Shown one piece after another: positions 1 to 38,592 of a stretch of DNA of 38,592 bases. Numbering within the stretch: position 1 is the first letter of the stretch; each line of letters starts with the position of its first letter. Source of the DNA: Burkholderiales bacterium RIFCSPLOWO2_02_FULL_57_36 (GTDB lineage: Bacteria > Pseudomonadota > Gammaproteobacteria > Burkholderiales > Burkholderiaceae_D). The position numbers and the translations under genes are program-made. The stretch lies in assembly GCA_001770855.1 (NCBI GenBank), contig MESE01000007.1, forward strand, positions 1 through 38,592, in the 5' to 3' direction. The notes under the pieces are model-generated. The model did no database searches and was not told the origin of the DNA. It saw nothing but the letters and a program-made list of their open reading frames with translations.

Positions 1-93
1 AAGTCAATTTGGTGCATCAGGTCTGCGTTCTGCATAATTGTTTCAGACCACCGAGTATTCTAAAAATTCACGAACTTATTTCTGCGCGGCTCC

Positions 94-279
94 TAAGAGC
101 GTCTAACAAAATGCCGATGGCAAGGCGCGCCGACGAAGACAGTACGTGATGTACGGCAAGGAGGGTGAAGCAGGGAATTCGGGCAGCATGCTGCCCGCCT
201 GCGTAACGATCTGTGCTTGCAAGCGCAGATGCGCCCTGCAAGGGAAACGCAGCAAGCGGTATTTTGTTAGACGCTCTAA
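94..279. mobile_element. IS5-like miniature element (MITE), 180 bp, with TAA target duplication
   Basis: Two 20-21 bp arms, at 96-116 and 257-277, are inverted copies with one mismatch (core GAGCGTCTAACAAAAT). The element proper runs from 97 (GAGCG...) to 276 (...CGCTC) and is flanked on both sides by the trinucleotide TAA (94-96 and 277-279). A 3-bp TNA target duplication and ends beginning GAG are typical of the IS1031 group of the IS5 family, which is the basis for the assignment. There is no transposase reading frame inside, so it would be non-autonomous. It sits on the stop codon of the response regulator and re-creates a TAG stop. A long-stem RNA structure of other origin is the alternative. 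Confidence 0.6.
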
Positions 280-1703
280 GTCGCATCCGGGTCGCCAGGT
301 GTGTGCGGCTCGGTATTGCGTACCCGGATGTTGTATTTCTTCATCAGCGCCTGAAAATTCGCCCTTTGCATGCCGGTTTCTTCCGCGCTCTTGGTCACGT
401 TCCAGACGTTCCTTTTCAGCGTCTCCTGGACGAACAGCTTCTCGACGTCTTCCACCGATTTCTCTCTTGCGATTTTCTTTATCCGTTTGAGATCATCGCT
501 GGTGCGCGGCACCTCAAGATCGGAGCGCGGCCCATTGTCGAGGATGCTGGCCAGATGCCCTTGGCGGATGATGTTGTCGGACGCCAGGATCACCGCCCGA
601 TGGACCGTATTCCCGAGTTCCCGCACATTGCCCGGCCAGTCGTGGCTCATCAGCAGACTCATCGCCCCGTCCGAAAATTGGGATGCATCCTTTTCCAGTT
701 CATTGGCATACAGCTTGAGGAAATGGAAGGCTAAAGCGGGAATATCGTCGCGGCGCTCCCGCAGCGGAGGAATGTGGATCGGGAAAACATTAATCCGATA
801 ATAAAGGTCTTCACGAAAGCTTCCGTCGGCGACCATGGCCTTGAGATCCTTGTTGGTCGCGGCGACCAGCCTGACATTGGTGGTGTGGCTGCGGGTATCG
901 CCGACCGCCTTGAATTCGCGCTCCTGGATAACGCGCAGCAGCTTGGCTTGGGTCGATAGCGAGATATTCCCGAATTCATCCAGGAACAAAGTGCCGTTGT
1001 CGGCAATGTCGAACATGCCTCGCTTATTGGTCACCGCGCCGGTGAATGCACCCTTGACGTGGCCGAACAACTCGCTTTCCAGCAGATGCTCGCTCAGCGT
1101 ATTGCAATCGACCGGGACGAAAGGCGTGTCCTTGCGCAGGCTGTTGTAGTGGACCGCGCGCGCGATCATTTCCTTGCCGGTGCCGCTCTCGCCTGTAATC
1201 AGGACGGTGCAATTGGTCGGCGCGCATTTGGCGATCAGGCGATACACCGCCTGCATCTGCGAGCTGGTGCCGACGATGTTTTCGAAGCGGTATTTGGAAC
1301 TGACTTCGCTCTTGAGAGTGCGGTTTTCCCGCATCAGCAGCCGCCGCTCCAGCGCACGATCGACGATCAATTTCAATTCGTCGGGGTCGAACGGTTTGGA
1401 CAGATAATCGAAGGCGCCGAGCTTCATGGCGCGCACCGCGGTCTGGATTTGGGATAGTCCGGTCATCATGATGACGTCGACGTCCGGGTGGCGTTCTTTG
1501 ACCCGCTGCAGCACTTCCAGACCGTCGATCCTGGGCATCATGATATCGAGCACAAGTATATCGAAACCATTCTCGTCAATTCTTCGCAAGGCTTCCCAGC
1601 CATCGCTCACGGATTCCACTTCATAGCGGTCATCGTCGAGTATGCGAAGGCAGCTCCGAACGACTATTTCCTCATCATCAACGATCAGTATCCTGGCTTT
1701 CAT
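276..1703 (-). CDS. Sigma-54-dependent response regulator, NtrC family
   Basis: The 475-residue protein has the full NtrC layout. The receiver domain (about 1-120) has acidic residues near D10 and the phosphoacceptor D53 in VLDIMMPRIDG. The AAA+ domain has Walker A GESGTGKE (171-178), the sigma-54 contact loop GAFTGA (218-223) and Walker B LFLDEFGN (239-246). A Fis-type helix-turn-helix lies at the C-terminus (ETGMQRANFQALMKKY). It should activate sigma-54 promoters after phosphorylation by the kinase encoded just upstream. The kinase stop and this start overlap by 4 bp (ATGA), so the pair is translationally coupled. I could not find a convincing -24/-12 promoter nearby, so its targets are unknown. 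A miniature element abuts the stop codon. Confidence 0.95.
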   Translation of the reverse strand: MKARILIVDDEEIVVRSCLRILDDDRYEVESVSDGWEALRRIDENGFDILVLDIMMPRIDGLEVLQRVKERHPDVDVIMMTGLSQIQTAVRAMKLGAFDYLSKPFDPDELKLIVDRALERRLLMRENRTLKSEVSSKYRFENIVGTSSQMQAVYRLIAKCAPTNCTVLITGESGTGKEMIARAVHYNSLRKDTPFVPVDCNTLSEHLLESELFGHVKGAFTGAVTNKRGMFDIADNGTLFLDEFGNISLSTQAKLLRVIQEREFKAVGDTRSHTTNVRLVAATNKDLKAMVADGSFREDLYYRINVFPIHIPPLRERRDDIPALAFHFLKLYANELEKDASQFSDGAMSLLMSHDWPGNVRELGNTVHRAVILASDNIIRQGHLASILDNGPRSDLEVPRTSDDLKRIKKIAREKSVEDVEKLFVQETLKRNVWNVTKSAEETGMQRANFQALMKKYNIRVRNTEPHTPGDPDAT

Positions 1704-3334
1704 TTAATACTCTCTCTCACATTGCTTTCGATTTCACCGACATTCAAATTGGTCGGAAGGTAGATGCGGAACGTGGTTCCCTCGCCGACCGTACTCTCGA
1801 CCTTGATCTCTCCGCCGTGGGATTTGACGATTCCATAGCTGACGGAAAGCCCCAGGCCGGTCCCTTTGCCAACTTCCTTGGAAGTGAAAAAGGGGTCAAA
1901 AATCCGCTGTAGATTGGCTTCTGGAATGCCGCAGCCGGTGTCGCGTATGGAGATCTCCACTGCAGGAATACGCTGGTTTCCGGACTCGGGCATCTTTCTG
2001 CCATTGTGCAGATGTGTCTGCACCCGAATGCTTCCATTTTCCTCAATCGCCTGCTTGGCGTTGACAAGGATATTCATGATGACTTGCTTGATCAGGTCGG
2101 AGTCGGCCAGGATCTCCGGCAAATCGGGATCGAGATCCGTCGTAATCTCGATCTGCTGCAAGGCCGCCGACCGTTCGACAAACCGCACCGTATCTTCAAC
2201 CAGGTGATTCAGATTGGCCCGTTTCTTTTCAGGGACCTTTTCGCGTGAAAAATCAAGAAGCCGCCGAATGATGGAGGCGCACCGCTTGGTTTCCCGGATC
2301 ACCAGATCAAGGTCTTCGGCATCCTGGCTCTGATCGGGCATTTTTTTACGCAGCAGCGATGTAAAGGTCAACACACCGGTCAGGGGATTATTCAATTCAT
2401 GCGCAATCCCGGCCGCCAGTTGCCCTATGGAAGCCAGCTTTTCGCCTCTGGCAACTTCGGCTTCGGCCAAGTACAGTTCCTGGGTTCGTTCCTTCACCTT
2501 GTGTTCCAGGGTTTGTACCCAACCCTCCAGTTCCTGGCGGGATTTCTTGAGCGCCGCCATCATGGTGTTGGAAGAGCGCGCCAGGCTTCCGAACTCATCG
2601 TCACCGCGCACCGGGATGGCATGATCGAAGTCGCCGAATGCCAGCTTTTTGGCGCCGGTTTCCAGGTCTCGCAGCGGCACATAGATCAGGCGGTGCAGCA
2701 ACCAGGCCACGCTGACGGAAACCAGAAGGATGAATCCGATCGAAGTGATGGTCATCTTGACTGCATGCGTCTTCATGGTCTGATTGATTTCATCGAGTGA
2801 ATAGGTTATATCCACCACGCCGAGCACCGACTGGCTCTCCGGATGTTCATGGCAGGATGCGGTCGAGCACGATGGTTCGTTGCGTATTACCTGCATGTTG
2901 CCCAATAGCTGATTCCCGTCGGCCCCTTTAAAAATCCGCCATTTTTTGTGGTTGGGGATCTCGGCCAAGGTTTTCTTGCCCTCGTGGCAAAGGACGCAGG
3001 CTTCCGTTTTTTTGTTGATGCGCTGCCCGACTTCCGGCTGATTATTTGAATGCGCGATCTTTCCATCCTTGCTCAGCACCCTGACGCTCTTGATTCCATC
3101 CTGCTTCCCGATGTCCTCAATAATCTTGTCGACGATATCCGGCTCATCGAGGAGCATCGCATATCGGGTGCTTTTGGCGATCACCTGGGAAAGCTGCGTT
3201 ACATGCCTGCGTTCGGCAGTCAGTAGTTCATCCCGTTGTTGTTGAATAAGAAGCAAAATAAAAAGGAACATCACCCCCACCAAGGCGATTGTCAGGTAAA
3301 GACTGACTTTGAATTTGAGGCTTTTCGGAAGCAT
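1700..3334 (-). CDS. Membrane sensor histidine kinase with c-type haem motifs in the periplasmic domain
   Basis: 544 residues. A first membrane helix (about 10-31) is followed by a periplasmic sensor region to about 192, a second helix (about 195-215) and a HAMP segment. The HisKA box is AAGIAHELNNPLTG with H312. The HATPase domain has an N box (NILVNAKQAIEENG), G1 (DTGCGIP), F box (FDPFFTSKEVG) and G2 (GTGLGLS). The periplasmic part contains CVLCH (113-117), a classic covalent haem attachment site, and a second site CSTASCH (156-162) with CX4CH spacing. This suggests a haem-based redox or gas sensor, which is inference. It is coupled to the sigma-54 regulator by an ATGA overlap. The ligand and exact haem number cannot be read from sequence. 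Confidence 0.92.
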   Translation of the reverse strand: MLPKSLKFKVSLYLTIALVGVMFLFILLLIQQQRDELLTAERRHVTQLSQVIAKSTRYAMLLDEPDIVDKIIEDIGKQDGIKSVRVLSKDGKIAHSNNQPEVGQRINKKTEACVLCHEGKKTLAEIPNHKKWRIFKGADGNQLLGNMQVIRNEPSCSTASCHEHPESQSVLGVVDITYSLDEINQTMKTHAVKMTITSIGFILLVSVSVAWLLHRLIYVPLRDLETGAKKLAFGDFDHAIPVRGDDEFGSLARSSNTMMAALKKSRQELEGWVQTLEHKVKERTQELYLAEAEVARGEKLASIGQLAAGIAHELNNPLTGVLTFTSLLRKKMPDQSQDAEDLDLVIRETKRCASIIRRLLDFSREKVPEKKRANLNHLVEDTVRFVERSAALQQIEITTDLDPDLPEILADSDLIKQVIMNILVNAKQAIEENGSIRVQTHLHNGRKMPESGNQRIPAVEISIRDTGCGIPEANLQRIFDPFFTSKEVGKGTGLGLSVSYGIVKSHGGEIKVESTVGEGTTFRIYLPTNLNVGEIESNVRESIK

Positions 3335-3965
3335 TCTCGTCTACGGCAGTGAATGGAAATGATTCTGTTCGCGCCTTTACAGCGCCGGACCGGACAGCGG
3401 CCGATCCTTGCCTGGGCCTGTTCGCTCAAGCACTGTTCGGCGCGGCCGAGGCGACGGTGAAGATGCGCTGCACGAGTTCGGCACCATCCTCATGCCGGCG
3501 ACCGTCCCAAACCTGGGAATCATTTTTCCCGCGAGCGGGAAACTGGGCTGACCGGTTCTGCCCGGTGGTTGCTTGTCAACCGGGGAAACCGCATTGTTAT
3601 CCGGCATGGCGGCGATACCTGAACGTACTTTTCCATAGGTATCGCAATTGTTATGCCACAGCCGTCATTTTATTTGGGCGCGATTAAATTCCCGCTTGCG
3701 TCTCAAGCGATAGGCGGCCATGCTCAAGCGCGGATTGAAATCACAAATCGGGGCGGATGCGCCAGTCGAGAACTGGAGGGGCGCAATGCAGACGTCCGTC
3801 ACAATCGATAGAGTCTGAATGGAATTTGGGAAATGTCGAGCCGCTATGCCGGCATAAGAACCCCGGCGTAGCGGCTCGCTACGACTAAATCTGGTTGTTA
3901 CCTAGAGCGATTCCGCGCGATACATGCCCTATCTTCCTTTTCCCGGAAAATCACTGCGTCAGTCA
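3335..3965. other. Gene-free interval with a strong stem-loop
   Basis: This interval lies between the start of the kinase gene and the stop of the GH75-like gene and should hold the kinase promoter. Open frames on both strands here (for example 3349-3687) have biased composition, no convincing ribosome site and no recognisable domain, so I do not call them. A stem-loop at 3838-3877 has perfect outer arms GAGCCGCTA / TAGCGGCTC and an inner GCCGG / CCGGC pairing. It lies about 90 bp beyond the GH75-like stop and could end that transcript, although no T-run follows on either strand. Confidence 0.6.
3838..3877. terminator. Possible terminator-like stem-loop, no T-tract
   Basis: Nine-bp perfect outer arms (3838-3846 and 3869-3877) plus an inner five-bp pairing form a stable hairpin downstream of the minus-strand GH75-like gene. 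The absence of a clear T-run makes intrinsic termination uncertain; it may instead protect RNA ends or be a dispersed repeat. Confidence 0.35.
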
Positions 3966-4931
3966 TCAGCGATAAGCGGCAGCGCACGCATTCATTCGCT
4001 CCAACCCGCCCCATTTCTCGAAGCGTTGCTGCGCCGATTCATCGATCCTATCGCGTGTCATGAACGGATTCGCAGTGTCACGACTGCCGGGAAAGACGAT
4101 CACAATCGCTTTCGGGACGGTCCATGCCTTGCCTTTGAATGCCCCTTTCCCCCTTACTTCTAAATAGTTGGTTGGCTCGGCCTTCTTCCCGAGAAGGCTG
4201 CCGTTTAATGCAAGCGACCCTTCACCGAGTTCGCCGGCCGGACCCGTGTCCCCGACAACCGCAAACACTGGTTTGGCGGTTCCGGGAACCATGGCAACAA
4301 CAAGATCGCCTACCTTTGCGTTTCGCTTTGCAAATTCAGACAATTGCGTTTTCGACGGATTTTTTGGAATAACCAGTGCAGGCACTATAAGAGAATCGAC
4401 ATAGTTATTTGTATCGCATACGTCGTTTATGGCAGGTTTATGAAGTGCTGTGGCAGATATTAAAAATCCGTTCTTGGGCGAACATGGCTTTCCATTTTTG
4501 AATGGAATGATTGATGGAGAAATTCTGGAAGCCTTGAGTTGCGCGTCCGGCCACCCATTGGCGAAAGCCTGCTGCGTAAGTATCCTGCGCTTCCGCAATT
4601 CATCTTTGGACAGGCCCGCACATGCATCTTTCATCGCATTGCAAAGATTATTTAAAGCGGTCCTTTCACCCCAAAAATCGTCGACGCTGTATGAGCGACT
4701 GGTCCCGTCAGTATTGACGTTTAACGACTCGATGAATAACAGCGACGACGATTGCTCGCCGGACCAAACCGATGTCAATCCACCTTTCCCATTGCCATCT
4801 CGTTGCTTGAACGCCTCGGCCATTCCGCATTCAACCGCATACGCTGATGTGCCGAGCGCTAGCAGCAACGCGCCCGAAGGAAGTGTAAGCTTGCGGGCCC
4901 GTCGCATTAATTTGGAAGAAAACATAGTCAT
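3966..4931 (-). CDS. Secreted GH75 chitosanase-like hydrolase
   Basis: 321 residues with a signal peptide: basic start, hydrophobic stretch 17-30, probable cleavage after SAYA at about 32. The diagnostic segment is FAVVGDTGPAGELGEGSLAL (223-242). GH75 chitosanases carry their catalytic Asp and Glu in such a motif, here D228 and E237, nine residues apart. Six cysteines suggest an exported disulfide-bonded protein. Apart from the motif the sequence is not something I recognise closely, so substrate (chitosan, peptidoglycan or other) is uncertain. It starts 35 bp after the phospholipase-like lipoprotein gene, most likely the same operon. The start is ATG 4931, with ATG 4925 as an alternative; the ribosome site is weak. 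Confidence 0.6.
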   Translation of the reverse strand: MTMFSSKLMRRARKLTLPSGALLLALGTSAYAVECGMAEAFKQRDGNGKGGLTSVWSGEQSSSLLFIESLNVNTDGTSRSYSVDDFWGERTALNNLCNAMKDACAGLSKDELRKRRILTQQAFANGWPDAQLKASRISPSIIPFKNGKPCSPKNGFLISATALHKPAINDVCDTNNYVDSLIVPALVIPKNPSKTQLSEFAKRNAKVGDLVVAMVPGTAKPVFAVVGDTGPAGELGEGSLALNGSLLGKKAEPTNYLEVRGKGAFKGKAWTVPKAIVIVFPGSRDTANPFMTRDRIDESAQQRFEKWGGLERMNACAAAYR

Positions 4932-4966
4932 GGCTCTTTGAAAAAAAGGAACGGTCAGATGCGATG

Positions 4967-7216
4967 CTATTTTCGGGGTGCGGCAACATCAAAAACCAGG
5001 CCGGCATCCGCATCTTTTCGTCCAATGAATAAACGGGATCGCGGCACGCTGAATTTATCGTGGGCCAGTTCCGGAAATTTATCGCTTTTTTGAACGTCGG
5101 CAGGAACCTTGTTGCTTGCCAAAATCAAATCCGGAACGCCATCTCCGGAAACATCTGCAACAGTTAATTGTCCGCCTCGCGTGCGAGATAAAAACTTTCC
5201 GAAAATTTCCTGTGCTCTGCCGGCTTCATATTGACGCATACGTCGGCACCGGTCGCTACCCTCAACGCTCTTACACGGCTTGTCACGGTTCGCCACTGCG
5301 GCAAGAATGCCTTTCTTTTCTTCATCCCAGAGGAATTCCGACAGCGCACCGCTGAACTGTTGATCTCTCACTTTAGTACACTGATTGTTTTCTATGGTCG
5401 CGATCTTTAGCTGTAAATCAGCAGACAGATTCAGTTGGTCGACCGTGCCGGACTCGAAGTCGTTTTTCCCTCCTTCACTCCGGGAAAATATAACGAAGTA
5501 TTTATGCGGTGTCGTCACATCCCGCACAAGTACGCTGGGCCGATACATCCACGACGCATCCGTATTTTTCAGGCAATCGAGAGATTCGACCTTGGCGGGT
5601 TCGCCGGGCTTTGCCGCGGAAGTTAAACGGATTCCAATCGCATTGCCTTCGCTGTTTTTGATGGAAAGACTGAGGAAGGTCGGAGTCAACGTGTCCGCTT
5701 CGAGCAAAGCGGCCGGATCCATGTCTTCTGGAAATTCAGCCATGAATTGTTCACCTAAATCCTGGGCCTGGTCATCCCGGGTGGCGCCCAATGCGAAACG
5801 CCTGATGAAAACCTCTTTCCTGTAGTTTGTCCCGTCGGAGGTTCCTCGCCTTAACCACAGGACATACGGTTTTGAATCCTGGCTAAGGATATATGGTGCG
5901 GTAACGTAGTTGCGGTAGCGATCGCAACCCAGCCCTTGTCCTTCGGCACAATGTTGATCGTGCGCTCGATATTTAGTGGGGCTCTTGTTGTATTTGGGTT
6001 TGGGGCCTGGCGCGGATGGCTGAACGTCTTCCTTGAACCGGCGCATATTGACATCCAGCTCGACATCGATGAGGCAGCTTGAAACATTCTGGAGTTCGTT
6101 CGCTCCGCAAGAATGGGTAGTGAGCCCGATTAAACGAAGTACACCGTCGGCCACGCTATCGCGCGCCGCATGAATTTCGGAGAACTCAAGATCATTATTT
6201 GGTTTGGCGGTAAATCCGATTTGCGCTGATGTTTTCAGTTCATCGGATGCGTTCCAAATGGGTAGCTCTTTGCAGCCGACAACCGAACTTTTTGCAAAAC
6301 CGCCGGCGGTTTCCATCCAGTCGGCGCGCGTTGCGCGTCCCGGCGGCAACAAAGCGAAATGACCTTTGGTATTTTGCATGCTCTCGCGTTTCCACCAAAC
6401 AAACCAGTCTTCGCCGCCGGGTGAATCGCGAACCACCATCGGCGGGCCATTCAGCGCGTTGAAGCCCGCCGGCAATTCGAAGGCTGCGCAAGTGCGCGCT
6501 CCGTTCTTTCGCCAGCCCAGGATCGAAACACGCGTTCCAGATGGCTTTACTTCAAAAAAATACGCCGCCTTCGGCAGCATGGCATCCTCGCCATGCGCAT
6601 CCTTGAGCCATGCCTTGGGAGCATCCGCTAAGCGAACCACGGTGTGCGCGGCTGCGCGTACCGGGTAAGGATCGAATTCAAAGAAAGTGGCAGCCTTATG
6701 ATCCTCGATGGCATCGGCCCGCTTAAAGCTGCCGGCCCCGCCTATGCGCACGCCTAACGTCACTTTGCGCGCATTCGTTTCACAATCCGCCACAGAGTAA
6801 TCGGCGTTTATCTGTTTGCACAGACGAAATGCATGCTGTTGCAGAAGAAAGTCGCAGTCCGCCTGAGCGTATCCGTACGTCGCATTCCCGTGACGATAGC
6901 AAAAGTCGTGGAAAGCGCACGCTTGCCGCATTTGAAGCGAAACGGGCGCCTGATTGCCGGATCGTTGAAACGCCAGCCGGTCCACACCCGGGGGCAGGCT
7001 GCAGCTTAGCCCAAGCCCCTGACCGCCAAGGATCTGAACATCGTCAGCGGAGGATGGAATTGCATATGCCGTCTGCGGCATTTCTCGATCATCGGTTTTT
7101 ATTGCGTTTGCGAGAATGGCGTTTGCGATCCAATCCGCCGTGCCGGCACACCCGTTAAGTAAAACCGCGAGTGCGCATACCGCGGCAATAGTTCCGAGCG
7201 CCCACCTGTTTCTCAT
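4967..7216 (-). CDS. Lipoprotein with prokaryotic phospholipase A2-like domain and C-terminal FG-GAP-like repeat
   Basis: I chose ATG 7216 because it gives a clean lipoprotein signal: MRNRW, a hydrophobic core, then lipobox LNGC with C23. An in-frame upstream start at 7294 would add 26 polar residues in front of it. The mature protein (749 residues with signal) contains CAFHDFCYRHG at 100-110. In prokaryotic phospholipases A2 this is the active-site His-Asp dyad (here H103, D104) with flanking disulfide cysteines. The long remainder is unrecognised, but LTVADVSGDGVPDLILASN (about 684-702) looks like one FG-GAP/VCBS-type calcium-binding repeat. Predicted role: surface-attached or exported lipid hydrolase, co-transcribed with the GH75-like enzyme. 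Activity is inferred from the motif only. Confidence 0.7.
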   Translation of the reverse strand: MRNRWALGTIAAVCALAVLLNGCAGTADWIANAILANAIKTDDREMPQTAYAIPSSADDVQILGGQGLGLSCSLPPGVDRLAFQRSGNQAPVSLQMRQACAFHDFCYRHGNATYGYAQADCDFLLQQHAFRLCKQINADYSVADCETNARKVTLGVRIGGAGSFKRADAIEDHKAATFFEFDPYPVRAAAHTVVRLADAPKAWLKDAHGEDAMLPKAAYFFEVKPSGTRVSILGWRKNGARTCAAFELPAGFNALNGPPMVVRDSPGGEDWFVWWKRESMQNTKGHFALLPPGRATRADWMETAGGFAKSSVVGCKELPIWNASDELKTSAQIGFTAKPNNDLEFSEIHAARDSVADGVLRLIGLTTHSCGANELQNVSSCLIDVELDVNMRRFKEDVQPSAPGPKPKYNKSPTKYRAHDQHCAEGQGLGCDRYRNYVTAPYILSQDSKPYVLWLRRGTSDGTNYRKEVFIRRFALGATRDDQAQDLGEQFMAEFPEDMDPAALLEADTLTPTFLSLSIKNSEGNAIGIRLTSAAKPGEPAKVESLDCLKNTDASWMYRPSVLVRDVTTPHKYFVIFSRSEGGKNDFESGTVDQLNLSADLQLKIATIENNQCTKVRDQQFSGALSEFLWDEEKKGILAAVANRDKPCKSVEGSDRCRRMRQYEAGRAQEIFGKFLSRTRGGQLTVADVSGDGVPDLILASNKVPADVQKSDKFPELAHDKFSVPRSRLFIGRKDADAGLVFDVAAPRK

Positions 7217-7879
7217 AGATTTCCCGCAGTGATTATTTGCATTTTTATCTCTGATGAATGTCAGCGAAAGTTTGGTTGCACGGCGCTCCGGCATCCACGC
7301 GAGCGCGTTTGCAAGGATATTGACGTTGCATTATATCCAACATTTAAGGCGTGTTTTTGTGCCGCTCGCCTTAAATTGACGCTGCGTTTTCGTCTAGGAC
7401 TGATCAGAAAAAAGGGCGGGTATTGGACACGACAGCTACGGTTCTTTGCATCAACGCAGGCTCAGTTTGTATCGATGATATTCGTGTAAATTGGCCAACC
7501 GCAGGCGATCGCTAACCCGAGTTCCAACAGGCGACTCATGCCACAGCTTGTCATCGCGACGGTAAAGATAAATTAATTTGCGCTTGAGGGCGGTTTGCAA
7601 AGGACCATCAATGCACGGAGTCCTTAAAAACTTTAGACGCTGGCAACCACAGTGCTTGCATAAGCACTATGATTGGCCTGACAAAGCGCGATGCGTGCCT
7701 ATACCCAATAAATGGCACCTATTTAAGCCCAATTTGTGGCACTTCACACCAAGTGTGACTCCTTTTTTCACCGTTCGGAATCGGCGGTTGCAATATTTGG
7801 CATTAAGAGACTGTTTTTGACGCCCGAATGGCAGCACGAGATTCCATGGGGCTAGCAAACGTCTTTTAACTCTGTTTCT
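7217..7879. other. Gene-free left edge of the defence island
   Basis: About 660 bp between the phospholipase-like gene and the WYL gene. No convincing gene: the 80-codon plus-strand frame at 7578-7820 has no recognisable domain. The interval holds a small hairpin (7651-7668), two imperfect 15-bp direct repeats 24 bp apart (7704-7718 and 7728-7742) and a short inverted repeat TCACAC-CAA-GTGTGA (7744-7758). The junction between host genome and island probably lies here, but I see no copy of the tRNA-Arg 3' end and no integrase. Confidence 0.5.
7704..7742. repeat. Two 15-bp direct repeats, CCCAATNNNTGGCAC, 24-bp period
   Basis: CCCAATAAATGGCAC (7704-7718) and CCCAATTTGTGGCAC (7728-7742) agree at 12 of 15 positions. 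They resemble the CAATTAATGGCAGT repeats at the other side of the island (27423-27477). Arrays of this sort are seen as transposase-binding sites at transposon ends; that function is inference. Confidence 0.35.
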
Positions 7880-8731
7880 CTATCCGGGGGAAAATGTCCA
7901 TTCCGGCACTCCTTGCCTGATTAACTCTGCTTTGTTCTTGAGGAAGAGATGCCGAGCATTTGGATTCTCGGTACCCTCATCAGAATAATCGATGGGCCAG
8001 TGCCGAAGAAAGTAACCTACTAAGCAGGCTCTCAGTGACACATATTTAGCATCGTCCGTAATGTCATAGTCTAAGCGAATTGTTTCCGGATGATTGGATT
8101 TGGGATGAGGCACCAGCTTCAATTGCACTTCTGTATTCCACTTTTGATCTTTTTCTAACGTTATATCAGACGGATCGCTCTGCTCAACTTCACTAAACCG
8201 CGCTAAGTTGTAATCGCGAAATTCCTCTTTTTTATGATCGAAACATCGTATGTGCCAACGCAACCCGTCGTACACCACTGCCAAAGGTGACAGCTCTCGC
8301 TTTTTATCGCCACTTGAAATAGAAACGTAGTTTGCCGTTATTTTTCGGTGTTGGTAGATGCAGCGGGTAATGACCGCGACTAGAGACACCGGTATTTTTC
8401 GCTTGATACTGGTGCTAACCCAGCTCGAAAGTCGTTTGGCATGCTCGGGGTCGGTAGCGAGAGGGCGATCTCCTGTTAGAGAAAACAGTGCTTGGTCGAC
8501 TAGATGGGTAAAAAGAGGCTTCCCATCCCCGTATACATAACACTTTCGCCGAAGATCGTAGTTAAGAAGTCCCGGAGCGAGCTCCGCATAGAGCGAAAGA
8601 TCTTTTGTGGCAGCGGGTTCACTAATGCCGAATCGGGAAACCAGGTCTTTTCTGGTCACCTGGCCGGTGAAAAGGGCCAAAAACTCTAAAAAAAATAAGC
8701 GCTCCCGCTGAATATCTCGCTGTAGGCTCAT
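7880..8731 (-). CDS. WYL-domain transcriptional regulator, CapW/BrxR-like
   Basis: I start at ATG 8731 (MSLQRDIQRERLFF). The longer frame to 8824 would add an AT-rich, hydrophobic stretch that runs across the promoter. The 283-residue protein begins with a winged-helix region (about 1-80, FTGQVTRKDLVSRFGISEPA). A central WYL domain follows (LSPLAVVYDGLRWHIRCFD, then RDYNLARFSEVE). Its C-terminal domain has the form of the WCX extension. Such proteins (CapW, BrxR) sit beside CBASS, BREX and other defence operons and repress them until infection. It is divergent from the peptide/E2-E1/JAMM operon across 204 bp that contain a matching pair of inverted repeats, so it most likely controls that operon and itself. 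The inducing ligand is unknown. Confidence 0.85.
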   Translation of the reverse strand: MSLQRDIQRERLFFLEFLALFTGQVTRKDLVSRFGISEPAATKDLSLYAELAPGLLNYDLRRKCYVYGDGKPLFTHLVDQALFSLTGDRPLATDPEHAKRLSSWVSTSIKRKIPVSLVAVITRCIYQHRKITANYVSISSGDKKRELSPLAVVYDGLRWHIRCFDHKKEEFRDYNLARFSEVEQSDPSDITLEKDQKWNTEVQLKLVPHPKSNHPETIRLDYDITDDAKYVSLRACLVGYFLRHWPIDYSDEGTENPNARHLFLKNKAELIRQGVPEWTFSPG

Positions 8732-8765
8732 CTCGTTTCGCTTTCCTGAAAGCGTGGATTGTATC

Positions 8766-8846
8766 AATATACAGAACAAACTGCGTCGTGATAAAAAAGA
8801 TGTGGTAATAAAAAATATGCACACGGCAGCAAAATTTCTGTATATT
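8766..8846. promoter_or_regulatory. Divergent promoter region with paired 11-bp inverted operator repeats
   Basis: AATATACAGAA (8766-8776) and TTCTGTATATT (8836-8846) are exact reverse complements with centres 70 bp apart. Each arm contains a -10-like TATATT reading outward. On the plus strand, TGCACA (8818-8823) lies 17 bp before TATATT (8841-8846) and would drive the peptide/E2-E1/JAMM operon. On the minus strand a TTATCA lies 17 bp before the mirror TATATT and would drive the WYL gene. A dimeric WYL repressor bound to the two arms would block both promoters. The repeats are seen directly; promoter and operator roles are inference. Confidence 0.6.
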
Positions 8847-8856
8847 CAAAGCTGGT

Positions 8857-8878
8857 GGGGCGGTATTACAACTGCCCC
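8857..8878 (+). other. Hairpin in the leader of the peptide operon
   Basis: GGGGCGGT (8857-8864) and ACTGCCCC (8871-8878) pair over eight positions, one of them G-T, with a six-base loop. It lies downstream of the predicted -10 box and about 58 bp before the peptide start. No T-run follows, so it is not a terminator; it could stabilise or modulate the mRNA leader. Confidence 0.35.
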
Positions 8879-8935
8879 GTTCACTTGACCGGACACAAAC
8901 CAAAGCGTTGAGTCCTCGTTTATCAGGAGTTGCAA

Positions 8936-9061
8936 ATGAGTAACAAGCCCGAAAAGCCAGACCATCCAAAGCATCCAAACGTCCCACCCGGCCCACCCGA
9001 CAATCGGCCGAAACCTGGACACGGCGCCCCGAATCCGCCCGGCCATCGCCCGGTAGGTTAA
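8936..9061 (+). CDS. 41-residue Pro/Gly/His/Lys-rich peptide ending in Val-Gly; candidate modifier or substrate of the E2-E1/JAMM system
   Basis: ATG at 8936 is preceded by a strong ribosome site, AGGAG with a six-base spacer. The frame is 41 codons and stops at TAA 9059-9061, two bases before the E2-E1 start, so it is the first gene of the operon. It starts MSNKPEKPDH and ends GHRPVG. It has 14 prolines, five glycines, four lysines and four histidines, with no cysteine and no aromatic residue. It cannot be a folded beta-grasp ubiquitin-like protein and is probably disordered. Its C-terminal glycine is what an E1 adenylates in ubiquitin-like modifiers, and its lysines could be acceptors. Position and terminus suggest it is conjugated or is the conjugation target; this is inference. 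I do not recognise a described family. Confidence 0.75.
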   Translation: MSNKPEKPDHPKHPNVPPGPPDNRPKPGHGAPNPPGHRPVG

Positions 9062-9063
9062 AA

Positions 9064-10812
9064 ATGGAATCTTGGTGGGACCGTCACCCCGATGCGCTCG
9101 AAGCCGAGGAAGCTGGCCTCGACGCATTGGGTTACGTGTGGAGTAAAAGTGAGGATGAATGGCGTGCTGGTAGATTGGTCATCAATGTTGAGATACCGCA
9201 CGACCAGGAGACGTTAAAGCTCCGAGCAGAATACCCTGCGACTTTTCCGTACTTCCCCCCACACGCTTTTCTGGGAGAACAAGTCTTTCAGCGCCATCAG
9301 CATCTGGTCGGGAAAAACCTTTGCTTGTTAGCCCGCGAAGGACTGGATTGGCGCCCCGGCATCGACACGCTCGCCATTCTTCTTAAAGAACAGCTCCCAA
9401 AAATTCAGGCCACAAACGCTGTTGGTCTGCCGACGTCGATGGTCGCGAGCCAAGAGGATCACGTCGGCGAGCCGTTTTCATCCTTCCTACCGTACGCTGC
9501 AAGTTGCGCGATCATTGTTCCAGACGACACGCCACCGTCAGAGCAGTCCCGAGGCAAACTCACGTTGTTGATCCGTCCACGGCAAAAAGCAGGTAATTCG
9601 CCGCTCTTGTTAAATGGCATCCTTCGGGAGATCCATGACTCGACCGGAAGATTACTAATCAATTTTCCCGTCAAATTGCCGGCGTTTTCTGAAACGGTAA
9701 CGGGTTTTTGGTCGCGATTGCCTGAACGCCCGAGCATGCATGGGGATGTCCATGCGACGAGTATCCATTTTTACAATCACATGCTAACGGAAGTGCCTGA
9801 ATTTAAAAAAGCCGTCCGGGCTGCGGCGCGAGGACAAATTGTGGTTGCCGGCTTTGTATATTCGGACGAAGTGGAGTGGCAAGCGAATTCAGACGACTGG
9901 TTCTTCCTGACCGCGCAAATTCTATCCCCGGCTAAGCGCTCACAAGACGCGGCCGTGCGGCTAAACTTCATTCGGGCGGATTGGGGCGGCGAAAAAGCTC
10001 TTACTCAACGTGCGCCCGCGCTCCGCCCGCTTCGCAACAAATCTGTCTTACAAATTGGATTGGGCAGCTTAGGTTCACCAGTCAGTTTGCATCTGGCGCG
10101 GGCAGGACTCGGCCAATTGCATCTTGTCGAATATGATGAGCTCCAGGTCGGGAACACCATTAGATGGGCGCTAGGTTGGCAATATGTGGGATTTCACAAA
10201 GCTCATGCGTTGGCAGGCTATGTAGCGCAAGAATATCCCTATACTCAAGTTCATCCCCATCATGTTCGCATCGGTGCGCCGTACCCGCCGAATACGCCAT
10301 CTGACTACCAAATAATTCGCGAACTTGCTGAGAGAACAGATCTCATCATTGACTCAGCGGCTAGCCATCGAGTTAGCCACTTTTTGGCTGATCTCGCCAA
10401 GGAGCTTGGCAAACCATATCTTTGGCTGACTACGACTCATGGCGCGGCCGGCGGTGTCGTCGGTCGAATCCTGCCTGACCGCCCCCGAGGAGGTTGCTGG
10501 CACTGCTTTCAGCACGGCCTTGCCGACAAGTCCATACGTCTTCCAGCCGATACCGGACCAGAGGAGGTCCAACCGGGCGGATGCTCGCAACGCACCTTTA
10601 TTGGAGCTGGAATTGATAGTGATGAAATCGCGCTCTTGGCAGCACGACTTGCTGTCGCGACGCTCAGTAGGAACGAGCAAAGTGGATACCCAGATTTTGC
10701 GTGGGATATAGCGGTCGCTGACTTGACCAGGAATGAACTGTCAATTGCTCCGGATTGGACGTCCTACGCTTCGGTAAAGAATTCTGCTTGCCGCACGTGC
10801 AATTCGCAATGA
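9064..10812 (+). CDS. E2-E1 fusion, Cap2-like ubiquitin-type conjugation enzyme
   Basis: 582 residues. The N-terminal E2-like fold (about 1-115) has the YPATFPYFPPHAFL strand region and the probable catalytic cysteine C87 in HLVGKNLCLLA. A middle region (about 140-310) matches the size of the linker/inactive domain of Cap2 proteins. The E1/ThiF adenylation domain follows, with the nucleotide loop GLGSLGSP (332-339), acidic strand end VEYDEL, and R367 in NTIRWALG. Cysteine pairs CWHC (478-481) and CRTC (576-579) look like a zinc site; C507 in QPGGCSQRTF is the likely E1 catalytic cysteine. It should activate a C-terminal glycine and transfer it through both cysteines to a target. It overlaps the JAMM gene by ATGA. 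Family relatives are CBASS Cap2 and the Bil/Bub-type enzymes; no CD-NTase is adjacent. Confidence 0.88.
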   Translation: MESWWDRHPDALEAEEAGLDALGYVWSKSEDEWRAGRLVINVEIPHDQETLKLRAEYPATFPYFPPHAFLGEQVFQRHQHLVGKNLCLLAREGLDWRPGIDTLAILLKEQLPKIQATNAVGLPTSMVASQEDHVGEPFSSFLPYAASCAIIVPDDTPPSEQSRGKLTLLIRPRQKAGNSPLLLNGILREIHDSTGRLLINFPVKLPAFSETVTGFWSRLPERPSMHGDVHATSIHFYNHMLTEVPEFKKAVRAAARGQIVVAGFVYSDEVEWQANSDDWFFLTAQILSPAKRSQDAAVRLNFIRADWGGEKALTQRAPALRPLRNKSVLQIGLGSLGSPVSLHLARAGLGQLHLVEYDELQVGNTIRWALGWQYVGFHKAHALAGYVAQEYPYTQVHPHHVRIGAPYPPNTPSDYQIIRELAERTDLIIDSAASHRVSHFLADLAKELGKPYLWLTTTHGAAGGVVGRILPDRPRGGCWHCFQHGLADKSIRLPADTGPEEVQPGGCSQRTFIGAGIDSDEIALLAARLAVATLSRNEQSGYPDFAWDIAVADLTRNELSIAPDWTSYASVKNSACRTCNSQ

Positions 10813-11297
10813 CCTCTTTTTTCTGGATCAGCAATTCAGCCTTCCGAAATTTAACCAATGAAGCCGATCGAGCCTATCCGTTCGAAACCGGGGGAGTGTT
10901 GGTGGGCTACGTTGCTGTGACCGGCGAACCTGTTATCTTCGAAGCTATTGGACCGGGCCCTAAAGCGATTCACCGACGCACCAGATTTAATCCGGATCAT
11001 GCGTGGCAATGCGAACAACTTAACGCGCTGTTCGAACGCTCCTCAGGTCGTTGGACATATCTTGGAGACTGGCACACCCATCCGAATGGATCCCCAAGAA
11101 TGAGTTGGCTGGATCACAGAACGTTGCATTCGATCGCTATACACCCGCAGGCTCAAATGCCGAGACCACTAATGCTAATTGGTGGTGGCGCCGCTCAAAG
11201 TTGGGATTGGGAGGGACATTTGTATTTAACACCCCGTCTATTCGGTCTGCTGACGGAGTGTGAAGAAATCGCTCCGCGTATTTTTCATCAAACATAG
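10809..11297 (+). CDS. JAMM/MPN-family isopeptidase, Cap3-like
   Basis: I start at ATG 10809, which overlaps the E2-E1 stop (ATGA). An in-frame upstream ATG at 10755 lies inside the E2-E1 gene. The 162-residue protein is one JAMM domain. It has glutamate E26 in YPFETGGVLVGY and the zinc motif H89-x-H91 in GDWHTHPNG, followed by S99 and D102 (SWLDH). Such enzymes remove ubiquitin-like conjugates or trim precursors; in type II CBASS, Cap3 reverses Cap2 conjugation. As last gene of the operon it probably processes or releases whatever the E2-E1 protein attaches, with the 41-residue peptide as the obvious candidate. Confidence 0.9.
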   Translation: MTSFFWISNSAFRNLTNEADRAYPFETGGVLVGYVAVTGEPVIFEAIGPGPKAIHRRTRFNPDHAWQCEQLNALFERSSGRWTYLGDWHTHPNGSPRMSWLDHRTLHSIAIHPQAQMPRPLMLIGGGAAQSWDWEGHLYLTPRLFGLLTECEEIAPRIFHQT

Positions 11298-11386
11298 CCT
11301 AAGAATTGGCGGCAATGTTTCAACGTATGTCACGGGCCGCGATTGCCGTGAGTGCTCAGTACGACGCAAAGGATTTAGTTGTTCGG

Positions 11387-12106
11387 TTAAAGCAAATTTG
11401 GCTGCGGCTCAAATCGGAAAGGCTCGTTTGCGCCGGATTCAAGATGTTTCGCTGCCAGATCTAAAAACGCTCGGGTTGGACCGCTTGCCCAAAGGGTAGT
11501 CGCCGCGCTCTTTAAAATATACTCCTGCAGCCGAGAGGATATGGCAAGGTCGTGACCAATGGCCATTCTAATTGCTCTCCATGCGGCTTTCTCGGGCGCG
11601 GGGTTATGTTCTAAATTGATATCGAGGATTCGTCTATTTAACGCCTCAACATAATTGGCTGCGCCAACAACGTAGGAGCTTTTGAGCGGCTGATATGCCG
11701 CGTCCAGATTGAAGAATGTAGTGGCGCAAAGGTCCTTAAGCGTCTCTGCCTTTACGAGCCCTTCTTTAAAGGCCCAGGTGTCGCGAAAAGACCAAATGTC
11801 GAACAGTTGACGTCCTACGATAAATCGAAAGCCTCCAAATTTATTGATTTCGGGATTATGAATACGAATCGCAGCAAGGATGTCTGCTTTGTCTGCCATC
11901 GAAACCAGGTCGATATCGGAGTTGAAGTCTCGCGCCGACCCCAGACCTAAATCGCGAATCATTCCGCCGAACACAACTGTTGCAGGTAAGCGACCAGATA
12001 AAAAACTCACGAAGTCGCGAGTACTCGCTCGTGCCGTGTTTTGGTCAAATAAGTAGCGGTGAACTCGCTTACCGACGCTTGCGGAGTATGTCTCAGTCTT
12101 TTCCAT
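11387..12106 (-). CDS. Class II nucleotidyltransferase-fold protein in a defence operon
   Basis: 239 residues. The segment VVFGGMIRDLGLGSARDFNS followed by DIDLV (45-68) has the GG...RD...DxD signature of poly(A)-polymerase/CCA-enzyme head domains: G47-G48, R51-D52, D64 and D66. The rest is mainly helical (HNPAPEKAAWRAIRMAIGHD) and does not show a full CCA enzyme body. It overlaps the end of the HD-protein gene by 14 bp and is the third gene of that operon. It could transfer nucleotides to RNA, protein or a small molecule; the substrate is unknown. It is convergent with the JAMM gene 89 bp away. It does not look like a cGAS-type CD-NTase, so it is unlikely to be the missing CBASS synthase, but that should be tested. 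Confidence 0.7.
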   Translation of the reverse strand: MEKTETYSASVGKRVHRYLFDQNTARASTRDFVSFLSGRLPATVVFGGMIRDLGLGSARDFNSDIDLVSMADKADILAAIRIHNPEINKFGGFRFIVGRQLFDIWSFRDTWAFKEGLVKAETLKDLCATTFFNLDAAYQPLKSSYVVGAANYVEALNRRILDINLEHNPAPEKAAWRAIRMAIGHDLAISSRLQEYILKSAATTLWASGPTRAFLDLAAKHLESGANEPFRFEPQPNLL

Positions 12107-13616
12107 TTGGCGGCGTAGGCGGTAAAGGGGGCATAAGTTCGCAATTACCTTGAAGACCCTGAAGTTCTTTATAGAGGCTCAATGCATACGAATCGGTCAT
12201 ACCTGAGACCATGTCGGTAAGCAGCTGACATTTATAGTACCACGGCGGCAAGCCACCTTCTTTGACCGCGGAATCAAACGTCCGCCGATAATTTTCCGAT
12301 ATCCGAATATAGACATATCGAGCAAAGGGATGCTGCGCGCTTTGCTCCTTCGGAGTTTTCCCTGCCATCTTATCGATGCTGAACCAGAACATGTCCATTA
12401 ATCCTCGAAGGGTATTAAAACCTTCGAGTTCAAGCGCCAATACCGATTTATGGGTGTACCCATGGGTGAAGGAAAACGATTTCAGAGTCCCGCGAAGAGT
12501 CTCAGCTGCACTGATGCGAAGCAACGGGGCGACTTGCGTGCCGTCAACGAAAGATTTAACATTTTCTTCAAAAGTGCGAGTGGCCTCACGAATCATGGCG
12601 TTGATGGCGAACACGCGAAAACGCTGCATGGAAATATCGTTTAGCTCTGCAGGCGACAAATCTCCCGCGTTGTCTCTGTAGTCTTGGTGCTTTTTTTCGC
12701 TTTCAAAGACTACATATTCCACCACAGGATCCGCCCCACCATGGTGACGGAGGTACGCAATGAGGTCAGCAAAGGAGGCCAATCCCTTTTTCACCGAATC
12801 CTCTGCGTCAAGCACTACGTAGGCAATATCATCGCAAGCCTCCATTACATACGTTAAAGCATGCCTTTTCCCAGCCTCCAACCCCACGTATTGTAGGACT
12901 TCGCCAGCAATGGCGCTTTCAGATCTAAAGTACCCATGTTTCTTAGTGGCGGCCACCGCGTCGTTCAGTTGGTCGGACGACGTTGGGTATTTCATCATCG
13001 CAGCAAGAGTCGCGTACGTTAAATTCAGACCATACGAATCATTTAAAAGTTGAAGACGTGTCACTAAGCGAAAGCCTTGCGCATTGCCTTCGAACAGTTC
13101 AAAGTCTTTATACAGTTTTGCAGCGTCTTCCCCAATTTCTATGCGCCTTCTATTTTCGTCAAACCATCGTTGTATTGCTGTTTCACCTTGGTGTCCAAAA
13201 GGAGGGTTTCCTAAGTCGTGAACCAAACCTATCGCAGCTAGCAAAGACGGCACATCGCGAGCCGCCTTTTGTACTTTGGCGATAGTAGACGATGGCGAGT
13301 AGAACAAAGCGACGCCAAAGCTCCGCGCAAGGTTTGAAACCTCATAAGAATGAGTCAAGCGATTACGAACGCTATCGTTCTTATCAAGCGGAAACACTTG
13401 GGTTTTATCCGCAAGGCGTCGCACCGGAGTTGAGAAGAGAATTCGATCAAAATCTCTCTCGATTTCGGTACGAGATTCATCAGCCAAATGAGCCGAGCTG
13501 CTAGACTCCAAGGGCTCTTTTTTTCCATCCTTCTTATCGGCAGGTTTCCTACGTTGCGATCGAAGTCGCGCTTCCCATAAATTTGTCAGACTTGCTTCGT
13601 GTGGTTCACTAGTCAT
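12093..13616 (-). CDS. dGTPase-like HD-domain phosphohydrolase
   Basis: 507 residues, close to the dGTPase family length. Motifs seen are TPVRRLADKTQVFPLDKNDS followed by VRNRLTHSYEVSNLAR with metal ligand H89, then GLVHDLGNPPFGHQGE with H133-D134, and a later aspartate in EACDDIAY. These are hallmarks of dNTP triphosphohydrolases. Family members hydrolyse dGTP (or other dNTPs), and some act in phage defence by draining the nucleotide pool. It lies 46 bp behind the helicase-nuclease gene and overlaps the nucleotidyltransferase gene, so the three form an operon. A basic, Ser/Lys-rich N-terminal segment (about 20-50) precedes the catalytic domain. A defence role is inferred from context. Confidence 0.88.
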   Translation of the reverse strand: MTSEPHEASLTNLWEARLRSQRRKPADKKDGKKEPLESSSSAHLADESRTEIERDFDRILFSTPVRRLADKTQVFPLDKNDSVRNRLTHSYEVSNLARSFGVALFYSPSSTIAKVQKAARDVPSLLAAIGLVHDLGNPPFGHQGETAIQRWFDENRRRIEIGEDAAKLYKDFELFEGNAQGFRLVTRLQLLNDSYGLNLTYATLAAMMKYPTSSDQLNDAVAATKKHGYFRSESAIAGEVLQYVGLEAGKRHALTYVMEACDDIAYVVLDAEDSVKKGLASFADLIAYLRHHGGADPVVEYVVFESEKKHQDYRDNAGDLSPAELNDISMQRFRVFAINAMIREATRTFEENVKSFVDGTQVAPLLRISAAETLRGTLKSFSFTHGYTHKSVLALELEGFNTLRGLMDMFWFSIDKMAGKTPKEQSAQHPFARYVYIRISENYRRTFDSAVKEGGLPPWYYKCQLLTDMVSGMTDSYALSLYKELQGLQGNCELMPPLPPTPPNGKD

Positions 13617-13662
13617 TTTTCTTTTTCCAATTTTGAGTTGTAACCGTCCTGACGAAAGGGTG

Positions 13663-16600
13663 TTAGTTAAATTCCTTTACCCAGCACAATGTATTAACCA
13701 TCGCCATATCTTGTGGAGTTGAGCATCGAATCGACATTAGGGCAGGATTCGCGATCAAAAAAGCGACGCATTTTGCTCTTGAAATAGCCACGTTAAGCCG
13801 ATTCTTGCTATACAAAAATTCAATAAATCTAGGGAGATACTCGCCGCTAGATGTCGTCATCGAAATGATCACCGCCTCTGCCTCTTGTCCTTGGAGTTTA
13901 TCTACCGTTCCTATTCGAGCGTCGACTGGCAGTGCTTGCTTTAATAAATTTACCTGCATATTGTAAGGCGACAATACAAGAATATTTTTAGCGGTAATAG
14001 GATGCAGTGTCCCATCCTTATCTGTGTACTCTTGTTGCAGCAGCTCTGCAAATAGTAGCTTTACGAGTGCGGCTTCCTCCTCACTTTGCTGGGAACAAGC
14101 GTCATGGTCAATTGCTAAATAATGAATTCCAGTGGGTTTGATGTTTAGCGCGTTTGCCCCCTTCAGTACGAGCCTTTGATTTGCGTTGTCCACTTCCGCC
14201 TCTAAACGGCCGTCATATACTGCATCAGATATGAATCGACAGATATCTGGATGCATTCGAAAGGTGGTCTTAAGGAAGATTCCGCGCTCGGGTGGAATGG
14301 TGGCCAAATCATTTAATAGATACTCCAGCGATGATTCTCCAGACCTTCCCGGATGAATGCCTTGGGTCGGCTGCCCAAGCTGCATTTGGTCGCCTAGCAG
14401 AACAATGTTCTTCGCACTCGTGCTCATCGCCACAAGATTCGCCAGAGCTACCTGGCCCGCCTCATCGATGAACAAGAAATCTAGCATTTGATCTAATTCA
14501 GGATTGGCAAAGAGCCAAGCAGTGCCAGCGACCAATTTCGCGCCATCGGATAAGGCCGATACCACGTCGTCGTTGGTGAACACGTCTTGAATGAATTCAC
14601 CATTTATGTGAGATTCTGTTTTTTCTTTTGTGGATTTCTTTACTCCTACAAAGTTGAATTTCTTATCTTTGGCGACCTTTTCCACAGCAATCAGTAGGTT
14701 GTTAATAACTTTGTGACTGTTGGAAGATATCCCAATCCGGAACCCGCGTTTCATAAGGTCCACTATGACGTGGGAACCTGTATATGTCTTGCCCGAGCCT
14801 GGAGGGCCTTGCACAAAAATGTAGCTGCTGTCCAGATTTGCAATTGCATTGATAATCTGAGGCAAGGCAACTTGGTTAGTGTCTATGATTTCGTCGCAGA
14901 CTGAATGCCCTGCAATTTGAGGTGGCTCCAACTTCAGCAAGGATATGAGTCCCGCATAGCGCCCATCCGCATGTAGCAGACTGTCGGCAAATCTAAAGAT
15001 CGCTTCCTTTAGTGCATCTGTGGATATCGGCTTACCGGGTCCAATACTAAGTTGGTCTGGGAGAGCACCTTTTTTTATTGAATACTTAAGCTCAACCCGT
15101 CTCGCATCAGGATCTACTCGTACAAGCATCAACGTTTCACCGGTGTCTGCACGAACACACGAGTCATCCGACTTTAGTTTAGTCTCCTGTTCCGGATAGA
15201 GATACGTGAATAGATTAGATTGCTTAACTGGTTGAGGTGGAAATTGAGCGTCCATGACTAGCCCGCCTATACTTTCGCCATCTTCCATCAACTCTTCAGC
15301 GCTCATTTCCATTCGAGCGAACATCGCCCACCATTCTGGCTTAGCCGTCCTTCGGTGGAAATCCAATAGCTGATATGTCAACTCTTGAAGCTTATGAGTT
15401 TCTGTCCATCCGTCTCGGTCTTCGGGCAATGGATCAAGCAATTTTTGACGATAGGCGGCCAGCCGCTGTTCTACCTCAGTCAGTGTGCCGACCTCTCGTT
15501 GCGTGTCCGCCGGCTCCTCACCCAAGGGCGTCGCCCATTTCACCAGGTTTGGTCTTAACCTAACAAGCCATTCGCGCAATTCGTAGGTAGAGCGCACATC
15601 ATCTAAATTGTAATTTTCGATTTCTTTTAACAGCTTAGGATCTCTGGAGTCCTTCCACTGTTCGTAAAACACGATACTTGCGCCAGCATTTTGGACTTCG
15701 CCTGCGCGCGCTTCCATATAAAAGTGTTCAATATTTTTTATTGAGTACCGGGGTTCCGATACACGAACTCCCTCCTTAACCACCTTATACAGATCGATCA
15801 ATTTACCCTTACGCAGCAAGTCGTCAACCTCTGCCTCCCGTGTTCCGTGGAGAGACATCAACTTCTTCAACGCAGTGACCTCATATGCGGCGTAATGATA
15901 GATATATGCCTTCGGGTTTCTCATCAGCCACCCTGCGACAAAATCCATAAATTCTTCGAAAGCCAGCTTTTCTTCTGAACGACTGTGCGCCCAAAACGCT
16001 TTGAACTGAGGAGCTCCACCCTCGAAAAAATACACCCCAAAGAGATATTCCAAGCCGCCGTCTTCGAGCGGGTTACCCTCCATGTCAAAAAATAAATCCC
16101 CAGCGTTTGGCTGGGGTAACCTGGCAAATCCACGCTTTCCTTCTGGGTCCAAAGGCAAAATCTCCAGCTGCCTTTCTCCGCTCATTCGTGCTTTAAATTG
16201 AAGGCTGGCTTGATGTCTTAGCTTTTCTAGCGTTTCACTCGCAACCTTAGCTACCTTTGTACCTTCTGGCTTGTTACCTAAATCCTCAAGCGTTTTGATT
16301 CCTGCGTCTTGCAGCCTTTTCACCTGTAAATTTGTGATGTTTGCCACCCGAGACAGGTGATCATCTTTTTCTCTTTTGTCCGCGCATAATCCGCTCCATT
16401 TGCACTGACTACATTTTTCGCATGGGTCAGGATAGGTCAATGCCACATCACCAGTGACTCGATTGGCGAAACGTTGGCGTAAGGTCGTGAAATATCGTGA
16501 GAAATCTTGATAGCGAAAGCTTTTTTCAGTGTGATCGCCCAAAATTACATGCATGAATCGCGGCTCGATGTCCTGAACCTCTTCCAACATGGAGGAATAG

Positions 16601-17049
16601 AACGCAAGTTGGATAAGGAATTTTACCCTCGTCGTTTTTGCAAGCTTCGTGTCGAGAACTTCGTAACTATAGTCCCCAAGATTTGAAGGCAAATCGACGC
16701 GACGTAGAAAGTCAGCATGGCCGACAAACTGGTCATTCAGAAACGTCGCTTGGTAAATTGTATGAACACCATCGCGCATTGCTTTAATGGTCTCTGCAGC
16801 TCTTGCTTCCAAGTTGCCGACAGTTTTAGCGATGTCGATGAACGTCGCGCCTGTGTCAATTAAGTGCGCCACATAGGACGCCTCGTGTCCGTGGCCCTTT
16901 GCTTGAATGAGCTTAGTATGCTCATCGTCTTCGGTTCGCGGCAACGGCGTATCCAGATCTATTAGATCCAGATAAGTGAGATGTTCACATCCTAGAAAAT
17001 TCACGATGTCAGACGCCGAATACAGGCGCCTCGATTTATATCGTTGCAT
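13663..17049 (-). CDS. TM0106-type RecB-like nuclease fused to SF1 helicase
   Basis: I start at ATG 17049 (MQRYKSRRLYSASD), which has GAGGGAG upstream; the frame continues back to 17127 without support. 1128 residues. The N-terminal PD-(D/E)xK nuclease has core YEVLDTKLAK (about 130-138). Cysteine C21 plus CEKCSQCKWSGLC (210-222) fit the four-cysteine iron-sulfur staple of Cas4/AddB/Dna2 relatives. An RNase H-like 3'-5' exonuclease-type segment (DLFFDMEGNP...GLEYLFGVYF) follows. The C-terminal helicase has Walker A VQGPPGSGKT (about 745), Walker B LFIDEAGQ (about 860), GDQMQLGQPTQG, a TTFRMHP motif, GTVDKLQGQEAE and NRLNVAISRAK. It probably unwinds and degrades nucleic acid. It is first gene of the operon with the dGTPase-like and nucleotidyltransferase genes. 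Confidence 0.9.
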   Translation of the reverse strand: MQRYKSRRLYSASDIVNFLGCEHLTYLDLIDLDTPLPRTEDDEHTKLIQAKGHGHEASYVAHLIDTGATFIDIAKTVGNLEARAAETIKAMRDGVHTIYQATFLNDQFVGHADFLRRVDLPSNLGDYSYEVLDTKLAKTTRVKFLIQLAFYSSMLEEVQDIEPRFMHVILGDHTEKSFRYQDFSRYFTTLRQRFANRVTGDVALTYPDPCEKCSQCKWSGLCADKREKDDHLSRVANITNLQVKRLQDAGIKTLEDLGNKPEGTKVAKVASETLEKLRHQASLQFKARMSGERQLEILPLDPEGKRGFARLPQPNAGDLFFDMEGNPLEDGGLEYLFGVYFFEGGAPQFKAFWAHSRSEEKLAFEEFMDFVAGWLMRNPKAYIYHYAAYEVTALKKLMSLHGTREAEVDDLLRKGKLIDLYKVVKEGVRVSEPRYSIKNIEHFYMEARAGEVQNAGASIVFYEQWKDSRDPKLLKEIENYNLDDVRSTYELREWLVRLRPNLVKWATPLGEEPADTQREVGTLTEVEQRLAAYRQKLLDPLPEDRDGWTETHKLQELTYQLLDFHRRTAKPEWWAMFARMEMSAEELMEDGESIGGLVMDAQFPPQPVKQSNLFTYLYPEQETKLKSDDSCVRADTGETLMLVRVDPDARRVELKYSIKKGALPDQLSIGPGKPISTDALKEAIFRFADSLLHADGRYAGLISLLKLEPPQIAGHSVCDEIIDTNQVALPQIINAIANLDSSYIFVQGPPGSGKTYTGSHVIVDLMKRGFRIGISSNSHKVINNLLIAVEKVAKDKKFNFVGVKKSTKEKTESHINGEFIQDVFTNDDVVSALSDGAKLVAGTAWLFANPELDQMLDFLFIDEAGQVALANLVAMSTSAKNIVLLGDQMQLGQPTQGIHPGRSGESSLEYLLNDLATIPPERGIFLKTTFRMHPDICRFISDAVYDGRLEAEVDNANQRLVLKGANALNIKPTGIHYLAIDHDACSQQSEEEAALVKLLFAELLQQEYTDKDGTLHPITAKNILVLSPYNMQVNLLKQALPVDARIGTVDKLQGQEAEAVIISMTTSSGEYLPRFIEFLYSKNRLNVAISRAKCVAFLIANPALMSIRCSTPQDMAMVNTLCWVKEFN

Positions 17050-17555
17050 AGTGCTCCCTCGGCTCACGCCAGATCGTCTCTCGACCTTATTGGCACACTG
17101 GTTCAGCGCAACGCACCGAAGTAGCACGTTAAATTCTAGTCAGCCTCGCTTCTTCTTATTGCGGACCTCTAAAATACACTTAGCCGTGGCCAGTCTAATG
17201 AGTAGCCGTACGGCTGTCTATCCAGAATAGAAAATCATTCGACTATTAATCGAACGGGATGTCCCATATTCATGGGATACGCCGGCTTCATTTGGGAAAA
17301 AACACTAGCTGCAAGTTTGCTTGCCTGCTTGAGTAAAGGTGTATCCACGTAAGTGTCCGCTTAAAGTTAAGCGGACACTTCGCGCCCGCCGAGCTGGCAA
17401 GCTTCTCTCAGGCTGGCGATGATTGGAAGACGGTGTTGCCGACACGCTTACCAGTCCTCCATCCAGCTATAGACAGTTACAGCTATAGCGCAAGGCGACA
17501 ATGCTGTTAGACTTTAGACGCTTCTCTGGCACCCAACATAACTCAAGAAGATGAC
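17050..17555. other. Intergenic region between two defence modules, with a 30-bp palindrome
   Basis: About 500 bp between the divergent helicase-nuclease and GIY-YIG genes. It holds a short inverted repeat TCCCAT-ATTC-ATGGGA (17262-17277), a perfect 30-bp palindrome (17351-17380) and a direct repeat CAGCTATAG at 17464-17472 and 17480-17488. The interval probably includes promoters for both directions. No gene seen. Confidence 0.5.
17351..17380. repeat. Perfect 30-bp inverted repeat (14-bp arms, 2-bp centre)
   Basis: AAGTGTCCGCTTAA (17351-17364) and TTAAGCGGACACTT (17367-17380) are exact reverse complements separated by AG. It could be two abutting insertion-sequence ends marking the joint between island modules, or a strong operator. 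No T-run follows, so an intrinsic terminator is unlikely. Confidence 0.5.
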
Positions 17556-18440
17556 ATGGAGCTGTCGCTCAAAAATGTACTATCGCTATATGGCCTTCAG
17601 GATTTTCAAACGACGAAGGTAGTACGACATAAAGACCGACGACTGGAGCTGGCTACGGGAGCGGGGCTGTTTGAGCTTCTTGAGCGTCGCATTAATGGGA
17701 AGCCTCTCATTGAATGGTATCAGTCTATCCAGAGCAAAAATGTTTTCAAGGCGTGCGAGCGCATCATTAGTTTCTATAGCAATTATCATGCGCAGACGGT
17801 ACTGCTAGGTGTGTTTACGTGCCGCGGATTTGCCGGGGGTGATTTGCCGCCTAGGCTACCGCACCCTATATTTTATGAGGACGCTCATTTTCACTATGAC
17901 CTTGAGCGAGACGCCAGATTCTCCGATTTAGAAAACAGACTGGTCATCGAATGGGGCGAATCGCACATCAATTGGCATCAGCACTTGCACAACAAGGACA
18001 AGGCGGTCCTCGAAATTCTGCCAATTGGATATCTCATGCCGTTCCCAGGCTTTGACCGCGTTATGCTTACATTCGCCCAACTGAGGTACCTTGTTCAGCA
18101 TGAAATGGGAAACAGAGAATGGGTTCAGCGGCTTGCGGGCGTGAATGGAATATATCTAATAACAGACCAGAAGGACAGCGAGCAATACGTTGGCGCTGCC
18201 TATGGCGAATCCAGTGACGTTGGCGGGATTTGGGGCCGCTGGCGACAATACGCAACCACCAATGGAACGGGCGGCAATCTTGGACTCACCGAGAAGCTGC
18301 TCAAGTGCCCCGACAAGGCGCATGACTTACTGTTCTCGATCCTGCAAATCACTGACAAGTCATCAAGAACCGCTGTGCTGAAGCTGGAACAAACATGGAA
18401 AGAAAAACTTGGGACTCACGTTCATGGATTGAACCGCTAA
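17556..18440 (+). CDS. GIY-YIG nuclease domain protein
   Basis: 294 residues. The C-terminal third is a GIY-YIG domain: GIYLI (198-202), YVGAAYG (211-217), an arginine in GIWGRWRQYA (R228), the metal-binding glutamate E278 in KLEQTWKEKLG, and the closing GLNR. The N-terminal two thirds (about 1-190) are not recognisable and may bind DNA or a partner. The start ATG 17556 has AGAAG five bases upstream. Solo proteins of this design occur in defence and mobile regions and may cut foreign DNA. It precedes jetA on the same strand by roughly 80 bp and may be co-transcribed, but it is not a standard Wadjet component. Confidence 0.8.
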   Translation: MELSLKNVLSLYGLQDFQTTKVVRHKDRRLELATGAGLFELLERRINGKPLIEWYQSIQSKNVFKACERIISFYSNYHAQTVLLGVFTCRGFAGGDLPPRLPHPIFYEDAHFHYDLERDARFSDLENRLVIEWGESHINWHQHLHNKDKAVLEILPIGYLMPFPGFDRVMLTFAQLRYLVQHEMGNREWVQRLAGVNGIYLITDQKDSEQYVGAAYGESSDVGGIWGRWRQYATTNGTGGNLGLTEKLLKCPDKAHDLLFSILQITDKSSRTAVLKLEQTWKEKLGTHVHGLNR

Positions 18441-18522
18441 AACACGTGAGCACGCTTCAGAACCACTGATGTCAGATTCGAATCTATTTTTGCGAATTCG
18501 ATTCTGTTGCGAAAGACAGCTT

Positions 18523-19986
18523 ATGAACTCTGTTAAGGCCATTGCCCAATTTCGACAGCTGCGAGCACAGGCACTGTGGAAATTGCTCGCTTCGCACAAC
18601 GCGCCGGTGACGCTTGCTGTGTTGCAGGGACTGCTCTTGGATGACAACAAAATTCTGCCGGCTTCGGCCTTGCATGAGCGGTTGACGCAAGAACTTAAGG
18701 TGCTGAAACAAGCCGGTGAGGACATGGCCCAATCCGCGCAGGCATACGTCGCTGTGTGGCTTTCGGAAGGTTGGGTCACCAGGCGTCTGCCGACAGGGGC
18801 TCAAGAGGAGCAATATGAGTTGACGACGGATGCCGTTACAGCTATCCGCTTCCTGCAAGGCGTGCTACAGCCACGGGCCCTAGCCACCGAAAGCCGACTG
18901 GCAACAGTCATCCAGCAGTTAACCAAACTGGCTGAGGATACCGATCCTGACCCGGGAAGCCGGCGCAATGCATTGCTGGCTGAGCGCGCTCGCATCGACC
19001 GGCAGCTGGACGAGCTTGGCCGCGGCATAGTGCACACGTTACCGGCTGAACGGGCGCTGGAGCGGGCGCGGGAGGTCATTGCACTGGCAGACGAGCTGGC
19101 GGCCGACTTTCGGCGAGTGCGTGATGATTTCGACCAGCTAAATCGTCAGCTACGCGCGGATTTGCTCAACAACGAGGGTAGCCGTGGCCAGGTACTGGAA
19201 CAGCTGTTCGTAGGTATGGACCTCATTGGCGAGACGCCCGCTGGCAAGACCTTCTACGCATTCTGGCGCCTCCTCACGGACATTGAGCAAACGACTATTT
19301 TCTCGGAGGCGCTGACAGAAGTCATTGAACGCGATTTTGCCAAGCAGCTGGGCTCCGAGGAAAGACGTTTCCTTCGCAACCTTACCAACCGTTTGCTGGA
19401 CGAAGGCGGGTCGGTTCACGAAGTGCTTCATACATTCTCACGCAGTCTGCGCACCTTTGTTCAAAGTCGCGAGTACCTTGAGCAACGGCGCTTTACCTCG
19501 GTGCTTCGCGTGTCTCAGCGAGACGCACTTGCGGTCAAGGACGAAGTGCGCGCTAACCAAGACATCGGCTTCGAACTCTGGCTGACCAGCGCGCGCCTTC
19601 GCTCCGCGTCCCAGTGGCATCTGTACGATCCCGCCGAGCGGATGGCCGACGCCAGCATGAAGGATGCGCCGACGTCCTCCATGAACCTGCATGACATCGC
19701 GGACATGGTGCGCAATTCCGAAATCGACTTTGCCTTGCTCAAGCGCAACATCCGGGAGCGACTACAGCACTCTAGCGTAGTTGGCATCGAAGAACTGCTA
19801 CGCGTCTATCCGGCCACCCAAGGCTTGGGCTCCGTCGTCGGCTACATTCACCTTGCCATACGCCATGGCCAAGTTATTCCGAGCCAAGTACAAGTGACTT
19901 GGCTCGGAATGGACAGCGTGCGCCGCGCCGCGCACGTCCCATCGGTCTACTTCCTAAAGGAACAACAGCATGAATTTACCCGCTGA
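18523..19986 (+). CDS. jetA: Wadjet protein JetA (DUF3375), kleisin-like subunit
   Basis: The frame is open from ATG 18469, but I prefer ATG 18523 (MNSVKAIAQFRQLRAQALWK). JetA proteins begin close to this FRQL...LLASHNAPVTL segment, and neither start has a strong ribosome site. About 487 residues, helical, with the NAP-type N-terminal motif and the long middle region of DUF3375. JetA bridges the SMC-like JetC and the JetB subunits in the Wadjet complex, which recognises and cleaves small circular DNA such as plasmids. Its gene overlaps jetB by 17 bp. Identity rests on the intact four-gene order behind it as well as on sequence. Confidence 0.92.
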   Translation: MNSVKAIAQFRQLRAQALWKLLASHNAPVTLAVLQGLLLDDNKILPASALHERLTQELKVLKQAGEDMAQSAQAYVAVWLSEGWVTRRLPTGAQEEQYELTTDAVTAIRFLQGVLQPRALATESRLATVIQQLTKLAEDTDPDPGSRRNALLAERARIDRQLDELGRGIVHTLPAERALERAREVIALADELAADFRRVRDDFDQLNRQLRADLLNNEGSRGQVLEQLFVGMDLIGETPAGKTFYAFWRLLTDIEQTTIFSEALTEVIERDFAKQLGSEERRFLRNLTNRLLDEGGSVHEVLHTFSRSLRTFVQSREYLEQRRFTSVLRVSQRDALAVKDEVRANQDIGFELWLTSARLRSASQWHLYDPAERMADASMKDAPTSSMNLHDIADMVRNSEIDFALLKRNIRERLQHSSVVGIEELLRVYPATQGLGSVVGYIHLAIRHGQVIPSQVQVTWLGMDSVRRAAHVPSVYFLKEQQHEFTR

Positions 19987-20659
19987 CACTGAAAGCGACG
20001 ACGTCGACCTCGATACTGCGGGAAAAGATGACGGCGCGGTTGAAAGCGAGGCGCGCTTCGAAGGTGACACGGGTACCTTACCTGTCCCCGCCCGACGCGT
20101 GCTGGTACGTCTACTCCAAGGACCGTCCCTGGACGCGCGCAGGCACGAAAAACTGTGGAATCTGTTAAAGCGCCATGAATCAGCGCTGCGATCGCGCCTT
20201 CATGACATGTTTTTGGAACTCGTTTTAGACAATCAGAGCCGTATCGCCTTCACTCGACAGGTAACCTCCGAGGAGGTCGATATTCCGATCCTGCTGCGCC
20301 GGCAGAATCTGAGCTTCATCGAATCGGTCCTCTTGCTATTCTTGCGTCAGAAACTCACGCACTCGGACGCCCAAGCCGAGCGTGCCGTGGTCGACCGGAT
20401 TGAGATGCAGGAGTACCTCAAGGCTTACGAGCGCAGCGACAACGTTGACATCTCCCGCTTTGGTAAGCAGATGGACAGTGCCATTGAGAAGGCCAAGACA
20501 TTGGGAGTACTGCTAAAACTCCCCGGTACTGATGATCGTTACGAAGTCTCTGCCTCATTGCGGTTGTTGTTCCCGGTCGAGGAAATCGAGGTACTGACCA
20601 CGGCATATCGTCGTTACGCACCGGCAGGCCAGACTGCCGAACAGCAAGAGGGCTCGTGA
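19970..20659 (+). CDS. jetB: Wadjet protein JetB (DUF4194), KITE-like subunit
   Basis: 229 residues with an acidic N-terminus and a winged-helix-like body (LLRRQNLSFIESVLLLFLRQ, then EVSASLRLLFPVEEIEVLT), characteristic of DUF4194. JetB is the KITE subunit that dimerises and binds JetA in the Wadjet SMC complex. ATG 19970 has AAGGA nine bases upstream and lies within the end of jetA; its stop overlaps the jetC start. The tight overlaps indicate one transcript and coupled translation. Confidence 0.93.
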   Translation: MNLPADTESDDVDLDTAGKDDGAVESEARFEGDTGTLPVPARRVLVRLLQGPSLDARRHEKLWNLLKRHESALRSRLHDMFLELVLDNQSRIAFTRQVTSEEVDIPILLRRQNLSFIESVLLLFLRQKLTHSDAQAERAVVDRIEMQEYLKAYERSDNVDISRFGKQMDSAIEKAKTLGVLLKLPGTDDRYEVSASLRLLFPVEEIEVLTTAYRRYAPAGQTAEQQEGS

Positions 20660-23600
20660 TGGACGCTACTATGCCGCATCCTACGTTGGCATCAGCTCAG
20701 CAAGCGACGCTTTCCCCCGGCCGCGAGTTCCAATTCCAGCTACAGCGCATTCAGACCTACCGCTGGGGAACGTTCGACGACCTTCGTGACATCGACATCG
20801 CGCCACAAGGGCATCTGATCCTGGGCCCGTCCGGCTCGGGCAAGAGCACGCTGTTGGATGGCCACACATCGCTGCTGACACCACCGCGTTGGCTCGATTT
20901 TAATGTGGCGGCCCGCAACTCGGATAAGGGCAGTACGGGGGACCGGAGTCTTGCGACCTACGTGCGTGGCGCCTGGGCTACTCAGACGAGCGACGACGGC
21001 GAGAAGGTCAAGCGCTACCTGCGCACCGGGACTACCTGGTCGGCGATTGCCGAGACCTATCGCGATGGTACCGGCCGTGTCGTCGTGCTAGGGCGCATCC
21101 TCTGGATTAAGGGCAGCGGCTCGGCACATGGAGACGTGCACCCACTCTTTTTCCTGGCCGAACGGGAGTTCTCGCTGCGGGAGTTGGACTTTTTCCCTCA
21201 GGCAGGCGCTGGCTTCGACGTGCGCAAGCTTAAAAGCACTCTAAGTGACGTGTCTTTTACCGACGAGTTCAGCGGCTATCAGAGCAAGTTCATGCGGCTG
21301 TTTGGCATTGCGAGTGATCGCGCGTTACGCTTGCTGCACAAGACACAATCGGCTAAAGACCTGGGCGACCTGAACAAGTTTTTGCGCGACTTTATGCTGG
21401 ATCCACCGGAGACCTTCACGGTGGCCGAAACACTCGTCAACGAATTCCAAGTACTCAACTCCGCCCACGAGGCCGTACTTACTGCGCGCAAGCAAATCGA
21501 GGCGCTGCGGCCTGCGCGCGACGCGCTGGCCGAATACACTCAGACCCGAGCCTTGCTGTCCTCGCTGGCTGAGGAGCGCATAGGTGTCGATTACTTTCGG
21601 GAACATTGGCGCAAGCGTTTGCTGGATACACAGATCGGTGAGTTGCACACCCGAGCCAGTGGCATTGCCCAAAGCATCGAGGCTTTCAAAACCAAGGAAG
21701 GACAGGAAGCAAGCGCCTACAACGCTTTACTTGCCAAACGTGCCGGCGCTGGAGGAGACGTACTTGCGAGCCTCAACGAGCAAATGGACCGTGTCGAGCG
21801 AGTACGGCTGCCCGAGGTAAGCTCCAACCACGACCGCATGAAGGCAGCGTGTACGGCACTGGAGCGGGCATTACCTGCGAGCCCGCAGTCCTTCGCTGAA
21901 ATGCAGACCGAGGCACGCCAAGTCGTCGACCAGCGTGAATCGATGAATGAGCGACACGAGACGGAACTGGACAAGCACAAGGAGGTTAAGCGCCTGACAG
22001 AGGAACGGTTCAACTCCTTGGTGACCGAAATCCGGGCGATGGAGACGCGTAAGTCAAATATGCCTTCTCATTTATTAGGCATCCGGGAACAAATCTGTCG
22101 CTCGCTGCGGATCTCAGAGGAAAGCCTCCCTTTTGCAGGCGAGCTGTTGCAGGTAAAGCCTGCCGAAGTCAAATGGACCGGCGCTCTTGAACGCGTTCTT
22201 GGCGGTTTCGCCACGTCGATGCTGGTGGAGGAGGAGTTCTACCGTGAGATGGCAGCTTATGTGAATGAGACCCACTTAGGGCATCGGTTCGTCTATTTGC
22301 GCATGATTTCCCGCACAGCACAGCCCACGTCGGATCTTACGCCGAACTCGCTCGTACGCAAACTAGACATCGCGCAGCAACATCGGGCTTGGCTGCAGGA
22401 GGAACTGCGCAGTCGCTTCGACTACCTGTGCGTCGATTCCGCGGACGACCTGCGCACCGTCGAACGCGGCGTGACGGTCGCCGGCCAAGTGAAGCACAGT
22501 CGCACGCGTCATGAAAAGGACGATCGTCGGCGTGTTGACGAACGCAAGAGCTGGGTGATGGGATTTTCCAACAGTGAAAAGATTGAAGCCTATAAGGCTG
22601 AGGCCATGGAGCTGGCGCCGGCCATCGAGGCTGCCAATAGGGCAATTGAGAAGGCGCGCAACGCTGCAGTGCGCGAACGCGATCAGGTGATGCACTGCCA
22701 GAGTCTGGTGAACTTGACATGGGAGAACACAAACGTTGTGGCGCTTCTCGATGAGGTGAAAAGTCTCAAGGCACGCATCGACCAGGAACTAAAGGACAAC
22801 CCTCAGCTGAGCGAACTCGACAGCCTGATCGACAAGCAGAAGAAACAATGGGATAAGGCGACCGAGGTACGTCAGGGTGCGGAAGGAAATGCTAAGGAGG
22901 TGGGTTCCGAGCTCACCAAGGCGCAACGACGGTTGGACGAAATTCCGGACGAGGCGCTTGCTGTTCGCCTGACGCCAATGCAGGAGCAAGGATTGGAAAA
23001 GAGATTTTCGGAATCCGGACGCAAGATTTCGGCAGATAATTTGGATCAGGCTGCGGGCACGGTTTTGAAGGCGATCGGAGAAGAGGAGCGCAATGCGACC
23101 GCGCGCTCGGGTGACATCAAGGCGCACATAGAAAAACTCCTCTTCGTGTTTTGCAGCGCATGGCCAGCGGAGGCACAGGGACTGGATGCAAGATTAGAGG
23201 CAGCGGACAACTTCATGGCCAAGCTTGAGCGGCTAGAGACAGATGGCCTGTATGAGTTCGTGTCGCGCTTCAAGGCGCTGCTGCGTGAACAGAGCGACCA
23301 GAATCTTGCTGTGCTCCATACGCGCCTGGACCAAGAACGCCGCTCTATCCAAGAGCGCCTGGATCAGGTCAACACGAGCTTGCGCCGGTGTGCATTCAAT
23401 GACAACACTTATCTGGTTATCGACTACCAGGACAAGCCGCCCACCCTGGTGACGGAATTCCGTCACCAGTTGAAGTCTGCGCTCAGTCACAGCTTTAAGG
23501 AAGATGACGACCAGGAAATGGAAAGGCGCTTCGCGGAGCTCAACACTGTCGTACAACGCCTTGGGAGCCAACTACCAGAAGACGTAAAGTGGCGCAACCT

Positions 23601-24084
23601 GGTGCTGGACGTGCGTCAACACGTGGAGTTTTCCGCCACCGAGTTCGACGAAACTGGTATCGAAGTGGAGGCATACGACAGTGGCGCAGGCAAGTCCGGC
23701 GGCCAGCGCCAAAAACTCACCACCACATGTCTGGCGGCTGCGTTGCGGTATCAACTTGCTGGCGAAGACGGCATGTGGCCCAGCTACTCGACAGTCGTTA
23801 TGGATGAAGCGTTCGACCGAGCCGACAACGAATTCACCGCCATGGTGATGAACATATTCAAAAACTTCGGATTCCAGGTAGTTGCCGCCACCCCGGTGAA
23901 GAACGTGATGGCGCTGGAACCCTTTATCGGAGGCGGTTCTTTCGTGAGCATCCGCGACCGAAAATTCTCTGAGGTGCTAGCCATCACGTATATCGACGAA
24001 ACAGGCCGGCTAGATCTCCCGGTAGAAGCGCAGGATGCTCTTGCCGACGAGCTTGCCGCTGAAACGAACGAACCGGAAACATGA
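20656..24084 (+). CDS. jetC: Wadjet protein JetC, SMC/MukB-like ATPase
   Basis: 1142 residues. Walker A GPSGSGKS (57-64) is near the N-terminus. Long charged coiled-coil arms fill the middle. The C-terminal head carries the ABC signature in SGAGKSGGQRQKLTTT (about 1008-1023) and Walker B STVVMDEAFDRAD (about 1042-1054). JetC is the motor that extrudes DNA loops so that JetD can cleave closed circles. The start can be GTG 20656 or ATG 20659; both overlap the jetB stop, and AAGAGGG lies just upstream. Its stop overlaps jetD by ATGA. All ATPase motifs are intact, so it should be active. Confidence 0.96.
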   Translation: MMDATMPHPTLASAQQATLSPGREFQFQLQRIQTYRWGTFDDLRDIDIAPQGHLILGPSGSGKSTLLDGHTSLLTPPRWLDFNVAARNSDKGSTGDRSLATYVRGAWATQTSDDGEKVKRYLRTGTTWSAIAETYRDGTGRVVVLGRILWIKGSGSAHGDVHPLFFLAEREFSLRELDFFPQAGAGFDVRKLKSTLSDVSFTDEFSGYQSKFMRLFGIASDRALRLLHKTQSAKDLGDLNKFLRDFMLDPPETFTVAETLVNEFQVLNSAHEAVLTARKQIEALRPARDALAEYTQTRALLSSLAEERIGVDYFREHWRKRLLDTQIGELHTRASGIAQSIEAFKTKEGQEASAYNALLAKRAGAGGDVLASLNEQMDRVERVRLPEVSSNHDRMKAACTALERALPASPQSFAEMQTEARQVVDQRESMNERHETELDKHKEVKRLTEERFNSLVTEIRAMETRKSNMPSHLLGIREQICRSLRISEESLPFAGELLQVKPAEVKWTGALERVLGGFATSMLVEEEFYREMAAYVNETHLGHRFVYLRMISRTAQPTSDLTPNSLVRKLDIAQQHRAWLQEELRSRFDYLCVDSADDLRTVERGVTVAGQVKHSRTRHEKDDRRRVDERKSWVMGFSNSEKIEAYKAEAMELAPAIEAANRAIEKARNAAVRERDQVMHCQSLVNLTWENTNVVALLDEVKSLKARIDQELKDNPQLSELDSLIDKQKKQWDKATEVRQGAEGNAKEVGSELTKAQRRLDEIPDEALAVRLTPMQEQGLEKRFSESGRKISADNLDQAAGTVLKAIGEEERNATARSGDIKAHIEKLLFVFCSAWPAEAQGLDARLEAADNFMAKLERLETDGLYEFVSRFKALLREQSDQNLAVLHTRLDQERRSIQERLDQVNTSLRRCAFNDNTYLVIDYQDKPPTLVTEFRHQLKSALSHSFKEDDDQEMERRFAELNTVVQRLGSQLPEDVKWRNLVLDVRQHVEFSATEFDETGIEVEAYDSGAGKSGGQRQKLTTTCLAAALRYQLAGEDGMWPSYSTVVMDEAFDRADNEFTAMVMNIFKNFGFQVVAATPVKNVMALEPFIGGGSFVSIRDRKFSEVLAITYIDETGRLDLPVEAQDALADELAAETNEPET

Positions 24085-25277
24085 GCCAACCCAAGCGTAT
24101 TTCGCCGGCACAAGCGCTTGCGGCTGTGACCAAGAAGTGGATTTCTCACCATGCGAGTTGGTTAATAGGAGCACTGGATGCTCCAAGCTGGCCGCAGACA
24201 TTCAGCCTGCACAAACTTACGGAAAAGGATGTTCTCGCGGACTTGCCAGGTACGCGTGAATGGGTCAACAGTTGGCGGAATCGGGATGCTGCAGATGGTG
24301 CAGTCGAGTGGGCACCTCGGCGCTGGTCGTCGGGAGACCAGGAACTACCGTCCCGACTAGTCTTGGCCAATCCCGAGGAAATGGCACGACTTCTTGGCTG
24401 CGGAAAGGTATGGGGTCGTGCCCGCGAGCGGTATGCTGACTGGTCCACCCGATTTCCGCGTCTGTCCGGGTCAGGGGCATTGGCGCGGGTCTGTGATCAG
24501 GTGCTCATTGGTTATGACGATGCCGATTTTGTTCGACTTACCGCATTGTTGCAGTGGCTGGTGGATAACCCGAATTCCGGGTTGTATCTGCGCCAGTTGC
24601 CTGTGGTGGGTGTCCATACCAAATGGATCTGGCCGCGTCGCGGCGTTGTGCAAGATCTAATGCGTCAGATCCTCGACAGAACCGAGGGAGGCGGCTTCCA
24701 TGAGCTGTGGGGCTTGCGCGCCGAGCCGGCACGACTTCGGATGCGTGTGCTATGTCCGCGGCTTCGAGCGGCTGTAGGTGGGCTTTGTGACATCGAGGCG
24801 CCCGTTATGGAATTGGCAGCTCTGCAGCTTGCGCCAACCATCTCTTTGGTTGTGGAAAACCTGAATACCGGTATCGCGCTACCGGACATCGATGGTACCG
24901 TCGTCTTTATGGGCCTTGGCGTGGCAGTGGAACAACTGGATGCCATCGGTTGGTTACGCGGGGCAAAACGACATGTGTATTGGGGCGATATTGACACGCA
25001 CGGTTTCGCCATTCTGGCACGTGCCAGACGAAGATTTCCGCAGACCGTATCGGTTCTCATGGATGAGGGCACGCTACTGGCTCATCGTGATCTGTGGGTA
25101 CGCGAGCCGGCTCCCTGCCGCGTCGAGAATCCTGAGGGACTTACTGCGGCAGAACTGGCTGTGTATGAAGGTCTGCGTGCCAACCGATGGGGCGAGCAGG
25201 TTCGTTTAGAGCAGGAACGCGTTGCTTGGCCGGCGGCGCTGAGGGCTATCTCCAATACACTTGGGAATCGACGGTAA
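24081..25277 (+). CDS. jetD: Wadjet protein JetD, topoisomerase VI-like/Toprim nuclease
   Basis: 398 residues with the DUF3322 N-terminal region and the DUF2220 Toprim-like C-terminus. The Toprim-type acidic residues are visible in HVYWGDIDTHGFAILARAR (about 298-316) and VLMDEGTLLAHRD (about 325-337). JetD is the nuclease that cuts plasmid DNA once the SMC complex has measured a circle. The gene overlaps jetC by ATGA and completes a full, unbroken jetABCD operon with the order of type I Wadjet; the type assignment is less certain than the system. Confidence 0.94.
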   Translation: MSQPKRISPAQALAAVTKKWISHHASWLIGALDAPSWPQTFSLHKLTEKDVLADLPGTREWVNSWRNRDAADGAVEWAPRRWSSGDQELPSRLVLANPEEMARLLGCGKVWGRARERYADWSTRFPRLSGSGALARVCDQVLIGYDDADFVRLTALLQWLVDNPNSGLYLRQLPVVGVHTKWIWPRRGVVQDLMRQILDRTEGGGFHELWGLRAEPARLRMRVLCPRLRAAVGGLCDIEAPVMELAALQLAPTISLVVENLNTGIALPDIDGTVVFMGLGVAVEQLDAIGWLRGAKRHVYWGDIDTHGFAILARARRRFPQTVSVLMDEGTLLAHRDLWVREPAPCRVENPEGLTAAELAVYEGLRANRWGEQVRLEQERVAWPAALRAISNTLGNRR

Positions 25278-25282
25278 GCCTA

Positions 25283-25573
25283 TTGAGTACAGACGCCGTG
25301 ATCTCCCGCTCAGGCGTTCCCTCCTTAATTTGCCCGCGCCGTCCCACGCCACGAATAGCGGAGATCTGCCTGGGGAAGCTCGACACAGTTGGATTCGACC
25401 ACCTATTTGTGATCGCGTTCGCTACGCTTGGAGTGATGAACGGTTTGTGGAAGTGGCTGCGCATATGCCGCAGAATAGTGACTGATTTCGGCGTCGAAGC
25501 CAAAATAGGCACGAATGAATTAGGATATAGCCTTCAACACGAATTCCAGTTCCCTAGGGCACAAAGAACATGA
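25283..25573 (+). CDS. Possible small membrane protein between Wadjet and the following gene
   Basis: A frame open from within jetD ends at TGA 25571-25573, overlapping the next start in an ATGA arrangement, which is the main reason to list it. It contains a likely membrane helix followed by basic residues (FDHLFVIAFATLGVMNGLWK, then WLRICRRI). The start is unclear: TTG 25283, GTG 25298 or ATG 25436 are possible, and none has a good ribosome site at the right distance. No family recognised; it may be only leftover open frame. Confidence 0.25.
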   Translation: MSTDAVISRSGVPSLICPRRPTPRIAEICLGKLDTVGFDHLFVIAFATLGVMNGLWKWLRICRRIVTDFGVEAKIGTNELGYSLQHEFQFPRAQRT

Positions 25574-25905
25574 CTATTATCCCGTGGATACCGTACCTGT
25601 ACCACCCTTTGGTCTTCGGGGCTTTTGCTCTATTGCTGTTATACGCGACCACCAAATTTGTAAAGCAAAGAAAGTTGAAAGGTTATGTAACCTTCGCTGC
25701 GATCTCCGTTTTTGCTCTTTCAGTTTTTGCAAGTCTTTATGTCGAATTACAACGAGAACGTCAGATATCCGTCGAAAGTCCGTCGGCTGCAAGACCTGGG
25801 CAAACCCAAGTCAACGTTGGAGTTGGCGGCACGATAAATAATAATTACGGAGTTGGGACACAAATAAACAATGTTAAGGGCACACATGAGAAACCGCCTC
25901 GTTGA
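25570..25905 (+). CDS. Small membrane protein with GTINNNYG-x-G motif, unknown function
   Basis: 111 residues. Two hydrophobic segments (about 9-28 and 38-56) are followed by a polar tail (ELQRERQISVESPSAARP). The C-terminal part has VNVGVGGTINNNYGVGTQIN (about 80-99). That tail motif returns in the protein encoded next, whose gene overlaps this one by 20 bp. The protein is probably anchored in the inner membrane with the motif exposed. I do not recognise the family. Its position directly behind Wadjet suggests island cargo rather than a Wadjet subunit. Confidence 0.6.
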   Translation: MTIIPWIPYLYHPLVFGAFALLLLYATTKFVKQRKLKGYVTFAAISVFALSVFASLYVELQRERQISVESPSAARPGQTQVNVGVGGTINNNYGVGTQINNVKGTHEKPPR

Positions 25906-26746
25906 CTCTCTGCGATTCTTCGTGGCCGCCTGTTCCTGCCTAGCACTTTTGGAAACCGGTTCTGCGGCCGAGCAGCCAACACTTCAAATGAATAATGGAA
26001 GAGCCGGCACGATCGCAAATAATTATGGTGCCGGCCCCCAGTTCAACAATGGGATTTTTTTTGGTGACCTGTACAACTACGGGCCTTTTGTTGGTGTTGC
26101 TGAGTTGCAGAAGATGATTAACTCGCTCGAGGCCCACGAGAAAAACCGAGCCGGATCCAAGCGCGATCCATATTACATAAAGAGCGAACGTTACCTGGTG
26201 GCGACCAACCCCACAGAAATCCAAGTTCCGCGGGTGACTATGGAAGATTGGTACGGTGATTCCGAGCCGTTTTTCACAGCATACATTGCCAATTCTTCTC
26301 GGCTTCCTGCGGAACGGGTTCGAGTACGTATCTTGGCACCGAGAAAACCGGGCGAGAAGCAATCTCGAGCATTGGTCTTCAAGCGAAGCGCGGCTCTTCA
26401 GAGCGTCAATATCGGACTCGACAGCGCCCTTTTCATGCCTCAAGGAACAGAGTTAAAGCTCCCGCTTGGTTCACGTTCAGAGCTCTTGGCGGCTATCGAC
26501 CGCTCTGACATTCTGGACTACGACTTTATAGGTATTGGGACAATGCCTGAAATACCTGCGGCTATTAAGAACGCTTTCGTCGCGGAGAGCACAATTACGA
26601 CAAACGACGTTAGCTCTAGCGTAGGGTCGGCATTCGCCAACCGAACGTTGGGTATAGAAATTCGTTACACAACCATATTTGACCAGAAAATTACACGACT
26701 TTTCCCAGTGAATCTCTATTTCGGCAAAGACTTGTACAAAAAGTAG
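25886..26746 (+). CDS. Exported protein with GTIANNYG-x-G motif, unknown function
   Basis: I start at ATG 25886, which has AAGGG with a six-base spacer; an ATG at 25871 lacks a site. The 286-residue protein has a signal peptide (MRNRLVDSLRFFVAACSCLA, cleavage probably after GSAA). A motif region GRAGTIANNYGAGPQFNN follows, closely resembling the motif in the preceding membrane protein. After it come a short helix (VAELQKMINSLEAHEKNR) and an apparently beta-rich domain (TAYIANSSRLPAERVRVRIL) reminiscent of exported beta-sandwich proteins. It ends in LFPVNLYFGKDLYKK. No enzymatic motif is visible. The shared motif suggests that the two proteins interact or share a binding partner. Confidence 0.65.
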   Translation: MRNRLVDSLRFFVAACSCLALLETGSAAEQPTLQMNNGRAGTIANNYGAGPQFNNGIFFGDLYNYGPFVGVAELQKMINSLEAHEKNRAGSKRDPYYIKSERYLVATNPTEIQVPRVTMEDWYGDSEPFFTAYIANSSRLPAERVRVRILAPRKPGEKQSRALVFKRSAALQSVNIGLDSALFMPQGTELKLPLGSRSELLAAIDRSDILDYDFIGIGTMPEIPAAIKNAFVAESTITTNDVSSSVGSAFANRTLGIEIRYTTIFDQKITRLFPVNLYFGKDLYKK

Positions 26747-26831
26747 GGAAACGGCCTCACGTCCGCCATGTAATGCTCTAGCAGCTGCTGTTCGGAAGGG
26801 CAAGGCACTGCTCCTTCGATTACTTGAGCTT

Positions 26832-26984
26832 TGTTGTTGCCGCCATCGCCAAATTGACCCATCTGCCGGAATTCCGCTGACCCATCGATAAACCCCGCAA
26901 GCCGTTTCCTGCAGCGGGTTGCGCAGATTTTAGGTGGGTCAGTCAGAATCGGCGGCCTGGGTCAAAAACGGGTCGGCGTCAACA
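26832..26984. mobile_element. Possible IS21-like miniature or deletion remnant
   Basis: The left end TGTTGTTGCCGCC (26832-26844) and the right end, read inward, TGTTGACGCCGACC (from 26984) are similar imperfect inverted repeats. Inside are several TGACCCA/TGGGTCA heptamers (near 26857, 26888, 26935 and 26958), as seen in the subterminal regions of IS21-family elements. No istA/istB sequence remains and I see no target duplication, so this is a tentative call. Confidence 0.35.
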
Positions 26985-27422
26985 GCGGCCAATGGAGGGA
27001 GGAATAATGATATCAGCGAGCGGGAAAAGCTTGATAGGTCAACACTACTAGTACAACAGTTGTAGGTTAATTGGCGGCACTGTTTTCGATAGCCGACAAG
27101 AAACGTTCGATGACAAGACACAAATATTTCGTGATTAAAAGCTGCTGTAGCGAAATTCTTGACCAAAAATTGCCACGAAAAACTGCTGCAAATCAAATTA
27201 CAACTTTAGTACTAAACACCCTTGCCTACTTAATCTGTACCGGTAGCGGAAATCTGATACTTCAGATGGCTGAATAAATATTCCGCTGCCGCGGCTGCAA
27301 TCATTTAAACCCAAGAGAAAAAACGTTGCCCTTAGTCTATCTACCCGGGATCTGGTGGGTATGAATAAATTAAGCTGTAGTTCCACAAAAGGCGTTGTCT
27401 ATCGCACTGACCCCCCGTGATC

Positions 27423-27477
27423 CAATTAATGGCAGTGCCCGTTTACAATCAATTAATGGCAGTACTGCCATTAATTG
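27423..27477. repeat. Three copies of CAATTAATGGCAGT, two direct and one inverted
   Basis: Exact 14-bp copies lie at 27423-27436 and 27450-27463, with an inverted copy at 27464-27477. The second and third abut, giving a perfect 28-bp palindrome (27450-27477). The array is 40 bp from tRNA-Arg and resembles the weaker pair at 7704-7742 on the other side of the island. It could be transposase-binding end repeats or an operator; no gene here explains it. Confidence 0.7.
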
Positions 27478-27518
27478 GCTATAGGCACACGATGCAATTT
27501 GTAAGCCGTTGATTCAAT

Positions 27519-27594
27519 TGGTGCGGCTGGCGGGGATCGAACCCACGACCCTTGGCTTCGGAGGCCAATACTCTATCCACTGAGCTACAGCCGC
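27519..27594 (-). tRNA. tRNA-Arg (anticodon CCG)
   Basis: Read on the minus strand, the gene has a 7-bp acceptor stem GCGGCTG / CAGCCGC, a D-arm, anticodon stem TTGGC / GCCAA with loop CTCCGAA (anticodon CCG), a T-arm with GGTTCGATCCC-like sequence, and an encoded CCA end (27519-27521). It is 76 nt with CCA and looks intact. tRNA 3' ends are common integration sites, and the island lies on its 3' side, but no second copy of its 3' end was seen in the window. Confidence 0.97.
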
Positions 27595-27794
27595 ATAGGA
27601 GGAACGCTGAAGAGGCATGAAGGATACCGTTTTTCTGCTTTGCCGTCCATGCAAAGTGACTGCTTGGCGTTCCAAATCCGGCGCGTTACGTCTATAATCA
27701 AGGGTTTGGCGGGATATTGCTTCGCGGAATCGGTCGGCCTTGGGCTCCTCTTCGCGCATCCGCTATCGGATTTAAATAAATGTATTGAGGGAAC

Positions 27795-28703
27795 ATGAGC
27801 GACGCACACAACGAACACGAATCCGTGATCAAGACACCTAAACAGCTGATCGCCGCAATCGCCGCCAGCTTCTTGATCCCTATTATCGCCATTGTCTTGC
27901 TGGTGGAGTATGTGGCCGGCAACAGTAAAGTCGGGGCCGGATCGGATGGGCAGACGGAAGATGCGATCGTGGCGCGCATTCAGCCGGTTGCGGATCAAGG
28001 CTTTACTTTAAGAGACGCGAATGCGCCGAAACAATTGATGTCTGGCGCAGAAGTCTACAAAACTTGCGCCGCATGTCACGACGCCGGCCTCGCGGGCGCC
28101 CCCAAAACCGGCGATGCCGGCGCCTGGTCCGCCAGGATTGCCAAGGGTTATGACGCGTTGGTGTCGAATGCCATCAATGGATTCCAGGGCAAAGCCGGCT
28201 TGATGCCTGCGAAAGGCGGCAATCCGGATTTTGACGATATTGAAGTCGCCCGCGCTGTGGTATTCATGGCAAATCAATCCGGCGCCAAGTTCAAGGAGCC
28301 TGAAGTCAAGGCTCCCGCCGCTGCCGCGTCCGCGACCACCAGCGTTGAGCCGCAGTCAGCCGGCGCGCCGGTTGCTTCGGCGACGGATCCGCTGGCAGCT
28401 TCTACTCAGGTAGAGAAAGCGCTGACGCCGAATGCCGGGCAAAAAGTCTCCGCAGATGCGGGGAAAAAACTGTATGACACTGCATGCCAGGTTTGCCACA
28501 CACCCGGTATTGCCGGCGCACCGAAATTCGGCGACAAGGCTGCGTGGGCCGAGCGTATCAAGCAAGGCGACAAAGTGCTGTATGAACATGCAATCAAAGG
28601 CTTTCAAGGCAAAGCCGGCTTCATGCCCCCGAAAGGCGGTTCTTCCGCTTCCGATGAAGAAGTGAAAGCAGCGGTCGACTATATGACTGCAGCCTCAAAG
28701 TAA
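27795..28703 (+). CDS. Membrane-anchored diheme cytochrome c (c5-like)
   Basis: 302 residues. An N-terminal membrane helix (about 18-41, LIAAIAASFLIPIIAIVLLV) anchors two cytochrome c domains in the periplasm. Haem sites are CAACH (91-95) and CQVCH (231-235). Each is followed by the same GAPKxGD..AW pattern and an axial methionine in KAGLMPAKGG (M137) and KAGFMPPKGG (M277), so the protein arose by domain duplication. An Ala/Pro/Thr-rich linker (about 170-210) separates the domains. It likely passes electrons between the bc1 complex and an oxidase or other acceptor. ATG 27795 has GAGGG upstream. A strong terminator follows. Confidence 0.92.
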   Translation: MSDAHNEHESVIKTPKQLIAAIAASFLIPIIAIVLLVEYVAGNSKVGAGSDGQTEDAIVARIQPVADQGFTLRDANAPKQLMSGAEVYKTCAACHDAGLAGAPKTGDAGAWSARIAKGYDALVSNAINGFQGKAGLMPAKGGNPDFDDIEVARAVVFMANQSGAKFKEPEVKAPAAAASATTSVEPQSAGAPVASATDPLAASTQVEKALTPNAGQKVSADAGKKLYDTACQVCHTPGIAGAPKFGDKAAWAERIKQGDKVLYEHAIKGFQGKAGFMPPKGGSSASDEEVKAAVDYMTAASK

Positions 28704-28719
28704 GCGTGATTCCATTGAT

Positions 28720-28752
28720 AAAAAAGGCCGACCCTTGGGTCGGCCTTTTTTA
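28720..28752. terminator. Bidirectional rho-independent terminator
   Basis: A run of A, then AAGGCCGACCC-TT-GGGTCGGCCTT, then a run of T. The hairpin has an A-tract on one side and a T-tract on the other, so it can end both the cytochrome c transcript (plus) and the convergent OmpA-like gene (minus). Confidence 0.92.
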
Positions 28753-28780
28753 TTTTGCATACACGGCATGACGCCGGTGC

Positions 28781-29461
28781 TTATCTTGGCTGTGGACTTT
28801 GCGCGGTCGCCTGCTGTTCGGCGACAAAAATTTCGACACGCCGATTTTTGGCTCGGTTGGCTTCACTGTTGTTGGCAACCAGCGGTTCATGCGAGCCTCG
28901 GCCATCGATACTGAAACGATTCGATGCAACACCCCTGGTTACCAGGTATTCACGCGTGCGCGCGGCGCGATTTACCGACAATGGGTCGTTGATTGCGTCG
29001 CTGCCGGTATTGTCGGTATGGCCGATGATGGTTACCCTGGTATAGGGATGCTCGACCAAGCTGCTGGCAAACCGGTCGAGTACCGGACGAAAGTTCGACT
29101 TGATGTCGGCGCGGTTGACATCGAACGAAATATCGCTCGGAATTTCCAGCTTCAGGCGGTTGTCCGCAGTCTGCGTCACTTCCACACTGGTGCCTTGCGT
29201 GGCTTGCTCCATTTTCCTTTTCTGCTCTTCCATCCGGCTCGACCAGATGTTTCCGGCAATCGCCCCGGCTGCGCCGCCGATGACTGCGCCGGCTGCGGCG
29301 CGCTTCCCGCCGCCGTCGGAAGTGGTTGCGCCGAGGATCGCACCCAGACCGGCGCCAATGCCGGCACCAGTCGCGGTACCGCGTTGCGTTTCTGTCATAT
29401 TGGCACAGCCGCTTACGATAACGGTTGCGGCGGTAATCAAGACTGTGAAATGCCTGCGCAT
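28781..29461 (-). CDS. OmpA-family lipoprotein with glycine-zipper domain
   Basis: ATG 29461 is preferred, with AAAGGAA six bases upstream; a TTG two codons earlier is possible. The protein (226 residues) has a lipoprotein signal ending IVSGCAN. A glycine-zipper segment (GAGIGAGLGAILGATTSDGG, then AAAGAVIGGAAGAIAGNI) follows and may insert in or associate with the membrane. The C-terminal OmpA-like peptidoglycan-binding domain contains YTRVTIIGHTDNTGSDAIND, VNRAARTREYLV and NRRVEIFV. Its role is a structural link between outer membrane and cell wall. It shares the bidirectional terminator with the cytochrome gene. Confidence 0.93.
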   Translation of the reverse strand: MRRHFTVLITAATVIVSGCANMTETQRGTATGAGIGAGLGAILGATTSDGGGKRAAAGAVIGGAAGAIAGNIWSSRMEEQKRKMEQATQGTSVEVTQTADNRLKLEIPSDISFDVNRADIKSNFRPVLDRFASSLVEHPYTRVTIIGHTDNTGSDAINDPLSVNRAARTREYLVTRGVASNRFSIDGRGSHEPLVANNSEANRAKNRRVEIFVAEQQATAQSPQPR

Positions 29462-29583
29462 GATCAATTCCTTTGGATGTCTAAAGCAATTTTGACAAAA
29501 TGCAGGATTGGAAGTTCGTAAAATTTGAATGCCTGCAATAAATGAATCTGCGAAATATCATGATCCGATGAAACAGTTTCGTG

Positions 29584-29961
29584 TCACCGTTCAGATTTTT
29601 TTGAGCGCACTAAACGCGCGATTCCACCGGCCGCGACTATTGCGGCAGCGCCGATCAGCAGGGGTTTGATCAGCGATTTTCTTTTTGCCAGCAAGGAAAT
29701 GACGCTTATCAATAAGGGCAGGAAGGCTTGTAAATTTGCATCGCCTATATTCCGCAAACTCAAGCCTTTCCCAAGTCTGGCGGATACGGTGTCCACGACA
29801 CCGTTGAATGCGCTTTTCGCCAGCGCATCAGGTTGCAGATTCATGCGTAATGCGTTTTTTGATTCGACGAGGCCAAGCCGATATAGCGCGCCTTGCGCGA
29901 TCAGTAGTTTCTTTCGCTGTGCGGCAGTCGGCTTTGGGGTGTCCTGCGTTGTCGTGATCAC
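29584..29961 (-). CDS. YqjK-like small protein
   Basis: 125 residues, with a basic N-terminal half (AAQRKKLLIAQGALYRLGLV) and one or two hydrophobic stretches at the C-terminus (FLPLLISVISLLAKRKSLIK and LLIGAAAIVAAGGIARLVR). It overlaps the start of nothing downstream but begins 4 bp inside the end of the YqjE-like gene, so it is the third gene of a yqjD-yqjE-yqjK-type operon. The family is conserved in proteobacteria without a known biochemical function. Assignment rests more on order than on sequence. Confidence 0.65.
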   Translation of the reverse strand: MITTTQDTPKPTAAQRKKLLIAQGALYRLGLVESKNALRMNLQPDALAKSAFNGVVDTVSARLGKGLSLRNIGDANLQAFLPLLISVISLLAKRKSLIKPLLIGAAAIVAAGGIARLVRSKKSER

Positions 29962-30377
29962 GTTGTCGGCCCGCCCTGTTCACCTGACATAAGATGATCT
30001 CGATCACTCCGTAATTCGGCCATCGTGGATCGCATCGACAGCTTGCCTTGCCGGATGATCGATTGCGCATAAAGGAAAACGCCAATCGTCAGCACTGTGA
30101 ACACGGCCGCGAAGATCAACAGAATTTTCCAGCCCATGCTTTGCCACGACAACATCACGACCAGCACAGTCCAGTACGCGATTGCAAACCATGCCGTCAC
30201 CATGCCCAGCGCAACGACCAGTATTATCTTGACGAGATTGCCGCGGACCTCCGCCAATTCCAGTGCAGCGAGTTCAAGCCGGCTGACCAGCAAACCGAAG
30301 CCATTTTTTGCAATCCCGACGACACCGGCAATCAACCCCGGCTCGGCATCCGGGGCGCGCGCTTGTTTATCTTCCAT
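29958..30377 (-). CDS. YqjE-like phage-holin-superfamily membrane protein (DUF1469)
   Basis: 139 residues with an acidic/Pro-rich start, an amphipathic helix (LVSRLELAALELAEVRGNLV) typical of the family, and two membrane helices (KIILVVALGMVTAWFAIAYW and ILLIFAAVFTVLTIGVFLYA). The name comes from a fold relationship only; these host proteins are not lysis holins. It overlaps the YqjK-like gene by 4 bp and lies 19 bp behind the DUF883 gene. Probably an inner-membrane, stress-related protein. Confidence 0.8.
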   Translation of the reverse strand: MEDKQARAPDAEPGLIAGVVGIAKNGFGLLVSRLELAALELAEVRGNLVKIILVVALGMVTAWFAIAYWTVLVVMLSWQSMGWKILLIFAAVFTVLTIGVFLYAQSIIRQGKLSMRSTMAELRSDRDHLMSGEQGGPTT

Positions 30378-30396
30378 TGCGGCCTGAACCGTGCGC

Positions 30397-30699
30397 TTAC
30401 TTGCGCGCGATCAGAAGGCCGATCAGCAAACCGACGCCGGCCGAAACCGCGATCGCTTTCCACGGATTCTCTTGTACATAGTTATCAGCCGAATCCGCCA
30501 GATCCTTGCCGGCTTCAAATGCGACAGCCTGCAAATCCTGCGCTTTGGCCATTGCGTTATCAAGCAGATCCATTCCCTTGGCGCGCAGTTCTTCGGCCTT
30601 GATGCCGGATGTGGAGGTGGCCTCGCGAAATAATTCCTTTGCGTCTTCGACCAGGGCTTTCATATCGTTTCTTACCGTCTTGATATTGGATTCCAACAT
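30397..30699 (-). CDS. YqjD/ElaB family protein (DUF883)
   Basis: 100 residues: a helical, charged N-terminal part (NDMKALVEDAKELFREATST), then VQENPWKAIAVSAGVGLLIG (about 76-95) forming a C-terminal membrane anchor, closing LLIARK. The ENPWKA-GVGLL-RK ending is the family hallmark. In enterobacteria, members attach stationary-phase ribosomes to the inner membrane. First gene of the yqjD/E/K-type group. Confidence 0.9.
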   Translation of the reverse strand: MLESNIKTVRNDMKALVEDAKELFREATSTSGIKAEELRAKGMDLLDNAMAKAQDLQAVAFEAGKDLADSADNYVQENPWKAIAVSAGVGLLIGLLIARK

Positions 30700-30941
30700 G
30701 GCGATACTCCTTGCTTCTGATGTATTGACTATCGATGGTCGCAGTCGTTGAAGTAATAACGTTTAACCGAGCCGGATATGCGTTCGGAGTGTAATCAAAC
30801 ATATCATGTATTTTTATTATTGGAATTGATTTTATACAATTTTTACATCATCGCAATTGCCGCACCGGGCTTTCGGCCAAGTTAAAAGGCATTGAATTAT
30901 ATAAATAATATGATCCGCTTGTAGCCGAGACAGGCTCGCGC

Positions 30942-32375
30942 TCAAACACCCGGCGTGCAGTCCGTGCAACGATCGATTGGCGGCAAGCCATGCAGCAATT
31001 TTTTCTTTGCATCGCGCAACGCGGTGCGCAGTCCTTCTTCTATCACCGGATGATAAAACGGCATGTCCAGCATCTGCGCAATTGTCATTTTGTTTTGACA
31101 TGCCCATGCCAGCAGGTGCGCCAAGTGCTCGTTGCGCGGGCCGATCATTTCGGCGCCGATAAAATGACCCGATCCGATTGTCGCGTAGACCCGCAGCACG
31201 CCGCAATTTTGCCGCATCGCACGGCTGCGTCCCTGATTTTCGAATGATACTTCTCCGATCACAACATGCTGATCTTTTGCGACTCGATGGGGCTGGCCCA
31301 CAACTGCAATCTGCGGATCGGTGAATGCGATCGAAAAAGGTGTGCGGCGCAGTCCGGGCCGCACGTCCGGGAAGCGGCCGGCATTGTCGCCGGCGATGCG
31401 CCCCTGATCGGCAGCTTCATGCAGCACGGGCCGCTCGTTATCCGCATCGCCCGCGATAAAAATCGCGCTGTCGCCGCACTGCATCGTGACCGGATCAAAT
31501 CGCGGAACGCCGGCTGCATCCAACTCGAGACCAGCATGCTCCAGGCCGAGCCGGCTCACATTCGGCGCGCGTCCCGTCGCCGCCAACAGGTAATCGAAGC
31601 GCTCCGTGCGTTCGCTGCTATCGGCGCCGGACCAGCGCAAGCTTACTTGGCCGCCGTCGCGTTCGGCGCCGAGCACTTGGGAATTAAGACGCAAATCCAA
31701 CTCGTCCCCGAGACACTTGATGGCGGCATTCAATACCGCCGGATCGCTCAGCTGCCCCAGTTTGCCGCTGCGGCCGAACAATGCGACGCGCACACCCAAG
31801 CGATGCAGTGCCTGGCCCAATTCCAAACCGATCACACCGGTACCTATCACGGCCACCGATTTCGGCAAATCGGTCCATTCGAAGATGTCATCGCTGCTGA
31901 TCAAACGGTCGCCAACGCCACGCAGCGCGTCCGGCAGATTCGGACTGGAACCCGTGGCAATAACGATGCGCCCGGCATTCACGACCGTGTGGTCATCGAT
32001 CTGCAGTGAATTACGGCCGATGAAACGCGCATGGCCGCGCAAGCGGTCGGCCGGTGCGATGTTGTCAATCCCGTCCAGCACGAAGTCGACGAACCGGTCG
32101 CGTTCGGCGCGCACTCTTGCCATCACTTCCCGGCCGTCGATACGCATCGGTCCCGCATGTACGCCGAATCCGGGCGCGTGGCCGATTGCATGCGCCGCAT
32201 CGGCAGCCGCAATCAATAGTTTGCTGGGCATGCAGCCAACCCGCGCGCAGGTTGTGCCGTATGGACCGCCTTCGATCAGCACGACCCGCTTGTCATGTGA
32301 TTTTGCGGCGCTATAGGCAACCATGCCTGCCGTGCCGGCGCCGATTACTGCAACATCGACCGTCAGGTTAATCAT
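30942..32375 (-). CDS. Dihydrolipoamide dehydrogenase-like pyridine nucleotide-disulfide oxidoreductase
   Basis: 477 residues. The FAD site is DVAVIGAGTAGMVAYSAA near the N-terminus. The redox disulfide is GTTCARVGCMPSKLL (CX4C), and the NAD(P) site is VAVIGTGVIGLELGQAL. The second FAD motif ends in IFIAGDADNERPVLHEAADQ. The dimerisation domain has the catalytic-type histidine-glutamate pair in FYHPVIEEGLR. The protein has the features of a functional dihydrolipoyl dehydrogenase. However, it lies alone, without 2-oxoacid dehydrogenase genes, and ends in an unusual CTDC tail, so a different disulfide substrate is possible. ATG 32375 (AGGA upstream) is preferred over the GTG one codon earlier. 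Confidence 0.85.
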   Translation of the reverse strand: MINLTVDVAVIGAGTAGMVAYSAAKSHDKRVVLIEGGPYGTTCARVGCMPSKLLIAAADAAHAIGHAPGFGVHAGPMRIDGREVMARVRAERDRFVDFVLDGIDNIAPADRLRGHARFIGRNSLQIDDHTVVNAGRIVIATGSSPNLPDALRGVGDRLISSDDIFEWTDLPKSVAVIGTGVIGLELGQALHRLGVRVALFGRSGKLGQLSDPAVLNAAIKCLGDELDLRLNSQVLGAERDGGQVSLRWSGADSSERTERFDYLLAATGRAPNVSRLGLEHAGLELDAAGVPRFDPVTMQCGDSAIFIAGDADNERPVLHEAADQGRIAGDNAGRFPDVRPGLRRTPFSIAFTDPQIAVVGQPHRVAKDQHVVIGEVSFENQGRSRAMRQNCGVLRVYATIGSGHFIGAEMIGPRNEHLAHLLAWACQNKMTIAQMLDMPFYHPVIEEGLRTALRDAKKKLLHGLPPIDRCTDCTPGV

Positions 32376-32477
32376 CACGTCTGTTCCTCATGAGTCGGAA
32401 TGCAGGTTGCTCGGATCGGCGAGTTTTTTCGAAGTATCGAAGATTTGTAAAACGGTGCCGAAGTATCCGCAATATCA

Positions 32478-33305
32478 TCAACTCGCGGGATGCTTCACGT
32501 TGACGCCGGGACCGGTCGTATCCCGCATCAAGCGAATTGCGCTTCCATGGCGCAGACTGTACCAGGCAATGCCGATCCATTCATGCATTGCGTAAGAAGA
32601 GACATACAGCGCGTGACCGTTCGGTACGAAATCGATCGGCGAAACAGGCGCCCTGCTATAGAAACCGGTCGGCGCGGACACGATCTGCAAGCCGCTGTGG
32701 ATAAATATCGAGCGGGAGCGGGCCATGTGCATCGCATCCGTCACCAGCAGCACCCGTTGTATCCCGGCGGCCTTGAGTTGTTGCGCCGAGAATTGCGCAT
32801 TCTGTGCGGTATTTTCCGATGCATGTTCCTGCCATTTGGCCGCGATCGCGAAATCGTCGTGCAGTGCGCGCGCCATCAATGCCGCTTCGGATTCCGATGA
32901 ACCATCCGGCGTGCCGCCCGTAACCAGGATCGGCAAACCGGTTTCGCGATGCAGTTTTGCGGCATAACGCAAACGGACTAGCGCCGGAGAACTTACCGTG
33001 TCGCGACCGCCGTACTCGACCGCATTCCTGGAACGTCCGCCGCCCAGCACCACGATTGCCTGAGCCCCGCTCGCTTGCGCCGATGTCAGCGGAGCGGCGA
33101 AGTCTTCAATCGAAGCCGCCAGCCATTTGGCGCCAATGCCTGTGGAAAACACCACCAGTGCGATCAATGGAACAACACACAAGGCCGCGCCGAAACGCGG
33201 CCGGCGTTTATACAACATGAATCCGGCCAGGCTCGGCAGGATGAAAACCAGCGGCGGCAACAATAGCGCACTGATGATATTGGTGATGAACCAGCTCGCG
33301 GTCAT
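32478..33305 (-). CDS. YdcF/SanA-like DUF218 membrane protein
   Basis: I start at ATG 33305, with AGGA six bases upstream; the frame extends to 33380 without support. 275 residues. Two N-terminal membrane helices (about 3-27 and 36-58) precede a DUF218 domain with AQAIVVLGGGRSRNAVEYGG, RLRYAAKLHRETGLPILVTG, GTPDGSSESEA, ASENTAQNA and VLLVTDAMHMARSRSIF. Members are linked to cell-envelope barrier function, but the reaction is not settled. The charged clusters of the motif set are intact. Confidence 0.88.
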   Translation of the reverse strand: MTASWFITNIISALLLPPLVFILPSLAGFMLYKRRPRFGAALCVVPLIALVVFSTGIGAKWLAASIEDFAAPLTSAQASGAQAIVVLGGGRSRNAVEYGGRDTVSSPALVRLRYAAKLHRETGLPILVTGGTPDGSSESEAALMARALHDDFAIAAKWQEHASENTAQNAQFSAQQLKAAGIQRVLLVTDAMHMARSRSIFIHSGLQIVSAPTGFYSRAPVSPIDFVPNGHALYVSSYAMHEWIGIAWYSLRHGSAIRLMRDTTGPGVNVKHPAS

Positions 33306-33479
33306 ATCAATCCTGTCAATTTTCAACGGCCCAATTATAGGATGTAACGGGGCTGATTGAATTGAACCGGGCTTTTGCAAAAATCGCGAACGCGGATGCC
33401 GGGGCCGGCTCCGTTGAAATCAGGGAACCTATGACGCCACCTTATCGAAATAGCCGGGCCGCCTGAACGGCGATACCCG

Positions 33480-33983
33480 TCATCGATCCATTTGCGGCAG
33501 TGCGATGGTACGCAATTGAAAGCGCCCGTCGTTGTTGAAGAGCCAGGATTCCAGTATGTCTACGTGACCGTGACGCAACAAGTGCGCGGGCGGTTTCGGG
33601 AAGGGCGCGGTCTTTTTCAGGGTGGCCAGCGCGGTGCTTTCGGTCTCCCGATCGCGGTTGCTTCTGAAGATTTCGCTGCGCACCAGGTTACCGTCACCGT
33701 CCACCTGGTACTTCAGCACGACCACCGATCGCAGCAATGCCTGCGGCCGATCGATATATACCTTGGTCGAGTTTACCTGGCTGATACGGTGCGCCAGATC
33801 GTGTTTGTAGCCGGCCAGCGTGGTCGCGGTTGAAGTGGCATCGCGCGTGGTTTCGACGCGCTCGGCCGGACGCCCGCCAAGTGCCGGATCAACATGCGCA
33901 CCCGATGGCGCGTCGGGCGGCACGGACGTTGAACATCCGGCGAATATCGAGGCGATCAGGGGAATTCCGAGCTTGATGTTCAT
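33480..33983 (-). CDS. Lipoprotein with TonB C-terminal-like domain
   Basis: 167 residues. The lipoprotein signal ends IFAGCST. A Pro/Ala/Thr-rich stretch follows, then a TonB-C-like domain (QALLRSVVVLKYQVDGDGNL, then TALATLKKTAPFPKPPAHL). True TonB proteins are anchored by an inner-membrane helix and have an ExbB/ExbD partner, and neither is seen here, so it is more likely a TonB-box-like periplasmic or outer-membrane lipoprotein than an energy transducer. It is downstream of fadH on the same strand, 115 bp away. Confidence 0.6.
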   Translation of the reverse strand: MNIKLGIPLIASIFAGCSTSVPPDAPSGAHVDPALGGRPAERVETTRDATSTATTLAGYKHDLAHRISQVNSTKVYIDRPQALLRSVVVLKYQVDGDGNLVRSEIFRSNRDRETESTALATLKKTAPFPKPPAHLLRHGHVDILESWLFNNDGRFQLRTIALPQMDR

Positions 33984-34098
33984 GGCGTTGATCGTTTGGG
34001 TTGATAAGGAACCAGGCCTTTCGCACGTCTTGCCCCATTACAATAAAACGACCAATTCCGCAGCGGGATTTTCTTACATTTGGTCACAACAATTGTTG

Positions 34099-36691
<2,593 letters not shown>

Positions 36692-38056
36692 ATGACGATT
36701 CAACACTTAGGGGGAGACGCATCCGCGTTCATCTCATGTAACAGTAGGTCACGCGGCTATGCCGCAAAAGCGGCGTTGGCGGTCGGCAGCATGCTGCTGT
36801 CAATGGCGGCACAAGCGCAAGTCGTGGTGTTCGAAGAAACCTTCAGCACCGGCCTGGGCAAGTTCACGGCGGCAGGGTCGGTTGTCACTAGTTCCGGCGC
36901 GGCCCGCCTGGATGGCTGCTACGGCTGCACCGATGGCTCGATCACATCCACCGCGATCAGCACGGTCGATTTCACCGGCCTGCGCCTGAGCTTTGACCGG
37001 GTCACCTCCGGCCTGGACAGCGGCGAAGCCGGCATTGCCGAATTCTCCACCAACGGCAGCACCTATACCGCAGTTGAATCGATCCGGACCGCGTCGGGTC
37101 GGGTGACGTTCAACCTGCCCACCTCGGCGGAAAACCAGAGCGGCCTGCGTTTGCGCTTCCGAATCAATGCCAGCCTGAGTTCGGAAACCTACACGGTCGA
37201 CAATATCCGGCTGGAAGGCACCAGCGGTTCCGGCGGCGGCACCACCAACCCGTTCGAAAAGGGCCCGGATCCGACCAAAACCATGCTGGAAGCATCGACC
37301 GGACCATTCACCTACACCACGACAACCGTTTCATCCACGACAGCGAGCGGCTATCGTCAAGGCACGATTTATCATCCGACCAATGTGACCGGCCCGTTTG
37401 CCGCAGTTGCCGTTGTTCCGGGCTATCTGGCCTCGCAATCGAGCATCAACTGGTGGGGTCCGCGCCTGGCATCGCATGGCTTTGTCGTGATCACCATCGA
37501 TACCAACTCCACCAGTGATCAACCGCCCAGCCGCGCGACGCAGTTGATGGCGGCGCTGAACCAGCTGAAAACCTTCAGCAACACCAGCAGCCATCCGATC
37601 TACCGCAAGGTCGACCCGAATCGCCTGGGTGTGATGGGCTGGTCGATGGGCGGCGGCGGCACGCTGATCGCCGCGCGCGACAATCCGACCTTGAAGGCCG
37701 CGATTCCATTTGCACCGTGGAACTCCAGCACCAACTTCTCCACCGTTTCAGTGCCGACCCTGATCATTGCCTGCGAAAGCGACTCCACTGCACCGGTCAA
37801 CTCGCATGCATCGCCGTTCTACAACAGCCTGCCAAGCACGACCAAAAAGGCGTATCTTGAAATGAACAACGGTAGTCACAGCTGCGCCAATTCCGGCAAC
37901 AGTAATGCCGGCCTGATCGGCAAGTACGGCGTGTCGTGGATGAAGCGCTTCATGGACAACGATACCCGTTTCAGCCCGTACCTGTGCGGCGCCCCGCACC
38001 AGGCGGACCTATCGCTGACCGCAATCGACGAGTATCGCGAGAACTGCCCGTATTAA
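36692..38056 (+). CDS. PETase-like polyester hydrolase (dienelactone/cutinase-type) with N-terminal auxiliary domain
   Basis: 454 residues; GGAG lies six bases before ATG 36692. A signal peptide (about 24-42, ending AAQAQ) is followed by a beta-rich auxiliary domain (about 46-176), a Gly-rich linker and an alpha/beta hydrolase (about 190-454). The catalytic domain closely resembles Ideonella sakaiensis PETase: [28 protein letters not shown] with nucleophile S318, APW with W343, D364 in [12 protein letters not shown], and H396 in [12 protein letters not shown]. The extra disulfide typical of type II PETases is present (C361-C398), plus C432-C452. Where IsPETase has S214/I218, this protein has H372/F376, as in ordinary cutinases. 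Exported polyester hydrolysis is therefore likely; activity on PET itself is not proven by sequence. Confidence 0.9.
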
Positions 38057-38065
38057 TGAGGAGCA

Positions 38066-38139
38066 CGACGTGCGGCATCACCTTGCCGCACGTCGACCGA
38101 CCAGGCAACGCCGGCTTTTTACCCAAGAGCCGGCTTTTT
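38066..38139 (+). terminator. Two hairpins after the hydrolase gene, the second followed by a T-run
   Basis: CGACGTGCGGCA / TGCCGCACGTCG (38066-38077 / 38084-38095) is a perfect 12-bp stem with a 6-base loop and no T-run. GCCGGCT / AGCCGGC (38110-38116 / 38128-38134) is a 7-bp stem directly followed by TTTTT (38135-38139), the probable intrinsic terminator of the hydrolase transcript. Confidence 0.65.
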
Positions 38140-38204
38140 GCACTTTGCCCGCGCCATGCGTCTGAATTGTTGTAGCATCAAGTAGCAGTCCCAAGGAGTG
38201 CACC

Positions 38205-38592
38205 ATGAAGATCACCATCTGGCTACCGTTTTTATTGGCACCGGTCATCGGCGGCGCCATCGGCTTGTACTTGTTCGACACGGCCCATGAAGTGCCGGCG
38301 CAAGAGCGCAATCCCGTCGCTGCCGCATCCCCTTCCATGGGGTCCCGGTTCAGCGAGCTGGCCAATGTCTTCGACAGCAGCGCCGCGGTCGTGGACCAGG
38401 CCCCCGATGCCCAAGCCGCCTTTACCGATGCATTGAAGCAACCGGCCGGCCCAGGCCGCCTGCCGCTGTTGCAAGCAGCCTATGTGCGCTGGGTCTTGCA
38501 GGCGCCGGTCCAAGCCCTGGCCGCCATCGACCGGATTCCCGCCGACGAGCGCCAGGAAATCGTCGCCCAGGCGCTGGCCATGCTGGCCCAGC
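38205..38592 (+). CDS. Partial exported or membrane-anchored protein, unknown function (3' end beyond window)
   Basis: ATG 38205 has a strong AAGGAG six bases upstream. 129 codons are open to the window end without a stop. The start MKITIWLPFLLAPVIGGAIG forms a signal anchor. A polar, Ala-rich region follows, with SPSMGSRFSELANVF and helical segments rich in Ala/Leu (QAAYVRWVLQAPVQALAAID). No catalytic motif is visible in this part. It has its own ribosome site after a terminator, so it is probably a separate transcription unit. Confidence 0.75.
   Translation, partial: MKITIWLPFLLAPVIGGAIGLYLFDTAHEVPAQERNPVAAASPSMGSRFSELANVFDSSAAVVDQAPDAQAAFTDALKQPAGPGRLPLLQAAYVRWVLQAPVQALAAIDRIPADERQEIVAQALAMLAQ

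Follow-up and report, generated by a model that had tools for sequence, protein, structure and literature searches.

What would a short, proline-rich peptide do at the head of an operon whose other genes encode enzymes of ubiquitin-type conjugation? E1 enzymes are thought to require a folded modifier for docking, and the sole exception to the beta-grasp rule stated in the available part of PMC12355090 is Cap2, which acts with a cGAS-like enzyme that is itself folded. In the window, meaning the whole stretch of 38,592 nucleotides that was analysed, a peptide of this kind is encoded immediately before an E2-E1 fusion and a JAMM protease. We propose that the peptide is probably the modifier of a self-contained system, in which the E2-E1 enzyme would activate its C-terminal Gly and link it to other molecules, from which the JAMM protease would remove it. 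If true, the beta-grasp fold, or any fold, would be dispensable for a modifier of an E1 and E2; an unfolded tag of about 40 residues would cut the requirement to a few C-terminal residues and leave a minimal three-gene conjugation kit.

The peptide gene consists of the following elements.

8925..8929, plus strand: AGGAG, a Shine-Dalgarno-like site 5' of the peptide gene, read from the sequence.
8936..9061, plus strand: 41-residue proline-rich peptide ending RPVG, predicted modifier; read from the sequence, conserved in 24 of 24 testable loci, with synonymous codon variation.
9047..9058, plus strand: Arg-Pro-Val-Gly codons of the conserved peptide C-terminus, from a codon table of 17 rows.

The frame, which encodes MSNKPEKPDHPKHPNVPPGPPDNRPKPGHGAPNPPGHRPVG, begins with an ATG at 8936, six bases after the AGGAG, and ends with a TAA at 9059-9061; after a gap of two bases (9062-9063) the E2-E1 gene starts with its own ATG at 9064. 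It contains 14 Pro, lacks Cys, Trp, Phe and Tyr altogether and ends in Pro-Val-Gly. These are the traits for which the sequence-only reading had singled out the frame, and direct inspection of the letters bears out each of them, from the AGGAG site to the two-base distance. An alternative in-frame TTG two codons upstream would give a product of 43 residues. Among 904 stop-to-stop frames of at least 25 residues in the real window, two have tails that are 30% Pro or more, and the one that ends in Gly is the peptide; 40 first-order Markov simulations of the window gave two such tails in 43,976 frames of that length, neither of them Gly-ended. Conservation of the peptide is a stronger argument than this simulation of chance, and the frame at 8936-9061 is real, coding and conserved. 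Its product has no match in Pfam, NCBIfam or PADLOC. The structure model contains no secondary structure (pTM 0.19) and no beta-grasp fold, so that a peptide without a fold is predicted, in agreement with the earlier description of it as disordered.

We assembled 27 loci, namely the window, nine loci on genome contigs, 14 on plasmids and three from whole genomes (L025, L044 and L045). Complete upstream DNA is available for 24 of them, and in all 24 a proline-rich peptide precedes the E2-E1 gene. The contigs of L006 and L011 begin within the E2-E1 gene, while L010, counted apart, covers only the last 21 peptide codons, with the end RPVG. Homologous operons without any such peptide had been named in advance as evidence against the idea, and among the 24 testable loci there is none. 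Merging the near-copies (L007/L008, L021/L022, L023/L034, L030/L031, L019/L032/L033 and L004/L044) reduces the 24 to about 17 cases. The unit is found in at least four phyla, Pseudomonadota, Acidobacteriota (a MAG), Actinomycetota and Bacteroidota, with sources that include Pseudomonas, Methylotuvimicrobium, Polaromonas, Sinorhizobium, Sphingobium, Indioceanicola, the Acidobacteriota MAG, Arthrobacter, Iamia and Hymenobacter, and the most divergent E2-E1 enzymes are about 24-30% identical to that of the window. On the plasmid pNGR234a the system is present twice, in copies that differ considerably: one peptide ends HRPVG (L021), the other PKHVG (L029).

Across 396 genomes of the same phylum (at most the best 17 candidates of each), the peptide profile matches in G000 and G389, with a weak match in G485 that is confined to the middle of the profile. 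In 398 genomes chosen by the same rule, judged on the best three candidates of each, the E2-E1 profile has full-length matches nowhere but in G000 and G389, and three further genomes match over the E1 part. In 195 genomes of relatives the sole full-length match is the window's own, three others spanning the E1 part alone, and an order-level search of 399 genomes, judged on the best three candidates per genome, returned only the window's own locus. No related locus was found in viral contigs, and no match in phages.

The distance between the peptide and the E2-E1 gene is -1 to 6 bases in 18 of 20 measured loci; the outliers are L020, with 32 bases, and L032, with 82 as counted from an annotated start. 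In L034 the public start codon of E2-E1 precedes the end of the peptide, which occupies a different frame ahead of the start given by alignment. For L019, L032 and L034 the public E2-E1 start appears to be misplaced, and no peptide gene is annotated there. An unfailingly upstream and mostly tightly spaced peptide is also what would be expected of a leader, in which a proline-rich chain stalls or couples ribosomes and thereby controls E2-E1 translation, with no later role of its own; Pro-rich nascent chains are able to stall ribosomes. We consider a leader unlikely. Apart from the two wide gaps, it is the N-terminal half of the peptide that varies in length and the extreme C-terminus that is fixed, the Gly or Ala ending fits the substrate rule of E1 enzymes, and the residues that follow the Gly in some members are unlike arrest at a stop codon. 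Moreover, were the peptide only a leader, the core would have no substrate gene.

Among the 24 testable peptides 21 end in Val-Gly, two have one or two further residues (GQQ in L016, GR in L025), similar to the pro-forms of modifiers, and one ends in Val-Ala (L045). Lack of a conserved C-terminal Gly was a second observation that the sequence-only reading had set against itself. Here the expectation holds in 23 of 24 and fails in the single Ala-ended peptide, and Ala is also used by Cap2 substrates, for which the available part of Jenson et al. 2023 (PMC10097602) gives a C-terminal Gly-or-Ala rule. A codon table of 17 rows, which leaves aside the Ala-ended L045, has Val and Gly in 17/17, Arg in 16/17 and Pro in 15/17; the second pNGR234a copy, ending KHVG, has lost Arg-Pro and kept Val-Gly. 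The last two codons of these rows vary synonymously only, with four Val codons and three Gly codons in use, and Arg is written both as AGG and as CGN. Comparison of L021 with L023 over the last 30 codons yields 20 synonymous and two nonsynonymous differences. Codon variation dominated by synonymous changes indicates selection on the peptide and not on RNA. When about 5.8 billion proteins were searched with a profile, 42 peptides matched at E <=1, of which 35 end in Gly, three in Gly followed by Q, AI or AA, and four in Ala, a set that is partly circular because the profile included the ending. One database member of the peptide family, P0158, has a charged, helical-looking N-terminal stretch, perhaps a small head, followed by a Pro-rich tail ending HRQVG.

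Could the peptide be the recipient rather than the donor? It might occupy the E1 site as a pseudo-substrate, or receive another, unlinked modifier, and it does possess a few Lys, most of which fall in the N-terminal half. Whereas the terminal Val-Gly is invariant or almost invariant, none of the Lys columns is, and no second candidate modifier gene is seen in the core of 24 loci, as judged for plasmids from their annotations. We give such a role little credence, and the conjugation target, the second of two options offered by the sequence-only reading, is disfavoured. The first option, a peptide that replaces the usual modifier, gains support from its presence in 24/24 loci with Gly or Ala ends. 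A beta-grasp modifier hidden in the operon was also considered; none was seen, and the peptide is the only extra gene of the core.

The enzymes that would act on the peptide are encoded directly after it.

9064..10812, plus strand: E2-E1 fusion of 582 residues, Cap2-like (Pfam ThiF 2.1e-18; PADLOC E1-E2 5.9e-42; PDB profile; Foldseek).
9322..9324, plus strand: codon of Cys87, putative E2 catalytic cysteine, present in 16/16 aligned peptide-type enzymes.
10582..10584, plus strand: codon of Cys507, putative E1 catalytic cysteine, present in 16/16 aligned peptide-type enzymes and adjacent to a low-confidence loop (pLDDT <50 at 503-506).
10809..11297, plus strand: JAMM/JAB protease of 162 residues, Cap3-like (Pfam Prok-JAB 5.2e-13; NCBIfam Cap3 model 4.8e-14, below its curated cut-off).

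In profile comparisons with PDB entries the best match of the E2-E1 protein is Cap2 (3.9e-24), and the E2 enzyme UBE2L3 is matched at 6.3e-5. Foldseek with the structure model places Cap2-CdnD02 (7to3) first, at 1.3e-23 over the whole length; with VIA-align 2, Cap2 is not among the 50 matches listed, most of which are single E1 domains. Residues of the ATP site are kept in the alignment of peptide-type enzymes. The residue table and the tree contain 16 peptide-type rows of the 27 loci: L020 and L022 were left out for a broken E2-E1 frame, L006, L010 and L011 for being partial upstream, and L008, L031-L034 and L044 as near-copies. In the tree the peptide-type enzymes lie on one side of one branch, but its support is only 48/47 and we do not claim that they have a single origin. 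In L020 (Iamia) both the E2-E1 and the JAMM frame are broken, and the E2-E1 of L022 (Sinorhizobium CCBAU 05631) is annotated as two genes, through decay or sequencing error in either case. The JAMM gene follows E2-E1 directly in 27/27 loci; in the window its start overlaps the E2-E1 stop in an ATGA (10809-10812). Glu26, His89, His91, Ser99 and Asp102 of the JAMM protein are invariant in 14/14 aligned sequences, drawn from 14 of the 27 loci, and the metal ligands of the JAMM are thereby kept.

The matches of the E2-E1 enzyme also include MccB and PaaA, E1-like enzymes of peptide antibiotics, and microcin C7 shows the same gene arrangement, the E1-like fold of MccB acting there on the C-terminus of the short ribosomal peptide MccA. 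An enzyme of this type could modify the C-terminus of the peptide and turn it into a small toxin or a signal. Three near-copies, L019, L032 and L033, carry a non-ribosomal peptide synthetase gene and a MATE efflux gene upstream; a phosphopantetheinyl transferase gene is also found there. MccB-MccA is not known to include an E2 domain or a JAMM, and its peptide is Asn-ended and yields an antibiotic. Our loci keep the E2 cysteine in 16/16 and the JAMM gene in 27/27, their peptides end in Gly or Ala, and L030 and L031, close relatives, have no annotated MATE or synthetase gene nearby. Nor do the 14 plasmid loci have an exporter in common, as far as the incomplete gene tables of PLSDB extend, though L019, L032 and L033 have the MATE gene near them. 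A natural product is accordingly very improbable.

Another activity of E1-like enzymes is the formation of a C-terminal thiocarboxylate, as on ThiS and MoaD, and the peptide might act as such a sulfur carrier for biosynthesis. The E1 half does keep the Cys pairs of ThiF/MoeB type (C478, C481 and C576 in 16/16, C579 in 14/16). Against this stand an E2 domain with a conserved Cys, a core that contains no biosynthetic gene, and a peptide model devoid of a beta-grasp fold, and we regard the sulfur carrier as hardly credible.

The reading we prefer, that the peptide is the modifier, is suggested by its company. It has the ending of a Cap2 substrate, the gene position of a Cap2 substrate and the two enzymes, and the core holds no other candidate; on the simplest interpretation, only the tail of the substrate has been kept. 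Under this mechanism the E1 part would adenylate the terminal Gly or Ala of the peptide, which would pass to Cys507 and then to Cys87, and the E2 part would couple it to an amine, just as the tail of a cGAS-like enzyme is coupled by Cap2; relative to that Cap2 substrate, the cGAS-like head would be gone and the disordered tail would remain. Residues past the Gly (Q, QQ, R, AI or AA) would first be trimmed by a protease, plausibly the JAMM protein, which would also take the conjugated peptide off again. In the BilA/BilC pair, according to the available part of a review (PMC11354881), a JAMM trims the modifier and exposes its Gly, and peptides that extend beyond the Gly would need trimming of this kind. 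Conjugation by the E2-E1 enzyme is predicted from the analysis of sequences and models. On balance we favour a widespread branch of the ubiquitin type whose modifier is purely disordered and proline-rich, a freed Cap2 substrate tail with an activated Val-Gly or Val-Ala, served by a one-piece E2-E1 and its own JAMM.

How does such a system relate to those already described? Type II CBASS has the same E2-E1 fusion with a separate JAMM (Cap2 and Cap3), the same order of substrate, E2-E1 and JAMM, a substrate C-terminus of Gly or Ala, and the same E2 and E1 cysteines. Unlike type II CBASS, the conserved core has no CD-NTase and no cyclic-nucleotide effector, and the substrate slot is filled by a peptide of about 40-60 residues in which no folded domain is predicted. 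No further gene, either between or after those of the core, is shared by the annotated plasmid loci. The locus is best read as encoding conjugation of the Cap2/Cap3 type with a free disordered tail for a modifier: the enzymes are Cap2/Cap3-like, and the modifier is new in kind. Pup-PafA likewise has a short disordered modifier; its ligase belongs to the glutamine-synthetase type and acts on a C-terminal Glu, no E1, E2 or JAMM is known to take part, and the window peptide ends in Gly as against the C-terminal Glu or Gln of Pup. Bil and Bub resemble the present system as bacterial sets of modifier, E1, E2 and JAMM. Bub has a ubiquitin-like modifier and separate E1 and E2 proteins. For Bil, the available part of PMC11354881 describes a BilA with ubiquitin-like domains and E1 and E2 as separate proteins, in contrast to the disordered peptide and the fusion found here.

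The 6A-MBL operons (Iyer 2006, row 6a; NCBIfam NF058523) have E2, E1 and JAMM modules related in sequence to ours, as partial NCBIfam matches attest (73 bits against a cut-off of 320). They encode one fused protein, mostly beside a metallo-beta-lactamase, whereas the window and its relatives have separate E2-E1 and JAMM genes. Row 6b of Iyer et al. 2006 (PMC1779556), in the available part of the text, has E2-E1/JAB operons from the Rhizobium NGR234a plasmid and from an Arthrobacter; that part names a pol-beta nucleotidyltransferase as the partner and makes no mention of a peptide. No description of the peptide was found in titles and the beginnings of abstracts, a search that did not extend to most subscription papers or to bioRxiv preprints and is weak evidence of absence.

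Is the peptide a general companion of E1 enzymes, or does it mark this family? Among 12 distant E1 controls (L013-L015, L026-L028 and L035-L040), ten scanned for upstream frames and two (L027 and L028) examined in a wider listing, none has a Pro-rich, Gly-ended peptide at the start of its E2-E1 or E1 gene. Control L037 contains a frame with 24% Pro located 145 bases upstream, which ends in Ala-Leu and was not counted as such a peptide. In eight of the 12 the preceding gene is a nucleotide cyclase, a type of protein conjugated by Cap2, six of these by PADLOC and two by annotation (L035 and L038). The preceding genes of L013, L026, L027 and L028 match CBASS cyclase models in PADLOC; in L014 and L015 the gene before the Cap2-like E2-E1 matches Pycsar cyclase models best. 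Seven of the eight cyclases end in Gly or Ala, and that of L015 ends in Ser. For L039 the cyclase is one gene further upstream, L036 is preceded by an annotated MBL gene, and L037 and L040 have weak MBL-like matches upstream, in L040 one gene further up. The 27 family loci differ: a tblastn search with six of these cyclases found none in the sequenced flanks of 26 of them, flanks that are short for L005, L006, L008, L010 and L011. A conjugation system with a free peptide would explain why E2-E1/JAMM operons are matched by the CBASS models of PADLOC although no cyclase belongs to them. In L031 a CBASS-type cyclase (2218-2889, minus strand), Arg-ended, lies about 0.9 kb upstream of the peptide and on the opposite strand to it, the only case in the family.

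What the system might be for is suggested by its surroundings. PADLOC identifies JetA, UzuA and JetB-JetD in the window. Of six neighbouring genes from five related loci, four match PADLOC models, namely DrmD (L003), IetS (L009), a type I methyltransferase (L007) and an RmrA/CapP-like protein (L005); a second L003 neighbour and the L004 neighbour, a transposase, have no PADLOC match. Ten of the 14 plasmid loci are on plasmids typed as conjugative. The neighbouring defence matches and the conjugative plasmids make defence likely; judged from this neighbourhood and from Cap2, the likeliest role is to ward off phages or other mobile elements. Beyond dGTPase-like and RecB-like/helicase genes, the window contains a defence island at 17556-25277, a UzuA-like gene followed by Wadjet type I JetA-JetD.

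Genes flanking the operon were weighed as further partners. Downstream of it, at 11387-13616 on the minus strand, a gene for a 239-residue protein without a family match, nucleotidyltransferase-like by eye, overlaps a dGTPase-like HD gene, and the two possibly form a unit of their own; neither was found in the 24 related loci, and both were rejected as partners. On the upstream side stands one more gene.

7880..8731, minus strand: divergent gene for a WYL-domain protein, probable regulator, outside the core (Pfam WYL 4.3e-12).

Of 24 loci only L003 and L004 have this WYL gene again, and it was rejected as a part of the core; no other gene of the window outside the core recurs in the 24. A RES/Xre toxin-antitoxin pair is placed divergently upstream of the peptide in L021, L022, L023 and L034, where the window has WYL and L005 has HTH/M78; the core is retained, and what stands upstream of it changes.
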